Assembly: GCF_000218875.1 (NCBI RefSeq) | Contig: NC_015709.1 | Coordinates: 682,001-746,000 of the forward strand | Direction: 5' to 3' | DNA from: Zymomonas mobilis subsp. pomaceae ATCC 29192 | GTDB lineage: Bacteria > Pseudomonadota > Alphaproteobacteria > Sphingomonadales > Sphingomonadaceae | Length of the DNA: 64,000 nt | Shown: positions 1-64,000 of the stretch, piece by piece | How the letters are laid out: each line of letters opens with the position of its first letter | Position numbering within the stretch: position 1 is the first letter of the stretch | Program-made: the position numbers and the translations under genes | Notes under the pieces: generated by a model | Databases searched by the model: none | Told to the model about the DNA's origin: nothing | What the model saw: the letters and a program-made list of their open reading frames with translations, nothing else

Positions 1-2715
1 ATTCACAGTTGGCACAGACTGGCTGAAGCGTTGATCTGTGTTTTGCTGATTTTGCTGCCCACTTTGCCCCGATCCTTGCGACATTGTCTGACTGCTTAAA
101 TCAACCTGTGTATGGGTGATTTGAACCCCTTGTGCCCGCGCTTCATCTACTAAATCATGACGCGCATTAGCGATAATAGACTGCGCCGCTTCACTACTCG
201 CTGTCATATGGACAGCCAGACCATCCGTTCCTGACTGAAGCGATACATGCAACATCCCAAGGTGATCCGGATGTAAGTTAAAGGTAAGATTAGTATTCTG
301 ACCAGAAGCCTGAGCAATATCACGTGTCAATTGATCAAGCCATATCGTTTGATGTTCAAGATCAAGCTGATTATTGACCGCCATCTGGTCATGATTATCA
401 GAAACACCACCACTAATCATAGTATTATTATCTATTTTATTTGTATTATTGGAAATATTAAGGCTAGTTGCTGTCGCAACATCGGTTGCAAAACTATGAT
501 TTGCACTCTGACTTGAGATGTTCGGTGCAGTAGAATCAACAGTAAGCGTTGTTTTCGGCGTGCTATCATCAGATAGAGCAGCTACTTTTGTATTGTCATG
601 CGTAGAGACGGAAGCGCTACGTAGATCAGTACCATTAGTCGCGATATTGACAGCGTTCTCACTATTCCCTGCCCCCTGACCCGAAGCAGGGGTAGCAACT
701 GCGCTATTCAACTCCCCAATATAACTATTCTGTGATGACAGATTTTCTGTTTTAGACAAAGCAGCAGTCTGAACGGTCGCTGTTTTATCAGTGGATTGGC
801 GAGTATCTGATTGAGATACAGAAATATCACGGGCATTTATTGTATCACGATTACTCTTACGGCTGGTAGCATGCGTAGCAGCTTTTAACTGCCCATTACC
901 TTGTAATTGGTTAGCAACAGCTGCTGTCAATGAGACGACTTCGCTAGGCTGTGTAGAACTTATTTCGGACGGAACATTAGAGGCAGTCGCTACGGCTGAA
1001 TTATCAGGAAGCTGCGCCGATGATAAAGTCGATTGAGCTGTAGGCGGATTGCCTCCTGCTGCTGCCACATCTTTTGGGCTGTTAGTAGAGGATGCCGACA
1101 AGGTAGAGGCTGACGTCTGCGCTATGGCCGACTGTACCGAATTTGTAGCGGTCGCTACGGCTGAATTATCAGTAAGTTGCTCTGACGATACAGTCGATTG
1201 AGCTGTAGGCAGATTGCCTCCTGCCGCCGCAACATCTTTCGGGCTGGTGGACGAGGATGCCGTCAAGTTGGATGCTAACGTCTGCGCTATAGCCGGCTGT
1301 ACTGTAAGATTTATACTATCACTCTGAAGGAAAGATGGACCATTCCCAACCGATTGCGTCGTTAACAGGCTTTTAGGCTCTGTATTCGTAGCGCTAGTAG
1401 AAACCGCTGATGGAGTGTTCTTGACTGAAAAACGTTGAGAAAGGGTCGATAAAGAAGAAGCATCACCCGTGTCATTATTAGGCTGTTTGCTTCCTTCTGA
1501 ATCCGCACGCGCCTTCAGCACAGAGGTCAAAGTTGAAATAGAGGCTTGATCGACATCGCTTCTGAGCGTCAACGCTGTTTTAGGATCAGAGGTCGAGATA
1601 TTCTTAGTCCCCAAGGAAACGGTATCGTTCCCTATCAAAAATTGGGGGTTACTATTTTGAATAGAAGACGATGTGTTGAGTGTTGCGCTATTCCCTATTG
1701 CTGCGTTCATACTTACGGCGAACGGAACAGTAGGTGTTTTAGAGGCTTCATTATCGACAGAAGCGCCTTGTATGATCCCAGAAGGCGCAATCGGAGCGTT
1801 AGGAATGGTCGCAATATTACTTGAACTCGCTACCGCCTGCATCGACGCGCTAGCCTCTGTACCTGCATTTTGAGACGTATCATTCTGTCTGGCGATAATT
1901 GTCTGTACCGCTGTTAAAATAGCCGGAGAAGCGGCTAATGCTGCTGTTAAGCTCGAAATATCACCTGACGAGGTATCACTGATAGTATCAGATACGGTTT
2001 CCTTAGAATCCGAATCTTCGTCTAAGATTTTTTCATCCTTTGTAAGGCTATCAACTGGAGAAGATGCCGCATTATTGTTTTTCGATATAACCGGAGCAGC
2101 AATAGCAGAATAATTGGCGGCCTTTACAAGTGCTATTGCTCCCTGTGCGGCATCATCCTCTTTGGCAGACAGCCAGCTGGCAGAGGCTCCAGAAGTTTCA
2201 CTATCTTCTTCATTCTCGACATGCACACCGACAGAGGCCAATAAGTCAGCTGAATCTTTCGGCATAGCCTTAACTAAAGGGATGTTTTCTTCAGAGCTAG
2301 AAGAGGACGAGGCGTCATCCTCTTGATCTTCATCCTTCTCGTCTGAAGAAGTGCTATTAACAAGATTAGTTGTTTTCGTGTTTTTGAGCTGAGGGGTATT
2401 TTTACCCTGAAGCGAAGAAGTATTATTCTTTCCAGCCATCGTATCAGCTGTTTTTTGCAAGGCGGCAGCCGTTATTTTCGAGGTATTTTGGACATCATTA
2501 TTCTGTTGGGAAGTATCTTTTCCGGTCATAGAAAGCGCTACTGTCTTATAGGCCGCCGCCATTTGGACCGTATTTTTAGAAGAAGATGTCGTCTGAACAA
2601 AATTCAGCATATCGCTGAATTGGCTTTCAGCTTTCGCTGCTTTCTTACTTCCCCCCAATACCGAATTGGAAGACAGAGGTGAAGTGCTGGCTACGATAGG
2701 CGTAATATCTGTCAT
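1..2715 (-). CDS. fliK: Flagellar hook-length control protein FliK (3' end outside window)
   Basis: FliK is an exported molecular ruler that measures hook length and switches the export apparatus to filament substrates. The frame opens with an ATG that overlaps the fliJ stop (ATGA) and stays open for 905 codons to the left edge, so the C-terminus is missing. Most of the protein is low-complexity Ser/Thr/Ala/Asn-rich sequence, as expected for a FliK ruler. The last visible 130 or so residues are more ordered and contain LHPDHLGMLHVSL followed by ARAQGVQI, which fits the Flg_hook domain; probably few residues are lost. It is the last visible gene of the fliE-to-fliK operon. At more than 905 residues it is much longer than enteric FliK (about 400), and it carries an in-frame internal duplication. 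Identity rests on position and the C-terminal domain. Confidence 0.88.
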   Translation of the reverse strand, partial: MTDITPIVASTSPLSSNSVLGGSKKAAKAESQFSDMLNFVQTTSSSKNTVQMAAAYKTVALSMTGKDTSQQNNDVQNTSKITAAALQKTADTMAGKNNTSSLQGKNTPQLKNTKTTNLVNSTSSDEKDEDQEDDASSSSSSEENIPLVKAMPKDSADLLASVGVHVENEEDSETSGASASWLSAKEDDAAQGAIALVKAANYSAIAAPVISKNNNAASSPVDSLTKDEKILDEDSDSKETVSDTISDTSSGDISSLTAALAASPAILTAVQTIIARQNDTSQNAGTEASASMQAVASSSNIATIPNAPIAPSGIIQGASVDNEASKTPTVPFAVSMNAAIGNSATLNTSSSIQNSNPQFLIGNDTVSLGTKNISTSDPKTALTLRSDVDQASISTLTSVLKARADSEGSKQPNNDTGDASSLSTLSQRFSVKNTPSAVSTSATNTEPKSLLTTQSVGNGPSFLQSDSINLTVQPAIAQTLASNLTASSSTSPKDVAAAGGNLPTAQSTVSSEQLTDNSAVATATNSVQSAIAQTSASTLSASSTNSPKDVAAAGGNPPTAQSTLSSAQLPDNSAVATASNVPSEISSTQPSEVVSLTAAVANQLQGNGQLKAATHATSRKSNRDTINARDISVSQSDTRQSTDKTATVQTAALSKTENLSSQNSYIGELNSAVATPASGQGAGNSENAVNIATNGTDLRSASVSTHDNTKVAALSDDSTPKTTLTVDSTAPNISSQSANHSFATDVATATSLNISNNTNKIDNNTMISGGVSDNHDQMAVNNQLDLEHQTIWLDQLTRDIAQASGQNTNLTFNLHPDHLGMLHVSLQSGTDGLAVHMTASSEAAQSIIANARHDLVDEARAQGVQITHTQVDLSSQTMSQGSGQSGQQNQQNTDQRFSQSVPTVN
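983..1304 (-). repeat. In-frame 165-bp tandem duplication inside fliK
   Basis: Two adjacent copies with a period of exactly 165 bp (55 codons) lie here. Copy 1 spans about 983-1137 and copy 2 about 1148-1304. For example, gtcgctacggctgaattatc occurs at 986 and again at 1151. The copies differ at scattered positions, so the duplication is not recent. Because the unit is a multiple of three, the ruler changes length without losing frame. Confidence 0.85.
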
Positions 2716-3137
2716 AATGCTTCACCTCGCTTAAAGGATCGCGGTTGAGTCATCGTCATCAAACGACGTTCACGGGTCTTTTCGGCTTCCTCTTTTACCG
2801 TATCCCGCAATTTTTCAGCTGTTTCCTGTTGGATACGGGTTTCAATTCTTTTTTGCCGCTGACGGGCAACGATATGATTGGCTTGCGTCAACATATTCGT
2901 CAAATCTTTATACGCTGTATTTAACCGTATCATCAGTTCTCCAGCATTCGCCATAGTAGCGCCTGTTACGCGTCCGGTTACAGGGGTTAGCGAATCCTGA
3001 ATTTCTGTCAGCCGTTCTACCGAAGCGACCAAACTATTCACACGGCCCTCAGCGCGTAACAAATCATTTTGCGCCTGCACATGCTGAATATGTCGAACTC
3101 TAGCTATTCTTTCCCGTCGTAAAAGCTTCTGCTTCAT
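2712..3137 (-). CDS. fliJ: Flagellar export protein FliJ
   Basis: FliJ is a small coiled-coil protein that sits in the FliI hexamer like the gamma subunit of F1-ATPase and links it to the FlhA gate. The 141-residue product is strongly charged and almost wholly helical by composition, rich in Arg, Lys, Glu and Gln (for example RQRQKRIETRIQQETAEKLR), with no membrane segment. This matches FliJ in length (about 145) and character. The start overlaps the fliI stop (ATGA) and the stop overlaps the fliK start, so translation is probably coupled. Sequence conservation of FliJ is low, so position between fliI and fliK carries much of the call. Confidence 0.85.
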   Translation of the reverse strand: MKQKLLRRERIARVRHIQHVQAQNDLLRAEGRVNSLVASVERLTEIQDSLTPVTGRVTGATMANAGELMIRLNTAYKDLTNMLTQANHIVARQRQKRIETRIQQETAEKLRDTVKEEAEKTRERRLMTMTQPRSFKRGEAL

Positions 3138-4465
3138 CCCCCAAATCCTCTAATCAACGCATCAACAGAAGAAGCCAGATCAACCCTTTCATTTTGCGCC
3201 TGTTTAATAAACGCTAAAATATCAGCATGTCGATTGATAGCATCATCAATAGCAGGATCGGTGCCCGCACGATATGCACCCATTAGAATAAGATCACGAT
3301 TTTCTTCATAAACAGACCACAGACGTCTCAAATGAGAAGCGGCCTGCCTGTGTTTATCTGTAATAATATCACTCATCACCCGAGAAAGGGAGCGCCCAAT
3401 ATCAATGGCAGGGAAAACACCCTGCTCGGCTAAAGAACGGGAGAGAATAATATGCCCGTCAACAATAGCGCGTGCAGTATCGACAATAGGATCATCAGGA
3501 TCATCACCGTCAGCTAACACGGTGTAAATCGCGGTAATGGCCCCTTTGGAATGAATATCAATACCCGCCCGTTCAACCAAGCGGGGAATAAGGCCGAGGG
3601 CGGAAGGGGGATACCCCTTAATCGTCGGAGGTTCGCCTAAAGAAAGGCCAACTTCCCGTTGCGCATGGGCAATACGGGTAAGACTATCTATCAAAAGAAG
3701 AACATTTTTACCTTTGGCGCGAAAATATTCAGCGATAGCCGTAGCACGCATGGCCGCGCGTAATCGTAATACAGGTGGATGATCAGCGGGCACAGCGACG
3801 ACAATACTTTTAGGACGCACCTCACCACTGATTTTTGTTTCTACGAAATCGGAGACTTCGCGTGATCGCTCACCAATAAGGCCGGTAACAATGACATCGG
3901 CCTTAGCGCCTGCAATCATTTGCCCCATTAAAACCGATTTTCCGACCCCTGAACCCGCCATAATGGCAATGCGCTGTCCAATACCCGCCGTAAGTAGCGC
4001 GTTAATAGCTCTAACGCCCATATCAAAACTTTGGGTCACCCGTCCCCGGTTAAGCGGATTGCCCATTTTTCCGACAAGAGGCCAATATTCATCCGCAATA
4101 ACAGGTCCTAAACCATCTAAAGGCTCACCTAACGCGCCAATGATACGCCCTAACAATCCATCGCCGACGTGAACCACACTTAATTGACGATCAGGCTCAA
4201 CCCTTGCGCCGGGGTTATGCGGCGCATCGGCATCCAAGGCCATCAACAGGGTACGTTGCCCTCGGAAACCGACTACCTCCGCGCGGGATGATTGGCCATT
4301 GGCATCCAAAATAAGCGCACCATGACCAATAGGCATAGGAAAGCCCGTCGCCTCCAACATAAGTCCATCATAGGCTACCAGCTTTCCGATCCAGCGCGGT
4401 TCGCCTTCATCAATAGAGACATGCCCGAATATACGGGAAGCATAGGCAGCTAGACTTTCACTCAC
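3134..4465 (-). CDS. fliI: Flagellum-specific export ATPase FliI
   Basis: FliI is the cytoplasmic ATPase of the flagellar type III export apparatus, related to F1-ATPase beta. The 443-residue length is typical. The Walker A loop is GSGVGKS at residues 171-177, and the Walker B strand is in VLLLIDSLTR. The export-ATPase signature GYPPSALGLIPRLVERAG is also present. The start is a GTG overlapping the fliH stop by four bases, and the stop overlaps the fliJ start, within the fliE-fliK operon. Nothing looks damaged. Confidence 0.97.
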   Translation of the reverse strand: MSESLAAYASRIFGHVSIDEGEPRWIGKLVAYDGLMLEATGFPMPIGHGALILDANGQSSRAEVVGFRGQRTLLMALDADAPHNPGARVEPDRQLSVVHVGDGLLGRIIGALGEPLDGLGPVIADEYWPLVGKMGNPLNRGRVTQSFDMGVRAINALLTAGIGQRIAIMAGSGVGKSVLMGQMIAGAKADVIVTGLIGERSREVSDFVETKISGEVRPKSIVVAVPADHPPVLRLRAAMRATAIAEYFRAKGKNVLLLIDSLTRIAHAQREVGLSLGEPPTIKGYPPSALGLIPRLVERAGIDIHSKGAITAIYTVLADGDDPDDPIVDTARAIVDGHIILSRSLAEQGVFPAIDIGRSLSRVMSDIITDKHRQAASHLRRLWSVYEENRDLILMGAYRAGTDPAIDDAINRHADILAFIKQAQNERVDLASSVDALIRGFGG

Positions 4466-5205
4466 GCTTCAGCTCCCACCTCGACTAGAGCAGCATCAAG
4501 CTTTTCTAATAAACTCTTCGTGCCATTTTCTATCCAGCCATTATTAGTCTCAAGGCGCACACTGCCTTCGGGTAGAGACGGATCGGGTTTCAATTCTACC
4601 GGTAAGGAAACACCCCCCAAGCGTTCAATATCTGCCGGATTAAGGAACATGAAACAAGGCTTGGCTTCTTCCGTAATCATGGCAGCAACAGCATCGACAC
4701 GCTTGCGCAGTCGAACAGCATCAATAGAAACTTCCCCTATGACCTGATGCACTAATCTATCAACGACATCAGCCAAAACAGAAGCCAAGGCGCGAGGGGG
4801 TTCAGCCTTCAAAACTTCAAGACCACGGGCTAGTTGCCCAACAGCCTGACGTTCTTCCCGCATTTCAGCCAGAACACTGCTACGCCCCTGTTCAAATCCG
4901 CTATTGTAAGCATCTTTTTTCAAAGCTTCTATATCAATAGGCGGCGGAACAATCTGTTGCGGTTCTTCCTCGACTTTTTCTTCAGAAATTTCCTGTTCCT
5001 GAGCGCCCTTTTCGGGTTCCGGTTCGGGTTTTTCTTCCTCAATTACAGGTTCAGGCACAAGACCAAAACGGACAGCCCAAGGAATAAAAGGCGGCTGCTC
5101 GGCTTTCATACCCGTATAAGGTGTTTTTTTGACCGCCTCATTTTCTTCTTGGGTGATGGCCTTCGCTGCATAAGGCTGAATATCCTGTTTTATGGCATCA
5201 GACAT
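4462..5205 (-). CDS. fliH: Flagellar assembly protein FliH
   Basis: FliH binds FliI, restrains its ATPase activity and brings it to the C-ring. The product is 247 residues from the chosen ATG; another ATG two codons upstream is possible, but the AAGGGAG ribosome-binding site sits seven bases before the downstream one and directly abuts the upstream one. The first 100 residues are acidic, Pro/Glu-rich and probably disordered; the C-terminal half is helical and ends in a FliH-like region with the phrase LKPDPSLPEGSVRLET. It overlaps fliG at its start and fliI at its stop. FliH proteins are divergent, so the gene order supports the call. Confidence 0.87.
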   Translation of the reverse strand: MSDAIKQDIQPYAAKAITQEENEAVKKTPYTGMKAEQPPFIPWAVRFGLVPEPVIEEEKPEPEPEKGAQEQEISEEKVEEEPQQIVPPPIDIEALKKDAYNSGFEQGRSSVLAEMREERQAVGQLARGLEVLKAEPPRALASVLADVVDRLVHQVIGEVSIDAVRLRKRVDAVAAMITEEAKPCFMFLNPADIERLGGVSLPVELKPDPSLPEGSVRLETNNGWIENGTKSLLEKLDAALVEVGAEA

Positions 5206-6229
5206 AATCATCTCCCTTGCCGCCTAACATGATTGATCCCCCTTCAGCCAATTTCCGAGCGATATTAAGCACTTGCTTCTGTGCTTCCTGCACCTCAGAA
5301 ACGCGCATCGGGCCGCGCTCGCTCATTTCATCTTCAATGGCTTCAGCCGCCCGTTTAGACATACAACCCAGCATTCTGGTCTTGAGTTCTTCTTGTGCAC
5401 CCTTAAGCGCAACAACCAAAATATCATTATCAATAGCCCGCAACAGCGTGCCCAGATTACGATCATCAAGATCATTAAGGTCATCAAAGACGAACATTTC
5501 ATCTTCGATTGCCCGTGCCAGTGACTTATCCATTTTAGAAACGGCTTTCATCAGCCGTTGTTCACCGTCACTCATATTGTTAACAATTTGGGCCGCTTCA
5601 GCGGCACCGCCACGATGGGCACCACCGGCATTACTGCCCCCATTGGTCGCCCCTACCCTTGAAACCTGTCCTAATAATAACCGCTCTAATTCTTCCAGCG
5701 CTTCGACTGAAACCGTATCAAGCGTTGCGATACGGTAAATAATATCGGGCTGTAGCCCGTCATCCAATTGCTCCAGCACATCAGCCGCCACCACCGGATC
5801 AAGACAGGCCAATACCAAAGCCGCAATCTGGGGATGCTCATTCTCGATCAAAGTCGCAATTGTGCGCGCATCCATCCATTTCAGGGTATCAAGAACGGTC
5901 GTATGGGCAACCGGCGTAATACGCGCCATAACATTTTCAGCGCGATCCGCCCCCAAGGCTAATTCCATAATCCCGCGGATTTGGCTGTCGGCATCAAAGC
6001 CAAGCGTCGTTCTTGCCCGCGCGCGCGAGGTAAAATTATCCAAGACGGATTCTATTTGTTCCTGCGAAATATCTGAAACCGTAAACATGGCTTCACCCAG
6101 ACGCTGCACTTCATCCGGGTCAAGGCGGCTCAAGATAGAGGCAGCCTCTTCTTTCGTCATCAACATCATAAGAATAGCCGCCGATTGCGTACCACTTAAG
6201 TCTGCTGTTTTCTCAACGGCTTCAGCCAT
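5198..6229 (-). CDS. fliG: Flagellar motor switch protein FliG
   Basis: FliG forms the upper C-ring; its N-terminal domain binds FliF and its C-terminal domain meets the stator to make torque. The 343-residue protein has the middle-domain EHPQ motif (ENEHPQIAALVLACLDP) and a charged C-terminal torque helix (RAIDNDILVVALKGAQEELK, then RAAEAIEDEM). Length and domain order are normal. It overlaps fliF by eight bases upstream and fliH downstream. The torque helix is the natural partner for both stator pairs in this window. Confidence 0.97.
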   Translation of the reverse strand: MAEAVEKTADLSGTQSAAILMMLMTKEEAASILSRLDPDEVQRLGEAMFTVSDISQEQIESVLDNFTSRARARTTLGFDADSQIRGIMELALGADRAENVMARITPVAHTTVLDTLKWMDARTIATLIENEHPQIAALVLACLDPVVAADVLEQLDDGLQPDIIYRIATLDTVSVEALEELERLLLGQVSRVGATNGGSNAGGAHRGGAAEAAQIVNNMSDGEQRLMKAVSKMDKSLARAIEDEMFVFDDLNDLDDRNLGTLLRAIDNDILVVALKGAQEELKTRMLGCMSKRAAEAIEDEMSERGPMRVSEVQEAQKQVLNIARKLAEGGSIMLGGKGDDYV

Positions 6230-8075
6230 TGTGACCCTCCAACGCTTTATAGTCTGAACGCATCATATCATGGACAACCAAAGCCGCTCTTGCCGGATCT
6301 TGTTTGACAAAATGGCGAACAAGATCGACGCGGTCTTTATATCCCGGAGCCGATTCAATCATATCCAAAGTAATCGGCTGTCCGTGATTTTCGGGTTCCT
6401 GCTCACTTTCAGCAAGAAGCGTATCAATATTATTACCTTCTAATTGCGGTATAGCCGAAGGATTTTCCGCCAGACGTTTTCTGGCAGCCGCTTCTGCACG
6501 GGCCTTTAATAAAGGTCTGGCAAAACCAAAGATAACCAAGGCAGCGACCAAAAGCGCTGATAAATTCCGCGCCAATAAAGGCACCCATGAATTCTGGTAC
6601 CAAGGCAGACTGAACGCATTACCGCCAAGAAAATCAGAAGCCGTGATCGCGACTACATCGCCCCGCTGTGCATCAAAGCCAATAGCGCCTTTAATCAGTT
6701 TTTCTAATTGGGCGATCTGATCTTGGGACGGCGGTTTGCCATGCTGGCGTAAGGCCAAAGCCACCGTTAAACGTTTTACAGAGCCCGTTGGATTCCGAAC
6801 GACAGAGACTTCACGACCCAGTTCATAATAACGGTTAAAGTTTTCAGACGTGCGCGCTTGTGCTTGCTGGGTATTTTCAGCCGGTGCCGTGCCAGGAGCA
6901 CGGGCATTATTCTGCCCTTGTTGTCCATTCTGCCCCTGTTGTCCATTTTGACCTTGCTGGCCATTTTGGGCATTTTGCTGGTTCGCATTTTGCTGATTAG
7001 GGGCCGCCGGTGGTTGAAGATTGGGCGGTGGATTTTGAGTCGGATTGGCCGGCATAGGGGGCGAATTGGACATAGCCCCCGGAATACCGCCATTCTGATC
7101 AGGGCCACCCTCTTTATTCCAGCTGCCACTTTCAGAACGCAAGGAGCCTTCTTTGGGATAGCTTTCCCTTGTCGCCTGACTTTCCGTAAAATCCAGATCC
7201 GTATGAACTTCTGCGGTATAGTTATTTTCCCCCAGTAAAGGCACTAACAGCTTGTTCAAAGCATCCATATAACGGGCTTCGATTGTCTGTTGCAGCCGCA
7301 ACTGACGGTCATTCATGTCATTATCAGAATTAGAAGAAGCCGATAATAAATGACCGGCCTGATCGACGACCGAAACCGCTTCTGCACTCAGTCCCGGAAC
7401 AGATGAAGCAACCAAATTTTGGATAGCCTGCACCTGAGAATTGGAAAGGCTACGACCGCCGGTCAATTTCAACATGACCGAGGCGGATCCGTGCACCTGT
7501 TCCCGCAAAAATGGGCTAGGCTGTTGTTCAGCGATGTGAACACGCGCCTGAGTAACAACATCAATAGTTTCAATGGTGCGTGCAAGATCGACTTCACGGG
7601 CAGCGCGCAAACGCTCCCCTTCAACGGCACGGCTTGCCCCTAGGGGTAACGAACTGATGACGTGATCGCCGTCCGGTGCAGATTTGGGCAAGCCTTGCTG
7701 GGCCAAGAGCATCTTTGCCCGATAGAAATCCTTTTCGGAAACGGAAATAACGCCATTATTTTGATCAATGTTATAGTGGATTCCCCCCGTGTCGAGGGCA
7801 CTGGCGATAGAGGCCCGATCCGCATCACCAAGACCCGGATATAAATCGCGTTTGGGCGGTGCCGATAGCAAAAACCATATCAAAGCGCCAACAGCTACAA
7901 GACTGATCAGCCCCATCAAAGGCAAACTGCGTTTGATAGCGGGTTGCTGGATAAATCCCTTTATCCGATCAACCACAGCATTTAACCGGCTGTTATTGGC
8001 CAGAAAATTAGCAAAAGGCCCCGGTACAGCTACACTACCAGCAGTATCATTGGGGGTAGGAACCACATCTGCCAT
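6222..8075 (-). CDS. fliF: Flagellar MS-ring protein FliF
   Basis: FliF makes the inner-membrane MS ring, the first structure of the basal body. The 617-residue product has a first membrane span near residues 50-70 (PLMGLISLVAVGALIWFLL), a YscJ-like periplasmic ring domain containing LPKSAPDGDH and ARVHIAEQQPSPF, a long linker, a second membrane span near 495-515 and a C-terminal cytoplasmic tail that would bind FliG. The linker at about residues 330-405 is Pro-, Gln- and Asn-rich and contains a short tandem repeat. The gene starts three bases after the fliE stop and overlaps fliG. Confidence 0.97.
   Translation of the reverse strand: MADVVPTPNDTAGSVAVPGPFANFLANNSRLNAVVDRIKGFIQQPAIKRSLPLMGLISLVAVGALIWFLLSAPPKRDLYPGLGDADRASIASALDTGGIHYNIDQNNGVISVSEKDFYRAKMLLAQQGLPKSAPDGDHVISSLPLGASRAVEGERLRAAREVDLARTIETIDVVTQARVHIAEQQPSPFLREQVHGSASVMLKLTGGRSLSNSQVQAIQNLVASSVPGLSAEAVSVVDQAGHLLSASSNSDNDMNDRQLRLQQTIEARYMDALNKLLVPLLGENNYTAEVHTDLDFTESQATRESYPKEGSLRSESGSWNKEGGPDQNGGIPGAMSNSPPMPANPTQNPPPNLQPPAAPNQQNANQQNAQNGQQGQNGQQGQNGQQGQNNARAPGTAPAENTQQAQARTSENFNRYYELGREVSVVRNPTGSVKRLTVALALRQHGKPPSQDQIAQLEKLIKGAIGFDAQRGDVVAITASDFLGGNAFSLPWYQNSWVPLLARNLSALLVAALVIFGFARPLLKARAEAAARKRLAENPSAIPQLEGNNIDTLLAESEQEPENHGQPITLDMIESAPGYKDRVDLVRHFVKQDPARAALVVHDMMRSDYKALEGHNG
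6910..6963 (-). repeat. Three 18-bp tandem units inside fliF (Gln/Gly/Asn linker)
   Basis: Three consecutive 18-bp units (6910-6927, 6928-6945, 6946-6963) encode a repeating hexapeptide GQQGQN-type motif in the periplasmic linker of FliF. The first two copies differ at one base; the third is more diverged. Each unit is six codons, so gain or loss by slippage would keep the frame. Confidence 0.85.
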
Positions 8076-8078
8076 AGA

Positions 8079-8453
8079 TTACACCGACATATTCATAATT
8101 GTTTTATAGGCATCCATCAGTCGGTTGCGCATTTGAAGCGTCGCTTGAAAGGCAACCGAAGATTTTTGGCGGCTCAACATGACCGAGGCAATGTCAGTGG
8201 TTTCGCCTTTCTGATAGGCATCTTGCGCTGCATTAGCCTGAATATAGGAATCATTGACATCAGACATCGCCTCTTTCAGAGCATCGTTAAAACTAAGGAT
8301 ACCGCCCGTTTTTTGTCCCGATGTCACAGCCTCGCTACTGGTCGCGCCACCCACGCCCGATGTCGATAATCCGGCTGCATTTTTGAGAGAATCCGCGCGC
8401 TGTAAAATAGCATCATGCATATTTGTAAGGCTGGATGTATCAAGCGTAGTCAT
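8079..8453 (-). CDS. fliE: Flagellar hook-basal body protein FliE
   Basis: FliE joins the MS ring to the proximal rod and is among the first exported rod proteins. The 124-residue protein ends with the conserved FliE region: ASVMLSRQKSSVAFQATLQM followed by RNRLMDAYKTIMNM. The first 50 residues are Ser/Thr/Gly-rich. A GGGGG ribosome-binding site sits just before the ATG. Its stop lies three bases before the fliF start, and it lies 74 bases after the sigma-54 activator gene. I see no convincing promoter in that gap, so the fliE operon may be read from the activator's promoter. Confidence 0.95.
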   Translation of the reverse strand: MTTLDTSSLTNMHDAILQRADSLKNAAGLSTSGVGGATSSEAVTSGQKTGGILSFNDALKEAMSDVNDSYIQANAAQDAYQKGETTDIASVMLSRQKSSVAFQATLQMRNRLMDAYKTIMNMSV

Positions 8454-8527
8454 AAATTTCCCCCGAATTTATCGGCTATAATCTGATTTGAAATATCAAA
8501 GACGATGTAAGAATAAAAAACGGGTCT

Positions 8528-9865
8528 TTATGAAGCCGCCCGCATATCGGCTAATCTGTAGCGCAAAGTGCGCTCGCTAATGCCCAGTCGCTGTGCAGCC
8601 TGTCGGCGATGCCCGTTGGTCGCTAATAAAGCCTCTTCAATAAGCTTGTTTTCCGCTGCCCGCGCGGCATCAGCCAATCGAAAAGAGCCTCTGTTTTCAG
8701 CATGACGGCCTTCTTCATAAGAAGAAGATATTTCAACGATTTTACTATCTGAATCTTTCAAAACAGCGACAGAAAAATCAGGCGTTTCAATAAGCAAATC
8801 TCCGGCATCAATATGCGTTCCACGATGAAGCAGGATGGCGCGTTGAAGACAGTTTTCCAACTCTCTTACATTCCCGGGCCAACTGTGTTTTATCAAAAGA
8901 TCAAGGGCTGCTGGGGTTAACCAAGGAAAATCGGTATCTTCCGGCGCGTGACGCAATAATAAAGCGGCCGCCAAGACACGAATATCTTGTTTTCTTTGGG
9001 CCAGCGGTATCAACGTAACCGGCACCACATTAAGCCGCCAATAAAGGTCGGCACGAAAATTCTTGGCCGACACTTCTGCCGCCAGATCACGGTTGGCGGC
9101 GGCAATAATACGAACATTAATAGGCTGGGGTTCGGATGCGCCAACCGGCAAAACTTCACGCTCTTGCAAAACACGCAATAACTTGGCTTGCAAACCCAAA
9201 GGCAATTCTGCGATTTCGTCTAATAGTAAAGTGCCGCCTTCGGCTGCACGAAAAAGGCCTTTGTTATCCGCCGAAGCTCCGGTAAAGCTGCCTTTGACAT
9301 AGCCAAAAAGCATCGCTTCAAGCATAGTTTCAGGTAAGGCCGCACAATTTACCGGAATAAACGGTTTATCAAACCGCGCTGACATTTGATGAATATAACG
9401 CGCAATGCCTTCTTTGCCGGTGCCGGTTTCGCCCTGCACTAAAACCGTTGCATTACTGCCAGCGATACGGGCAACCAGATGAAGAAGATCAACCGTTTGT
9501 TTATCACCCACGGCGGGACGTCCGGCGGGACGCACTAAACCGGCAATCAAAGCCAATCCAAAAGCACTGTCAGAAGAGCCAAAGCTTATTTCGGCTGGCC
9601 GCCCTTCCGCATGAAATTTTAATTTGGGCAAACCCTCACGAAAATGGATGAGAATATCGCGTGGGCCAGCGAGAGAGCGTTCCTGTGGCGATAGTAAACG
9701 AATAATAAACTGTGCCGGTGTTTTACCCAACGGGGCACATTCCAGATCCAACGCATTCAGCCAAGGCGCTAATGCAGGAATCTGTTCGGCGATGACCGGA
9801 CTGACGCCGATAGCGGCCTCAGATATAGCCTGCGCCTGTTCTTTGCTTCCCCTATTTTTCCCCAT
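8528..9865 (-). CDS. flbD: Sigma-54-dependent flagellar transcription activator (FlbD/FleQ type)
   Basis: This protein should activate RpoN-dependent flagellar promoters. The 445 residues divide into an N-terminal part of about 125 residues that I do not recognise, a central AAA+ domain with Walker A GETGTGKE, a sigma-54 contact loop, Walker B GGTLLLDEIAELP and the arginine-finger region, and a C-terminal Fis-type helix-turn-helix (GHRRQAAQRLGISERTLRYR). The contact loop reads GSFTGA instead of the usual GAFTGA. The N-terminal part shows no receiver-type Asp/Lys pattern, so regulation by phosphorylation is not evident. A sigma-54 promoter lies about 80 bases upstream, suggesting autoregulation. 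The symbol is by role and context; FleQ-like is the alternative name. Confidence 0.85.
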   Translation of the reverse strand: MGKNRGSKEQAQAISEAAIGVSPVIAEQIPALAPWLNALDLECAPLGKTPAQFIIRLLSPQERSLAGPRDILIHFREGLPKLKFHAEGRPAEISFGSSDSAFGLALIAGLVRPAGRPAVGDKQTVDLLHLVARIAGSNATVLVQGETGTGKEGIARYIHQMSARFDKPFIPVNCAALPETMLEAMLFGYVKGSFTGASADNKGLFRAAEGGTLLLDEIAELPLGLQAKLLRVLQEREVLPVGASEPQPINVRIIAAANRDLAAEVSAKNFRADLYWRLNVVPVTLIPLAQRKQDIRVLAAALLLRHAPEDTDFPWLTPAALDLLIKHSWPGNVRELENCLQRAILLHRGTHIDAGDLLIETPDFSVAVLKDSDSKIVEISSSYEEGRHAENRGSFRLADAARAAENKLIEEALLATNGHRRQAAQRLGISERTLRYRLADMRAAS

Positions 9866-9943
9866 CAGGATTTCCGCCCTTTTGTAATGCTTCCATCCGC
9901 TAAGCCCTGCTTTTACAGATGCTTAACCGTATATCGGATACCT

Positions 9944-9960
9944 AGCAAAAACTATGCCAA
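9944..9960 (-). promoter_or_regulatory. Sigma-54 (-24/-12) promoter of the flagellar activator gene
   Basis: Read on the minus strand the site is TTGGCATAGTTTTTGCT: a -24 TGGCAT and a -12 TTGCT with exactly ten bases between the GG and GC pairs, close to the consensus TGGCAC-N5-TTGCA/T. Transcription would start near 9932, leaving a leader of about 67 bases. No other gene could use it in this orientation. Confidence 0.75.
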
Positions 9961-10508
9961 CTATTCCAAGATATTGGGAAATAGAACAAAACCGCTGCGA
10001 TGTTTAATTAAAAATAATGATAAAAAAGGGAATGAAACCCTCTGAAGATATTCAGCATATTTCTACTGTAATCTTGGGTTATTTTTTATTTTATCTTTAT
10101 TTATCAATATCTTATAATCATACTTTATATTTTGCGCCGCTATCTAAACCAAACTTGGACAGGGCTTTTAACTATCCCGATAGACGTTTTTAAAGAGAGA
10201 GGCTTCTTTTACAGGATTTTGAAATCCCCATGGGTTTTATTGCACCCTGAATTATCAGGCGTCAAAATTCCGTCAGTTTTCTGATAAGGCTATACTGTAT
10301 CCGATTTAAGGGAACAAAATTAAATCTTAAAAAAATAAAATCATTATTTTTCAAAAACTTATGATGATTTTTGAAATAAATAATAAATTTTTTTCGGTGA
10401 GGAATTTAAAAAAAAATCGGGATGGTCGTTACTGAATTTATGGCGGTCACGGACATTTTAGTCCTGCTGCCCCTCTCTAACCGCACTACCTTGAGAAGGA
10501 ATTTTTTT
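9961..10508. other. AT-rich divergent control region between activator gene and flagellin
   Basis: This gap of about 550 bases has no gene. It holds short inverted repeats: GGATTT/AAATCC at 10214-10227 with a two-base loop, and TTATCAG/CTGATAA at 10252-10258 and 10281-10287. The last 190 bases are long A/T runs and form the flagellin leader. I found no site with the exact -24/-12 spacing on the plus strand, so the flagellin gene is more likely FliA-dependent, but I cannot place a sigma-28 promoter with confidence. Confidence 0.5.
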
Positions 10509-11345
10509 GTGACCGTTATTAACACCAATACCAGCGCCCTCCGTGCTCAGAATGCTTCCCGTTTGGCCGACAACAGCTTGAACACGGCGATGACCCGTCT
10601 GTCCAGCGGTAAAAGCATCAACAGCGCTTCCGATAACGCTGCCGGTCTTGCTATTTCCAGTTCAATGACCGCTCAGATTAACGGTATGAACCAAGCCATC
10701 AGCAATTCCAACGATGGTATTTCTTTGGCTCAGACGGCTGATGGTGCTTTGGGTGAAGTCACCAATATGGTGCAGCGTATTAACCAGTTGGCTGTTCAGT
10801 CCGCCAACGGCACCTATCAGCAGAGCGACCGCACCGACATGAACACTGAAGTGAAACAGCTTCAGGCTCAGATCACGCAGGTTGTTAAAGGCACCAACTT
10901 TAATGGCGCTACGCTTTTCAGCACAGATTCGGCTGGAAAGTCCTTCAAAATTCAGACTGGTGCAACGAACAGCACCACAACCGATCAGGTCACCATTTCT
11001 ATTAGCGGCCTTGCGAAATTAGCTACCGTTATGAGCAATACCACCCTATCGGTTGGCACCTCTACTGCTGCATTGTCTGCCTTATCAACCATCACTTCGG
11101 CCCTGACCGCTATCAACACCACGCGTGCAGGTCTTGGTGCTTCTGAAAGCCGCTTGAGCTCAGTTGTCAACAATCTGACGACCAACGTTACCAACCTTTC
11201 TGATGCACGTAGCCGTATCCAGGATACTGACTATTCCTCAGAAACGACCAATCTGGCGCGTGCACAGATCCTCAGCCAGGCTTCAACCGCCATGCTGGCT
11301 CAGGCTAACCAGTCCCAGCAGAATGTTCTTTCCTTGTTAAAGTAA
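10509..11345 (+). CDS. fliC: Flagellin
   Basis: Flagellin polymerises into the filament. From the GTG at 10509 the product is 278 residues, preceded by an AGAAGGA ribosome-binding site eight bases upstream; it begins [20 protein letters not shown], the classic flagellin N-terminus. The frame is open further upstream from an ATG at 10422, but those 29 extra residues are unlike flagellin and would lie in front of the good ribosome-binding site. The conserved C-terminal coiled coil ([20 protein letters not shown]) is intact. The central variable region is short and rich in Ser, Thr and Ala, a possible glycan-acceptor surface. A strong terminator follows. It is the only flagellin gene in the window. 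Confidence 0.97.
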
Positions 11346-11380
11346 GCTTTACTTAAACAGCTTGAAAAAGAACACAAAAG

Positions 11381-11412
11381 AAGCCGCCCGATATTCATCG
11401 GGCGGCTTTCTT
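11381..11412 (+). terminator. Rho-independent terminator after flagellin
   Basis: A perfect 12-bp stem, AAGCCGCCCGAT and ATCGGGCGGCTT, with a four-base loop ATTC is followed by a T-rich stretch. It lies 35 bases after the fliC stop and separates fliC from the convergent glycosyltransferase-like gene. Confidence 0.93.
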
Positions 11413-11434
11413 ATTTTAAAAGCCTTCAAAAAAC

Positions 11435-12061
11435 TTAATTATCACCAACTGTATAAGGTATCTGGCCGATATGTTTTACCTTTTGGGTAACATCCATATC
11501 AAACCATAATTGATAACCGGCATTTATTGCTCTGACACTAAAGACGTAATCTTCACCAAAAAGGGATTTTTTCTCTTTTCCTTCAAAATCCCGTAAAGCG
11601 AATAAGAAATAAGGGCGAGGAAGATGATCGAAAACCGACATTTTAATCAGTAAACAACCTGTCGCGATTAGCATTGCTGGCAATAATCCATGATCAACTA
11701 AATTTTCGGGTTTTTCTGTATTCTCAACGCCTGCGAACCCAACATCTTCACTCCTTTTGCGATAATTGGCCCCGACTATATCTTTGTTATGAGATAAAAA
11801 CCTTGTGAGGGTATCAGATGGCACATCCATATCACTGTCGATAAAGAACAGATAATCGGCGTTGGCTTCCTGTGCCATTGCGACACAAGCATTCCGCGAC
11901 ACTGAAATATTAGGCGATTTATTGTTAATCAGGATAAATTCAACATCAGGCGTTTGTTGCATCATAATAGCAGTCGAAATCATAAAATCGACATGCACCA
12001 TAGGGCCTGATGGAAAACAGATAGCGATCTTGACCGGCGACTTGGTCGGTTTTGCTGTCAT
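11435..12061 (-). CDS. Glycosyltransferase-like protein with intact DxD motif
   Basis: This 208-residue soluble protein resembles GT-A fold, family 2/Anp1-like glycosyltransferases. It has an N-terminal strand region (VKIAICFPSG), a metal-binding DxD-type motif in FIDSDMDVP at about residues 93-101, GEDYVFSVRAINAGY further on and VKHIGQ near the C-terminus, where the His is a likely third metal ligand. It lies directly beside flagellin and 59 bases downstream of a clear paralogue, so a role in modifying flagellin is plausible but inferred. Donor sugar and acceptor cannot be told from the sequence. It is probably co-transcribed with the paralogue and converges on fliC across the terminator. 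Confidence 0.7.
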   Translation of the reverse strand: MTAKPTKSPVKIAICFPSGPMVHVDFMISTAIMMQQTPDVEFILINNKSPNISVSRNACVAMAQEANADYLFFIDSDMDVPSDTLTRFLSHNKDIVGANYRKRSEDVGFAGVENTEKPENLVDHGLLPAMLIATGCLLIKMSVFDHLPRPYFLFALRDFEGKEKKSLFGEDYVFSVRAINAGYQLWFDMDVTQKVKHIGQIPYTVGDN

Positions 12062-12120
12062 GTGGACATCCTTGCAGCAAAGCGGGAAGAGAAAAAGAAC
12101 TGACCTAATGGCCTGAATAA

Positions 12121-12807
12121 TCAGGCCGAAGGCGGTAATAATTTCTCTTTTTCAGTTTTTAGTAATTCCTGTTCCATCAATAAACGGCGTTCTTCAATAT
12201 CCGGCATATGGTAAACCCGCTGGCCAATACGGCCCATTTCGGCAGATAAATTACCATCGCACCAAATATCATAACCCAATTCACGAACACGATCGCAGAA
12301 GACAAACTCATCGCTCATGACATCATCCTGAAAGACGTCATAATAAAAATGAGGTAAATTGGGATCCAGCTTTTTAAAAACATCCGTTTTTACCAACAAG
12401 CAACCACCCGGCATATAATGCATTTTCAGCAAGCCTTTTTCGACTTCTTCAGGGATTTGCTGATCCGAGGTAATCCCTAACAAATTATAAGGCGCAATCG
12501 GTTTGGGATAAGTGACACCGATAATATCTTTTTTATGGGCCAACAGACGATGTAAGGTATCATTGGGAAAGGTGATGTCCCCGAACAGAAACAGGATATA
12601 ATCGGCATCCCATTGCAGGCTGTCTTTGACCGCTATATTTTTAGCGTTTGCCAGAACGGAAGAACGACCACAAATAATATTAATATTCATATCACGAGCC
12701 TGCTGAATCAAGCCCATGGCACTGATTGAGAACTCAACCAAAATCATGTCACCCGGTGCGATAATCGCAATCGCGACTTTTGGCTGTTTGCTTTCACCCT
12801 GTTCCAT
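12121..12807 (-). CDS. Glycosyltransferase-like paralogue lacking the DxD motif
   Basis: This 228-residue protein aligns along its length with the next gene downstream: YILFLFGDITFPNDTL matches YLFFIDSDMDVPSDTL, and GYDIWCDGNLSAEMGRIGQ matches GYQLWFDMDVTQKVKHIGQ. In these alignments both the DxD aspartates (now FGD) and the C-terminal His (now Arg) are changed, so metal-dependent catalysis looks unlikely. It has an additional charged C-terminal tail of about 20 residues (LLMEQELLKTEKEKLL). It might act as a non-catalytic partner of the downstream paralogue, bind a ligand, or use a different chemistry. Function unknown; the family assignment is reasonably sure. Confidence 0.65.
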   Translation of the reverse strand: MEQGESKQPKVAIAIIAPGDMILVEFSISAMGLIQQARDMNINIICGRSSVLANAKNIAVKDSLQWDADYILFLFGDITFPNDTLHRLLAHKKDIIGVTYPKPIAPYNLLGITSDQQIPEEVEKGLLKMHYMPGGCLLVKTDVFKKLDPNLPHFYYDVFQDDVMSDEFVFCDRVRELGYDIWCDGNLSAEMGRIGQRVYHMPDIEERRLLMEQELLKTEKEKLLPPSA

Positions 12808-12887
12808 ATAAAACTCCCCTAAAAGGCCGAAATTAGCCTTAAAATTGATTATAGCGCTCGATGGTTATTAGAATGTTGACATTCACC

Positions 12888-12959
12888 CTACCCTAAAGGG
12901 TAGAAATACCTTCTACAACACGGCCATACCCGACCACGAAAAAGGATATGGTCGATCAT
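12888..12959 (-). other. Possible 23-codon leader ORF ending in a hairpin
   Basis: An ATG preceded by TAGGGAA seven bases upstream opens a 23-residue frame that contains a CCRRYFYP run and ends in a TAG. The stop lies in the stem of a hairpin, CTACCC/GGGTAG, at 12888-12903. The arrangement resembles a regulatory leader peptide, but the ORF is so short that chance is a real possibility. Confidence 0.2.
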
Positions 12960-13043
12960 AAAATGTTCCCTACAGCAGTATCATGCCGTCATTTAGCCTT
13001 TCCCCAATACGGCCTGTGCCTTCTCTTATTCCGATCCGAGGTC

Positions 13044-13109
13044 GCCTATAGCTTTTGAATCACTGTTGTGCTTTTCCTCCCAGCACAAACAACGATGAAA
13101 ACTATAGGC
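13044..13109 (-). repeat. Nested inverted repeats exposing a GGGAGG loop
   Basis: Outer arms GCCTATAG (13044-13051) and CTATAGGC (13102-13109) enclose inner arms TTGTGC (13066-13071) and GCACAA (13083-13088). On the minus strand the inner loop reads TGGGAGGAAAA, which resembles a Shine-Dalgarno sequence held in a loop. No T-tract follows, so it is not an obvious terminator. It could be part of an RNA leader or a small RNA. Confidence 0.4.
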
Positions 13110-13176
13110 CTTGATAACACGCCCCGATAACGGCCTTTCGACATCTTAATCTTATCAGCTATCGGTTTTTATCGGT

Positions 13177-13920
13177 TTAATGCTGCCAGTCTGTCATTTT
13201 TTGACGGAGGTGATCGACCGCCGCCTTTTTAATCTGACTAATTCGGGCTGTCCCCAAGTCTAAGACTTCCCCAATTTCTTTCAGATTCAGTTCTTCGACA
13301 TAATACAGCTGTAACACCATAGCTTCTCGTTCAGGCAGGTTTTGAATATGTTCAGCCAAAGCCTTTTGCAGTCCTTGCCGCTCTAAATCACCTACGGGAT
13401 CGGCAGTCTCATCGGAAAAAATACTGGAATGATCGGAATAAACATCATCCAAGGATTCTTGGCGAATACTGATCGCACTGTCGGCCCATTCCCGATATTC
13501 GCTGGCCGTCATACCTAATTTTTCGGCCATTTCAGAATCTTCGGGCGGACGCCCCAAGGCCGCTTCCAATTCTTCCCGCGTTTTATTCAATGTCTTGCGT
13601 CGCGCAATGCTAGATCGACCGGTTGCCGCATGTTGCCGCATATAGTCGATCATCGCCCCTCTTATGCGCATTGAAGCATAGGTAGCGAAGGCAAATCCCC
13701 GATTTTCAAAAGCATTAGCCGCTTCAATCAGGGCAACCATACCGATTTGAATCAAATCTTCTATTTCAATGGCATTGGAAACACGACCATGAACATGCCA
13801 TGCTATTTTGCGCACTAATTGCAAATGGCCTTTAATTAAGGCCTCAATATTCTTCTTTGACGGATTACGGCTGTAAACAACGGGAATCGCTTCGGAATCT
13901 TCAAATTCATTAAGATGCAC
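13177..13920 (-). CDS. fliA: Flagellar sigma factor FliA (sigma-28)
   Basis: FliA directs RNA polymerase to late flagellar promoters and is held inactive by FlgM until the hook is complete. The 247-residue protein has region 2 (EDLIQIGMVALIEAANAFE, then FATYASMRIRGAMIDYMRQH), a region 3 around RPPEDSEMAEKLGMTASEY, and region 4 with LNLKEIGEVLDLGTARISQI. Length matches FliA and there is no region 1.1. Its start overlaps the end of flhG by 11 bases, so it belongs to the flhA-flhG-fliA transcript and is probably translationally coupled. Confidence 0.96.
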   Translation of the reverse strand: MHLNEFEDSEAIPVVYSRNPSKKNIEALIKGHLQLVRKIAWHVHGRVSNAIEIEDLIQIGMVALIEAANAFENRGFAFATYASMRIRGAMIDYMRQHAATGRSSIARRKTLNKTREELEAALGRPPEDSEMAEKLGMTASEYREWADSAISIRQESLDDVYSDHSSIFSDETADPVGDLERQGLQKALAEHIQNLPEREAMVLQLYYVEELNLKEIGEVLDLGTARISQIKKAAVDHLRQKMTDWQH

Positions 13921-14728
13921 TCACCGTCTCCAAACCGAAAAAGAAGCTATTTCGCCGTCCTTTTGGTAAAGAGTGGTCATCCAGTGCATGAGCCAGACGA
14001 TCAAAGGCTTCAGCCGCTCTTGATTTCGGAAATAATTCTAAACAACAACGCTTCCGCAATACCGCTTCCCGTAAATGAGGATCGCGGGGAATAGAGCCAA
14101 GATGATAAAGCTTTGTGCCTAAAAAACGTGCTGATACGTCCGAAAAGCGTCGAAAAAGATCACGACCTTCGGTTTCATCTTCTACCATATTCGTAACTAC
14201 TGAAACTTCTTTCACTTTATATTCAAGCGCCAATAGCTTGATTAAAGCATAACCGTCCATAAAAGATGTGGGTTCTGAAGAAATTACCAGAATAACGCGA
14301 TCGGCTGATGCCGTTAAAGCCAGTGAACTGGGAGAAGCCCCACTGGGGCCATCTAACAGAATATAGTCAAAAGATTTGGTCCAAGGCCGCAAGCTATCGA
14401 CTAATCGACGTTTGGCGACCGCATCCATTTCCATGATCCGCCCTGCCCCGTTCACACCGGGAACAAGCATCAAACCAAACGGGCCTTGTTGGACAACATC
14501 TTCATATTCATGCCGACCCGTCAGAATATCTTCTATCGTTTTATCGGCATTCATGCCAAGAACTATGCCGACGTCCGCCATCCCAAGATCGCAATCGAGC
14601 AATAGCGTCCGTCTTTTCATTTTTGCTAATGCTGCGGTCAGATTAGCAATAACGTTCGTTTTTCCAACCCCACCTTTACCACTGGCAACAGCAATAACCT
14701 GAGGTGTACGTAACAGTTTGGGCATCAT
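13910..14728 (-). CDS. flhG: Flagellar number regulator FlhG (FleN/YlxH), MinD-like ATPase
   Basis: FlhG is a membrane-associated ParA/MinD-type ATPase that limits flagellar number, in several bacteria by acting on FlhF and on the sigma-54 activator FleQ. The 272-residue protein has the deviant Walker A KGGVGKT at residues 18-24 and the switch motif DCDLGMADVG, followed by ILLDGPSGASP. Its start overlaps the flhA stop by one base. The usual partner flhF is not between flhA and flhG, nor elsewhere in the window. A contact with the sigma-54 activator encoded nearby is an inference from other species. Confidence 0.9.
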   Translation of the reverse strand: MMPKLLRTPQVIAVASGKGGVGKTNVIANLTAALAKMKRRTLLLDCDLGMADVGIVLGMNADKTIEDILTGRHEYEDVVQQGPFGLMLVPGVNGAGRIMEMDAVAKRRLVDSLRPWTKSFDYILLDGPSGASPSSLALTASADRVILVISSEPTSFMDGYALIKLLALEYKVKEVSVVTNMVEDETEGRDLFRRFSDVSARFLGTKLYHLGSIPRDPHLREAVLRKRCCLELFPKSRAAEAFDRLAHALDDHSLPKGRRNSFFFGLETVSAS

Positions 14729-16857
14729 TACGACACTACCTCCGCCTTGTTATTGGCTATCGAAGGAGAAGACGATTGTCCATCCCCCACGACAGCAACA
14801 ACTTCTACCGGCTTTCCATCTGGAATTTCAAGGAAAGATAAGACCGGAATATCTGAAAAATGGGGTTTTAACAGCCTTGCTAACGGACGACGAATAACGG
14901 GCGAAGTCACAATAGCAAAGCGTTGTCCTGAAGAAAGCAAAGGATGGGCTGCGGATTCCAATGCCGTCACGATGCGATTAGCCAAGGCCGGTTCAAATGG
15001 ATGCGTCGCCTGTGGGCCAGAACGAACCCCCTGAGAAAGAAGGGATTCAAGCTTAGGCTCAAAGGTAACAACCGAAAGGGGCATTTTCACAGGAACGATA
15101 GATTGAACAATAATGCCACCAATCCTTATTCTGATAGCTTCCAGTAAAGCATTAGGTTCGGTTTCTTCTCTTGCGGCATCCGCCATAGCTTCTGCAATAC
15201 GGCGGAATTCATGAAGAGAAACACCTTCGGATAAAAGAGAGCGACACATTAATGTAATAAGCGCCAAAGATAACGGCTGTGGCGTTAATCCGCCTACTAA
15301 TTGTGGTGCAGACTCTTTCAGCATATCCAACAATTTTTGTGCATCATCCATGCCGAATAAATCAGCGGCATTACTCAGGATGGCTTGATTAAGATGGGTA
15401 GCAATAACCGTTGCCGCATCCACGACCGTATAACCCGCAACAATAGCATCCGAGCGGCGATTTTCAGGAATCCATACCGCATCTAATCCAAAGCTGGGAT
15501 CTTTTACTACGCGACCCTCCAATGTGCCATCAGCATCACCATTATTCAGAGCCAATAACTGGTCAGGCCAGATTTCATCTTCACCTATCACAACACCCGC
15601 AACACTAACGCGATAACTATTCGGACCCAAGGATAAATTATCCCGCACCCGAACCAAGGGAATGACAAAACCCAAATCGCGGGAAAGTTGACGTCGAATA
15701 CCCGTTATACGTGCCATTAACGGGGCCTTTTTTCGTTCATCCACTAAAGAGATAAGCGCATATCCGATTTCTAATGTCAAAACCGAACCATCAGAAACGT
15801 CATCCCATGATACAGGCGGCGGCGTATCGGGTACAAGGGTCGGTGGCGGCGCTTCTTTCAAAGCGGCTTCGGCTTGGGCTGATTTATGCAATTTCCATGC
15901 GGTCCATCCGGCTAATCCCGCAGCCGGTAAAATAACAAAATGGGGCATACCGGGCAAAATGCCAAGGAAACCCAAAATAACGGCAACCGGCGTCCAAGCG
16001 CGTGGGGAATTAAACTGACTGACAATTTGTCCGGTCAAATCAAAAGAGGAAGAGACCCGCGTAACAATGGAAGCCGTCGCAAAAGATAAAAGGAAAGATG
16101 GGATTTGAGCAACAAGGGCATCACCGATGGCCAGTTGCACATAATTAGAAGCGGCTTCACTGAAAGAAAGATTATAGCTGAAAACACCAAGGATCAAACC
16201 ACCAACGATGTTGATCACCAGAATAAGGACACCAGCGACCGCATCCCCCTTAACAAATTTGGAAGCACCATCCATAGAACCATAAAAACCGGCCTCTGTG
16301 GAAACTTCTTGTCTTCTGGTCTTAGCTTCTTCTGGCGTAATGAGACCGGCATTAAGGTCAGCATCAATAGCCATTTGCTTACCGGGCATAGCATCCAAGG
16401 TAAAACGCGCTGACACTTCTGACACGCGTCCGGCACCTTTCGTCACCACAACCAAATTGATAATCATCAAAATGGAAAAGATGAACACGCCGACCATGTA
16501 ATGATCGCCGATAAGAAAGTGACCAAAAGATTCAATCACCATACCCGCGGCATCAGCCCCTGTATGACCATTGACCAACACAACACGGGTCGAGGCCACA
16601 TTAAGCGACAAACGAAGTAAGGTTGCAAAAAGAAGAACGGTCGGAAAAGAGGAAAAGTCCAAGGGTTTTGCTGCATTAAGCGAAACCATTAACACAGCGA
16701 GAGAAATCGTAATGTTGGAAATAAAGCCAATATCAAGGACGGTTGTTGGCACTGGGACGACCATCAACCCGACCAATACCAAAATAGCGATTGGCAAAAT
16801 AGCAGTTCGACCAGCGGCAAGCCAAATCGTCTTTTTGACTGCGGCTGTTGCCATCAA
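14728..16857 (-). CDS. flhA: Flagellar export gate protein FlhA
   Basis: FlhA is the large inner-membrane component of the type III export gate; its cytosolic nonameric ring docks chaperone-substrate complexes. The 709-residue protein has an N-terminal half with about eight membrane spans and the cytosolic FHIPEP signature region (AGRVSEVSARFTLDAMPGKQ, then MAIDADLNAG). The C-terminal half is the soluble docking domain. Length is normal. It heads the flhA-flhG-fliA transcript, and a very good sigma-54 promoter lies about 100 bases upstream. Confidence 0.97.
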   Translation of the reverse strand: MMATAAVKKTIWLAAGRTAILPIAILVLVGLMVVPVPTTVLDIGFISNITISLAVLMVSLNAAKPLDFSSFPTVLLFATLLRLSLNVASTRVVLVNGHTGADAAGMVIESFGHFLIGDHYMVGVFIFSILMIINLVVVTKGAGRVSEVSARFTLDAMPGKQMAIDADLNAGLITPEEAKTRRQEVSTEAGFYGSMDGASKFVKGDAVAGVLILVINIVGGLILGVFSYNLSFSEAASNYVQLAIGDALVAQIPSFLLSFATASIVTRVSSSFDLTGQIVSQFNSPRAWTPVAVILGFLGILPGMPHFVILPAAGLAGWTAWKLHKSAQAEAALKEAPPPTLVPDTPPPVSWDDVSDGSVLTLEIGYALISLVDERKKAPLMARITGIRRQLSRDLGFVIPLVRVRDNLSLGPNSYRVSVAGVVIGEDEIWPDQLLALNNGDADGTLEGRVVKDPSFGLDAVWIPENRRSDAIVAGYTVVDAATVIATHLNQAILSNAADLFGMDDAQKLLDMLKESAPQLVGGLTPQPLSLALITLMCRSLLSEGVSLHEFRRIAEAMADAAREETEPNALLEAIRIRIGGIIVQSIVPVKMPLSVVTFEPKLESLLSQGVRSGPQATHPFEPALANRIVTALESAAHPLLSSGQRFAIVTSPVIRRPLARLLKPHFSDIPVLSFLEIPDGKPVEVVAVVGDGQSSSPSIANNKAEVVS

Positions 16858-16954
16858 TATTCCCCTTTTACAGAAAGACGACTATAATTTTGTTGATTAG
16901 CCATCCTTACTCCCGCCAAATTTACGACATTTCATGGTGCTCTTACATATTCTA

Positions 16955-16971
16955 AGCAAATTTTATGCCAT
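16955..16971 (-). promoter_or_regulatory. Sigma-54 (-24/-12) promoter of flhA-flhG-fliA
   Basis: On the minus strand the site reads ATGGCATAAAATTTGCT. The -24 TGGCAT and -12 TTGCT have ten bases between the invariant GG and GC. It is nearly the same as the site before the activator gene. Transcription would start near 16945, giving a leader of about 88 bases before the flhA ATG. Confidence 0.75.
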
Positions 16972-17140
16972 AATTAATAAAGTTTTCAGGCTCGCCCAAT
17001 CTCAGGATTGAATGTTATTGGCTTTTGATAATTTTTTTCACAAAAAAGGAGAGACAGTAACTTTATTGCGAAAAACAAGAAGTCAACTCTTGTGAAATTA
17101 TTTTGGGGTGAATTTAAAATACAGAATAAATTTGTTATTT

Positions 17141-17171
17141 ATTTTTTATCTTTTGAAAACAGATAAAAAAT
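17141..17171. repeat. AT-rich 11-bp inverted repeat downstream of the flgA-flgM-flgN block
   Basis: Perfect arms ATTTTTTATCT and AGATAAAAAAT with a nine-base loop lie 114 bases after the end of the flgN-like gene and about 170 bases before the flhA promoter. It may end the flgA-flgM transcript, but the stem is weak and A/T only except for one pair. The rest of the gap (16858-17284) holds only the flhA promoter and A/T runs. Confidence 0.35.
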
Positions 17172-17284
17172 CTGCCCATCAATTTTAGAGAAAAATAAAA
17201 AAACGCTTATTGTCCGACAGCAGATAGAGTTAAAACCGACACCTGATACGGGAAATTCGTCACCTTTGAATTAGTCTAAATTAT

Positions 17285-17599
17285 TTAGAATTTTCCAGTA
17301 CGTCGATAAGCTAGTGGAACATCCGCCAAACCGTAAATAGCCATTTGGCTTAATAATTTTTGCATCATATCTGCACTATATAGGCTACGCTGGCGACCCG
17401 CTTCCGCTTGTTTCATCGCAAGTTGCAAACTGTCGCGCAGCGAGTCCGTTGTGTGCCAAGCATCCTGTTCCCGCAGTTTTTCAACGCCGACTTGGACAGC
17501 CTTACAGGCTTGTTCAATATGATCGATATTCTGCCCGTCCAGAGCCTCGACCAATGCTATAATAGCATTCTGTAATTCTTTTACGTATTGCTCACTCAT
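17285..17599 (-). CDS. Probable FlgN-like flagellar chaperone
   Basis: FlgN is the cytosolic export chaperone of the hook-filament junction proteins FlgK and FlgL. This 104-residue protein is helical, soluble and rich in Gln, Glu and Ala (MSEQYVKELQNAIIALVEAL), similar in size to FlgN (about 140). The main argument is position: it is coupled to flgM by a TGATG overlap, the usual place of flgN. FlgN sequences diverge strongly and I see no decisive motif, so an unrelated small flagellar protein is possible. Both FlgK and FlgL are encoded 10 kb away. Confidence 0.5.
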   Translation of the reverse strand: MSEQYVKELQNAIIALVEALDGQNIDHIEQACKAVQVGVEKLREQDAWHTTDSLRDSLQLAMKQAEAGRQRSLYSADMMQKLLSQMAIYGLADVPLAYRRTGKF

Positions 17600-18027
17600 C
17601 AGGCGTTAGATGAATCAGAAGAAACCGCAGTGGAATCAGAAGAAGTCGAGGTGCCGGGCACCTCATATTGCAACATTTTAGAAGCAATCATATTCGCACT
17701 GATAGGATAACGCCCTTCCGAGATCAAAGCGCGGATAGCTTGTATCTTTGCCTGATTAACAGGCGGACCAGAGGCCGCTAAAGCCTCGGATAAACTGACG
17801 GGGCTGGAAGAGGCGACGCCCTTTTTGACGTCGTCTTTTTTGGACGTATCGGTTACACTGCTAACCCCTGTGTCAGACGTTTTAGACACAGATGAAGATG
17901 TAGTGTCATCCGCCGCTGCCGCCGCCGTATTATTCTGGAGAGGGGTGGTATCTCCAGAAGATCCTATCGAGGAAACAGCACTGACCGCTTGCAATGCGCC
18001 ACTGGCATTTCCGATACTGTCAACCAT
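17599..18027 (-). CDS. flgM: Anti-sigma-28 factor FlgM
   Basis: FlgM binds and blocks FliA until it is exported through the finished hook-basal body. The C-terminal sigma-binding region is clear: VNQAKIQAIRALISEGRYPI followed by SANMIASKMLQYE, which fits the FlgM helix pattern with the GRYP turn. At 142 residues it is longer than enteric FlgM (97) because the N-terminal half is a Ser/Thr/Asp-rich, probably unfolded tail, suited to export. It lies between flgA and the flgN-like gene. A possible sigma-28 promoter precedes it, which would give FliA-dependent feedback. Confidence 0.9.
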   Translation of the reverse strand: MVDSIGNASGALQAVSAVSSIGSSGDTTPLQNNTAAAAADDTTSSSVSKTSDTGVSSVTDTSKKDDVKKGVASSSPVSLSEALAASGPPVNQAKIQAIRALISEGRYPISANMIASKMLQYEVPGTSTSSDSTAVSSDSSNA

Positions 18028-18081
18028 TCTATTCGCCCCAAATTATAAAATACTGATAACAACAAAGCTCCTGTTGTCTTT

Positions 18082-18107
18082 ATAACGGCAATAATTTTAA
18101 TTATTTA
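18082..18107 (-). promoter_or_regulatory. Possible sigma-28 (FliA) promoter of flgM
   Basis: On the minus strand a TAAA (18107-18104) is followed, 18 bases from its first base, by GCCGTTAT (18089-18082). The enteric consensus is TAAAGTTT-N11-GCCGATAA, 19 bases from TAAA to GCCG. Six of eight -10 bases match and spacing is one base short. The start would fall about 48 bases before flgM. Tentative. Confidence 0.3.
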
Positions 18108-18109
18108 AA

Positions 18110-18676
18110 TTACTCAAAGCCAGGAATTCTCACTTTACCAGATTCAACGACAACAGCGATCACAGGGGGCTTATTGGGATCAGATTTTACACGTATATGA
18201 TCGCCTAAGGCACCGTCTTGCTGGGCTGTACCTTGCACTGATACCGTAAAATTGCTGTTGCCTGCAATCAATTCGACAGGATCGCCGCGTTTTACCAAAA
18301 TTTCACCTTTGGTATTATCCTTGGAAGTGCCCGTATTTTGGCCATTTTGGCTAGTTTCATGATGGTTGAGTGCATGGGTCATCGTCCGCACCAAGGGCAC
18401 ACGAATACGCCACCCAATCGAAGGACAATGAACCGAAACGGTGCCTGCTGCCGGTTTATCGACGACAACATTTTCTGGACATTGTGTCAGATGAAGCCGT
18501 CTATCAACGGGCGATACCGCCCCGCCCTCGGTTCCGATAGCCGCCCCCAGACTAGTCGCTATTTGTTTATCTAAAGCGGATAAATCTTGAAAATCAGCCG
18601 CGAAAACGGATATAGTTGATAATGAAAAAGTTACAATGCCTAGAAAAACGCTAAAATATGAAGATTTCTTTTTCAT
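18110..18676 (-). CDS. flgA: P-ring assembly chaperone FlgA
   Basis: FlgA is a periplasmic protein that helps FlgI form the P ring. The 188-residue product has an N-terminal signal peptide (basic MKKKSSYF, a hydrophobic core, then VFAADFQ) and a C-terminal SAF-type domain containing ILVKRGDPVELIAGNSNFTV, LGDHIRVK and VAVVVESGKVRIPG. Length is near that of other FlgA proteins. It is the first gene of the flgA-flgM-flgN-like block, with flgM 82 bases downstream. Its client FlgI is encoded in the rightward arm. Confidence 0.9.
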   Translation of the reverse strand: MKKKSSYFSVFLGIVTFSLSTISVFAADFQDLSALDKQIATSLGAAIGTEGGAVSPVDRRLHLTQCPENVVVDKPAAGTVSVHCPSIGWRIRVPLVRTMTHALNHHETSQNGQNTGTSKDNTKGEILVKRGDPVELIAGNSNFTVSVQGTAQQDGALGDHIRVKSDPNKPPVIAVVVESGKVRIPGFE

Positions 18677-18731
18677 TATAGTTCTCGTTTCCCTCTGTTA
18701 TGGCTTATTATTGAGGCCAATATAATATCCA

Positions 18732-19319
18732 TTAATTTTTATTCGCGGTAATCATTAAATGCTGCCCCTTATCTGACGATGGATTATCAGGGGCCATCAT
18801 AATTTTTAAGCGATCATCGGCAACACCAGCAGCTTTTAACTGTCGCGCTACAGTAGCCGTTCGGGCGGCGGCCAATTCCCATTTATCAAATCGGGCATTT
18901 CCATTGCCAATGCCTTGGCTTTCTATCAGAAAATGAGCCGACAATAGATCAGATTTCTTAAAAAAATCCGTCAAGACGGCCTTGCCTTGATCGGTTAACA
19001 CCGCTTCTTCCGGTTGAAACAGGGCATCGGCTACAAAATCATGGGTCGGACAGGCGATGCCCGTTGTCGTCCCACAGTCTTTATTAGCTGCCTTTTCTGC
19101 TGTTTCAGCTTTACTGACCGCCTCGCTGTCTTTGGGAGACTGTGCAGTCGATGACTTATTGCTGTTTTTATCACTATTATGGGTAAAAGCTGAACGAAGA
19201 CTGGCTGCAACCGCATGAGGATCATGCTCTCTTGCATAAAGCAGCACAAAAAAGCCTAACAGCGTCATTAAAAGGTCAATATAGCTGATAGCCCAGCGTG
19301 AACTTCTTTTTAGCTTCAC
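18732..19319 (-). CDS. MotB-like stator/OmpA-type protein (second pair)
   Basis: This 195-residue protein has one N-terminal membrane span preceded by basic residues. ISYIDLLMTLLGFFVLLYA places an Asp at residue 15 where MotB has its proton-binding Asp (YADFVTAMMAFFLLLW in the conventional MotB of this window). A linker rich in Ser, Lys and Asn follows, then a short OmpA-like peptidoglycan-binding region (VLTDQGKAVLTDFFKKSDLL, then ELAAARTATVARQLKAAGV). It overlaps the MotA-like gene by four bases. It is shorter than MotB and lacks the usual plug region as far as I can judge. It probably forms a proton channel with its neighbour; whether it drives the motor is unknown. Confidence 0.72.
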   Translation of the reverse strand: MKLKRSSRWAISYIDLLMTLLGFFVLLYAREHDPHAVAASLRSAFTHNSDKNSNKSSTAQSPKDSEAVSKAETAEKAANKDCGTTTGIACPTHDFVADALFQPEEAVLTDQGKAVLTDFFKKSDLLSAHFLIESQGIGNGNARFDKWELAAARTATVARQLKAAGVADDRLKIMMAPDNPSSDKGQHLMITANKN

Positions 19320-20017
19320 AACTCTGCCTTCTGTTGATCTACCCTTAACAACGGAATACGGGCAGGCACAGGCGCTAACTCTCCCATAGCGGCTAGAACC
19401 AAATTATCCGCTACATTTTGCCACCAACGGCCTTCCATATCAGACAGATATTCCAACCTTCCGGCAATAGGAACGGCAATCAGGGTAGAAAGGCATAATC
19501 CATAAAGGGTTGTCAAAATAGCCATCGCCATAGAAGGCCCCAGCGTATTTATATCATCCAGATGGGAAAACATATTTACCAACCCGATCACCGTCCCGAT
19601 CATAGCGACAGAAGGCGCGACATCAGAAATAATATGCCAAAAATTTATAGCACCCTGATGGCGATCTTGACGTTTTCTTATCTGTTCGACCGTCCATTGA
19701 TGAAATATTTCGGGATCAGTGCAATCCGTTAATTCATTGACGGCCTGTTGCACAAAGCGCGGCGCAAAAGCAATATCAACCCGGTCAGCCGTTGCAATGC
19801 CCTTGGCTTGCACCTGACGAAGAACCGATTGCACCGCATGGGCGGCCACTTCGCCATCCCGTTCAGGGGTAGCCTTTATCAAAGGCACAAAGGCTTTCAA
19901 AACACGCAAAAGATCGGAAAGGGTCGAACGAAAAATCGCAATGGCAAACGCCCCGATAAAAACCAGAAAAAAAGCTGTGGCGTCAAAAAAGTGACTAACT
20001 GACGTCAGGAGATACAT
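19316..20017 (-). CDS. MotA/ExbB-family proton channel protein (second pair)
   Basis: The product is 233 residues from the chosen ATG; the frame stays open another 22 codons upstream, but the shorter form begins MYLLTSVSHFFDATAFFLVF, a good first membrane span. Two further spans lie in DVAPSVAMIGTVIGLVNMF and ILTTLYGLCLSTLIAVPIAG, the MotA/TolQ/ExbB core with its conserved Pro and Gly. The family includes both flagellar stators and Ton/Tol energisers. Overlap with a MotB-like gene, the position beside flgB and the absence of TolR/TonB genes favour a stator. It diverges from flgB. Confidence 0.72.
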   Translation of the reverse strand: MYLLTSVSHFFDATAFFLVFIGAFAIAIFRSTLSDLLRVLKAFVPLIKATPERDGEVAAHAVQSVLRQVQAKGIATADRVDIAFAPRFVQQAVNELTDCTDPEIFHQWTVEQIRKRQDRHQGAINFWHIISDVAPSVAMIGTVIGLVNMFSHLDDINTLGPSMAMAILTTLYGLCLSTLIAVPIAGRLEYLSDMEGRWWQNVADNLVLAAMGELAPVPARIPLLRVDQQKAEL

Positions 20018-20044
20018 GACAGCCCGCCTTTCCCAAAGAAAACA

Positions 20045-20077
20045 AAGCGGCAACAAGCGGCAAACATTTGCCGCTTT
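20045..20077. promoter_or_regulatory. Palindrome with direct repeat upstream of flgB: candidate activator enhancer
   Basis: AAGCGGCAA occurs at 20045 and again at 20055; the second copy pairs with TTGCCGCTT at 20068-20076 to make a perfect 10-bp palindrome with a two-base centre. It lies about 70-100 bases upstream of the flgB sigma-54 promoter, the normal distance for an enhancer of a sigma-54 activator. Its GCGGCAAA half-site resembles, from memory, FlbD target elements in Caulobacter. I did not find a convincing copy at the other two sigma-54 promoters. Confidence 0.45.
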
Positions 20078-20145
20078 CGGCAAGACAATGTCTGTTTTCT
20101 ATAAAAAATATTAAATATCATAGCGTTTTGATGACATTTCTTCAT

Positions 20146-20162
20146 TTGGCACAGCTTTTGAA
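20146..20162 (+). promoter_or_regulatory. Sigma-54 (-24/-12) promoter of the flgB operon
   Basis: The site reads TTGGCACAGCTTTTGAA. The -24 TGGCAC is perfect; the -12 element is TTGAA, with A in place of C at the GC, and spacing is exact. Transcription would start near 20174, about 35 bases before the flgB ATG. It should drive the rod and hook genes. Confidence 0.7.
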
Positions 20163-20208
20163 TAGAAAGTTTCAATACAATTCCAACATTCGTTCAAAGG
20201 GGGGCGAC

Positions 20209-20562
20209 ATGGCGATCAGTTCAACTTTGTTTGGTATTCAGGGCGATGCGCTTGTTTTACGTAATAAGCGTATGGATATGCTTGCATCTAATATCGCCAA
20301 TGCTGCAACACCTAACTACAAAGCACGAGATATTGATTTTAACAAGGCGCTTAATGATTCTACCAGCGGTAGCGCTACCAACGAGGCCGTCGAAAATGCG
20401 ATAGGGTACCGCGTCCCGATTGATACGTCGATTGACGGAAATACCGTCGAATTACCGACCGAGCAGACGCAATTCGCTGAAAATGCAATTAAATATCGTT
20501 CGACCCTTACCTTTCTGCAAGATCGTATGTCGGATGTTATGTCCGCCTTAAAAGGAGAATAA
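20209..20562 (+). CDS. flgB: Flagellar proximal rod protein FlgB
   Basis: FlgB is a proximal rod subunit. The start is the ATG preceded by AAAGGGGGG; the frame is open 47 codons further upstream, but that would cover the sigma-54 promoter. The resulting 117-residue protein has the N-terminal rod/hook motif MDMLASNIANAATPNYKARD and a C-terminal amphipathic helix (ENAIKYRSTLTFLQDRMSDV). Length is typical. It is the first gene of the flgBCDEFGHIJ run, with flgC eight bases on. Confidence 0.96.
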   Translation: MAISSTLFGIQGDALVLRNKRMDMLASNIANAATPNYKARDIDFNKALNDSTSGSATNEAVENAIGYRVPIDTSIDGNTVELPTEQTQFAENAIKYRSTLTFLQDRMSDVMSALKGE

Positions 20563-20570
20563 AGCGCTTT

Positions 20571-20975
20571 ATGGATCGTCCTCTTTCCGTTTTTGACATT
20601 TCCGGTCGGGCTATGTCTGCGCAGTTGGTACGACTGAATACCAACGCGTCGAACCTTGCTAACGCAAATTCCGTAGCCAGCAGTCGGGACAACGCCTTCC
20701 GTGCTTTAAAACCGATTTTTTCAACCGTTACCCAATCCCCCGGCGTGGCAACGGTTCAGGTGCAAAAAGTGGTAGCAACGGATACCCAACCGACCCAGCT
20801 TCACGACCCGACCCATCCCTTGGCCGATGAAAACGGCAATGTATGGTCAGCCGGTGTCGATACCGCTCAGGAAATGGTGGAAATGATTGAAACAGCCCGC
20901 GATTATCAGAACAATGTTCAGGTGATGCAAACGGCAAAATCTTTAACGCTCGATACCTTGAAGATGGAGCGTTAA
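20571..20975 (+). CDS. flgC: Flagellar proximal rod protein FlgC
   Basis: FlgC is a proximal rod subunit. The 134-residue protein starts with FDISGRAMSAQLVRLNTNAS and NLANANS, the shared rod N-terminal heptad region, and ends with VDTAQEMVEMIETARDYQNN and VQVMQTAKSLTLDTLKM, a typical FlgC C-terminus. It follows flgB by eight bases, and flgD starts about 50 bases downstream. Confidence 0.96.
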   Translation: MDRPLSVFDISGRAMSAQLVRLNTNASNLANANSVASSRDNAFRALKPIFSTVTQSPGVATVQVQKVVATDTQPTQLHDPTHPLADENGNVWSAGVDTAQEMVEMIETARDYQNNVQVMQTAKSLTLDTLKMER

Positions 20976-21027
20976 TTAAAGAGGGCGGTAATATTATCCG
21001 CGCTTCATTTTCCTAAAAAGGGAGAAT

Positions 21028-21723
21028 ATGATGTCAACAACAAGTTCTGTTTCCGGCCAAAGTTATATCAATCAGCTCTCGACAGGTTCCAGTTCGTCAG
21101 CCACGACGACCAGTTCTTCCAGCGATCCAACGGCGGCGCTTTCTTCTACTGACTTTTTAAAACTGCTGACGACACAGCTGCAATATCAAGATCCTGATAG
21201 TCCGGTCGATGATACCCAGATGGCTGCCCAGATGGCGCAATTCTCCAGCGTGGCCGGTATTAATCAGATGAATACTACGCTCAGCAGTATTCAAAGCGAT
21301 GTTTCTAATTCCCGTCTTTCCAATGCGTCCGATTGGATTGGTAAGGCCGCCTTGGTAAGCTCGAATACGGTTACTTCCGTCGATGGTATCTTTGCCGGTC
21401 AGGTGGCACTGGATAGTTCAGCAGCCGATGTCAAAATCAGCCTTGCGGATAGCACGGGTAAGGTCGTCTATTCTCAGGATTACGGCTCACAAAGTGCGGG
21501 CAATGTCAGCTTCTCATTCTCGGGCACTGACAGCAATGGCGACACGGTTTCCGGCCCGTTAAGTGTCAAAGTCAATGCGACCAACAGCTCCGGCGGCAGC
21601 GTCAGCAGCTCTACTTCGACATGGACGATGGTCAATGCTGTCAACTCGCCTGCCAGCGGCACCACACAAATCGTAACGTCGCTTGGAACCTATGATCCCA
21701 GCGATATTACCAGCATCAGTTAA
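21028..21723 (+). CDS. flgD: Flagellar hook cap/scaffold protein FlgD
   Basis: FlgD caps the growing hook. The 231-residue protein has the conserved N-terminal motif STDFLKLLTTQLQYQDPDSP with VDDTQMAAQMAQFSSVAGINQM, followed by a Ser/Thr-rich C-terminal half with Ig-like strands (GNVSFSFSGTDSNGDTVSG). Two ATG codons stand side by side at the start after an AGGGAG site; the exact first Met is undecided by one codon. The gene sits between flgC and flgE as usual. Confidence 0.94.
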   Translation: MMSTTSSVSGQSYINQLSTGSSSSATTTSSSSDPTAALSSTDFLKLLTTQLQYQDPDSPVDDTQMAAQMAQFSSVAGINQMNTTLSSIQSDVSNSRLSNASDWIGKAALVSSNTVTSVDGIFAGQVALDSSAADVKISLADSTGKVVYSQDYGSQSAGNVSFSFSGTDSNGDTVSGPLSVKVNATNSSGGSVSSSTSTWTMVNAVNSPASGTTQIVTSLGTYDPSDITSIS

Positions 21724-21762
21724 CCCTCTTAATCCGCCACCTTCACTCAGGAGAGTTATAAT

Positions 21763-23028
21763 ATGGCTTTTTATACGTCCCTTACCGGACTTAATGCTGC
21801 CCAGACTGATCTTTCGGTCACGTCAAACAATATCGCGAATGCCGGTTCTTATGGTTTTAAGAAAACCACGACCGATTTTGGTGAACTGGTGGCGGATTCG
21901 CCGCTGTCTTCCGGTCAGAATATCGGTCAGGGTACCCGCCTGCGTGCCACTATTCAGGATTTCACTTCGGGTAGTATGAAGACTACTAACCGTGCCCTTG
22001 ATATGATGGTCAATGGCGATGGCTTCTTTCTGGTCAAATCACAGGGCGCATCCGGTACCATTTCCTTGACGCGCGATGGTAGTTTCTTGACCGACAAGAA
22101 TAACAACGTCGTCACCTCGGATGGTAACTATCTTCAGGTCTATGCCACCAGTAATTCAGGCGACATCTATACTGGTAGCGACACATCAACCGCCACCGGA
22201 GGTCGTGTGCTTCAGAATTTGAAGCTGCCTTCTTATGAAGATCAAATTACCGTCAGCAATAGCAATAGTGGTAATTTGATTCAGGTTGGATCCAGTCTGA
22301 TTGCTAATGGTACTATAACGATTAATAATACTGATGGCTCGACGACTTCTATTACAGGCGCCCAGATTACCTTAGGCGGTGCTGGATTTGATACAGGCAG
22401 TACTACCTCGCTTTCAGGTGGTGTAATGACGATCACCGGAGGTAAGGCTACTACTACAGACAGCAGCGGTAACACTGTTGGGACAGCCGATGCGATCAAT
22501 ACCACAACTTATACTTCGACGAATGGAACGGCTACTGTCAATCCGACTACAGGTGAGTTGACCGGCTTAGGTATTGCTAGTGGCGGTACTCTGACCGCTA
22601 ATGGTAATAGTTATACTGGCAGTGTCGCTTTTACCAAAGCCATAACCTCCGACGACAGTGGCGACACATCTTCGGCGCTCAGCAATATTTCTGTCGGTAC
22701 CGATGGTAAAGTCACCGCAACCTTCGCCAATGGTAACCAATATACATTGGGTGCCGTTGCTTTGGGCGATGTGAACAACCGTAACGGTCTTCATTCTACG
22801 GGTAATGCCAGCTGGACGACAACCGGCACCTCGGGTTCCCTTCTCTATCGTGAGGCGGATACTTCCGGTCTCGGTTCTGTGCAGTCGGGTGCTTTGGAAT
22901 TGTCGAATATCGATCTGACACAGGAATTGGTTAATCTGATTTCTGAACAGAGAAATTTTCAGGCAAACTCCAAAGCGATCAGTACCGATAACCAGATGGT
23001 CAGCGCTGTTATGAATATTCAATCATAA
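21763..23028 (+). CDS. flgE: Flagellar hook protein FlgE
   Basis: FlgE polymerises into the hook. The 421-residue protein has the N-terminal MAFYTSLTGLNAAQTDLSVT and NNIANAGSYGFKK, and the C-terminal LSNIDLTQELVNLISEQRNF and QANSKAISTDNQMVSAVMNI, both diagnostic. The centre (about residues 150-300) is a variable Thr/Ser/Gly/Asn-rich surface domain. A GGAGAG site precedes the ATG. Length is normal for FlgE. Confidence 0.97.
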   Translation: MAFYTSLTGLNAAQTDLSVTSNNIANAGSYGFKKTTTDFGELVADSPLSSGQNIGQGTRLRATIQDFTSGSMKTTNRALDMMVNGDGFFLVKSQGASGTISLTRDGSFLTDKNNNVVTSDGNYLQVYATSNSGDIYTGSDTSTATGGRVLQNLKLPSYEDQITVSNSNSGNLIQVGSSLIANGTITINNTDGSTTSITGAQITLGGAGFDTGSTTSLSGGVMTITGGKATTTDSSGNTVGTADAINTTTYTSTNGTATVNPTTGELTGLGIASGGTLTANGNSYTGSVAFTKAITSDDSGDTSSALSNISVGTDGKVTATFANGNQYTLGAVALGDVNNRNGLHSTGNASWTTTGTSGSLLYREADTSGLGSVQSGALELSNIDLTQELVNLISEQRNFQANSKAISTDNQMVSAVMNIQS

Positions 23029-23072
23029 CCCATTGTATGAATTGAGTATTGTAAACGGACACAGGGGATAAG

Positions 23073-23825
23073 ATGGACCGTCTTCTTTACACTTCACTGT
23101 CAGGTATGCGGGCAACCATGCGGCAGCAGATTGCGACCGCATCGAACCTCGCCAATACCAACACGCCCGGCTTTAGAAAGGAGCTGTCAACACAGGCGGC
23201 TTTCTGGCTACGCGGGGGCAATAGCAGTCGGGCAATGGCCTCTCAGGGCATTTATTCTGCTGATTTACAAAAGGCAGAAGTGCAACAAACCGGACGAGAT
23301 TTAGATCTCGCTATGGCCGGAGATTCCATGTTGGCAGTGCAGGCAGAAGATGGTCAGGAGGCTTATACGCGGCGGGGCGATCTTCAGATTACCGATTCAG
23401 GTGTTTTGGTAAATGGTGAGGGTCGCCCCCTCGTCGGGGAAAGAGGGCCGATTACGATCGGTGCCGCCGATAAGGTTTCTATTGATAAAGAAGGCACGGT
23501 TTATATCGTCCAGCCCGGGCAAAATCCTATCCAGCCCGAAGCTATTGATCAGATTAAACTGGTTTCCCCTTCTGCCCAGCCCAGAAGCCGCATTGCAAAA
23601 GGTTTGGATGGTTTATTTCGTGTTGTCGATGGTGGCACTTTAAACCGTGATCCCGCAGCGACGGTTCAGGCTGACAGTCTTGAAAATTCTAATGTCGAAC
23701 CAACGCAAGCGCTGGTTGATATGATTCAAGCCAGCCGATCTTATGAACAATCGGTAAAAATGGTGGCGACAGCGCGGCAGCTTGATGAAAGCAGCGCCAG
23801 CCTAATGGATATACCCAGCAGCTAA
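23073..23825 (+). CDS. flgF: Flagellar rod protein FlgF
   Basis: FlgF is a proximal rod subunit. The 250-residue protein starts MDRLLYTSLSGMRATMRQQI and carries the ASNLANTNTPGFRKEL motif, then a FlgF/FlgG central domain (GDSMLAVQAEDGQEAYTRRG), and ends LENSNVEPTQALVDMIQASR. It resembles FlgG but is more divergent in the middle. A GGGGATAAG site lies just before the ATG, and flgG follows after 72 bases. Confidence 0.95.
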   Translation: MDRLLYTSLSGMRATMRQQIATASNLANTNTPGFRKELSTQAAFWLRGGNSSRAMASQGIYSADLQKAEVQQTGRDLDLAMAGDSMLAVQAEDGQEAYTRRGDLQITDSGVLVNGEGRPLVGERGPITIGAADKVSIDKEGTVYIVQPGQNPIQPEAIDQIKLVSPSAQPRSRIAKGLDGLFRVVDGGTLNRDPAATVQADSLENSNVEPTQALVDMIQASRSYEQSVKMVATARQLDESSASLMDIPSS

Positions 23826-23897
23826 TTTCGCTATTTTACCGCCGATCATTGTATCGCACAGGCGAACGACAAGACTTAATTGTAAGGAATACAAAGA

Positions 23898-24689
23898 ATG
23901 CCAACCACGCCGCTACAAGTTGCAAGAACGGGATTGGATGCTCAAAACACCCGTATGCGGGTTATCGCGAACAACCTTGCAAACGTTAATACAACTGCAT
24001 TTAAGCGCGATCGGGCAGCCTTTGAAACCTTGGCCTATCAGGCAGAACGGCAACCGGGTGCCCAGTCAACCAACAGCTATTATTATGCGACCGGCTTAAC
24101 CTTGGGTTCGGGTGTGCAGACGATTGCCACCGAACGGCAAGAAACAGAAGGTTCGTTAACCAATACCGGCAATGCCCTTGATCTCGCTGTTTCAGGGGTG
24201 GGCTATTTTCAGATCCAGATGCCTGATGGCACAATCGGCTATACGCGGGCAGGTAACTTCCAACTGTCCCAAGATGGGCAAATTGTGACCGATGACGGAA
24301 AGCCTTTGATCCCGAACATCAACATACCGCAAAATGCTCAGCAAATTACGGTGGGTGAAGATGGCACGGTGTCAGTGCAGTTACAGGGTCAGACACAGTC
24401 CAATCAGGTCGGCCAAATTCAGACTGTGCGCTTTATTAATCCGGCAGGTCTTCAGGCCAATGGTCAGAATATTTACATTGAAACGCAATCTTCAGGTCAG
24501 CCCCAGATCGGTTTACCGCAACAAGATGGTATGGGCGCGGTTTTACAGGGCGAACTTGAACAATCAAACGTGAATATTGTTCAGGAATTGGTCGATATGA
24601 TCGAAACCCAGCGGGCGTATGAAGTGAATTCTAAAATGATTAAGGCTTCTGATGAAATGCTCCAGTATATCAATCAGCAGATCTCTTAA
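23898..24689 (+). CDS. flgG: Flagellar distal rod protein FlgG
   Basis: FlgG forms the distal rod. The 263-residue protein shows VARTGLDAQNTRMRVIANNL and ANVNTTAFKRDRAAFE at the N-terminus, GYFQIQMPDGTIGYTRAGNF in the middle and LEQSNVNIVQELVDMIETQR with AYEVNSKMIKASDEMLQYI at the end, a canonical FlgG. Length matches the family (260-263). The flgH ATG follows the stop after a single base. Confidence 0.97.
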   Translation: MPTTPLQVARTGLDAQNTRMRVIANNLANVNTTAFKRDRAAFETLAYQAERQPGAQSTNSYYYATGLTLGSGVQTIATERQETEGSLTNTGNALDLAVSGVGYFQIQMPDGTIGYTRAGNFQLSQDGQIVTDDGKPLIPNINIPQNAQQITVGEDGTVSVQLQGQTQSNQVGQIQTVRFINPAGLQANGQNIYIETQSSGQPQIGLPQQDGMGAVLQGELEQSNVNIVQELVDMIETQRAYEVNSKMIKASDEMLQYINQQIS

Positions 24690-24690
24690 G

Positions 24691-25377
24691 ATGAAGCATT
24701 TTGTGAATTCCTCTTTTACGATAGCGTTTATGGCACTTGTGGCTCTGGCTGCAACGCCTGCGGACGCACGTAAAAAGGCACTTCAACCTGACCCTAACTT
24801 TGCCGCGACCTTTCCGGACGATCCCAGACCGGCGGTGACGCCAAATGGGGCCATTTTCCAGCCGACCTATGGCTATATGCCCATTATCTCAGGGGCACGT
24901 GCTTCCCATGTTGGCGATATGGTGACGATTACGCTCACGGAATCTTTTGCGGCGAGCAAGTCTGCAAATACAACAACGTCTCGTTCAGGGGGTATTGCCC
25001 TTATTCCTCCGACGACGGGTGTTTTGGCAGCCTTTAAAAGCACTGATGCGGCCGCCAGCAGTTCACAAAACTTTAAAGGGTCAGGCACAACCGGACAGTC
25101 AAACAGTCTTTCCGGCGAAATTACGGCGACAGTGGCACGTGTTTTTCCTGATGGCACCATGCTTATTCGGGGTGAAAAAATTATGACCATCAACCGAGGG
25201 GATGAACATATTCGTATCTCCGGTTTGGTTCGACCTTGGGATATTGATGGCACCAATCATGTGCTTTCAACCCGTATTGGGGATGCTCGTATCAGTTACA
25301 CCGGCACCGGAGATGTCGCCAGAGCCAGCCGCATGGGTTGGTTAGGACGCTTTTTCCAAGCCATCAGTCCTTTCTAA
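24691..25377 (+). CDS. flgH: Flagellar L-ring protein FlgH (no lipobox cysteine)
   Basis: FlgH builds the outer-membrane L ring. The 228-residue protein has an N-terminal signal (MKHFVNSSFTIAFMALVALA, then ATPADA) and family motifs ARASHVGDMVTITLTESFAA, DGTMLIRGEKIMTINRGDEH, SGLVRPWDIDGTN and a C-terminal GWLGRFFQAISPF. Enteric FlgH is a lipoprotein; this one has no cysteine at all, so it cannot be lipidated in the usual way and probably uses signal peptidase I. The start is the ATG right after flgG; the frame is open 13 codons upstream inside flgG. Confidence 0.94.
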   Translation: MKHFVNSSFTIAFMALVALAATPADARKKALQPDPNFAATFPDDPRPAVTPNGAIFQPTYGYMPIISGARASHVGDMVTITLTESFAASKSANTTTSRSGGIALIPPTTGVLAAFKSTDAAASSSQNFKGSGTTGQSNSLSGEITATVARVFPDGTMLIRGEKIMTINRGDEHIRISGLVRPWDIDGTNHVLSTRIGDARISYTGTGDVARASRMGWLGRFFQAISPF

Positions 25378-25391
25378 TGGACAGGGAGTCT

Positions 25392-26549
25392 ATGGGCATT
25401 TTGTTTTTTGCACCTGAAAGAGGCACTATAGGCAGGTTATTCCGTTCGGGGATGCTTGGACTACTGCTTCTCTGTCTGGGATTAATGACGCCCTTTATGA
25501 CAGCGGCACAGGCAGATCGCATTAAAGATCTCGGTGCTTTTCAGGGTATGCGAACCAACCAATTGACCGGATATGGTATTGTGACGGGTTTGGCCGGAAC
25601 GGGCGATTCCAGTTTGCAATATACCATTGCCGCTATGACGGCATTATCTGCGCGTTTCGGGCTGAGTATGCCCAGCAATGTCAGCCCGACTTTGCAAGAT
25701 GCCGCTGCGGTTATTGTGACAGCGGATTTGCCCCCTTTTGCAAAGCCGGGTCAACCTATTGACATTACGGTATCTGCATTGGGACGGGCGCGCTCTATCC
25801 GTGGTGGTGCCTTGATGATTACGCCGCTTTATGGTGCGGATGGTCAGATTTACGCCATGGCACAAGGTAACCTTGAAGTCGGCGGCCTCGGTATTAGTGG
25901 ACGGGATGGTTCTAATCTGACCGTCAATATTCCGACTGCCGGCCGTATCCCGAGTGGGGCCACCGTTGAACGGGCGGTCGATCCCGGTTTTGCCTCGGCA
26001 CCTTATTTACAGTTTAACTTAAGTGAAGCTGATCTCACAAATGTGCAGCGGGTAGCAACCGCGATCAACAACGCCCTTGGCCCCGGTCGTGCGCATGTTC
26101 TGGATGGTGTTTCCGTGGCGATCACCGCACCAGAAGGCGCAGAAGTCCGCACGGCTTTGATGGGTGAGATTGAAAATCTGCCTGTTGATCGTGCCGATGC
26201 CCGTGCCCGTGTTACGATCAATGCCCGTACCGGCACAATCGTTATCAATGGTGCAGTCCGAATATCACCGGCTGCCATTACTCATGGTCGATTAACTGTA
26301 AGAGTGGATGAAAACTATGGTGTTTCTCAACCGAATGCCTTTGGACAGGGACAAACCGCCGTCGTACCTAACAGCACGATTACAGCGGAACAGACCCGTT
26401 CACCTATGTTCCATCTTCAAACCGGCGCTAATCTGACAGACATCGTAAAAGCGGTGAATGCCATTGGTGCTACCCCGGGCGATTTGGCCGCTATTTTAGA
26501 AGGCTTGAAACAGGCCGGGGCCATGAATGCGGATTTGATAATCTTATGA
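25392..26549 (+). CDS. flgI: Flagellar P-ring protein FlgI
   Basis: FlgI forms the periplasmic P ring. From the ATG after AGGGAG the product is 385 residues; an ATG overlapping the flgH stop would add five. A signal peptide ends near MTAAQA, followed by the mature start DRIKDLGAFQGMRTNQLTGY, and the C-terminus ends with VKAVNAIGATPGDLAAILEG and LKQAGAMNADLIIL, as in other FlgI proteins. The stop overlaps flgJ by four bases. FlgA, its chaperone, is encoded in the leftward arm. Confidence 0.96.
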   Translation: MGILFFAPERGTIGRLFRSGMLGLLLLCLGLMTPFMTAAQADRIKDLGAFQGMRTNQLTGYGIVTGLAGTGDSSLQYTIAAMTALSARFGLSMPSNVSPTLQDAAAVIVTADLPPFAKPGQPIDITVSALGRARSIRGGALMITPLYGADGQIYAMAQGNLEVGGLGISGRDGSNLTVNIPTAGRIPSGATVERAVDPGFASAPYLQFNLSEADLTNVQRVATAINNALGPGRAHVLDGVSVAITAPEGAEVRTALMGEIENLPVDRADARARVTINARTGTIVINGAVRISPAAITHGRLTVRVDENYGVSQPNAFGQGQTAVVPNSTITAEQTRSPMFHLQTGANLTDIVKAVNAIGATPGDLAAILEGLKQAGAMNADLIIL

Positions 26550-26932
26550 GTAGTATTTCAAAAATCACGACTGGTCAGTCTTTGGCCAGCGAACTGGCTG
26601 CCAGTCAAAACAACATCGCGTCTTCCAGCGCGGCGTCGGCAGCTGTCAAAGCTTATGGAGAGGCTTCTTCTGCAAAAACGGATAATTCCAAAATTGCCGC
26701 TGTGGCTCAAAAGTTTGAGGCGATTTTCAATCGGCAAATGCTTTCTGAAATGCGTAAAGCTTCCCTTTCTGATGATGATCTGTTGGGAAGTGATGCCGAA
26801 GATCAATTCCGCGATATGCAGGATTCAAAATTAGCGGATAACTTGGCTGCTAATTCGGGTCATAACGGTATCTCGGCTATGTTGATCCAACAAATGGGGG
26901 GACAACTCTCGGCTTCAACAGGCACGAAATAA
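26546..26932 (+). CDS. flgJ: Rod-binding protein, FlgJ N-terminal domain only
   Basis: The 128-residue protein carries the rod-binding domain: VAQKFEAIFNRQMLSEMRKA followed by QFRDMQDSKLADNLAANSGH and NGISAMLIQQM. Enteric FlgJ (313 residues) adds a C-terminal glucosaminidase that cuts peptidoglycan for the rod; it is absent here. Single-domain FlgJ is common in alphaproteobacteria, where a separate lytic transglycosylase does that job. The stop comes at a natural end and no remnant follows, so this is not a truncation. The start overlaps flgI, and it is the last gene of the flgB run. Confidence 0.92.
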   Translation: MSSISKITTGQSLASELAASQNNIASSSAASAAVKAYGEASSAKTDNSKIAAVAQKFEAIFNRQMLSEMRKASLSDDDLLGSDAEDQFRDMQDSKLADNLAANSGHNGISAMLIQQMGGQLSASTGTK

Positions 26933-26991
26933 AATAATATCTCTGAACATAGGGATAAAAAACTTTTAAAAATAATAGTTTATAAGAATAT

Positions 26992-27025
26992 CTGCCCTAT
27001 TTTTCTAAAAAATTTATAAGGGCAG
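26992..27025 (+). repeat. Hairpin between flgJ and flgK
   Basis: Arms CTGCCCT and AGGGCAG with a 20-base A/T loop lie 60 bases after the flgJ stop. It may mark the end of the flgBCDEFGHIJ transcript or the leader of flgK-flgL. There is no T-run, and no sigma-54 site with correct spacing in this 166-base gap. Confidence 0.4.
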
Positions 27026-27098
27026 TCGTAAATAAACATAAGATAAGTGCAGCCGGTCAGAAACGATCCTCTGCATGGTGACAGGATAGTGAAACGAT

Positions 27099-28472
27099 AT
27101 GAGCGATATTCTTCAAATCGGAGCTTCTGGCGTCCTTAACTACGGTAAGGCGATGGACGTTATCAGCGAAAACGTTTCCAATGCCCAAACCACCGGCTAT
27201 GCAAGACGTGATGTTAAATTAACGGAAGCCCCTAATGGCGGAAGCGGTATTCTTGGCCTTAATCAGGTTAGCGGGAATGGCGTATCGACCCAATCGGTTA
27301 CCCGCGCATGGGATGGATTTGCCGCTACCCATGTCCGCAATACCGCCAGTGATGCCGGTGAAGCTAGCGCCGTTTCCCGTTGGATGTCCTCGGCTGAAAC
27401 GGCTATTAACAGCGGAACTTCTGGCACAGATAGCCAGATAACCTCTTTCTTTACCAGTATTACGGCGCTTGCTTCCAATCCTTCTAATACGACCCAGCAA
27501 TCTGCGGCTATTACCTCTCTTAGTGATGCCACAAAAGCGATCAGCGATTCAGCCACCAGCCTGAAAGGCGTTTCCACCGGGATTAGTGATGAAGCCGATG
27601 GCACGGTTTCGGTTATCAATTCCGATCTTAGCACCTTGGCGAAGGTCAACACCGCCATGTTGCAAACCCCTGCCGGCACGGATGCCTCGGCCGGTCTTGC
27701 CGATCAGCGCGATCAGTTGTTGGATGATCTTTCTTCAAAAATCGGTATCAATGCCGATATTGCCAGTAATGGTACCGTCAAAATAACGCTTAGCGGCAGC
27801 GGAAACGGACAGACGTTATTGTCCAGCACGGCGGCAGGTCAATTCGCCGGTTCGTTTTCCTCTTCGATGGATTCAAGTGGTAATCTGACTATTGGCGTAA
27901 AAGACGCGCTTAATAGTAGTAATAATCGCAATATGACCAATACCGCAGGGGGTTCCCTTACGGGTTTGATGACTGTTGCCTCCAATGTTGCCGATGAGCG
28001 TAGTGATTTAAATACTATCGCAAGTGACTTTGTGACGCAGGTCAATAGCTGGAATGGTAACGGAACCACCACGTCAGGCGCGACAGGGGGTGACTTATTA
28101 TCCATTACCGATGGCGATGCTACCACGATTACGACTACAACCAGTGATGGCAGTGCTATCGCGGGGGCGAATTCGTCTAGCGCCAATGGTAACTTGCAAA
28201 ATATTTCTAATTTGCGGGGCAGTAATGGCGTAGAAGCCAATTATGCTACGCTGGTTAGCAATAATGCCCAGCTGACCTCCACCGCTTCTACGAATGCGAC
28301 CAATACTGAAAATTTATACACAACAGCCTCAAAAACGCGGGACAGTTTATCCGGTGTCGATCTGGATACTGAAGCGGCACAGCTCCTTCGTTATCAGCAA
28401 GCCTATCAAGCATCTGCTAAAGTATTGCAGGTCGCGCAATCGACCATGCAATCTATCTTCGAACTGTTTTAA
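27099..28472 (+). CDS. flgK: Hook-filament junction protein FlgK (HAP1)
   Basis: FlgK forms the first junction zone between hook and filament. The 457-residue protein begins with a rod/hook-type motif (AMDVISENVSNAQTTGYARR) and ends with SLSGVDLDTEAAQLLRYQQA and YQASAKVLQVAQSTMQSIFE, diagnostic for FlgK. The middle is Ser/Thr/Asn-rich and low in complexity. An AGGATAG site precedes the ATG. flgL follows after 12 bases, so the two junction proteins form an operon, likely of the late class. Confidence 0.95.
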   Translation: MSDILQIGASGVLNYGKAMDVISENVSNAQTTGYARRDVKLTEAPNGGSGILGLNQVSGNGVSTQSVTRAWDGFAATHVRNTASDAGEASAVSRWMSSAETAINSGTSGTDSQITSFFTSITALASNPSNTTQQSAAITSLSDATKAISDSATSLKGVSTGISDEADGTVSVINSDLSTLAKVNTAMLQTPAGTDASAGLADQRDQLLDDLSSKIGINADIASNGTVKITLSGSGNGQTLLSSTAAGQFAGSFSSSMDSSGNLTIGVKDALNSSNNRNMTNTAGGSLTGLMTVASNVADERSDLNTIASDFVTQVNSWNGNGTTTSGATGGDLLSITDGDATTITTTTSDGSAIAGANSSSANGNLQNISNLRGSNGVEANYATLVSNNAQLTSTASTNATNTENLYTTASKTRDSLSGVDLDTEAAQLLRYQQAYQASAKVLQVAQSTMQSIFELF

Positions 28473-28484
28473 GGAGGGCTACGT

Positions 28485-29342
28485 ATGTTAACGCGAATTG
28501 GTCTTAATAACGTTATCAGCAGTATGCAATCGACGAATAGTCAGATACAAAAATACCAAGATCAGACGGATACAGGTATTAAAATTCAAAAGCCTTCTGA
28601 TGATCCGGTTGCGGCCAATCAAATCGGGAATCTTAATCGTAGTCTAAGCAACAATAGTGCTTATACTTCGAATGTTAAGACTGCGACCGCCGTATCTGAT
28701 CAGTCCGGTGCAGCCTTGTCCGATATGGCAACCCAGCTTAGTTCGATCCAGAATTACTTACAACAGGCTATGAATAGCACCAGTAATGATTCAACTCGGG
28801 GTGTATTGGCCGGTGAAATCGGAAGTGCCGCTGATCAAATCAATTCGTATAAAACGACAACTGATAGCAATGGTAACGCCTTATTTCCAGCGAGCTCTAA
28901 CCAACTGATTACCTATCCGATCGGTGATAATCGGTCTGTGGCCGCTACGCTCTCCCAGAGTCAGGTTTTTAGTTTTACCGCCAGTTCGGGAAGCAGCGCT
29001 GGGACAAGTGTTGATCTGACGACTTTGTTGCAAAACACCCAAACAGCGATCAAAAATAATGATACCGCTGGAATGTCCGATGCCTTGGGTCAGATTCAGG
29101 ATGCGATTACCAATACAACTAATATGCAAGGACAACAAGGTGTGCTTGCAACCCAATTAAGCAACCAAAGTGATCGCCTCTCTAGTCAGTCTGTTACGCT
29201 AAAAACGACACGGTCTTCCTTGCAAGATGCCGATGTCACAGAAGTTTACAGCAATTTATCTGCGCTCGTTACTCAGCAAGCCGCTGAACAGTCAGCGCTT
29301 ATTCGTGTGTCGAGTTCAAATCTCTTCGACAAGCTGGGTTAA
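28485..29342 (+). CDS. flgL: Hook-filament junction protein FlgL (HAP3)
   Basis: FlgL forms the second junction zone and is related to flagellin. The 285-residue protein has the flagellin-like N-terminus with TDTGIKIQKPSDDPVAANQI and a C-terminal coiled coil with DADVTEVYSNLSALVTQQAA and EQSALIRVSSSNLFDKLG. A strong AAGGAGGGC ribosome-binding site precedes the ATG. It is the end of the flgK-flgL unit; a palindrome and an AT-rich gap separate it from motA. Confidence 0.95.
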   Translation: MLTRIGLNNVISSMQSTNSQIQKYQDQTDTGIKIQKPSDDPVAANQIGNLNRSLSNNSAYTSNVKTATAVSDQSGAALSDMATQLSSIQNYLQQAMNSTSNDSTRGVLAGEIGSAADQINSYKTTTDSNGNALFPASSNQLITYPIGDNRSVAATLSQSQVFSFTASSGSSAGTSVDLTTLLQNTQTAIKNNDTAGMSDALGQIQDAITNTTNMQGQQGVLATQLSNQSDRLSSQSVTLKTTRSSLQDADVTEVYSNLSALVTQQAAEQSALIRVSSSNLFDKLG

Positions 29343-29486
29343 GAAATGAATAGACACTTTTTAAAGATATGGCTTTTCGCTATGCGTTAGAAATATTTAA
29401 TTAATTACGCTTTGTATGAATAGAATATTTTATATCTGTATTCATATAATATTTTAAATAACAATATTTACCTGCCGCTACTTCTT

Positions 29487-29508
29487 TGTAACAAGGTAGC
29501 TTGTTACA
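29487..29508 (+). promoter_or_regulatory. Nine-bp palindrome in the motA leader
   Basis: TGTAACAAG and CTTGTTACA flank the four bases GTAG, a perfect operator-like palindrome 52 bases before the motA ATG. It could bind a dimeric regulator or weakly end the flgL transcript; the short TTTAAA that follows is a poor T-tract. The rest of the 217-base gap is A/T-rich without other clear signals. Confidence 0.4.
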
Positions 29509-29559
29509 TTTAAATAATACTAATCGGGAAGTAAAAATGACCCGTCAGAAAGGCTTTTA

Positions 29560-30423
29560 ATGTTCGCGGCAATCGGCTTTGTTATTTTGCTCGTTATGGT
29601 GTTCGGTGGTTTTGCCATTACCGGCGGCCATCTCGGACCAGTATTAGAAGCAATTCCGCATGAGCTGATTGTTATCGGAGGTGCTTCTATAGGCAGTGTT
29701 GTTGCTGGTAACTCAATGCTCGAACTTAAATTATTGATGAAGGGTTTTTCCGCTGTTTTTAAAGGCCCCAAATTTAAAAAAGAGGATTATAAGGATACTA
29801 TCTTCCTTGTGGGAAGGCTGATGCGCACCCTGAGAACAGAAGGGCCGGTCGCGTTGGAATCCCATGTTGAAAATCCTGAATCCAGTGCCTTTTTTACAGA
29901 ATTTCCGAGACTGCTCAAGGACAAAACCCTGGTGCGGCTTATTACGGATACGTTGCGTCTGGTTGTGGTTTCATCGGGAACGCTTGACCCCAATGCCGTT
30001 GAAGATGTGATGGATAACACCCTTAAAACGCATCATCATGAAGTTGTTCTACCCGCAGATATTCTGCAAAACCTATCTGAAGCGCTTCCCGCTTTTGGTA
30101 TTGTCGCGGCCGTTTTGGGGGTGGTCAAAACCATGGGTTCCATTGACCAACCGCCGCCTATTCTTGGGGCAATGATCGGTTCTGCCTTAGTGAGTACTTT
30201 CTTAGGGGTGCTGCTTGCGTATGGTATCGTCGCCCCAATGGCTAATCGTTGCCGTGCGGTGATTGATTCCGACAATCATATTTATCAGGTTATCAAACAA
30301 ATGATTGTTTCTTCTATGCAGGGACACCCCCTTCCCTTGGTCATTGAAGCGGCACGATCTGATATTCCAGAAGAAAATAAACCAGAATTTGCCGAAATAT
30401 TTGATGGGATGCGGGGGCGTTAA
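29560..30423 (+). CDS. motA: Flagellar stator protein MotA
   Basis: MotA and MotB form the proton-conducting stator that turns the rotor. The 287-residue protein has four membrane spans: FAAIGFVILLVMVFGGFAI at the N-terminus, a second at LIVIGGASIGSVVAG, and two at ALPAFGIVAAVLGVVKTM and LVSTFLGVLLAYGIVAPMAN, with the functional prolines. The cytoplasmic loop between spans 2 and 3 is charged, for FliG contact. Length is typical (285-295). motB follows after 69 bases. Confidence 0.95.
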   Translation: MFAAIGFVILLVMVFGGFAITGGHLGPVLEAIPHELIVIGGASIGSVVAGNSMLELKLLMKGFSAVFKGPKFKKEDYKDTIFLVGRLMRTLRTEGPVALESHVENPESSAFFTEFPRLLKDKTLVRLITDTLRLVVVSSGTLDPNAVEDVMDNTLKTHHHEVVLPADILQNLSEALPAFGIVAAVLGVVKTMGSIDQPPPILGAMIGSALVSTFLGVLLAYGIVAPMANRCRAVIDSDNHIYQVIKQMIVSSMQGHPLPLVIEAARSDIPEENKPEFAEIFDGMRGR

Positions 30424-30492
30424 TCTCTTAAGGCACCGCTATTTCAGGCAGGACCATCATAAAGACAGAAAAAATTTTAAGGGCAAAAGCCG

Positions 30493-31473
30493 GTGGCAAG
30501 AAAAAGCAATAAGAATGAGGCCGAAGTTCGGCCAATTATCGTTAAAAAAATTATTGCTGATGACCATGCGGGCCACCACGGTGGGGCTTGGAAAGTGGCC
30601 TATGCTGACTTCGTGACCGCAATGATGGCCTTCTTCCTATTGCTATGGCTTTTGGGGGCAACCAACGACAAAGAACGTAAAGGCATAGCGGATTACTTTA
30701 AGCCGACCATTCTTTCCGAACCTACCGATAATTCTAATGGGGGTGTAGGCTTCTTAAAGGGCGACACCTTGGCGGTTGATCAAGATTTGCCGACCCATGC
30801 TAAACTTTCACCGGATGGCCCAAAACTGATTGCTAAAAATCCTGATACCTTGGCGCAAGCCAAAGAAATTATCAAACAGCATGATCAGCAGCGCTTTGAT
30901 CAGCTCCGTAAAATGCTTGAAGAACATATGCAAAAAGACCCCGCTTTGGCAAAATTGAAACAAAGTGTGCGTTTAGTTGAAACGCGCGAGGGATTACGCA
31001 TTGATCTTGTTGATCAATCCGATTTTGCTATGTTTACACTGGGCACTGAAACCATGGTGCCCCCTGCTCGAAAACTTATTGCTGAGGTGGCACGTGTTAT
31101 CAAAGATGTGCCTAATATGATTATCGTCAGAGGCCATACAGATGCACTACCCTATGCCTCTGGGCGTAATGTTAATAACTGGACATTATCAGCGGATCGG
31201 GCCGACGCAACACGTCAGGCCTTGATTGCAGGCGGTGTCAATGTGGATCGTTTTGACCGGATCGAAGGTCTTGCTGATCGCGAACCCTATGTTCCAGATA
31301 ACCGTATGGATCCCCGCAATCGTCGTATGTCTATCATTCTTAGCTGGCTTAATAATGACAGCGGCCGTGATCAGCCAATAACCTCCAATGAAGGACGATC
31401 AGACCCGACCCCTCATGAGACCAAGGCCGCCGCTACACTGAATACCCAGTCTCAAAATAAGGCTACGAAATAA
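30493..31473 (+). CDS. motB: Flagellar stator protein MotB
   Basis: MotB anchors the stator to peptidoglycan and carries the proton-binding Asp. The start is a GTG. The 326-residue protein has the span WKVAYADFVTAMMAFFLLLW with Asp39, a plug and linker region, and a C-terminal OmpA-like domain with MIIVRGHTDALPYASG and NWTLSADRADATRQALIAGG. It pairs with the motA just upstream and converges on the CckA-like kinase gene seven bases away, with no obvious terminator between them. Confidence 0.95.
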   Translation: MARKSNKNEAEVRPIIVKKIIADDHAGHHGGAWKVAYADFVTAMMAFFLLLWLLGATNDKERKGIADYFKPTILSEPTDNSNGGVGFLKGDTLAVDQDLPTHAKLSPDGPKLIAKNPDTLAQAKEIIKQHDQQRFDQLRKMLEEHMQKDPALAKLKQSVRLVETREGLRIDLVDQSDFAMFTLGTETMVPPARKLIAEVARVIKDVPNMIIVRGHTDALPYASGRNVNNWTLSADRADATRQALIAGGVNVDRFDRIEGLADREPYVPDNRMDPRNRRMSIILSWLNNDSGRDQPITSNEGRSDPTPHETKAAATLNTQSQNKATK

Positions 31474-31480
31474 GGTATAA

Positions 31481-33880
31481 TTATTCCTTGGCATTTAAGA
31501 CTTTACCCACGGCTATGGCTAAGTCCTGAATAGAAAAAGGTTTAGGTAAAAAGGCGACATGTTCTAAACTGATAGAACGGCGTAGCTGTTCTTCGGCATA
31601 GCCGGAAATGAATAATACGGGTAAATCTGGTCTGAGTTTGCGGGCTTCACTTCCCAAGGTCGGGCCATCCATGCCCGGCATAACGACATCAGAAATTAAA
31701 AGGTCAATCTTGGAATTATCTTTTAATAGAGAGAGGGCTTCTTCGCCATTTTCGGCGGTCAAAACATCATAGCCCTGACGTTTTAAGCCAAAGCCTGCTA
31801 CATTCCGCACAGTTTCTTCATCTTCTACTAATAAAATCTTGCCGCTACCCCATAATAAGGCCGATTTTTCAACAGAAACTTCTATTTGTTTTTGGGGTGC
31901 GACACCTTCATAGACGGGGAGATAAATAGTAAACTGTGTGCCGACACCCATTTCGGAATCGGCAAAAATAAAGCCGCCTGACTGTCTTACGATACCATAG
32001 ACGGTAGCCAACCCAAGACCGGTGCCTTTCCCTACTTCTTTGGTTGTGAAAAAAGGCTCAAATATTTTACTAAGAATTTCAGGTGGGATACCCGAGCCCG
32101 TATCAGAAATAATCAAAGCCGTGTATTCACCATCAGGTATGCTATGATTGGTATTTTTATGCACGTCTTCAACAGAAATAGGCTGGGTTTGGATAGTTAA
32201 ATGGCGCTGTTCTCGACTGTTCATCATCGCATCACGCGCATTAACCGCTAAATTAACGATGACTTGTTCAAGCTGTCCCGGATCGGCTCTCACAAGGCCA
32301 AGATTACGGCCATGCTTAACCGTCAGTAAAATCTTCTCGCCTAATAATCTTTTTAAAAGATTAGAAATTTCTGAAATGACATCCGGTAATTGCAGTATCT
32401 GGGGCCGCATAGTCTGCTGACGAGAAAAAGCCAACAATTGACGGGTTAAAGCGGCGGCACGATTACTATTATGCCGTATCTGCTGAATATCATCATAATC
32501 ACTATCGCCCGGAACATGGCGCATCCGCATGACATCGCAATATCCAATAATAGCGGTCAAAATATTGTTAAAATCATGGGCGACGCCCCCTGCTAACTGT
32601 CCGACTGCCTGCATCCGTGTGGCTTGTGCCATTTGTTGTTTAATCTGATTTTCGGCACCTGATTCTCTAAGACTGATGACGACGGCTATGCCCCCTAAAT
32701 GGCGTGTCCCTGTCAGCATCAAGACGATTGTTTCTTCGGGCTTAGAGGCTAACCTGACTGAAATTTCACCTGAAAGAGGCTGCCCTGCCCCATAACGATG
32801 AACAGCATCCGCTACCGCAGCTTTGTCCTCTTGTACGACCCAATCGCTAGGATAAAGCACCGACTGACGAGACATACTGACCGTCTGCACCATCGCCCGA
32901 TTCATAAACAACAACCTTCCGTCTTGGCCCGTAATAGCTAAACTATAAGGCAAGATAGAAAGCATTGAGCAGATAACATCGAGTATATCTTTACTATTGC
33001 GAAGAGCCCCCGAAATTTCATCCATCATCAAAATAAGGCTATCGCTTGTCTTATTGTTGCGATCCAAATCAACTTTTACCAAGCGGAGGGCTGATTTATT
33101 TTCTACAGCGCCTTTTATAAAATACTGACCGTTCATATCGCTTTCAAAAAGTGACATGAAATCAGCCCCTACTATAGAGCCATCCGGAAATCCGGTCTGT
33201 CGAAAAGTTAATATTGGGCTGGCGGTAAGAATATGGCCTTGGGCATCAAGTAAAGCGGTCATAATGCCCGCTTCGGCTAATGATGTGCTGATTTCACCTT
33301 CAATGAGAATCTGAATATTTTTTGAAAGTTTAGCGGTATTATCCTGAATAAGACGCCAAATTAGATAATTATTATGGATACCCGCCCGCTGGATAGAAAT
33401 TTTATATCTGTCGCCTGTATCTCTTCCCCATGTAAAAAGACTGATACCATTCCGCCAGACTTGCCTTAGCGCTTGTTCAAAAAGGGCTTTTTCCGAGGGA
33501 GATTCTGCAAATTCGGAAGGGTCACCTAGTGTAGGGAACCATTGAGTATAAAGGCTACTCGCAGCCCAAATTTTACCGGATCGATCATTTATAACAATAG
33601 CTTCTTGATCATTTTCGATAATAGCCTGCAACAAAGCTAAGTCGGGTAAATTAACCGTAGAAGGCATCGAATTTTTAAGAAACAAGCGATAAAAAGAAGC
33701 GGCGAACAAAATAGAAAAAAGTATCGTAATGAGAAACAAAAAAGATAATCTATAATCTTTTAAAAACCACTCTAATAGAAAAAAAGGCAGAAATAGAAAT
33801 ATAAATGCAATAAAAATAGAAAACCAGAATATCGATTTCTGGCCTTTTTTTAGAAAATAAAAAGGCAAAGCAAATTTCAT
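31481..33880 (-). CDS. cckA: Hybrid sensor histidine kinase, CckA-like
   Basis: CckA controls CtrA phosphorylation in alphaproteobacteria. The 799-residue protein has two N-terminal membrane spans (about residues 17-36 and 45-65), PAS-type sensor regions through about residue 410, a dimerisation/phosphoacceptor helix GQLAGGVAHDFNNILTAIIG with His435, a HATPase domain with VNLAVNARDAM and GSGIPPEILSKIFEPFFT, then GKGTGLGLATVYGIV, and a C-terminal receiver domain (ILLVEDEETVR, Asp731 in SDVVMPGMDG, Lys in FLPKPF). That order and the wording around His435 match CckA. No cognate ChpT or CtrA gene is in the window. The gene faces motB tail to tail. Confidence 0.88.
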   Translation of the reverse strand: MKFALPFYFLKKGQKSIFWFSIFIAFIFLFLPFFLLEWFLKDYRLSFLFLITILFSILFAASFYRLFLKNSMPSTVNLPDLALLQAIIENDQEAIVINDRSGKIWAASSLYTQWFPTLGDPSEFAESPSEKALFEQALRQVWRNGISLFTWGRDTGDRYKISIQRAGIHNNYLIWRLIQDNTAKLSKNIQILIEGEISTSLAEAGIMTALLDAQGHILTASPILTFRQTGFPDGSIVGADFMSLFESDMNGQYFIKGAVENKSALRLVKVDLDRNNKTSDSLILMMDEISGALRNSKDILDVICSMLSILPYSLAITGQDGRLLFMNRAMVQTVSMSRQSVLYPSDWVVQEDKAAVADAVHRYGAGQPLSGEISVRLASKPEETIVLMLTGTRHLGGIAVVISLRESGAENQIKQQMAQATRMQAVGQLAGGVAHDFNNILTAIIGYCDVMRMRHVPGDSDYDDIQQIRHNSNRAAALTRQLLAFSRQQTMRPQILQLPDVISEISNLLKRLLGEKILLTVKHGRNLGLVRADPGQLEQVIVNLAVNARDAMMNSREQRHLTIQTQPISVEDVHKNTNHSIPDGEYTALIISDTGSGIPPEILSKIFEPFFTTKEVGKGTGLGLATVYGIVRQSGGFIFADSEMGVGTQFTIYLPVYEGVAPQKQIEVSVEKSALLWGSGKILLVEDEETVRNVAGFGLKRQGYDVLTAENGEEALSLLKDNSKIDLLISDVVMPGMDGPTLGSEARKLRPDLPVLFISGYAEEQLRRSISLEHVAFLPKPFSIQDLAIAVGKVLNAKE

Positions 33881-33975
33881 AGGATTTTCATCGCTTAGCC
33901 TATCACGAAGGTCAAGCCGCTTACTTTTCCATAGGAGGCTTTAATAGGAGAAAAGCCATCGCCTTTTGCAAAAGC

Positions 33976-34018
33976 TATTTCGTGCCCTGTCTTAGATAAA
34001 AACACATACCACGAAATA
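33976..34018 (-). repeat. Inverted repeat between cckA and accA
   Basis: Arms TATTTCGTG and CACGAAATA are perfect over nine bases with a 25-base spacer. With the hairpin next to the accA stop, it fills most of the 181-base gap. Role unknown; part of the cckA leader or of the accA 3' end. Confidence 0.4.
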
Positions 34019-34043
34019 ACCTTTTACAAAAAAACATCCGTAG

Positions 34044-34061
34044 TCTTTCTTGGAAGAAAGA
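34044..34061 (-). terminator. Probable terminator of accA
   Basis: A perfect eight-bp stem TCTTTCTT/AAGAAAGA with a two-base centre begins right after the accA stop. On the minus strand a run of seven T residues follows about nine bases later. The A/T content of the stem and the offset of the T-run lower certainty. Confidence 0.5.
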
Positions 34062-35003
34062 TTATCCCCCAATATCCAAGAATTTTTTACGACGCATACT
34101 CCGTAAGGCTTGTGCATCCAAAGGGGTCAAAAAGGCAAGTTCCTGAAGAATAGCTACTTTAAGCGCCGCTATGGCTGCAACAGGTTCGCGATGCGCGCCG
34201 CCAACAGGTTCCAAGACAATACGATCGACAATACCTAATCCGTAAAGATCGGTTGCTGTCATTTTCATCGCGGTTGCCGCATCACTCGCTTTTTCAGCCG
34301 CACGCCATAAAATAGATGCACAGCCTTCCGGTGAAATCACAGAATAAACGGCATGTTCAAACATCAAAAGACGATTAGCGGCTGCAATCGCGATAGCACC
34401 CCCTGAGCCCCCTTCACCAACGATAATAGAAAGCAAGGGTACCCCAATTGACAAACAGGTTTCAGTCGATCGGGCAATCGCCTCAGCTTGACCGCGTTCT
34501 TCTGCATCAACCCCCGGAAAGGCTCCAGAGGTATCAACCAATGTAACGACTGGAAGGTTGAATCTATCAGCCATTTTCATCAATCTGATGGCTTTTCGAT
34601 AGCCTTCCGGTCTGGCCATGCCAAAATTATGCTTAATCCGGCTTTCGGTATCGTTGCCTTTTTCCTGACCAATAATCATCACACGCTGATTGTTAATCCG
34701 CGCTAACCCACCGATGATAGCCGGATCTTCACCAAAAAGACGATCCCCCGCCAAAGGGATAAAGTCATCGCAAAGCGCTTTGATATAATCGTGGAAATGA
34801 GGACGTTCGGGATGGCGTGCTACCTGCGTCTTTTGCCACGGAGTAAGATGGGCATAGGTATCGCGTAATAGCTTTTGCACCTTGCTTTCGAGATCAGAAA
34901 TCTCGCGCTCAAGATCCATTTCATCCGAAGTGACTTTACGGAGTTCGGCAATGCGTGCCTGTAACTCAGCCACTGGTTTTTCAAAGTCGAGATAGGAAAC
35001 CAT
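34062..35003 (-). CDS. accA: Acetyl-CoA carboxylase carboxyltransferase subunit alpha
   Basis: AccA is one half of the carboxyltransferase that moves CO2 from biotin to acetyl-CoA to make malonyl-CoA for fatty acid synthesis. The 313-residue protein shows the family landmarks KNQ-like [48 protein letters not shown] and [20 protein letters not shown]. Length is typical. It follows xerD by ten bases. Its partner accD lies about 12 kb away next to trpA. Confidence 0.97.
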
Positions 35004-35013
35004 TGTTTCGCGG

Positions 35014-35937
35014 TTAAGCCGGGTTTACAGCGACGTCAACGAGCGGATGACGCGTGTTGACTAATTCGACTAATTTTCGGCTATCTACATGCGTATAAAT
35101 TTGCGTGGTAGTAATATCCGCATGGCCTAATAATAACTGCAAGACTCGCAAATCCGCGCCTCCTTCTAATAAATGCGTAGCAAAAGCATGGCGTAAGACA
35201 TGAGGGCTTACTCTTTCACGGGGTAAATCGGCCTCTACCGCTAAAGCTTTGATTAACTGATAGAGCCTAATACGGCTAATATGCCCTTTACCTGATGGAA
35301 AAAGCCATAGACTTTTTGCCGGTACGTGTATTAACCATGCTGCAATAGCTTCTGTAGCTCTGTCTGATACCGGTACTAAACGCTCACGTTCTCCCTTCCC
35401 CTTCAAAATAAGAAAGGGCTGTTTTCGTTTAAATGCCTGTTTTGGCAAAGAAACAAGCTCGCTTGCTCTTAAGCCGGAACCATAAAGCAATTCGACCAAA
35501 GCAATCAACCGTAACGTCGCAGGCGAAGGGTCAAGACAACGGCGTTGATCTAAAACGGTAAACAAGCGATCGACTTCTTCGACGGTCAGAATCTTGGGTA
35601 AAACCCGTGCAATGCCCGATTGGGGTAATGCCGCCGAAGGATCATCAGAACGAAAGCCTTCTTCTACCAAAAAAGCATAAAAATGCTTTAATGCCGCCGA
35701 TTTTCGAGCAACAGTATTTCGCGCATAGCGAGACCAGGCTTCTCCCAAACGCAAAAGATCATCACTCTCTGCCTGCACCAACCCTTTTTCTATCTGTTCA
35801 GAAGCCAACCGTAGATCACTGCCATACGCCATCAATGTATTGGGAGAAGATCCGACTTCTGCCGACATCATTTCTAGAAAACGGGCAATAAGCGCCCTAT
35901 CTAACGATAAGGATTCGTTTTTTTGGGCCTCTGTCAT
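35014..35937 (-). CDS. xerD: Site-specific tyrosine recombinase XerD
   Basis: XerD with XerC resolves chromosome dimers at dif. The 307-residue protein has an N-terminal SAM-like core-binding domain and the full catalytic set: Arg157 in GSGLRASEL, Lys181 in LKGKGERER, His246 and Arg249 in SPHVLRHAF, His272 in LLGHADI, and nucleophile Tyr281 in TTTQIYTHV. Length and placement beside accA in a housekeeping block argue for a cellular Xer protein, not a mobile-element integrase. XerC versus XerD cannot be settled with full certainty by eye. Confidence 0.9.
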
Positions 35938-36001
35938 CCGGCTATCTTCAGTTTAGAAGAGAATATTTCTAAAAATTGCTGTATCATTATTCTATATAAT
36001 T

Positions 36002-37726
36002 CTATGTCCGGCTCATCATTTCAGCCGCTATCATCCGTGCTTCGCTATCGAGGCCGACATTCTCCATAGCGGCTAGCATATGATAAAAAGAAGAGGGTGC
36101 TACCATACGCCAAGGGCGATTTTGCATCCCAATAGCTACTAATAACGCTACTGTTGCAGGCGCATGATGCAACGAAGCCCGATCCAAAGCCGCAATCCAA
36201 CCATTATGATCTGAAAAAGAAAGGTCGTAATGCTGTTGTAACCATGCACTATCCTCTTGATTGATTCGTTTTAAGGCTGCCAGTGCAGCAATGGCCATTT
36301 GAGCGCGCCATGGATCATTACGGCTACTCCGTTCTATAAAACCACGAACGCGATTACGGCTGAAATCAACCACTGGATCGGGGGCACCAATCGCTAATAA
36401 TATCCAAGACGAATCGCTCTCTTCCTCCGGCATTGCTTTGACAACTGATGCCCATCGCGAGGCTGCCCGATCAAAACCAGCCGAAAGCATCGAGGCTACT
36501 AGATGCGGTATCACAGTATGATAGGACGAGGACGGCGATATATAGCTAGCGGCGCGGGCAGTTAAAATCATACCTGCATAATGATCATCGGCTTCATTTC
36601 CTGCAGCAATAAGCGATTCAACCGCTTTTACCCGATTATCGGCATACCGATCAGTATAAGCCTGTTTCAGGTTAGGCACATCTTCGGAAATCGTAGTATC
36701 ATTAGCATCATGATCGCTATCATTGCTGGTTAAGGAAGAATAAAAATCTACTAGGGCCGCATTAGAAAAGACCCCAGAAACCGCAGCTTTTCGGACAGCG
36801 CCTAATCGGGCTTTGATGGGCAACATCGCCGCGCGTGCCATAAAAGAGGCAAAAGCAGGATTAACCCCATTATAAAGATAGTCAGGTAAAACAACACCCG
36901 CAGCCGTTGCCATACCATAACGCCAAAAGGTCAGATGACCTATATCGTTACGCCCAATATGGATGCTGTGATCGTCATGGCTGCCCACAATCGCAATTTT
37001 TTGCGCTAGCCGCCGATCAGTTTGATCACCCTTATAATTCGCACGACTGAATAACCAACTGGAAAGCGCCCCTTCACCACTAAGACCTGCACAAAGGGCT
37101 TTGACCAAAGTTTCGTTAATATCCTTAATATCAGTATTATCATGGAGCAAAGGCAACAACGGACATAAACCCGCAGGATCGGCAGTGGCTAAAATAGTAT
37201 GGAGGGTAGCCTCTAATAGGGCATTATTAGAAGTAGAAAGGCCTGTTTGTTGAAGAATATCACTCTGTTGAACCAGCGCCCGCGCAGCATCAGCCTCCCC
37301 TAATTGTAATAAAAGTTCAGAACGCGCGGCTACCCACGCTTGAGCCTCAACTGATTTTGGGGTTCCAACTTTTAGCAATAAAGCCCGACGTAGCGTAATT
37401 TCTGCCCAACGTGAGGCCAAAGGCGTATCGACATGTTGCATCAAGGCTATTAAATAGCGACCGGAAAAATCGCCCCAACCCGCTTGTAAATTACCCGCTT
37501 TTTGACGTGTAATCAGACCGGTTGCGGCTGAATAGGGATAAAATCCTTCTTTTTTTTCAATTTTTTCTTTTTTTTCTATCCTAATAGGATGTTTTAACGC
37601 ATTAACTGAATAAGGCGATAAAGATGCAGCATGGCTCTGTGCAAAACAGGCGTCAGTTGCTATGCCTCCGACCAGTATCAAAAATGACAGGAAGAAAACC
37701 CATTGCCGCCGATAATGAACAGCCAT
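36002..37726 (-). CDS. Exported protein of unknown function
   Basis: I do not recognise this gene. From the chosen ATG it encodes 574 residues starting with a signal peptide (MAVHYRRQWVFFLSFLILVG, then ending near ACFAQ). The frame is open 20 codons further upstream from an ATG that overlaps the small upstream ORF, so translational coupling is possible. The mature part is long, helix-rich and Ala/Leu-rich (for example LLQLGEADAARALVQQSDIL), suggestive of TPR- or solenoid-like repeats, with no catalytic motif I can see. It is periplasmic or outer-membrane associated, and lies between xerD and the divergent aroK. Confidence 0.6.
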   Translation of the reverse strand: MAVHYRRQWVFFLSFLILVGGIATDACFAQSHAASLSPYSVNALKHPIRIEKKEKIEKKEGFYPYSAATGLITRQKAGNLQAGWGDFSGRYLIALMQHVDTPLASRWAEITLRRALLLKVGTPKSVEAQAWVAARSELLLQLGEADAARALVQQSDILQQTGLSTSNNALLEATLHTILATADPAGLCPLLPLLHDNTDIKDINETLVKALCAGLSGEGALSSWLFSRANYKGDQTDRRLAQKIAIVGSHDDHSIHIGRNDIGHLTFWRYGMATAAGVVLPDYLYNGVNPAFASFMARAAMLPIKARLGAVRKAAVSGVFSNAALVDFYSSLTSNDSDHDANDTTISEDVPNLKQAYTDRYADNRVKAVESLIAAGNEADDHYAGMILTARAASYISPSSSYHTVIPHLVASMLSAGFDRAASRWASVVKAMPEEESDSSWILLAIGAPDPVVDFSRNRVRGFIERSSRNDPWRAQMAIAALAALKRINQEDSAWLQQHYDLSFSDHNGWIAALDRASLHHAPATVALLVAIGMQNRPWRMVAPSSFYHMLAAMENVGLDSEARMIAAEMMSRT

Positions 37727-37766
37727 GGGTCTCATTCCCTTTTTTGCCTGATTTGGAAGGGCTATC

Positions 37767-37904
37767 TTAATGGGCAAGAACGTCATTACCGACGTTTTTT
37801 TCTATAGACCGAATCGGAACTTCAAAATGCATGAAGCCGAGGCTGAGAAAGCCGACAATCAATATCAATATGATTACCGACAAGAAAGCGCGTAAAATTG
37901 TCAT
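37767..37904 (-). CDS. Small single-span membrane protein, 45 residues
   Basis: An ATG preceded by GGGGAG opens a 45-residue frame: a basic start (MTILRAF), one strong membrane span (LSVIILILIVGFLSLGFMHF) and a short charged tail ending DVLAH. It lies just upstream of the exported unknown protein, and an alternative start of that gene overlaps its end by 20 bases. Good ribosome-binding site, a clean membrane profile and coupling make it likely real. No family is recognised. Confidence 0.55.
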   Translation of the reverse strand: MTILRAFLSVIILILIVGFLSLGFMHFEVPIRSIEKNVGNDVLAH

Positions 37905-37996
37905 ATCACTCCCCAAAAGTCAGCAAAATTCACTAACTTATTCATCAACCTAGGTAATTGTGTAATCTCATTTCTTTCGTGTATAGCGTCTTGGCC

Positions 37997-38530
37997 ATGC
38001 TGCAAAGCCCTTCTTCTCATCCTTATCCACGCACAATTACCTTGATCGGTATGATGGGCGTTGGCAAGTCCACTATTGGCCGTCGTCTGGCCTGTCGTCT
38101 TAACATGCCTTTTTCAGATTCTGATATAGAAATCGAAGAGGCCGCTGGACAGACCATTAGTGAGATATTTGCCCGTTTTGGTGAATCCCATTTTCGTGAT
38201 GGGGAGCGCCGTGTTATCTCACGTCTTATTGCGGGTGAGCCTAAAATCCTAGCCGTTGGTGGAGGTGCCTTCATGGATGAAGAAACCCGCCAGCTCGTTT
38301 TAGAAAAAACACTCGCTATATGGATCAAGGCCGATGTCGATGTATTAGCCGAACGAATCACTAAGCGAGAAGATCGGCCTTTATTGATAGGGCATGATAT
38401 TCGAACCCGACTTCAGGAACTGGCTGCAGTCAGGGATAAATTTTATGCGATGGCGCCGTTGCATGTATGGACTGGGGCGCAACCGCATGAAGAAATGGTG
38501 GATGCAATTATGATGGCTTTACCGCGATGA
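37997..38530 (+). CDS. aroK: Shikimate kinase
   Basis: Shikimate kinase phosphorylates shikimate at O3 in aromatic amino acid synthesis. The protein has Walker A GMMGVGKS, the shikimate-binding DSDIEIEEAAG and a GGGAFMDEETR loop, and a lid with REDRPLL. From the ATG at 37997 it has 177 residues; an in-frame ATG at 37958 would add 13 residues of non-family sequence, and neither has a strong ribosome-binding site. It overlaps aroB by four bases. Confidence 0.94.
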   Translation: MLQSPSSHPYPRTITLIGMMGVGKSTIGRRLACRLNMPFSDSDIEIEEAAGQTISEIFARFGESHFRDGERRVISRLIAGEPKILAVGGGAFMDEETRQLVLEKTLAIWIKADVDVLAERITKREDRPLLIGHDIRTRLQELAAVRDKFYAMAPLHVWTGAQPHEEMVDAIMMALPR

Positions 38531-39666
38531 TGAAAGAAACGCTTGATATAACCTCTGTGCCCATTGATCTTGGCAGTCACAGCTATAAAATCGATATTGG
38601 AGCTGGTCTTTTTCAATCAGCGGGTTCGATTTTACAGCCTTATACCCGCCAAAATCGTTTAGTTGTCATTACTGACGAAAATGTAGCACGGTGCCAGCTC
38701 CCTGAATTGGAAAAGGCTCTGAATAACGCTGACATTACAGTAGATGCGATCATTTTACCCGCGGGGGAAAGCACAAAAAGCTGGCATCATTTAGCAGAAC
38801 TGTGTGATCAATTGATTCGTCGGGGTATTGAACGCCGCGATGCGATTGTGGCTCTGGGTGGCGGCGTTATTGGCGATTTGGTAGGTTTTGCGGCTGCTAT
38901 CTTGAAACGGGGTTGTCGGTTTATTCAGATTCCGACCAGTCTTTTAGCGCAAGTGGATTCTTCTGTCGGGGGTAAAACCGCTATTAACTGTGAAGCGGGT
39001 AAGAATCTGATCGGTGCTTTTCATCAACCAGTTTTTGTGCTGATTGATCCTAACGCACTTGATACTTTACCGATCCGTCAGGTTCGGGCTGGTTACGGCG
39101 AAGTTATTAAATATGGCCTGATTGATGACGCTGCATTTTTTGAGTGGTGTGAACAATATGGCACAGATTTAATTTCTGGCGATAAGGCTGCCCGTCATTA
39201 TGCCATTGAGCACAGTATTCGCGCCAAAGCGGCTATCGTCGCAGAAGATGAAAAAGAATTAAGCGGGAAACGGGCGCTTCTTAATCTGGGCCATACTTTT
39301 GGCCATGCCTTAGAGGCAGATACTGGATTTTCTGAAAAATTATTTCATGGTGAAGCTGTGGCCGCCGGTTCTGCTTTGGCCTTCGGTTTTTCAGCAGTGA
39401 AAAACTTGGCACCTAAAGAGGATGCGGCACGGGTAATTCATCATTTAAGGGTTATGGGGCTTCCCGCCAGTTTGGAAGAGGCAGGTGTGAAGGCCTCCGG
39501 TAAAGAACTGGTGGCCCATATGATGCACGACAAAAAGATGGAGGGCGGACAGCTTCCATTCTTATTAGTACAGGGTATCGGCCAAACTTTTCTTGATCGG
39601 CACGTTAATCTCGATGAAGTGGCGCGTTTTCTGGATAGTGATATCGCCCGTAGAGGGGAAATCTAA
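38527..39666 (+). CDS. aroB: 3-Dehydroquinate synthase
   Basis: AroB makes 3-dehydroquinate from DAHP, the second step of the shikimate pathway, using NAD and a metal ion. The 379-residue protein shows the NAD-binding PAGESTKSWHHL and GGGVIGDLVGFAAAILKRG, then PTSLLAQVDSSVGGKTAIN and metal-ligand regions YGEVIKYGLI and NLGHTFGHALEADT, with FHGEAVAAG. All key features are present. It is coupled to aroK by an ATGA overlap and ends before a terminator. Confidence 0.97.
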   Translation: MMKETLDITSVPIDLGSHSYKIDIGAGLFQSAGSILQPYTRQNRLVVITDENVARCQLPELEKALNNADITVDAIILPAGESTKSWHHLAELCDQLIRRGIERRDAIVALGGGVIGDLVGFAAAILKRGCRFIQIPTSLLAQVDSSVGGKTAINCEAGKNLIGAFHQPVFVLIDPNALDTLPIRQVRAGYGEVIKYGLIDDAAFFEWCEQYGTDLISGDKAARHYAIEHSIRAKAAIVAEDEKELSGKRALLNLGHTFGHALEADTGFSEKLFHGEAVAAGSALAFGFSAVKNLAPKEDAARVIHHLRVMGLPASLEEAGVKASGKELVAHMMHDKKMEGGQLPFLLVQGIGQTFLDRHVNLDEVARFLDSDIARRGEI

Positions 39667-39703
39667 ACAAAGCGCACAAATTTCCCCATATGCCTTTGTT
39701 TTG

Positions 39704-39734
39704 TGCCGTTTGATCTGTTTTTGATTAAACGGCA
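39704..39734 (+). terminator. Bidirectional terminator after aroB
   Basis: Arms TGCCGTTT and AAACGGCA (eight bp) flank a T-rich loop. It lies in the 116-base gap between aroB and the convergent DUF423 gene, so it may serve both. There is no long T-run on the plus strand. Confidence 0.55.
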
Positions 39735-39782
39735 TATTATTCTCATAGTGAATATTTTAATATTGAATCTGATCTTCTTTAT

Positions 39783-40145
39783 TTATTCTGCTTTCGGCTT
39801 TGTATACCATGCTGAATAGGCTACTGCGAACCAACCCAAAATCATCAGAAAACCCCCAATCGGGGCAAAATGCGCCAGAAATTTTGGTGCACCAAAGGCT
39901 AATGCATAAAGCGTAAAAGAAAAAATGCCGGAGCCTACTAAAAGAAGAATAGCAGGACAGCGGGCTGAAATTTTAGTTTGAACGGCTATAACGGCTACAG
40001 CATGGATTAACTGAAACTCAGCGCCGGTTTTCATCCAGTTTGCCGCTTGCACGTGACCTTGAAAGGCATGAGCGCCAGCCGCACCCGCAGCGACAGCTAA
40101 AGCTGCAAATAAGGCAGCAAGGGTGATAATCGGCTCTCGTTTCAT
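39783..40145 (-). CDS. DUF423 family inner-membrane protein
   Basis: The 120-residue protein has four hydrophobic spans and the family pattern AAGAAGAHAF near the start, FQLIHAVAVIA in the middle and FTLYALA followed by FAPIGGFLMILGWF near the end, as in E. coli YgdD. The function of the family is not established. The gene lies 31 bases after the IscU-like gene in the same orientation and converges on aroB. Confidence 0.88.
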   Translation of the reverse strand: MKREPIITLAALFAALAVAAGAAGAHAFQGHVQAANWMKTGAEFQLIHAVAVIAVQTKISARCPAILLLVGSGIFSFTLYALAFGAPKFLAHFAPIGGFLMILGWFAVAYSAWYTKPKAE

Positions 40146-40176
40146 CGTTAAGCACCCTTAATGTTCATTTGAGCCT

Positions 40177-40635
40177 CTATAAAGACTCGAGCTTTTCTAT
40201 TTCCATCTTAGAAGCAATAGCGGTTTCAAAAGCAGCAATAGCGGCGTCGAAAGGCAAACAAATGGCTCCATGGCGACCGGTGTGGGGACGGGCAGGCTCA
40301 AAAATCATCAGACCCGGCCATGTACCACTATCGGGACGAATGCCCGCTAAAAAATCAGCCAAGGCCTGACGGGCGGTTTTAATTTCGTCTAAAGAACGGC
40401 CTATAATATGTTGGCCTAGTAAAGCCGCAGAAGCTTGGCCTAAAGCGCAAGCGGATACATCCATACCGACAGCCGTAATTTTTTCATCTCTATCAATACA
40501 GATGTCAAAATCTATATGACTACCACAAATAGGGGCACGTTTTTTTGCCCGTCCATCCGCCTTTTCCAATCGATCTTCATAAGGAATGGATGTGGCTAGC
40601 CGAAGAATATCGCGGGTATAAAGCGTTTCTGCCAT
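40177..40635 (-). CDS. IscU/NifU-like iron-sulfur cluster scaffold protein
   Basis: The 152-residue protein resembles the NifU N-terminal/IscU fold. Three cysteines fall at the scaffold positions: PICGSHIDF, SACALGQASAALLGQ and RHGAICLPFDA. It would assemble or hand on Fe-S clusters. The protein is more diverged than IscU itself and no isc or suf gene is adjacent, so it may be a stand-alone scaffold-family protein with another role. It is followed by the DUF423 gene. Confidence 0.82.
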   Translation of the reverse strand: MAETLYTRDILRLATSIPYEDRLEKADGRAKKRAPICGSHIDFDICIDRDEKITAVGMDVSACALGQASAALLGQHIIGRSLDEIKTARQALADFLAGIRPDSGTWPGLMIFEPARPHTGRHGAICLPFDAAIAAFETAIASKMEIEKLESL

Positions 40636-40826
40636 GGTAAACCTATAGATAAGCAGACCGAAAAGCGATCTATCTGTTATCAGTTTAACGAATTTTGGTA
40701 ATTCTGCCCATAGGGTGAGATAATTTTCTGTCTGTTATTTTAATCATTTAAGAGAAAAAACAGGCTTATTTCCTCTAAAAATAGCCCTTAAACCAACCAG
40801 GCCAACAAGAAATTGGATACGCATTT

Positions 40827-41558
40827 TTAGCTGGAATGTCCTAAAGAATGAGGCGTCATCTTTTTCTTAACAGGCGGTGATGAGGTAGAAATATCTTGAT
40901 CTTCAGGGGTGCACTCTCCCTCTTCAGCGAAAAATAAGTCTTCAAGATGTGTTCTCATTAATCGCTTTTGAGAGGCAATCACTTTATCCGAAGGCCAACC
41001 ATCATTCTTTTCTTCCTGCCCTGATTGTCTAATCTGACTGCCCAGCCAAAGCGGATCAGGAAAACCGGTATAATCCAAAATAGCGGAACTGCCGCTTTTT
41101 AACCATGGATAGCTAACAGCTGACGCTAACCATAAAGGCGGGCGATGTTTATAATTTTTAGAAAAGGTAGAGTTTGCCAGTATAACCATTAGAAAAAGAC
41201 ATTCGGCAATAATAGCGCCTTTTATCAATCCAAACCCACCCCCCAAAACTCGATCAGGAAAGGCGAGAAAAGAACGTCGAACTTTAGCCCCGATATTATC
41301 AGATAACCATTGTCCTAGAAAATAAACAACGACAAACAGTAAAACAAAGGCTATCAGACTAGAACCGAAAATACCGACACCAAGCCAGCGGTGAAGTTGG
41401 CTTGCAACGGCGATATGCCCCATTCTGACAGCGATAATAGCCGCTATCCATGAAAAAAGGGATAAAGCAGCGCCGATAAAACCACGCCAAAATCCCATAA
41501 AAGCAGTTATAACTAATAAAGCCATAACCATTAAATCAACTGGATGAAAATTGGCCAT
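40827..41558 (-). CDS. cvpA: CvpA family membrane protein
   Basis: CvpA proteins are inner-membrane proteins first linked to colicin V production, more recently to envelope homeostasis. From the ATG that shares one base with the radA stop (TAATG) the product is 243 residues. It has four to five membrane spans, with the CvpA opening HPVDLMVMALLVITAFMGFW and RGFIGAALSLFSWIAAII, then FLGQWLSDN. The last 80 residues are hydrophilic and acidic and vary within the family. The frame is open nine codons further into radA, an unlikely start. Confidence 0.88.
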   Translation of the reverse strand: MANFHPVDLMVMALLVITAFMGFWRGFIGAALSLFSWIAAIIAVRMGHIAVASQLHRWLGVGIFGSSLIAFVLLFVVVYFLGQWLSDNIGAKVRRSFLAFPDRVLGGGFGLIKGAIIAECLFLMVILANSTFSKNYKHRPPLWLASAVSYPWLKSGSSAILDYTGFPDPLWLGSQIRQSGQEEKNDGWPSDKVIASQKRLMRTHLEDLFFAEEGECTPEDQDISTSSPPVKKKMTPHSLGHSS

Positions 41559-42925
41559 TAACGTCCTAGTAAATGATCGACACACGCACCAAGCGTAGAA
41601 AAAGAAGAAACAGCGATATTGTCAACTGTTTCACCAATTTTAGGCGCCATAGCCTTAGAAAAACCTAATTTGGCCGCCTCTCGCAATCGAAGCCGGCTGT
41701 GCGCAACAGGACGAATTTCCCCGGATAGAGCTATTTCACCAAAAGCTACGGTATCAGAAGAAACAGGGCGTTCCGCCAAGGCAGAAATCAATGCCACGGC
41801 CACCGCAAGATCAGCCGCAGGGTCAGTCACCCGATAGCCGCCAGCGACATTCAAATAAACTTCAGCGGACGAAAAATTAAGGCCACAACGGGCTTCTAAA
41901 ACGGCCAAAATCATCGCCAGACGTCCCGAATCCCATCCGACGACGGCACGTCTTGGGGTGGCTCCACTGGAAAGCCGCACCGTCAATGCCTGCATCTCAA
42001 CCAGAACTGGACGAATCCCTTCCATAGCTGGAAAGACGATCGCCCCGCTCATATTTTCATCTCTTGAGGTTAAAAACAAACTGCTGGGGTTGGTGACTTC
42101 AGAAAGGCCTTCCTCGGCCATTGAAAAAACGCCAATTTCTTCAGTGCCACCAAAACGGTTTTTAGTCGTCCGCAAAATTCGGTATTGGTGACTACGTTCA
42201 CCTTCAAAACTTAAAACCGTATCCACCATATGTTCCAAGACACGGGGGCCTGCAATGGCACCATCTTTCGTGACATGACCAACCAGAATTAAAGCTACGC
42301 CCGCTTCTTTTGCAAAACGAATCAATTCTTGAGAGGACGCCCGAACTTGACTGACGGTTCCCGGAGCCCCTTCGATCATATCCGAATACATGGTCTGAAT
42401 AGAATCGATTATCAGGAAATCAATGGCAGGTAGTTGTTCTAAGGTCGCCAGAATATCACGCACTGAAGACGCGGCGGCTAATTGAACAGGGGCTTGTCCA
42501 AAACCTAAACGCTTTGCACGCAGTCGTATTTGATCGACTGCCTCTTCACCGGATATATAAACCACCTTTTTATTGGCTAGAGCCAAACGAACAGCAGCTT
42601 GTAATAACAGGGTTGATTTACCAATCCCCGGATCACCACCAATCAAGGTAGCAGATCCTGCAACAAAGCCTCCTCCTAAGACCCTGTCAAATTCGGCAAT
42701 TTCTGTTACCATTCGGTCAGGAAGGGGCTGATCTGTATCAAGATTGCCAAGCATGACAAGGTTACCACCACTTCGGAGGTTGTGGCGGGTTGAAAAAGGC
42801 GTTTTTGGCGCAATTTTTTCTTCAACCAAGCTGTTCCATGCACCACAATCGACGCATTGCCCCTGCCATTTCGTGGCAACTGCGCCACAAGATTGACAGA
42901 TATATCGTTTCTGTTGTCGAGCCAT
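41558..42925 (-). CDS. radA: DNA repair protein RadA
   Basis: RadA is a RecA-related ATPase that promotes branch migration in recombination repair. The 455-residue protein has the N-terminal C4 zinc finger (Cys10, Cys13, Cys24, Cys27), Walker A GDPGIGKS at residues 97-104, the RadA signature KNRFG and a C-terminal Lon-like domain with GGYRVTDPAADLAVAVALIS. Length is typical. It is translationally coupled to cvpA. Confidence 0.97.
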   Translation of the reverse strand: MARQQKRYICQSCGAVATKWQGQCVDCGAWNSLVEEKIAPKTPFSTRHNLRSGGNLVMLGNLDTDQPLPDRMVTEIAEFDRVLGGGFVAGSATLIGGDPGIGKSTLLLQAAVRLALANKKVVYISGEEAVDQIRLRAKRLGFGQAPVQLAAASSVRDILATLEQLPAIDFLIIDSIQTMYSDMIEGAPGTVSQVRASSQELIRFAKEAGVALILVGHVTKDGAIAGPRVLEHMVDTVLSFEGERSHQYRILRTTKNRFGGTEEIGVFSMAEEGLSEVTNPSSLFLTSRDENMSGAIVFPAMEGIRPVLVEMQALTVRLSSGATPRRAVVGWDSGRLAMILAVLEARCGLNFSSAEVYLNVAGGYRVTDPAADLAVAVALISALAERPVSSDTVAFGEIALSGEIRPVAHSRLRLREAAKLGFSKAMAPKIGETVDNIAVSSFSTLGACVDHLLGR

Positions 42926-43015
42926 GGTTTTTCATACGAACATAAAGCGAACATGACAAGTAATCGTGCTATTTTGACCTTGCTTGATGAAAAACAATAA
43001 GAGAGGATGTTCGGT

Positions 43016-43330
43016 ATGCAATTCTTACGTACAATGTTCGCGGCGGTTTTGTTCGCCATTTTCCTTACTTTTTGTGCTAGCAATTATAATGTTTCCGTTA
43101 AACTTCAGATGTGGCCGGGATGGGAAGCTGATATTAATGTCGTTCTTTTATTACTCATTGTCTTTTTAATTGGCCTGATGCCCGCCCTACTTTATCATAG
43201 TGCATCTCGCTGGAATTGGCGGCGAAGGATTGACAAGCTTAATCGTCAGATTGAAGATATGCAGCCAGAAAACCCGCCGTTAGTGACGCCGCCGTTAGGT
43301 GAAGATGGCACCCCGCGTCCCGGCCAATAG
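43016..43330 (+). CDS. LapA-domain (DUF1049) inner-membrane protein
   Basis: The 104-residue protein has two membrane spans (MQFLRTMFAAVLFAIFLTFC and VVLLLLIVFLIGLMPALLYH), then a basic segment WRRRIDKLNRQIEDM and a Pro-rich tail. This fits the LapA domain, seen in lipopolysaccharide-assembly proteins. The chosen ATG has AGAGGA nine bases before it; an ATG three codons upstream has the site too close. It lies 14 bases before pyrF and is probably co-transcribed. Role in this organism is unknown. Confidence 0.75.
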   Translation: MQFLRTMFAAVLFAIFLTFCASNYNVSVKLQMWPGWEADINVVLLLLIVFLIGLMPALLYHSASRWNWRRRIDKLNRQIEDMQPENPPLVTPPLGEDGTPRPGQ

Positions 43331-43344
43331 AGTTATAATTTACT

Positions 43345-44052
43345 GTGTCCCATGCTGATTTACTGAATCCCGTTTACGTTGCGCTTGATACCCCTAATCT
43401 CAAACAGGCTGAAAAATTAGCTTCCACGCTTCAGCCTTATGTAGGGGGTATCAAGCTGGGGCTTGAATTTTTCATGGCCCATGGTCGCTATGGGGTAGAG
43501 GCTATCGCCGATAAAGGGCTGCCCATTTTTCTTGATTTAAAATTCCATGATATTCCGAATACAGTAGCCTCAGCCGTAAAAGCATTTTTCCAAGCCTCAA
43601 GCTGTGCACCGGCAATTATGACCGTACATGCGGCAGGGGGCGAAGCCATGATGCGGGCGGCAAAACAGGCCGCCGATAAAGGCACAAAAATAGTCGGTGT
43701 TACTATTCTTACTAGCCTTGATCAAAGCGATCTGGGTGCTATCGGTATGACAGGAACGCCTTCTTCTCAAGTCGCTAAACTGGCTAATTTAGCCCGCAGA
43801 GCAGGCCTTGATGGTATTGTTTGTTCCGGTGCCGAAGTAGAAGAAGTCTATAAAGAATGGCGTGATGGCTTTTTTGTTGTTCCCGGAGTGCGACCTATCG
43901 ATACGGTCGTAGGGGATCAAAAACGAGTTTGCACCCCTTCTGAGGCCTTAGCACGCGGAGCTTCTGTTCTTGTTATTGGTCGCCCGATTACACAAGCAGA
44001 GGCACCCCTTGAAGTCGCATCAGCCATTGCGAAACAATTACGCCATAAATAA
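43345..44052 (+). CDS. pyrF: Orotidine 5'-phosphate decarboxylase
   Basis: PyrF converts OMP to UMP, the last step of pyrimidine synthesis. The start is a GTG. The 235-residue protein has the catalytic charge network DLKFHDIPNT with Asp64, Lys66 and Asp69, substrate-binding GGIKLGLEFF, and the C-terminal VPGVRPI and ARGASVLVIGRPIT phosphate-binding loops. It heads the pyrF-trp-accD-folC stretch, and a 117-base gap separates it from trpF. Confidence 0.96.
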   Translation: MSHADLLNPVYVALDTPNLKQAEKLASTLQPYVGGIKLGLEFFMAHGRYGVEAIADKGLPIFLDLKFHDIPNTVASAVKAFFQASSCAPAIMTVHAAGGEAMMRAAKQAADKGTKIVGVTILTSLDQSDLGAIGMTGTPSSQVAKLANLARRAGLDGIVCSGAEVEEVYKEWRDGFFVVPGVRPIDTVVGDQKRVCTPSEALARGASVLVIGRPITQAEAPLEVASAIAKQLRHK

Positions 44053-44083
44053 AGAGCATCCTTAAAAAAATTGTGACCGGATG

Positions 44084-44110
44084 GATAAGATCGTTTAGAG
44101 ACCTCTTATC
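44084..44110 (+). repeat. Inverted repeat between pyrF and trpF
   Basis: Perfect seven-bp arms GATAAGA and TCTTATC flank 13 bases. The gap has no tryptophan-rich leader peptide, so classical trp attenuation is not seen. The hairpin may weakly end pyrF or belong to the trp leader. Confidence 0.35.
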
Positions 44111-44169
44111 TCTCTGGTTATTTGAATAACGTTAGCCGATAATCAAGTCGGAACGTAGGAAGCTGTTTT

Positions 44170-44805
44170 ATGTCGGTTCGCACCAAGATATGTGGCATAT
44201 CCACACCGGAAACTCTGCTGGCTGCGGTCAAAAACGGCGCAAGCCACATCGGTTTTGTTTTTTTTGAAAAAAGTCCGCGTGCTGTGCAACCGGAAATGGC
44301 TTCTATGCTTATCAATCGGATTCCCGATCATATTGATAAAATAGGCGTTTTAGTAGATCCTGATGATAATTTACTCGAAAGAGTAGTCCATGCTGGTTTA
44401 ACAGGCTTTCAGCTTCATGGTCATGAAACACCCGAACGGGTCGCTTTTATCCGCCGAACATTTCCTAAGGTAAAAATATGGAAAGCGCTTCCTATCACCC
44501 GCAGTCAGGATCTCGACCAGACACTGCATTATCGTGGTCTGGTCGATCGCGTACTTTACGATGCGCGTACCGATGGCGCATTACCCGGTGGAATGGGCAA
44601 GCGCTTCGACTGGCGTTTACTCAAAGACTATAACCATCCCATGGCATGGGCTTTATCAGGCGGTCTTGATGCCGATAATATTGCTCAGGCTGTCGCTATC
44701 ACCGGTGCTGAACTGGTCGATGTTTCTTCGGGTGTCGAAACGGCACCCGGTATCAAGGATATGGACAAGATTGCCCAATTCCTTCAAGCGGTTCGTCTAT
44801 TATGA
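44170..44805 (+). CDS. trpF: Phosphoribosylanthranilate isomerase
   Basis: TrpF isomerises phosphoribosylanthranilate to CdRP in tryptophan synthesis. The 211-residue TIM barrel opens RTKICGI with catalytic Cys8, has [12 protein letters not shown] and [10 protein letters not shown], and an Asp in [10 protein letters not shown] as the likely general acid. It ends [10 protein letters not shown] and [15 protein letters not shown], phosphate-binding elements of the family. It overlaps trpB by four bases. Confidence 0.97.
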
Positions 44806-46028
44806 AACACACAACTTCTGTTCTTCCAAACTCTTTGCGGGCGCAACCCGATACAAACGGCCATTTTGGCCAATTCGGAGGACGCTATGTCCCCGAAACC
44901 CTGATGCCTCTGATTTTAGAATTAGATCAGGAATATCGGCGTGCCATCAAGGACCCCGCCTTTATTGCTGAACGGGATGATCTTTTAGAACATTACGTTG
45001 GGCGTCCCAGCCCCCTTTATTTTGCAGCACGTCTGACAGAAGCATGGGGTGGGGCTAAGGTTTATCTGAAACGCGAAGACTTAAATCACACCGGCGCCCA
45101 TAAAATTAATAATTGCATCGGTCAGATTCTTCTTGCCAAAAGAATGGGTAAAACCCGCGTCATTGCTGAAACGGGTGCCGGTCAACATGGCGTGGCAACA
45201 GCAACGGTTGCCGCTCGCTTTGGTCTTTCTTGCACTGTCTTTATGGGAGAACTGGATACAGAACGGCAGCAACCGAATGTTTTCCGAATGAAATTGCTAG
45301 GGGCAGAGGTTCGGCCAGTCAAAGCGGGTGCACGTACGTTAAAAGACGCCATGAATGAAGCGTTGAGAGATTGGGTCGCCCATATTGACGATACTTTCTA
45401 TATTTTGGGGACAGCAGCGGGCCCCCATCCCTATCCAGAATTAGTGCGCGACTTTCAGTCGGTGATTGGCCGTGAAGCGCGGGAACAAATCCAAAAAGCA
45501 GAAAAGCGCTTACCCGATTTATTGATTGCCGCTGTGGGCGGCGGTTCCAATGCAATCGGTCTTTTTCACCCTTTCCTTGACGATACGAATGTTGCCATGG
45601 TTGGGGTAGAAGCCGCCGGTGAAGGTCTTGAAACAGGCCGTCACGCTGCCAGTTTAAACGGTGGAGCGCCGGGAATTGTCCATGGGAATCGCACTTATTT
45701 GTTATATGATGAAAACGGGCAGATCAAAGATGCACACTCCATTTCAGCAGGGCTCGATTACCCCGGAATAGGCCCTGAACACAGCTGGTTGAAAGATATA
45801 AAGCGTGTAAAATACGAAACTATTACCGATGATGAAGCAATTGAAGCGTTTCAAACTCTTTGCCGATTAGAAGGGATTATTCCAGCATTGGAATCTTCTC
45901 ACGCTTTGGCAGCGGCGGCAAAAATTGCGCCGACGATGGATAAAGACAAGATTATTATTGTTAATCTTTCGGGACGAGGTGATAAAGATATTTTCACAGT
46001 GGCCCGCCATTTAGGGGTTACATTATGA
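44802..46028 (+). CDS. trpB: Tryptophan synthase beta chain
   Basis: TrpB condenses indole with serine using pyridoxal phosphate. The 408-residue protein has [17 protein letters not shown], the PLP lysine Lys101 in [10 protein letters not shown], the active-site loop [11 protein letters not shown] and the phosphate-binding GGGSNAIG. All conserved elements are present. ATGA overlaps on both sides couple it to trpF and trpA, suiting the alpha2-beta2 complex. Confidence 0.98.
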
Positions 46029-46849
46029 GCCGGATTACAGACGTTTTTGCAAAAGCCAAAAAAGACAATCGTGCTGCTTTGATTGCTTTTATTACAGCGG
46101 GCGACCCTACCCCTGATAAAACCCCTGATTTGCTGGATAAATTGGTGGAAAATGGGGTCGACATTATCGAATTAGGGATGCCTTTTTCCGATCCGATGGC
46201 CGATGGCCCCGCTATCCAAAAGGCTAATCTGCGGGCTTTAGCGGCCAAAACCAGTCATGATGATATTTTTGCTATTGCGGCCGATTTTAGAAAGCGGCAT
46301 CCTAATACGCCTCTGATTTTAATGGGCTATGCCAATACAATGACTTTTAAGGGAAGTGATGACTTCTCAAGTCGGGCTAAAAAATCAGGCATAGACGGGG
46401 TTATTTGCGTCGACATCCCCCCCGAAGAAGATGCAACATTAGGGATCGATATTCGGAAATATGGATTAGATATGATCCGGCTGGCAACCCCCACCAGCGA
46501 TGAAAAAAGGCTAAAAACTATTCTCCATGGTGCTACGGGCTTTTTATACTATGTTTCCGTCGCTGGTGTCACAGGCTTACAGCAAGCAACAGAAGCGAGC
46601 ATAACTTCTGCTATGGACCGCATCAAGGCAGTAACAGATTTACCCGTGGCAGTTGGTTTTGGTATCAGAACGGCTGAACAAGCGGCAGCGGTTGCTCAAA
46701 AAGCCGATGCGGTTGTCGTTGGGTCTGCTTTTGTCAACAAGATTGAAGACGCTGTTCGTCAAAACCAAGACCCAGCCCCTGCCTTAGCCCAGCTAGCACA
46801 AATGCTTAGTACGGCTGTCTGTCATGCGCGCAAGGAGAAAGTAGCATGA
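46025..46849 (+). CDS. trpA: Tryptophan synthase alpha chain
   Basis: TrpA cleaves indole-3-glycerol phosphate and passes indole to TrpB. The 274-residue TIM barrel has catalytic Glu49 and Asp60 in [20 protein letters not shown], the same positions as in E. coli, and the phosphate site [10 protein letters not shown]. Length is normal. It overlaps trpB and accD by four bases each. Confidence 0.97.
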
Positions 46850-47700
46850 CATGGCTTGAAAAAGTCCGAAACAAAATAACCTTTATTGTAAAACGGGAAA
46901 CCCCGGATAACCTTTGGCATCGTTGTCCGGGCTGTAAGACGATGATCTTCAACAAAGAGTATGAAGAGAATTTATCAGTCTGCCCGAAATGTGGCTATCA
47001 TGGCCGTATCGGTAGCCGTGCACGTTTTGATTTTCTTTTTGACGAGGGTGATTACAGCGTCTTGCCACCGCCCGTTGTTGCAGAAGACCCGTTAAAATTT
47101 CGGGATACCAAGCGTTATGCGGATCGTTTGAAAGCTGCCCGTACAAAATCAGGCGAAAATGATGCCCTTCTTAATGCCCAAGGGTTATTTGGAGGACGAC
47201 AAACCATCATCGGGGTGCAAGATTTTTCCTTTATGGGGGGATCTATGGGACTGGCCGTTGGAAGTGCTTTTGTTGCCGGTATAAGAGCGGCGATCCGACA
47301 TCAATCACCCTATATTATTTTTACGGCAGCGGGTGGAGCGCGTATGCAGGAAGGGATTTTATCCTTAATGCAGATGCCAAGAACGACAGCGGCTATTGCT
47401 GAATTAAAGGAAGCGGGTCTCCCTTATATTGTCGTTTTGACCGATCCTACCACGGGCGGTGTTACCGCATCTTATGCTATGTTGGGAGATATTCAGATTG
47501 CAGAACCGGGGGCTTTGATCGGTTTTGCCGGTCAAAGGGTGATTGAATCAACTATTCGGGAAAAGCTTCCAGATGGTTTTCAGCGCGCTGAATATTTACT
47601 AGAGCATGGTATGATCGATATGGTCGTACCCCGGTCAGAACTGCGTAATCGTTTGATTTCGCTTATGGATTATCTGCTTCCTGTCAGTGAACCGGCCTGA
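46846..47700 (+). CDS. accD: Acetyl-CoA carboxylase carboxyltransferase subunit beta
   Basis: AccD is the zinc-bearing partner of AccA in acetyl-CoA carboxylase. The 284-residue protein carries the N-terminal Cys4 zinc ribbon (Cys27, Cys30, Cys46, Cys49) and the crotonase-like core with [35 protein letters not shown] and [20 protein letters not shown]. It overlaps trpA by four bases, so tryptophan and fatty acid genes share a transcript; folC follows after 27 bases. Confidence 0.97.
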
Positions 47701-47727
47701 CATAGCATTTTCTTTCGGGATACAGAT

Positions 47728-49059
47728 ATGGCTGATCACGCTCGTTCCGATCACCCTGCCGTCCAATCTCAATTGGACAGATTAGCACAGTTATCACCTG
47801 GTAGCGATGTTTTAGGATTAAGTCGCATTAGCGAATTGCTTAAGCGACTTGATCATCCTGAACGCCATCTACCGCCCATTTTTCATGTGGCGGGAACAAA
47901 TGGTAAAGGATCAACCTGCGCTTTCTTAAGAGCTGCTATGCAAGCCGCAGGTCTATCCGTTCATGTTTATACCAGCCCTCACCTCGTTCGCTTTAACGAA
48001 CGTATTCGAATAGCAGACAAACTGATTGACGATGAAACGTTAGCCGCCGTTTTAAAAGAAGTATTGGACGTTGGAGAAGATGTCGGCGCCAGTTTCTTCG
48101 AGGTAACGACGGCAGCCGCTTTTTTGGCTTTTTCACGCAAATCAGCAGATGCCTGCATTATAGAAGTAGGTCTAGGCGGAAAATTAGACGCGACTAACGT
48201 CATCTTAAATCCCGTTGCTTGCAGCATTGCGCAGCTAGGTGTGGATCATCAGTTTTTTTTAGGGAATAGCCCGGAAGATATTGCCGAAGAAAAAGCCGGT
48301 ATCGCCAAAGAAAAAGTGCCGCTTCTGACGCAGAATTATGCCCCCAACATTGCCAATCGCGTTAAACATATCGCTGAGGGGAAAAAAGCAATTTGGTTGC
48401 CGCGTGGGGGCGCTTGGGAATGGGCTGTTTATCAAAATGAGCTCCATTATCGGGACGAAGCCGGAATGATTCATCTTCCTTTACCTCGTCTCAATGGTAG
48501 CCATCAAAATGATAATGCGGCGCTAGCCGTGGCTATGTTACGCCATCAAAAAGCAATCATATTACCGGAATCAGCCTATAAAGCGGCGATGGGTTGGGCA
48601 TCATGGCCAGCACGTCTTCAACATTTATCTCACGGCCATTTAGTAAGAACATTGCCTGTCGGGGCGGAATTATGGATAGACGGTTGCCATAATCCAGCGG
48701 CAGCCCCTTCTACAGCGGCCTTTTTTCAAGATCATGTTGAAAAAGAGAAAAAACCTTTTCATCTCATTATGGGGATGCTGGCGAATAAAGATGCCGAGGG
48801 TGTATTACAATTTTTCTCGGATTCTCAGGCTCGTTTTTATGCGGTTCCGGTTCCCGGGCATGCGTGTTACACGCCAGAAGCGTTGGCTTCTATTGCGGAA
48901 AAATTCGGTATGTCTGCAAGAACAGCGGATAATCCAGAAAAAGCGCTTCAGTTAATTACAGAAGAGGCTAATCCTGACAACCCTCCGATTATTGCATTGA
49001 TCGGCTCTCTTTACCTTGCGGGCTCCTTTTTAGACGCTAACAGAACACCCCCTGAATAA
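47728..49059 (+). CDS. folC: Folylpolyglutamate synthase / dihydrofolate synthase
   Basis: FolC adds glutamate to dihydropteroate and folates. The 443-residue Mur-ligase-like protein has the P-loop GTNGKGST at residues 56-63, VYTSPHLVRFNERI, the CIIEVGLGGKLDATN motif with its Lys, and the C-terminal domain with WIDGCHNPAA. It is the last gene of the pyrF-to-folC stretch and converges on the AmpG-like gene across a hairpin. Confidence 0.96.
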   Translation: MADHARSDHPAVQSQLDRLAQLSPGSDVLGLSRISELLKRLDHPERHLPPIFHVAGTNGKGSTCAFLRAAMQAAGLSVHVYTSPHLVRFNERIRIADKLIDDETLAAVLKEVLDVGEDVGASFFEVTTAAAFLAFSRKSADACIIEVGLGGKLDATNVILNPVACSIAQLGVDHQFFLGNSPEDIAEEKAGIAKEKVPLLTQNYAPNIANRVKHIAEGKKAIWLPRGGAWEWAVYQNELHYRDEAGMIHLPLPRLNGSHQNDNAALAVAMLRHQKAIILPESAYKAAMGWASWPARLQHLSHGHLVRTLPVGAELWIDGCHNPAAAPSTAAFFQDHVEKEKKPFHLIMGMLANKDAEGVLQFFSDSQARFYAVPVPGHACYTPEALASIAEKFGMSARTADNPEKALQLITEEANPDNPPIIALIGSLYLAGSFLDANRTPPE

Positions 49060-49085
49060 AATCCTTATCTTCATGTTGTAGTTTA

Positions 49086-49119
49086 AAAATTAGCTAGAGG
49101 CGATCATGCCTCTAATTTT
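49086..49119 (+). terminator. Terminator between folC and the AmpG-like gene
   Basis: Arms AAAATT...AGAGGC and GCCTCT...AATTTT pair around a six-base loop, with a four-base bulge in the left arm; the right arm overlaps the stop of the convergent gene. A/T-rich outer stem ends in TTTT on the plus strand, as in a rho-independent terminator. Confidence 0.5.
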
Positions 49120-50401
49120 CTGCGACTGATCGATCTACCATGCCGGCTTTCATCATAAAGGCATAAAGTAGAATACTAGGCAGCGAAATCACGGTTGTTA
49201 AAATATAATAATTTACATATCCTATGCTGTCTATCAAAGCGCCCGCTGTCGTGCCCGTCAAAAAACGACCAAGAACCCCCGCCAAGGCGCTTAGTAGAGC
49301 AAATTGGGTCGCGGTAAAACGGAGACTACATAAGGCAGAAAGATAGGCCACAATTGTTACCCCCCCGACGCCGCTTGAAAAATTCTCAAAGCTTACAGCA
49401 AAAATCAACATAGGCATCGAATGCCCACAATGGGCTAAAATGGCAAAGCTGATATTGGATATTGCCATTAAAATCAGGCTTAACATCACAGAACGCTTCA
49501 TGCCCATACGTGTAAAGAGAATTCCACCCACAAAAACACCGGCTAATAAGGCAAAAAAGCCGACATTCACATCACCCAAAAGAATTTCCTGCTTTGTAAA
49601 ACTAAGGCTAACTAACAAATTGCGCAGCATCAAATTAGCCATGGTGTCACCGACTTTATGCAGCAAGATAAACAGTAAAACCAACCATGCGCCCTGTCGT
49701 TTTAAAAAGTCACTGAGAGGATTAATAAAGGCAGCCAGCATATCACTCGGATTTTTCAAGGCTTGGGGTTCACGATAGCGGCTAGGCTCTCCCATAAAAA
49801 CAGATGTAAAAGGGGCAATCAGGACAAAAGGGGCACAGGCGATATAGCCGACATTCCAACCCGCCTTATCCGCCAAGAATAAAGCCCCGGAACTCGCCAG
49901 AAACGCGCCGATGCGCCAACCATATTGAGATAAACCAGATCCCACACCTAAACGGGAAGGATCTAGCAATTCGATCCGATAGGCATCCAAGGTAATATCA
50001 GCCGTTGCACCGCAAAAACCAAGGACAATGGCCCAAAAAATGACCTGTTCTAAATGATGATAGGGATCAGCGAGACCTAGCATAACAATAGCAAAAGCCG
50101 TCGCTATACCACTTAACCATAACCATGCCCGGCGTTGCCCGATTGCAGAGGTTAAAAAAGGCACGGGTACGCGATCAATCAACGGTGCCCATAGCCATTT
50201 CAAACTGTACATTAACAAGGTGAGCGCAAAAGCAGAGATAGATTTTTTATCAATACCGGCATCAGATAAACGATGGGTCAAAGTTGCAGCTAATAAGGTA
50301 TAAGGTACCCCAGATGCAATACCGAGAAAAAACGCGGCTAGAGAAGTTTTTTCAAAATAAGGTATGATTGCTGTTTCTATACGCTGCACCCAGTCCTTCA
50401 T
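49112..50401 (-). CDS. AmpG-like MFS permease (muropeptide uptake)
   Basis: AmpG brings anhydro-muropeptides into the cytoplasm for cell-wall recycling. The 429-residue protein has about 12 membrane spans and the AmpG-like opening GIASGVPYTLLAATLTHRL followed by LMYSLKWLWAPLIDRVPVP and GQRRAWLWLSG. The middle has GFCGATADITLDAYRIELLD, also characteristic. The exact substrate is inferred from family. It converges on folC; upstream is a long AT-rich gap. Confidence 0.82.
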   Translation of the reverse strand: MKDWVQRIETAIIPYFEKTSLAAFFLGIASGVPYTLLAATLTHRLSDAGIDKKSISAFALTLLMYSLKWLWAPLIDRVPVPFLTSAIGQRRAWLWLSGIATAFAIVMLGLADPYHHLEQVIFWAIVLGFCGATADITLDAYRIELLDPSRLGVGSGLSQYGWRIGAFLASSGALFLADKAGWNVGYIACAPFVLIAPFTSVFMGEPSRYREPQALKNPSDMLAAFINPLSDFLKRQGAWLVLLFILLHKVGDTMANLMLRNLLVSLSFTKQEILLGDVNVGFFALLAGVFVGGILFTRMGMKRSVMLSLILMAISNISFAILAHCGHSMPMLIFAVSFENFSSGVGGVTIVAYLSALCSLRFTATQFALLSALAGVLGRFLTGTTAGALIDSIGYVNYYILTTVISLPSILLYAFMMKAGMVDRSVAEN

Positions 50402-50732
50402 TAGTTCGCCTATTCCTTCTTATATTTCAAAAAATGAAATACTAATTTTAATAAATTATAACGAAACGTTTTTATTTAATCTGACAAATAAAAATCAGCG
50501 TTTTTTATTCTCTTTTTATTTTAATTTTCTCTTAAAAATAAAATTTCCTTTTCAAAAAAACGATTTTATTTAAAATCCTATTTCTATTAGGGGTCTTTTT
50601 CATAAAATTTGCCTTTTTCCTTTTTTTAAAAGACAGAAAGCTTTTTCAAAAAAAGAACCTTTCAATTTTCCTTGATAAAAGAGAGACATCTCTTGCCTCT
50701 TATTTTTCTTAATTCCTGTTCTGGAGAAAAGC
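50402..50732. other. AT-rich divergent gap
   Basis: These 330 bases between the divergent AmpG-like and symporter genes are dominated by T and A runs on the plus strand, with no credible ORF. Both genes must find their promoters here, but I cannot single out a -35/-10 pair. A GGAG site at 50723 precedes the symporter start. Confidence 0.5.
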
Positions 50733-51992
50733 GTGGTTAAGCGGCTTACCTTTTGGATTATAGCAGCATTAGTGGTAGGTTTGATTATAGGGACAATATT
50801 TAATCTTACTATCCATGATCAAAACTGGATAGAATATCTAGTCGACAGATTGTCTTTATTAACGCTCATTTTTCTGCGGCTGATCAAAATGATCATCGCG
50901 CCCTTGGTTTTTGCAACGTTGGTATCTGGCATTGCCCATATGGGGAATGGTAAAGAATTAGGCCGTATTGGCCTAAGAACTATGTGCTGGTTTATAGGTG
51001 CCAGCTTGTTATCCCTCGCCATGGGACTTATTCTGGTTAATCTTTTACGTCCCGGTACGGGCCTTAATTTAGTGCCTCCCGTCTCCGCGGCACCGGTTGC
51101 TCCCGCGGCGGATTTCTCTCTGAAAGATTTCATCTCGCATATGGTACCCCAGTCAATGGTGGATGCTATGGCCCATAATGAAATCCTCCAGATTGTTATT
51201 TTCTCGGTCTTTTTTGGTCTTGGTCTTGGTAGCCAAGGCAAAAAGGCAGCGCCTTTATTAAAAGGTGTCGAAGCGCTGTCAGCCGTGATGCTAAAAGTTA
51301 CTAATTATGTGATGTATTTTGCCCCATTAGCCGTTTTTGCAGCAGTTACCTCGGTCATTACACAACGGGGTATCGGGGTTGTTCTGACTTATGGTTATTT
51401 TATTGGAAGCTTTTATCTGGGGCTCGCTGTTATGTGGGGCCTTATTTTATTGGTCACTCGCCTTTTGGTAGGAAAGGGTGTTTTAAATATTCTTCCACTT
51501 TTGCGTTCTCCAGCGCTTATTGCTTTTACGACTTCTTCATCTGAAGCTTCCTTACCGCCGACTTTAGAAGCCTTGGAAAAATTCGGGGTTCCCCCCCGTA
51601 TTGCAGGTTTTGTGTTGCCCCTTGGATATTCTTTTAATCTCGACGGCACGATGATCTATTGTACCTTTGCAACGATGTTTATCGCGCAATCGTATAATAT
51701 TCATGTCCCCATTGGACAGCAGATCATGATGCTGCTTATGCTGATGATTACTTCAAAAGGCATGGCCGGTGTGCCGCGTGCCAGTTTAGTTGTTATCGCT
51801 TCGACGCTCTCTTTTATGCAGATTCCAGAAGGGGGATTATGGCTTATTCTGGCGGTCGATCATTTCCTTGATATGGGGCGTTCAGCTACCAATGTTATTG
51901 GTAATGCAGCAGCAAGTTTAGTCATTGCCCATTGGGAAGGTGAATTAAAAATTCCTGACAAACGCGAAGTTGAAAAAATACAATCTGCCTAA
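50733..51992 (+). CDS. Dicarboxylate/amino acid:cation symporter (DctA/GltP family)
   Basis: DAACS transporters take up C4-dicarboxylates or glutamate/aspartate with protons or sodium ions. The start is a GTG after CTGGAGAAAAGC. The 419-residue protein has about eight spans, the serine-rich re-entrant loop FTTSSSEASLPPTLEAL, LGYSFNLDGTMIYCTFATMF in span 7, and GRSATNVIGNAAASLVIAHW in span 8, all hallmarks of the family. The substrate cannot be fixed by eye. Confidence 0.93.
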   Translation: MVKRLTFWIIAALVVGLIIGTIFNLTIHDQNWIEYLVDRLSLLTLIFLRLIKMIIAPLVFATLVSGIAHMGNGKELGRIGLRTMCWFIGASLLSLAMGLILVNLLRPGTGLNLVPPVSAAPVAPAADFSLKDFISHMVPQSMVDAMAHNEILQIVIFSVFFGLGLGSQGKKAAPLLKGVEALSAVMLKVTNYVMYFAPLAVFAAVTSVITQRGIGVVLTYGYFIGSFYLGLAVMWGLILLVTRLLVGKGVLNILPLLRSPALIAFTTSSSEASLPPTLEALEKFGVPPRIAGFVLPLGYSFNLDGTMIYCTFATMFIAQSYNIHVPIGQQIMMLLMLMITSKGMAGVPRASLVVIASTLSFMQIPEGGLWLILAVDHFLDMGRSATNVIGNAAASLVIAHWEGELKIPDKREVEKIQSA

Positions 51993-52020
51993 AAGATTTA
52001 AATTTTTCTTCTGCATTTTT

Positions 52021-52051
52021 TATAGCCCGGCTCATGACAGGTCGGGCTATA
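52021..52051 (+). terminator. Hairpin after the symporter gene
   Basis: Perfect nine-bp arms TATAGCCCG and CGGGCTATA enclose 13 bases, 29 bases after the symporter stop. A short CTCTTTT follows about ten bases later. The stem is strong, but the T-run is weak, so it may be a terminator or a leader element of the pseudouridine synthase gene. Confidence 0.5.
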
Positions 52052-52146
52052 ATGCTCTTTTGGCGAGATTATGATTCGCCCGCCCTCTTCTCCCGATGCT
52101 AAAAGCCTCTTGTTGCTGCACAGCGTATTTAATCAGATAAGGATTT

Positions 52147-53946
52147 ATGGTTTTCAATCGCCCTCCGAAATCCGGCAAAGGCCGGCCCCATTCTTCTTCC
52201 CGTCCTGATCGCGGAAAAACGGGTTCAGAAAATAAAAGAACTTTATCAGCAAAAACACCGAATAAAACGGGTCGGGTATTTTCTAAAAATGCTCCTCATA
52301 AAGGGTATAAATCCCCTGACAAACCTTATGGTCGTCCAACGCGGAATCCTTCTGAATCCTACACAGAAGGGCGTCGGGAAAATCGTAATTTTCATAAGAA
52401 TGCCGAAAGTCACCCTTCAGATAGAGTAAGCGATAGAGGCGATTTTCAAAGAGACGGGGGTAGTTCTCGACCTAGATCTTTTGCGGATGCAAACCGAAGC
52501 CATAAAAACGAATATGCTCGGGGTAACAGCGCCCATTATTCTTTGAAGAATGCCCGAAATGACAGCAGGGATGACCGGAGAAGAGGGGATAAACCCGCAT
52601 CTCGGGAAGATCGTGATTATCGGGATTCGGCTTCACGGAATAAATATTCCCGCAGTGGTAATCCGCAGGACAGGAATACGCGGCGTGATAACGGCTATGC
52701 TGCCTCGCAACAGCCGACAGATCAACGTCGCCCTTCCTTTCGAGACAAGGATAACCGTCAAGGAGGCTATGCCGCCGATCGGCGATCACCGCGTTTTTCC
52801 AATCAAGAAAGATCAGAGAGCTTTCGTGATCGGCCTCGCCGTTTTGAAGAAAATAATCGCTTTGATCGGGATAGAGAACCTCTTGGAGAAAGGCCCCGCT
52901 ATAGCCAAGGCCGTGATAGGACGGGTTCTGATCGGAACAATTTTTCACCACGGGATAGAAATTTTCGCGCACAGCCGCCTCGTGATCGTGAAGCTTCGAG
53001 CTATGGCGAACCGCATCGTTACAAGGCTGAACGACCAGAAGGTTATCGCAATTATGACCGAAGCCGCGATAATCGGTCACAGGATAGCGAAAGACGTTTC
53101 GGTAGTGATAGACCGCGCAATCGCAATTTAGCGGTCAATCCTTCCTATTCACCTGATGCCCGCCCTTTCAAAAAACGGGGCAATACCGAACCCGCTTCTG
53201 CGCGAAAGCCACGCGAAAATGGACCGCAACGTATTGCTAAATTGCTATCCCGTGCGGGTATCGCTAGCCGCCGCACCGTTGAAAGAATGATCGAAGAAGG
53301 TCGGATCGCGCTTGATGGTGTTAAGATAGAGACCCCCGCTACTTTAATGACGTCCCTGACAGGGGTGACCGTTGATGGCAAATCTGTCAGCGCCCCGACA
53401 ACGACCCGATTGTTTTGTTATCATAAAGCAACGGGGCTTTTGACTACAGAAAGAGATCCCGAAGGCCGTCCGACGATATATGACAGCCTTCCGCCTGATT
53501 TACCACGGGTAATGCCGGTGGGGCGCTTGGATATGAACACGGAAGGCTTGTTATTATTGACAACCAATGGGGGCTTTAAACGAGCGTTAGAATTACCGGC
53601 TACCCACATTGAGCGTTGTTATCGGGCGCGCGTTTTTGGCGATGTATCACAAGATCAGCTAGAAGAACTGATTGAAGGGGTAACGATTGATGGTGTTCAG
53701 TATGGTTCTATTGATGCCAATTTAGAACGCCGGACAGGCCGTAACGGTTGGGTAGAATTAAAATTGCATGAAGGCCGTAACCGTGAAGTACGGCGTGTAT
53801 TAGGCTATCTGGGTTTACAGGTATCCCGCCTAATTCGTATCAGCTATGGCCCGTTTATGCTGGGTGACCTACCTGTCGGGGCGATCGAAGAAGTAGATGC
53901 CGGAAGCTTGATTGCTTTTCAGGCAAGCTTACCCGAAAAATCTTAA
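52147..53946 (+). CDS. RluB/RsuA-family pseudouridine synthase with long Arg-rich N-terminal tail
   Basis: The enzyme makes pseudouridine in rRNA. Residues from about 360 on form the known part: an S4 RNA-binding domain (RIAKLLSRAGIASRRTVERM), then the catalytic domain with GRLDMNTEGLLLLTTNGGF, Asp462 being the catalytic aspartate, and GRNREVRRVLGYLGLQVSRL. The first 355 residues are highly charged, mostly Arg, Asp, Ser, Asn and Gly with RD, DR and RN dipeptides, and surely disordered. Many alphaproteobacterial RluB proteins have basic tails, but this one exceeds the enzyme itself. rsmD follows after 14 bases, joining two rRNA-modifying enzymes. Confidence 0.92.
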   Translation: MVFNRPPKSGKGRPHSSSRPDRGKTGSENKRTLSAKTPNKTGRVFSKNAPHKGYKSPDKPYGRPTRNPSESYTEGRRENRNFHKNAESHPSDRVSDRGDFQRDGGSSRPRSFADANRSHKNEYARGNSAHYSLKNARNDSRDDRRRGDKPASREDRDYRDSASRNKYSRSGNPQDRNTRRDNGYAASQQPTDQRRPSFRDKDNRQGGYAADRRSPRFSNQERSESFRDRPRRFEENNRFDRDREPLGERPRYSQGRDRTGSDRNNFSPRDRNFRAQPPRDREASSYGEPHRYKAERPEGYRNYDRSRDNRSQDSERRFGSDRPRNRNLAVNPSYSPDARPFKKRGNTEPASARKPRENGPQRIAKLLSRAGIASRRTVERMIEEGRIALDGVKIETPATLMTSLTGVTVDGKSVSAPTTTRLFCYHKATGLLTTERDPEGRPTIYDSLPPDLPRVMPVGRLDMNTEGLLLLTTNGGFKRALELPATHIERCYRARVFGDVSQDQLEELIEGVTIDGVQYGSIDANLERRTGRNGWVELKLHEGRNREVRRVLGYLGLQVSRLIRISYGPFMLGDLPVGAIEEVDAGSLIAFQASLPEKS

Positions 53947-53960
53947 AGGATAAGCCTAAG

Positions 53961-54512
53961 ATGAGGATTATTGCCGGAAAATGGCGTGGCCGGATGTTAA
54001 AAACGCCGAAAAGCGATGTAACCCGTCCAACGAGTGATCGTGCACGTGAAGCCCTGTTTTCAATGCTTGAAAGCCGGATGGGCAGTTTGGAAGACTTACG
54101 GGTAGCGGATATTTTTGCTGGGACGGGGGCGCTGGGCTTGGAAAGCCTGTCCCGAGGGGCGGCCTTTAGTGCCTTCGTCGAACAGGATCAAGACGCCTGC
54201 AAAATATTGCAGGCGAATATTGATATGCTGAAAGCGAAGGGTGAAACGCAAGTTTTCGCACAGCCCGTCTCTACCCTTTCCCCTGCCCGTCAGGCTTTTG
54301 ATCTTTTGCTGTTTGATCCGCCTTATAATAGCGGCGGCGGTGGCGCGTTATTAGAAAAATTAACCCGCCTTGGCTGGGCTTCTCCTTCGGCATGGGCCAG
54401 CATTGAAACAGCACGAAAGGAAACAACCTCTGCCGGTGGGTGGGCCGTAGAAGCCGAACGCACTTATGGTAAATCGCGGATTACTTTATTACGTCGCCTT
54501 GCTGAGGGATAA
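53961..54512 (+). CDS. rsmD: 16S rRNA (guanine966-N2)-methyltransferase RsmD
   Basis: RsmD methylates G966 of 16S rRNA. The 183-residue protein begins MRIIAGKWRGRMLKTP, has TRPTSDRAREALFSMLE, the SAM-binding VADIFAGTGALGLESLSRGA and the catalytic motif LLFDPPYNS. Length is typical. AAAGGATAAGCC precedes the start. It is joined to the pseudouridine synthase gene upstream. Confidence 0.96.
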   Translation: MRIIAGKWRGRMLKTPKSDVTRPTSDRAREALFSMLESRMGSLEDLRVADIFAGTGALGLESLSRGAAFSAFVEQDQDACKILQANIDMLKAKGETQVFAQPVSTLSPARQAFDLLLFDPPYNSGGGGALLEKLTRLGWASPSAWASIETARKETTSAGGWAVEAERTYGKSRITLLRRLAEG

Positions 54513-54574
54513 TTTTTCCATCAAAACAGACGGGGCTACTTGCCCCCTTTGTTATTGCTGTTTACCTTAAAGCG

Positions 54575-56908
54575 GTGACTGACTCTTTAGACTTTTCGCC
54601 TTTTTCTGAAAATTTTCCAGAAGAACCGGCCTATCTTACGCGTCTCAACCCTGAACAAAAAGAGGTTGTAGAAACTACAGAAGGGCCGGTTCTCGTACTG
54701 GCTGGGGCTGGCACGGGGAAAACCGCTGCTTTAACGGCGCGATTAGCGCATCTTATCGACCGTTTGAAAGCGTGGCCTTCCCAGATATTGGCGGTGACTT
54801 TTACGAATAAAGCTGCCAGTGAAATGCGCCAACGGGTAGGCGAATTATTGGGCAATCATGCAGAAGCTATGCCTTGGCTGGGCACCTTTCACGCGATTGC
54901 TGCCAAAATGTTGCGACGACATGCTGAATTAGTCGGACTCAATTCTAATTTCACTATTATTGATACCGATGACCAAATCCGTCTCCTAAAACAGCTCATT
55001 CAAGCCCAAGATATTGATGAAAAACAATGGCCAGCCAGACAACTGGCCGGTATTATTGATCGTTGGAAAAATCGTGGCCTCACCCCCGATAAAGTCTTTG
55101 GTAAAGAATCCGATAGCTTTGCTGATGGTCAGGGATGTCAGCTTTATAAAGCCTATCAACAGCGATTATTAAGCATCAACGCCTGTGATTTTGGTGATCT
55201 TTTGCTCCACATGTTGGTTATCTTCACCCAACATCAAGAGGTGTTGAGCGATTACCAAGAGCGTTTCCGCTATATTATGGTCGATGAATATCAGGATACT
55301 AATCAGGCACAATATTTATGGCTTCGCCTACTGGCACAAAAAAGACAAAATATCTGTTGCGTCGGTGATGATGATCAGTCGATCTATAGTTGGCGTGGTG
55401 CAGAAGTTGCCAATATTTTACGCTTTGAAGAGGATTTCACAGGGGCAAAAATCATCCGTCTTGAGCACAATTATCGCTCGACACCGCATATTTTGGCCGC
55501 TGCTTCTGGTTTAATTGCCCACAATAACAGCCGTCTAGGGAAAACCCTGTGGACAGAGCGTCCCCAAGGCGAAAAAGTAAAAGTAGTGGGCGTGTGGGAT
55601 GGCCCAGAAGAAGCCAAAAGGCTGGTAGCCGATATTCAAAGCTTACGCCACAGCCAGACACCCCTTAATTCTATGGCTATTCTGATACGGGCCCAGTTCC
55701 AAACCCGTGAATTTGAAGATGTGTTTGTTGCGAAGAATATTCCCTATCGCATTATTGGCGGCTTCCGCTTTTATGAACGCGCAGAAATACGGGATGCTTT
55801 GGCCTATCTCCGTGTCATTGCACAACCGTCTGATGATCTGGCCTTTGAACGGATTATCAATGTGCCCCGTCGCGGTATCGGCAAAAAGGCAATGGAAAAG
55901 CTTTATTATCGCGCCTTCTCGGATCACATTCCTCTGACGGAAGCCGCCGAAAAGTTGGTATCCGAAAATGCCTTTGGTAGCATTGCAACACGCGCCTTGA
56001 GTCAGTTGTTGACTGATTTTAGCCAATGGCGCGAGGGCTTATCCATTATTGGTCATGCCGATATTACCCGAAAAATGCTGGATGAATCCGGTTATAAAGC
56101 GATGTTGAGGGCCGATGCCGATATTCAATCCGCAGGGCGGTTGGAAAATTTAGTCGAGCTGGCACGCGCTATGGAGGATTACGACGATCTTGGCAGTTTT
56201 CTAGAACATGTCAGCTTGGTGATGGAACATGAAACAGGGCCAATAGACGACAAAGTTACCTTGATGACGATGCATGCGGCCAAAGGGCTTGAATATGATC
56301 ATGTCTTTCTGGCTGGCTGGGAAGAAGGCGTATTTCCTTCGCAGCGTTCTTTGGATGAAGGCGGCTTGCAAAGCTTGGAGGAAGAACGACGGCTTGCCTA
56401 TGTCGGAATCACACGGGCTAAAAAATTCTGCACTATTTTTCATGCGGCTAATCGGCGGATATATGGTCAGTGGATGTCCTCGTCTCCTTCCCGTTTTATT
56501 ACAGAACTACCTGAACAGCATATTTCGCAAAAATCCTTGTCAAATAAAAAAACGTCCCCTTCAAGCTGGCGCGATGTCTGGGCGGCAGACCGTCACAAAA
56601 ATTCGCCGACATCAATCCCGCCTGTTTTTACCTCTCGTAAAAAAGATGAATCATCGCCTTGGCAATTAGCTAGCCATCGAGGCCCAGGATGGGCGCGGGC
56701 GCAAAAAGTCGCCCCTGCCCCGCTTTCTTCTCCCCGACCTATTCGGAAAGAAGCCACAGCCATTTATCATCGAGGCGATAAGGTTACCCATCCAAAATTT
56801 GGACAAGGTACGATTGAGAATATAGAAAGCGACAAACTTACTATTCGTTTCCATGATGAAGAAGCTGGTATCAGAAAGCTGTTAAACCGTTTTGTAACAC
56901 CCGCTTAA
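54575..56908 (+). CDS. UvrD/PcrA-type superfamily 1 DNA helicase
   Basis: The 777-residue protein is a 3'-5' SF1A helicase acting in repair and replication restart. Motifs in order: Q motif LNPEQKEVVE, Walker A GAGTGKT at residues 44-50, TFTNKAASEMRQRV, motif II VDEYQDTNQAQ, motif III GDDDQSIYSWRGA, motif IV region LEHNYRST, motif V TMHAAKGLEYDHVFLAGWEE and motif VI ERRLAYVGITRAKK. The C-terminal tail has the PcrA-type YHRGDKVTHPKFGQGTI Tudor-like segment. The start is GTG. UvrD versus PcrA naming is open. Confidence 0.95.
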   Translation: MTDSLDFSPFSENFPEEPAYLTRLNPEQKEVVETTEGPVLVLAGAGTGKTAALTARLAHLIDRLKAWPSQILAVTFTNKAASEMRQRVGELLGNHAEAMPWLGTFHAIAAKMLRRHAELVGLNSNFTIIDTDDQIRLLKQLIQAQDIDEKQWPARQLAGIIDRWKNRGLTPDKVFGKESDSFADGQGCQLYKAYQQRLLSINACDFGDLLLHMLVIFTQHQEVLSDYQERFRYIMVDEYQDTNQAQYLWLRLLAQKRQNICCVGDDDQSIYSWRGAEVANILRFEEDFTGAKIIRLEHNYRSTPHILAAASGLIAHNNSRLGKTLWTERPQGEKVKVVGVWDGPEEAKRLVADIQSLRHSQTPLNSMAILIRAQFQTREFEDVFVAKNIPYRIIGGFRFYERAEIRDALAYLRVIAQPSDDLAFERIINVPRRGIGKKAMEKLYYRAFSDHIPLTEAAEKLVSENAFGSIATRALSQLLTDFSQWREGLSIIGHADITRKMLDESGYKAMLRADADIQSAGRLENLVELARAMEDYDDLGSFLEHVSLVMEHETGPIDDKVTLMTMHAAKGLEYDHVFLAGWEEGVFPSQRSLDEGGLQSLEEERRLAYVGITRAKKFCTIFHAANRRIYGQWMSSSPSRFITELPEQHISQKSLSNKKTSPSSWRDVWAADRHKNSPTSIPPVFTSRKKDESSPWQLASHRGPGWARAQKVAPAPLSSPRPIRKEATAIYHRGDKVTHPKFGQGTIENIESDKLTIRFHDEEAGIRKLLNRFVTPA

Positions 56909-56928
56909 CCATTTTATAAAGCGCTCTT

Positions 56929-57576
56929 TTAAACAGCGACAGCATCCAGCAAACTGACTTTTGATAGTTTAGACATCGTCTGTAAATAGGTAGCAACTTC
57001 AAGAGGGTAATGGGCATTCTTTACAATAGAAAAACTGCGTAACTGTGCAAATAAATGAAAATCATCGGTTGATAACTGACCGTTTACCGCATTGGATTCC
57101 TTAATCATGGGCGCTAATTTTTCTAATAATAAATTAAGTTCTTCTACCAAACTTTCACTTTTCCCCAAACATTCATTGAATGGGCCTGTCAGTGCCTCTT
57201 TTTTACAAAGAAAATAAGCTCTTGCTCCTGTCGTCGCAAAATCTTTAAGCGGGGCACAGGCGACTCTTGGCATAATGAGCGGCGCAGAAAGCGGCATCAC
57301 TTCTTTTAGCCAAGCAGCAATTTCAGGCGAGGTTGGCCCCACAACAATCGGTTGGTTTTGTTTATCAACATGGGCGACAATATCCATACTTTCGCCCATA
57401 AAATGACCCTCTTCTTCTAAAATAGGAAGTGTTTTTTTCCCAACCATCCGGATAGGATCAGCTTCATTATCATTAAGCAAGATAACTTTTTCGAAAGCTA
57501 TGTTTTTCAATCCGAAAATCATGCGGGCTTTGACACAAAAAGGGCAATGCTCATATACATATAACTTGGGCGTCAT
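56929..57576 (-). CDS. grxB: Glutaredoxin 2 (GrxB)
   Basis: Grx2 is a GST-like, glutathione-dependent disulfide reductase. From the ATG preceded by AAAGGG the product is 215 residues, the same length as E. coli Grx2; the frame is open eight codons upstream. The active site is Cys11-Pro-Phe-Cys14 in YEHCPFCVKARMIFG, followed by VGKKTLPILEEEGHFMGES for glutathione binding and a helical C-terminal domain. It converges on the helicase gene with a 20-base gap. Confidence 0.93.
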   Translation of the reverse strand: MTPKLYVYEHCPFCVKARMIFGLKNIAFEKVILLNDNEADPIRMVGKKTLPILEEEGHFMGESMDIVAHVDKQNQPIVVGPTSPEIAAWLKEVMPLSAPLIMPRVACAPLKDFATTGARAYFLCKKEALTGPFNECLGKSESLVEELNLLLEKLAPMIKESNAVNGQLSTDDFHLFAQLRSFSIVKNAHYPLEVATYLQTMSKLSKVSLLDAVAV

Positions 57577-57901
57577 CAAAATACCCTTTCTTATAATCAT
57601 CTTTGACTATTTACGAATAGGAAACCTATAGGTTTCAATCATAGAGAAAATACCGGACAGAGAAATAAGGGTTACATCCAATTACAACCCAAGCGCATAC
57701 GCTTCTTTTGTTTCACTTTTTATTTTAAGTTTTTTGAAATAAAAATATCTAAAATACAAAAAATATTTCAAAATTATTTTGAATAATAATAGTATTTTTA
57801 GTCAAAATTCTTAAAAAATTATAAATTATTATTAATATTATCTATTAAATCATAATAATTATATCCATCATTATTATGATTATATTTTAATCGCATATAA
57901 T
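57577..57901. other. Very AT-rich gap with a 12-bp inverted repeat
   Basis: No gene is visible. The half next to the ABC transporter is over 80 percent A/T. AATCATAATAAT (57848-57859) and ATTATTATGATT (57870-57881) form a perfect 12-bp hairpin with a ten-base loop, 20 bases beyond the ATPase stop on the minus strand, and may end that transcript. The half next to grxB must hold its promoter. Confidence 0.5.
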
Positions 57902-59221
57902 TTAGCTTGGATTTTCAAGTGTAAATAGATCAGCTTCTTCATCATAGGCAAAGTATTCTGCATAGCGAGCCATGCTCGTCACTGCTTTTACCGTATCATT
58001 AGCGGCTTCTTCGGACATATGATCCTGTAACTCATCCCGAAAACGTTGCGCAGCGGCTTTATGACTTGGTCTTTCATCTAATACACAACGGATATGGGCA
58101 GCAAGCGGCACATAAGCTGCCAATTGTTGAGAAAAGAGATGTTTGCGATCGTCAACTTCGCTTTCAACAAAACGCTGTCCTAAGGGCGTTAAGCGAATAT
58201 CGCCACCTTCCATTTCAGCAAATCGTAAAAGTTGTAACGTTTCTGCAACAGGAAAAAGATCATCAATTTCAAGCCGCAGATTGGCGGCAAGCGGTGGAAG
58301 ATCGGCTTTACCATTATAGGGTTCTGCCGCAACGGTCTCTATAAGACCGGCCAGTTCATTGACTGAAACTTTGGGAAGGACAATCGCAATACCATTACCC
58401 AAAAACGGTTCAGAAGGCACAGGTGTGATTGTCCCCGTCTTGACCGTCATTCTAGCGTAAATATCTTCTACAATTTCGCGGAAAGCCGGATCAAGTCGGT
58501 TACGGGGTTGTGGTAATTCAACATGAATTTCACCGATAACATGACCGGGGTTAGAGCCAAAAATAAGAATATGGTCGCACATCAGCACGGCATCTTCGAT
58601 ATTATGCGTGACCATCAGGATAGATTCTATCGGCATCCGTCCTTCTGACCATAGATCGAGTAAGTCCGTACGCAGCGTTTCTGATGTCAAAACATCCAGA
58701 GCTGAAAAAGGCTCATCCATCAAAAGAAGTTTCGGATGAATGACCAGCGCCCTTGCCAAGCCGACCCGTTGACGCATACCGCCCGATAATTCCTTAGGAT
58801 AGGCACTTTCATATCCATCAAGGCCAATAAGATCGATTGCAGCCAAAGCTTTCTGCCGTCGTTCTGCTGGCTTTACCCCACGGGCTTCAAGCCCTAATTC
58901 AACATTTTCGAGAACGGTTAACCATGGGAAAAGCGCAAAGCTTTGAAAAACAACCGCCACTTCGGAAGAAGTGCCCGAAATCAATCTTCCCTGAAAGGTA
59001 ATGGTACCCTGACTAGGTTGAATAAGACCGGCAATAGCCCGTAACAAGGTTGATTTACCCGATCCCGAACGCCCTAACAAACCGACAATTTCGCCGGTAT
59101 GGAGATCCATATTTACATTATCGAGTACGACTAGTGACCCAGAGGCCCCATTATCATAAGTCTGGCATACACCTTGTACAGAAACCAAAGGCGGATTCTT
59201 GACGGAGACAAGATCATCCAT
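57902..59221 (-). CDS. ABC transporter ATPase (nitrate/sulfonate/taurine type) with C-terminal accessory domain
   Basis: The 439-residue protein starts at the ATG with GGAGAG six bases upstream; the frame is open from a TTG six codons earlier. Residues 1-250 are a full ABC domain: Walker A GLLGRSGSGKSTLL, Q-loop FQSFALFPWLTV, signature LSGGMRQRVGLARAL, Walker B LLLMDEPFSALD and a His in VTHNIEDA, as in SsuB/TauB/NrtD. The last 170 residues form an accessory domain (LPPLAANLRLEIDDLFPVAE, with LTPLGQRFVE) found on a subgroup of these ATPases. The permease gene lies 23 bases upstream. The substrate is unknown. Confidence 0.88.
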   Translation of the reverse strand: MDDLVSVKNPPLVSVQGVCQTYDNGASGSLVVLDNVNMDLHTGEIVGLLGRSGSGKSTLLRAIAGLIQPSQGTITFQGRLISGTSSEVAVVFQSFALFPWLTVLENVELGLEARGVKPAERRQKALAAIDLIGLDGYESAYPKELSGGMRQRVGLARALVIHPKLLLMDEPFSALDVLTSETLRTDLLDLWSEGRMPIESILMVTHNIEDAVLMCDHILIFGSNPGHVIGEIHVELPQPRNRLDPAFREIVEDIYARMTVKTGTITPVPSEPFLGNGIAIVLPKVSVNELAGLIETVAAEPYNGKADLPPLAANLRLEIDDLFPVAETLQLLRFAEMEGGDIRLTPLGQRFVESEVDDRKHLFSQQLAAYVPLAAHIRCVLDERPSHKAAAQRFRDELQDHMSEEAANDTVKAVTSMARYAEYFAYDEEADLFTLENPS

Positions 59222-59244
59222 AGATAACTCTCCAAACAATAAAG

Positions 59245-60999
59245 TCAGTTAAGACGCACGCGACGTTCTGCAAAAACATAGAGCGGTCGCCAAAGAATAC
59301 GGTTAAATAAAGTCACGAAAAAGGCCATCACGATAATACCCAGTACAACACGCCTGAAATCACCGGCAGTCGTCGCATTGGCAATATAAGCGCCTAGTCC
59401 GAAAGCTTCGAGTTTCGTACTACCCCAGCTGGCTACTTCAGCGACAATGCTGGCATTCCATGATCCACCGGTAGCGGTAAGCGCACCGGTAATATAATAA
59501 GGAAAAATACCCGGCAGCATCACTCGCCGCCACCATGTCCAAGATCGGATTTGATAAATTGTCGCGGCCTCTTGCAAGTCAGTGGGAAAATTTGCAGCCC
59601 CTGCAATCACGTTAAATAAAATATACCACTGCGTTCCCAGCACCATTAAAGGCGATAGCCAAATATTGGGATTGGCACCGGTTGCAACAATCGCAATTAC
59701 CACAAAAGGAAAAAGCACATTGGCGGGGAAAGCGGCCAAAAATTGGGCAAGAGGTTGAATGCGTTGGGATAAACTGGGGCGTAATCCAACCCATACCCCA
59801 ATAGGCACCCAAATCAGACTGGCAATAGCGATCAAAACAATAACCCGCAGTAAGGTTACAAAACCACCACTGAAGGCTATCCAAACATCATACCATGAAA
59901 GCGTCTGGCGAAGATAATCGAAAGCAATCCAACTCCCCCAAATGACTCCAGAGAAAACTAGGGCAAGCCAAAGATAATCGATAATCTTGGTCGTATGACT
60001 GGATTGAGAAGCGTTTATCTGCTGCTTGGCAGAATAAAAACGAATAAGCATCAGACGCTGCCCTAACCAGCAAAAAGGCATAGTCAGGCGTTTCATGAGA
60101 CGCGTATGACGAATAATGTCATACACCCATGATTGGGGTTTTTGGCTACTGGCGGTTTGTTCTACACGGAATTTATCTGCCCATGCTATAATAGGCCGGA
60201 ATAATAACTGATTATATAAGACGATAATAATGGCCATCACGGCGACAGCATAGCCGATAGCTGTAAAATTCTTCTCATCAATCGCGAGCGCTAAATAAGA
60301 CCCGATACCCGGCAAGCGTATATCGGTATTGCCAACGGTAATAGCCTCGGACGCTACCACAAAAAACCATCCGCCTGACATCGACATCATCGTATTCCAG
60401 ATAAGCCCTGGTGCAGCAAAAGGCGCTTCCAGTCGCCAAAAACGCTGCCATGCCGAAAGCTTGAAACTACGGCTTACTTCATCAAGATCATTAGGAATAC
60501 TAGTCAGCGATTGATAAAAAGAAAAAGTCATATTCCAGACTTGGCTTGTAAAAATCGCAAAAATCGAAGCGCATTCTGCTCCTAGAAGGCGTCCTGGAAA
60601 AAGCGCCATAAAAAAGGTTACCGTAAAGGTAAGAAAACCCAACACCGGAACCGATTGTAGAATGTCAAGCGCGGGAATAATAACCAATCCAGCACGGCGG
60701 CTTTTGGCGGCAAGGGTTGCCACGAGAAAGGTAAAAACAAGAGAGGCTATAATACCTGCAAACATCCGCAAAGTGGTGCGCAGGGCATATTCAGGCAAGT
60801 GATTAAAATTGAGTGAAATCGGGGTAGTTGATAAGGTTGCAAGGGAACCACGCATATCAACAGTGCCCTGAACAACAAGGGCAATCGCTATACCTAATAA
60901 GGCAAAGGCGACCAGATCATAGGCATTTGGTAGAATCCGACCCCGTGCAAGCGCGGCCACAGCGGTTTGCCCCGATCGGTCATGAGGAAAAAAAACCAT
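59245..60999 (-). CDS. Double-length ABC transporter permease
   Basis: From the ATG with GAGG upstream the product is 584 residues; the frame is open 17 codons further. It contains two complete binding-protein-dependent permease domains in one chain, each with its EAA-type loop: ANDL-like IPNDLDEVSRSFKLSAWQRF in the first half and FPTDLQEAATIYQIRSWTWW in the second, each followed by PG near the membrane. So a single polypeptide may replace the usual dimer. The ATPase gene is directly downstream. No periplasmic binding protein is encoded nearby. Confidence 0.88.
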   Translation of the reverse strand: MVFFPHDRSGQTAVAALARGRILPNAYDLVAFALLGIAIALVVQGTVDMRGSLATLSTTPISLNFNHLPEYALRTTLRMFAGIIASLVFTFLVATLAAKSRRAGLVIIPALDILQSVPVLGFLTFTVTFFMALFPGRLLGAECASIFAIFTSQVWNMTFSFYQSLTSIPNDLDEVSRSFKLSAWQRFWRLEAPFAAPGLIWNTMMSMSGGWFFVVASEAITVGNTDIRLPGIGSYLALAIDEKNFTAIGYAVAVMAIIIVLYNQLLFRPIIAWADKFRVEQTASSQKPQSWVYDIIRHTRLMKRLTMPFCWLGQRLMLIRFYSAKQQINASQSSHTTKIIDYLWLALVFSGVIWGSWIAFDYLRQTLSWYDVWIAFSGGFVTLLRVIVLIAIASLIWVPIGVWVGLRPSLSQRIQPLAQFLAAFPANVLFPFVVIAIVATGANPNIWLSPLMVLGTQWYILFNVIAGAANFPTDLQEAATIYQIRSWTWWRRVMLPGIFPYYITGALTATGGSWNASIVAEVASWGSTKLEAFGLGAYIANATTAGDFRRVVLGIIVMAFFVTLFNRILWRPLYVFAERRVRLN

Positions 61000-61908
61000 A
61001 ATGAACCTCACCGCAAAAAGGCAGAAAGAAATAGAGATTTTCTGCCACAATAAAATAACGCTATTATGACAAGGCGTACAATAATAAGCCTGTTAAAGAA
61101 AAATCTTAGAACTGTCTGCCCGTCTATTTTTGTTGTAGTTGATAGAAAGAAAGTCGTCTGCTTTAGATCACATAGAAAAAAAGTGTTTTCTTACTATGAT
61201 AACCTTTAAGACGTAGTTTTTTACCAGACAGCCCGTCTGTAATAGATAGGTAAAATAAGATTGTGATAAAGCGACACAATATTTATACACATTGATGTAA
61301 CCTCCCGGAAAATTCCATCGGGAGCCAGAAGGCGGGTTAAATAAAACCTATTAAAGATTTAATCAAACTCGTACGGCGGGCTGCGCCGAGAACCGTCCTG
61401 GTTGACTGAGTATATAGTTTCCGAGATAGAAAGTTGACCATCATCGAAAACAAAAAACAGCTATCCTTGACTGGCTTCAAAGTTAAATTATTTCAGAAGC
61501 TTTATTTTATCTGCTCTTTATCAACTGTAGTGTCAAGCAGTGAAGAAATATAACGTTACAATTTTAACATCCACTCTGGTCTAGAGATTAGGTATTTCTC
61601 TAGTAAGACGGTCATGCCCAACTGTGAGAACGTTGTACGCGGCCTTAATCGTAATTATGAAGCACATAACAAAGGCAGCAGATTTATTTTTTCAAAAATT
61701 TTCAAAGTATTTCTGGGATCAGCTGCATATTTCACTATGAATTTCATTTTAGTTTAACGAATTAAGTCTGCTACCCTCTTCCTAAAGGGGAATACTTTTC
61801 GATTATTATTAAAAATTTATTCCATAATTATATATTATATTTTAAAAAATTATTTCATTACTTTATTTTTCGATAAAATGTCAAAAAAATAATCTTTTTA
61901 TTATTGAA
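61000..61908. other. Gap with hairpins and a possible decayed reading frame
   Basis: No intact gene is seen. On the plus strand one frame from about 61341 to 61757 has only two internal stops (near 61408 and 61551) in some 139 codons, with a G/C-rich patch encoding KLVRRAAPRTVLVD, which hints at a worn-down gene. Hairpins: CTCCCG/CGGGAG at 61302-61324 and CAGAC/GTCTG at 61225-61239; the octamer GCCCGTCT occurs at 61118 and 61231. The left half must carry the ABC transporter promoter. Confidence 0.4.
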
Positions 61909-64000
61909 TTATTTGTATTTTTTCCGCATCCCAAGATGAATATGCAGTGTATGTTTTTTTCCATCCAAAGCTACGCGAACGTTTTTTCCTTCACATAAAA
62001 AGGGAGCGCCATCTAAAGTAGCCTCTAAAACTTTATCCCCCGAGGGTGAAGTATTGTCGATATAAATAGAATAACAGGTGGCCTCTACGTTTATTGTAGC
62101 CTCAAAATTCGACCATGTATCAGGAATACAAGGATCGATAATGATGAAGCTACCTGCGCGCTGAATACCTAAAATTTTTTCGACACCGGCACGGTACATC
62201 CATGCTGCAGAACCCGTATACCATGTCCATCCCCCGCGTCCTCTGTGAGGCGGATCGGAATAAACATCCGCGGCAACAACATAAGGTTCTACTTTATAAA
62301 GCGAGGTTTCTTCAGGCGTCCTTGTATGATTGATAGGATTGAGAAGGTGAAAAAGGTCTACTGCCTTTTCAGCTTCGCCCAACTGCGCAAAAGCCACCAT
62401 AGCCCACATAGCCGCATGACTATATTGGCCTCCATTTTCACGAACTCCCGGCGGATACCCCTTAATATAGCCGGGATCATGAAATGTTTTATCAAAAGGC
62501 GGTGTGAATAAAAGAACTAAACCCTCTTCAGGATAAACAAGATGCTGTTCAAAGGACGCCATGGCCTGCATGGCACGGGAAGGATCAGCAGCCCCTGATA
62601 AAACAGCCCAAGACTGGGCAATAGAATCTATCTGGCATTCATCATTTTCCTTTGAGCCAAGCCATGCACCATCATCAAAGGTTGCACGACGATACCATTC
62701 ACCATCCCAAGCTTCACGTTCGATAGCCGCCTTTATAGAAGCCGCTTGATCACGCCAATCTTTGGCCCTTATCGCGTCACGTTCATCTGCAAAAGGAACA
62801 AAAATATCAATAGTACGCAATAAGAACCATCCAAGCCAGACACTTTCCCCTCTACCCAGATCGCCCACCAAATTCATACCGTCGTTCCAATCTCCGGTAC
62901 CGATAAGCGGGAGACCATGTTCGCCTATATGCCGAAGACATTGATCGATACCCCGGGCACAATGCTCAAAGAGTGAGGCCTTCTCATCAGACGCAGTTGC
63001 TCGGAAAAAAGCATCAAGCTCGCCATCGTTTAAACATCGTCCTTCTAAAAAAGGAATGACTTCATCTAATATCGCGATGTCACCAGACGTAGTAATATAA
63101 GTCGCCGTTGCAAAACCTAGCCAGACACGATCATCCGATATTCGTGTCCGTATGCCCTGGCCCGAATGGGGCAACCACCAATGTAGGACATCACCTTCGA
63201 CAAATTGGCGTGCGGCTGCACGGAGAATATGGCGTCGGGTCTCCTCGGGAGCGGCAAAAGATAATGCCATGCCATCTTGTAACTGGTCACGAAAACCATA
63301 AGCACCACCGGCCTGATAAAAAGCGGAACGGGCTAAAAGACGGCAAGAAATTGTTTGATAGAGCAGCCATCCGTTTAGCATAATATCCATCGCACGATCA
63401 GGGGTCTTCACCTGAACAGCACCTAGTATTTTTTCCCAATGCTTTGTTACGGCCTGTAAGGCTCTATCGAGATCAGCTTCACGGTAACGGGCTATTAAAG
63501 CGTGAACTGTTTCAAGTGATTGACATTGCCCCATCAGCCAAACCACCTCAACCGATGCGCCGACCGCTAACTCAATAGGGGTGGTTAATGCCGCACAAGG
63601 GTCTAAACCAGCGCCTACTCTACCGGATAGCGGGCGCGGCTGGGTAAGCGCGGCTGGCGCCTTGGGATCACCATTACACCCTAAAAATTCTGTTCGATCT
63701 GCTGTCCAGCTTGTTTGTTTTCCACCAAGATCAGAAAAGGCAATTCGCCCCGGAAAGGTTGTACTCCACGGGTTACGAGCCAATAGAGCGGCTGTAACGC
63801 TATCCCTTTCTGTCACAATAAAGGGCGCAGATGCCCCGCGCGACATACCAAGCACCCATTCAGCATAGCTTGTCACAGACAATTTGCGCGGTTTATCTGA
63901 ACAATTCCGAAGCGTTAAACGAGAAATCTTGATCGGATCATCAAGCGGTATAAACTGAAGCAGATCAAGGGCAATCCCATGTGATTCATGCTCAAAACGA
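61909..64000 (-). CDS. GH94 domain of a cyclic beta-1,2-glucan synthase-like protein (5' end outside window)
   Basis: The frame is open to the right edge; 697 C-terminal residues are visible and no start belongs to them. Visible features are RFEHESHGIALDLLQFIPLD, a GH94 N-terminal sandwich region, then the catalytic (alpha/alpha)6 part with GTGDWNDGMNLVG (likely proton-donor Asp), the GGQYSHAAMWAMVAFAQLG and RGRGGWTWYTGSAAWMYRAG blocks. These match the phosphorylase-like domain of cyclic glucan synthases (NdvB/ChvB) and of cellobiose phosphorylases. The entry with a preceding domain suggests the long synthase, which makes periplasmic osmoregulated glucan and sets chain length. The glycosyltransferase part cannot be seen. 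Confidence 0.85.
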   Translation of the reverse strand, partial: RFEHESHGIALDLLQFIPLDDPIKISRLTLRNCSDKPRKLSVTSYAEWVLGMSRGASAPFIVTERDSVTAALLARNPWSTTFPGRIAFSDLGGKQTSWTADRTEFLGCNGDPKAPAALTQPRPLSGRVGAGLDPCAALTTPIELAVGASVEVVWLMGQCQSLETVHALIARYREADLDRALQAVTKHWEKILGAVQVKTPDRAMDIMLNGWLLYQTISCRLLARSAFYQAGGAYGFRDQLQDGMALSFAAPEETRRHILRAAARQFVEGDVLHWWLPHSGQGIRTRISDDRVWLGFATATYITTSGDIAILDEVIPFLEGRCLNDGELDAFFRATASDEKASLFEHCARGIDQCLRHIGEHGLPLIGTGDWNDGMNLVGDLGRGESVWLGWFLLRTIDIFVPFADERDAIRAKDWRDQAASIKAAIEREAWDGEWYRRATFDDGAWLGSKENDECQIDSIAQSWAVLSGAADPSRAMQAMASFEQHLVYPEEGLVLLFTPPFDKTFHDPGYIKGYPPGVRENGGQYSHAAMWAMVAFAQLGEAEKAVDLFHLLNPINHTRTPEETSLYKVEPYVVAADVYSDPPHRGRGGWTWYTGSAAWMYRAGVEKILGIQRAGSFIIIDPCIPDTWSNFEATINVEATCYSIYIDNTSPSGDKVLEATLDGAPFLCEGKNVRVALDGKKHTLHIHLGMRKKYK

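Follow-up and report, generated by a model that had tools for sequence, protein, structure and literature searches.

Flagellin glycosyltransferases and pseudo-enzyme partners are each already known. GtfA and GtfB of the accessory Sec systems have a GT-B fold. They are described in PMC6973325 as an enzyme and a chaperone-like partner that binds the acceptor. In the paralogous GT-A pair Mnn9/Van1 (M-Pol I, family GT62), the polymerase activity of Van1 is reported to need the Mnn9 protein but not Mnn9 catalysis, and Mnn9 also primes (PMC3787745); section 3.1 of that paper gives the metal ligands of Mnn9 as a His, a carboxylate of the DxD motif, and pyrophosphate. The protein-modifying enzyme LH3 (PLOD3) carries two GT-A-like domains, one catalytic and one thought inactive, and the authors of PMC6082870 think that the latter, the accessory domain, has lost its activity and may help in substrate recognition. 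Within the alphaproteobacteria, FlmG of Caulobacter is a cytoplasmic flagellin glycosyltransferase (PMC7591256). A search of the open-access literature found no description of a two-part flagellar system composed of a GT-A enzyme and a GT-A pseudo-enzyme.

The window analyzed here is a stretch of 64,000 nucleotides from Zymomonas mobilis subsp. pomaceae ATCC 29192 (contig NC_015709.1, positions 682,001 to 746,000). Two minus-strand open reading frames, designated Zup (upstream) and Zdn (downstream), together occupy positions 11435-12807 and are separated by 59 bp (Table 1). A preliminary description of this DNA had called them tandem paralogues beside fliC, and this was borne out: the two products align by BLASTP with an E value of 2e-32 and identity at 66 of 210 positions (31%), and the convergent neighbor is a flagellin by Pfam (Flagellin_N, 7.3e-38; Flagellin_C, 3e-24). 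One central stretch of this flagellin holds 24 Ser/Thr among its 55 residues versus 23-26% elsewhere. As listed, the fliC frame opens about 30 codons ahead of the conserved flagellin start, and the true start probably lies inside it. ZMO0629 is treated as the Z. mobilis flagellin in PMC9797736 and PMC12502597.

Table 1. Positions, in window coordinates, of the genes, sites, and diagnostic codons discussed in the text
Feature	Position	Strand	Remark
Zup, upstream paralogue, 228 aa	12121..12807	-	ORF; predicted GT-A model; candidate pseudo-enzyme
Zdn, downstream paralogue, 208 aa	11435..12061	-	ORF; predicted GT-A glycosyltransferase, motifs intact
fliC flagellin ORF	10422..11345	+	Convergent with Zdn; proposed acceptor
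Terminator-like hairpin	11380..11409	.	Readable on both strands; between fliC and Zdn
fliA sigma factor gene	13177..13920	-	Upstream of Zup/Zdn; NCBIfam FliA_WhiG, 244 bits (cut-off 189.6)
flhA	14728..16857	-	Upstream of pair; above NCBIfam cut-off
Zup codons 75-77, F-G-D versus family D-x-D	12577..12585	-	First Asp gone, second retained
Zup codon 193, Arg versus His in 81/81 canonical sequences	12229..12231	-	Alignment
Zdn codons 75-77, D-S-D intact	11831..11839	-	Alignment
Zdn codon 197, His intact	11471..11473	-	Alignment

The order fliA-Zup-Zdn, with fliC convergent, was found in all four Zymomonas genomes. In the window, a gene for a MinD-like ATPase sits between fliA and flhA. Terminator-like sites in the region numbered 6 versus 3.4 expected, and the hairpin between fliC and Zdn has the longest stem among them. 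Matches to sigma-28-like (31 versus 24.7 expected), sigma-54-like (5 versus 4.8), and sigma-70-like (7 versus 7.4) promoters were at chance level. The spacer between fliA and Zup (12808-13176) measures 369 bp, compared to 116-148 bp in the three other Zymomonas genomes; it is single copy in its genome, and no Rfam family reached its gathering score there.

Both proteins belong to phrog_1574, a family without functional annotation, whose profile matched Zdn (E 1.2e-20), Zup (E 3.8e-17), and all seven other relatives tested. Zdn also matched Pfam Glyco_transf_21 (PF13506) at 24.2 bits against a cut-off of 21.7, a match that spans only 56 of the 174 profile positions, while no match to this profile was obtained for Zup at an E value of 1. 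NCBIfam searches of the two proteins returned only matches below cut-off, and a sequence search of solved structures with Zdn gave nothing significant (best E 0.28). Membership in GT62 was considered and set aside, as the Anp1 profile (PF03452) scored 22.6 and 21.6 bits for the two proteins, under the Pfam cut-off of 28.8. In a family tree of 61 of 85 rows, with viral rows thinned, Zup and Zdn fell in one clade with the cellular relatives G653, G412, and G334 and three viral rows at a modest support of 86/87; the tree does not resolve Zup and Zdn as sisters, and long branches were flagged in that clade.

To compare active-site residues, a canonical set of 81 sequences was aligned with the four Zup. 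The set comprised four Zdn, 10 other cellular, 63 distinct viral, and three phage sequences, together with one tandem partner. Viral relatives came from three scans, the first two of which returned 0 and 1; the third gave 156, and the best 80 of these by resemblance to Zdn were kept. The search patterns did not include the diagnostic residues themselves. With the viral part limited to these best 80 of 156, R56, D75, D77, D171, and H197 were identical in 81/81 canonical sequences and in all 77 relatives from outside Zymomonas. All four Zdn retain the five residues, which agrees with the earlier statement that the downstream paralogue keeps its DxD aspartates and a His; the motifs quoted for both paralogues are present as well. 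In Zup, the position of R56 is K in all four copies, D75 (the first Asp of DxD) has given way to F in two species and to S in the other two, and H197 is replaced by R throughout. D171 is conserved as D in three copies and is E in the window copy. Given the contrast between 81/81 canonical sequences and 4/4 Zup at H197 and D75, these differences are not due to chance. The earlier claim that both metal sites are lost in Zup thus stands for the first Asp and the His and fails for D77, the second Asp, which is retained in 4/4. This second Asp we take to be the usual direct metal ligand of a DxD motif; on that view, of the two metal ligands supplied by the protein, one would still be present in Zup. 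Further losses had escaped the preliminary description: R103, which is R or K in 81/81 canonical sequences, is P in Zup, K stands for R56, and the acidic pair ED of the family reads DE or DD. The third Asp of the quoted Zdn motif, D79, is variable in the family (mostly V, R, I, or T), and its absence from Zup therefore means nothing.

Among the 77 non-Zymomonas sequences, again with the best 80 of 156 as viral part, 12 columns were at least 95% conserved. Every Zup has lost three of them (R56, D75, and H197); no column is missing from all four Zdn together, and two Zdn carry F at L88. All six hydrophobic or glycine columns of this group are retained in the four Zup. At 90% conservation or above there were 23 columns, of which seven are lost in all four Zup versus one in all four Zdn, though P17, one of the seven, may reflect an alignment shift beside a one-residue deletion. 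The DxD motif together with the C-terminal His is complete in every Zdn and in no Zup, and Zup, without the first Asp and the His, is not classed as an active enzyme. Binding of a donor or metal by Zup is possible, given D77, D188, and the acidic residue at the D171 position.

To look for other degenerate members, the profile was run against all fetched loci, giving 210 matching frames, many of them coming from loci that overlap on a single gene. D75, D77, and H197 were all present in 185 of these, and the 19 frames without D75 and H197 were all Zup copies. The remaining six were four cut fragments and two weak matches with Gln at the His position (L031, E 8e-6; L032, E 3e-6), which are probably ordinary family 2 enzymes. 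Pairing of an intact with a degenerate member was seen in Zymomonas only; elsewhere the relative is single or stands in tandem with another intact member, and the expectation that the pair would be conserved together holds for the four Zymomonas genomes and not beyond them. Wherever tandem members are complete, in the bacterial family f122 as in several viral contigs, they are intact. The viral contigs L107, L137, L140, L142, L145, and L148 each carry two tandem members, all with D75, D77, and H197.

When Zup was the query, matches appeared in 4 of 59 genomes, the window's own among them, all of them Zymomonas with two copies each. Wherever the genome of the query was part of a sample, it is counted here and below. 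The order sample gave 3/296, again all Zymomonas; the broad family was found in 20/385 genomes of the class sample at E 1e-4, and the phylum sample gave 4/398 at 1e-12. Counts were 2/249 in the order of G653, 2/43 in that of G412, and 9/33 in that of G173, and nine plasmid records carry relatives at an identity of at most 42%. This patchy distribution fits horizontal spread.

Zup is under strong purifying selection. Its orthologues are open in four genomes and 82-83% identical to the window copy, compared to 75-78% for Zdn, and pairwise dN/dS over six species pairs was 0.039-0.089 for Zup, 0.114-0.185 for Zdn, and 0.046-0.077 for fliA, values that are rough because 11 of the 18 dS estimates exceed 1. 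The constraint on Zup is thus about that of fliA and stronger than that on Zdn. The picture of two GT-A paralogues, one intact and one degenerate, that stay together beside fliC is upheld in 4/4 Zymomonas genomes, with the degenerate member the more constrained.

AlphaFold2 models of Zup and Zdn had mean pLDDT values of 90.8 and 90.5, both from alignments that mix Zup with intact relatives, on which the Zup model leans. Residues 71-80, which include DxD, averaged 96 in both models, and residues 191-200 averaged 80 in Zup (Arg193) and 90 in Zdn (His197). The best fold matches included STIV A197 (Zdn, Z 18.6 over 157 residues at 2.1 A; Zup, 18.3 over 161 at 2.1 A), human LH3 residues 293 to about 520 (17.8 for Zdn, 18.6 for Zup), mimivirus R699 (16.4, 17.3), ColGalT1 (16.2, 15.9), and yeast Mnn9 (15.8, 16.7). 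Both proteins are therefore predicted to adopt a GT-A fold, and the suggestion that the upstream paralogue had kept its fold is supported by its model and by the retained hydrophobic and glycine columns. The match lists do not separate Zup from Zdn, and a common predicted fold would by itself show no function. The LH3 stretch contains the Val304-Phe310 loop, which the authors of PMC6082870 assign to the accessory domain; its high rank for both models supports the fold and not inactivity of Zup. The Zup model has an extra C-terminal helix, residues 202-222, in a conserved tail that is absent from Zdn.

To evaluate linkage to flagellin outside Zymomonas, 12 cellular loci of the clade of 200-residue proteins were examined, 11 of which could be judged, the G173 locus lying at a contig end. 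Within f122, the gene adjoins flagellin, FlbT, and FlaF in G491, G494, G495, G497, G499, G500, and G501, in all seven by tblastn; five of the flagellins were also recognized by Pfam, with Flagellin_N above and Flagellin_C just below cut-off. A kinase-like gene occupies the flagellin's place in G496, and linkage in this lineage was thus 7/8. In G653, from another family, the gene follows FlbT with two flagellins further on (1/1). The gene sits between a ruvX-like and a pyrB-like gene in G412 and G334, and no flagellin was found within the 16-19 kb examined (0/2). Overall, intact relatives stand by flagellin genes at 8 of the 11 judged loci; these represent two of the three additional lineages, one of which contributes seven of the eight. 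The presence of intact relatives beside flagellin in two other alphaproteobacterial lineages makes a flagellar role for the Zup/Zdn pair likely, in line with what had been proposed from the window, although gene linkage does not prove that flagellin is the acceptor.

The f122 loci also carry GT4 and TPR proteins, one TPR protein having a GT9 match just above cut-off, and a second family member is present in most of them and was not found in G491. Specifically, the flagellin loci L068 (4931-12504), L067, L069, L071, and L072 hold a GT4 protein, one or two phrog_1574-type glycosyltransferases, and TPR proteins along with flagellin, FlbT, and FlaF; the second phrog_1574-type gene was not found in L069. 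A small protein adjoins the intact relative in L040 (9838-10329) and L041 (8676-9128), and the L040 copy gave a weak match, below cut-off, to the rod-protein domain Flg_bbr_C.

The family is common in phages. In four of the six phage records viewed (L048, L049, L050, and L051; three phages from one spring and one Microcystis phage), the relative follows the major capsid gene either immediately or at a distance of one gene. Pfam confirmed the capsid gene in two of the four. In a Synechococcus phage, the relative stands among tail collar and baseplate genes; its neighbors in a Pelagibacter phage are hypothetical genes, and a glycosyltransferase gene and a putatively structural one are close by. 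In G097, the relative precedes a phage adaptor gene. Judged from gene position only, decoration of virions by the phage relatives is possible.

We propose that the pair forms a small dedicated flagellin-modification module, with Zdn as the glycosyltransferase and Zup as its non-catalytic partner, and we give this reading about an even chance. Zdn would be a soluble, metal-dependent GT-A enzyme that transfers a sugar from a nucleotide sugar to Ser/Thr of flagellin, in the cytoplasm and ahead of flagellin export. Zup, with a predicted GT-A fold and one Asp of DxD kept, lacks residues that would be expected to bind the metal and donor; it may have been retained as a non-catalytic partner, most likely binding flagellin and/or Zdn. 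We infer that such contact would set specificity or stability. The binding would resemble that of GtfB to the acceptor of GtfA, or the activation of Van1 by the Mnn9 protein, which does not depend on Mnn9 catalysis. Extended to the whole family, the proposal reads that several lineages of alphaproteobacteria use for their flagellin a glycosyltransferase family that is common in phages, and that the second copy in Zymomonas became a dedicated pseudo-enzyme subunit, giving a two-part GT-A system; this wider version we hold tentatively, as somewhat short of an even chance.

The donor was approached through the gene content of the genome. No match to NeuB-type synthase (PF03102) was found in it (0/1), while 9 of 14 control genomes were positive, Caulobacter included; a nonulosonic acid donor is therefore unlikely, and a common nucleotide sugar probably serves instead. 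Glycosylation of the nonulosonic acid type (FlmG, Maf) was rejected on this ground. PF01973, which is named MptE-like and presumably covers bacterial Maf, was absent as well (0/1), but positives among the controls came only from four archaea, so that this absence says little about bacterial Maf.

Metal-free GT-A enzymes in which basic residues replace the metal exist, as in the GT14 core-2 GlcNAc transferase, and Zup could be active in this manner, with Arg193 replacing the metal and stabilizing the leaving pyrophosphate and the pair adding two sugars sequentially. The Arg is invariant in 4/4 Zup, acidic residues at 77, 166, and 167 are retained, and tandem members elsewhere, both intact where complete, suggest that a pair normally serves to transfer sugars in sequence. 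However, Zup has also lost D75, R56, and R103, which vary little or not at all among the 81 canonical relatives, and the split of position 75 between F and S ill suits a rebuilt active site, so we consider an active Zup unlikely. Still less probable is that Zup serves as a flagellin chaperone or regulator independent of Zdn. A constraint above that of Zdn and the conserved C-terminal tail, modeled as a helix and absent from Zdn, would agree with such a separate task, but Zup adjoins Zdn in 4/4 genomes and is its paralogue. That Zup is simply a decaying duplicate, as the several missing residues that are invariant in relatives might suggest, is very improbable, since its dN/dS values are low (0.039-0.089) and its frame is open in four genomes at 82-83% identity to the window copy.

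The remaining alternative concerns the target. The pair might act on another flagellar protein, a surface glycan, or a small acceptor, its position in the cluster being due to chance or co-expression. The relatives in G412 and G334, which have no flagellin within 16-19 kb and stand beside the sub-threshold rod-protein match, and the many relatives that are phage genes point in this direction; flagellin linkage in three lineages argues against it, and we think a target other than flagellin improbable. Should the proposed module of Zdn and its non-catalytic partner Zup prove true, its two genes and 436 residues would offer a compact bacterial model of a dead glycosyltransferase steering a live one. 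Genome editing is in use for Zymomonas, an ethanol producer, according to PMC8543907. The linkage data also point to a function for an unannotated phage family, which they tie to flagella in three lineages.

Among the known systems nearest to the pair, phrog_1574 matches both proteins by profile, and its intact members share DxD, (G/S)ED or HD, and the His. No complete phage or viral relative examined was without D75, D77, or H197, which sets Zup apart from them, and in most records viewed the phage copies stand among virion genes, unlike Zup and Zdn. LH3 resembles the pair in that its region 293-517 is among the best fold matches of both models; it differs in being a single polypeptide with a lysyl hydroxylase domain and in having collagen as acceptor. 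Mnn9 and Van1 are likewise a paralogous GT-A pair, and the Anp1 profile matches Zup and Zdn below cut-off, but they act in the yeast Golgi and both members are enzymes. GtfA and GtfB offer the likeness of an enzyme with an acceptor-binding partner; their acceptor is a serine-rich adhesin and they involve DUF1975, whereas the models of Zup and Zdn match GT-A structures. FlmG shares with the proposed module its alphaproteobacterial setting and flagellin acceptor, yet it is a single modular protein that binds flagellin through an N-terminal domain and needs pseudaminic acid (PMC7591256), while Zup and Zdn carry no further Pfam domain and are encoded in a genome without a NeuB match.
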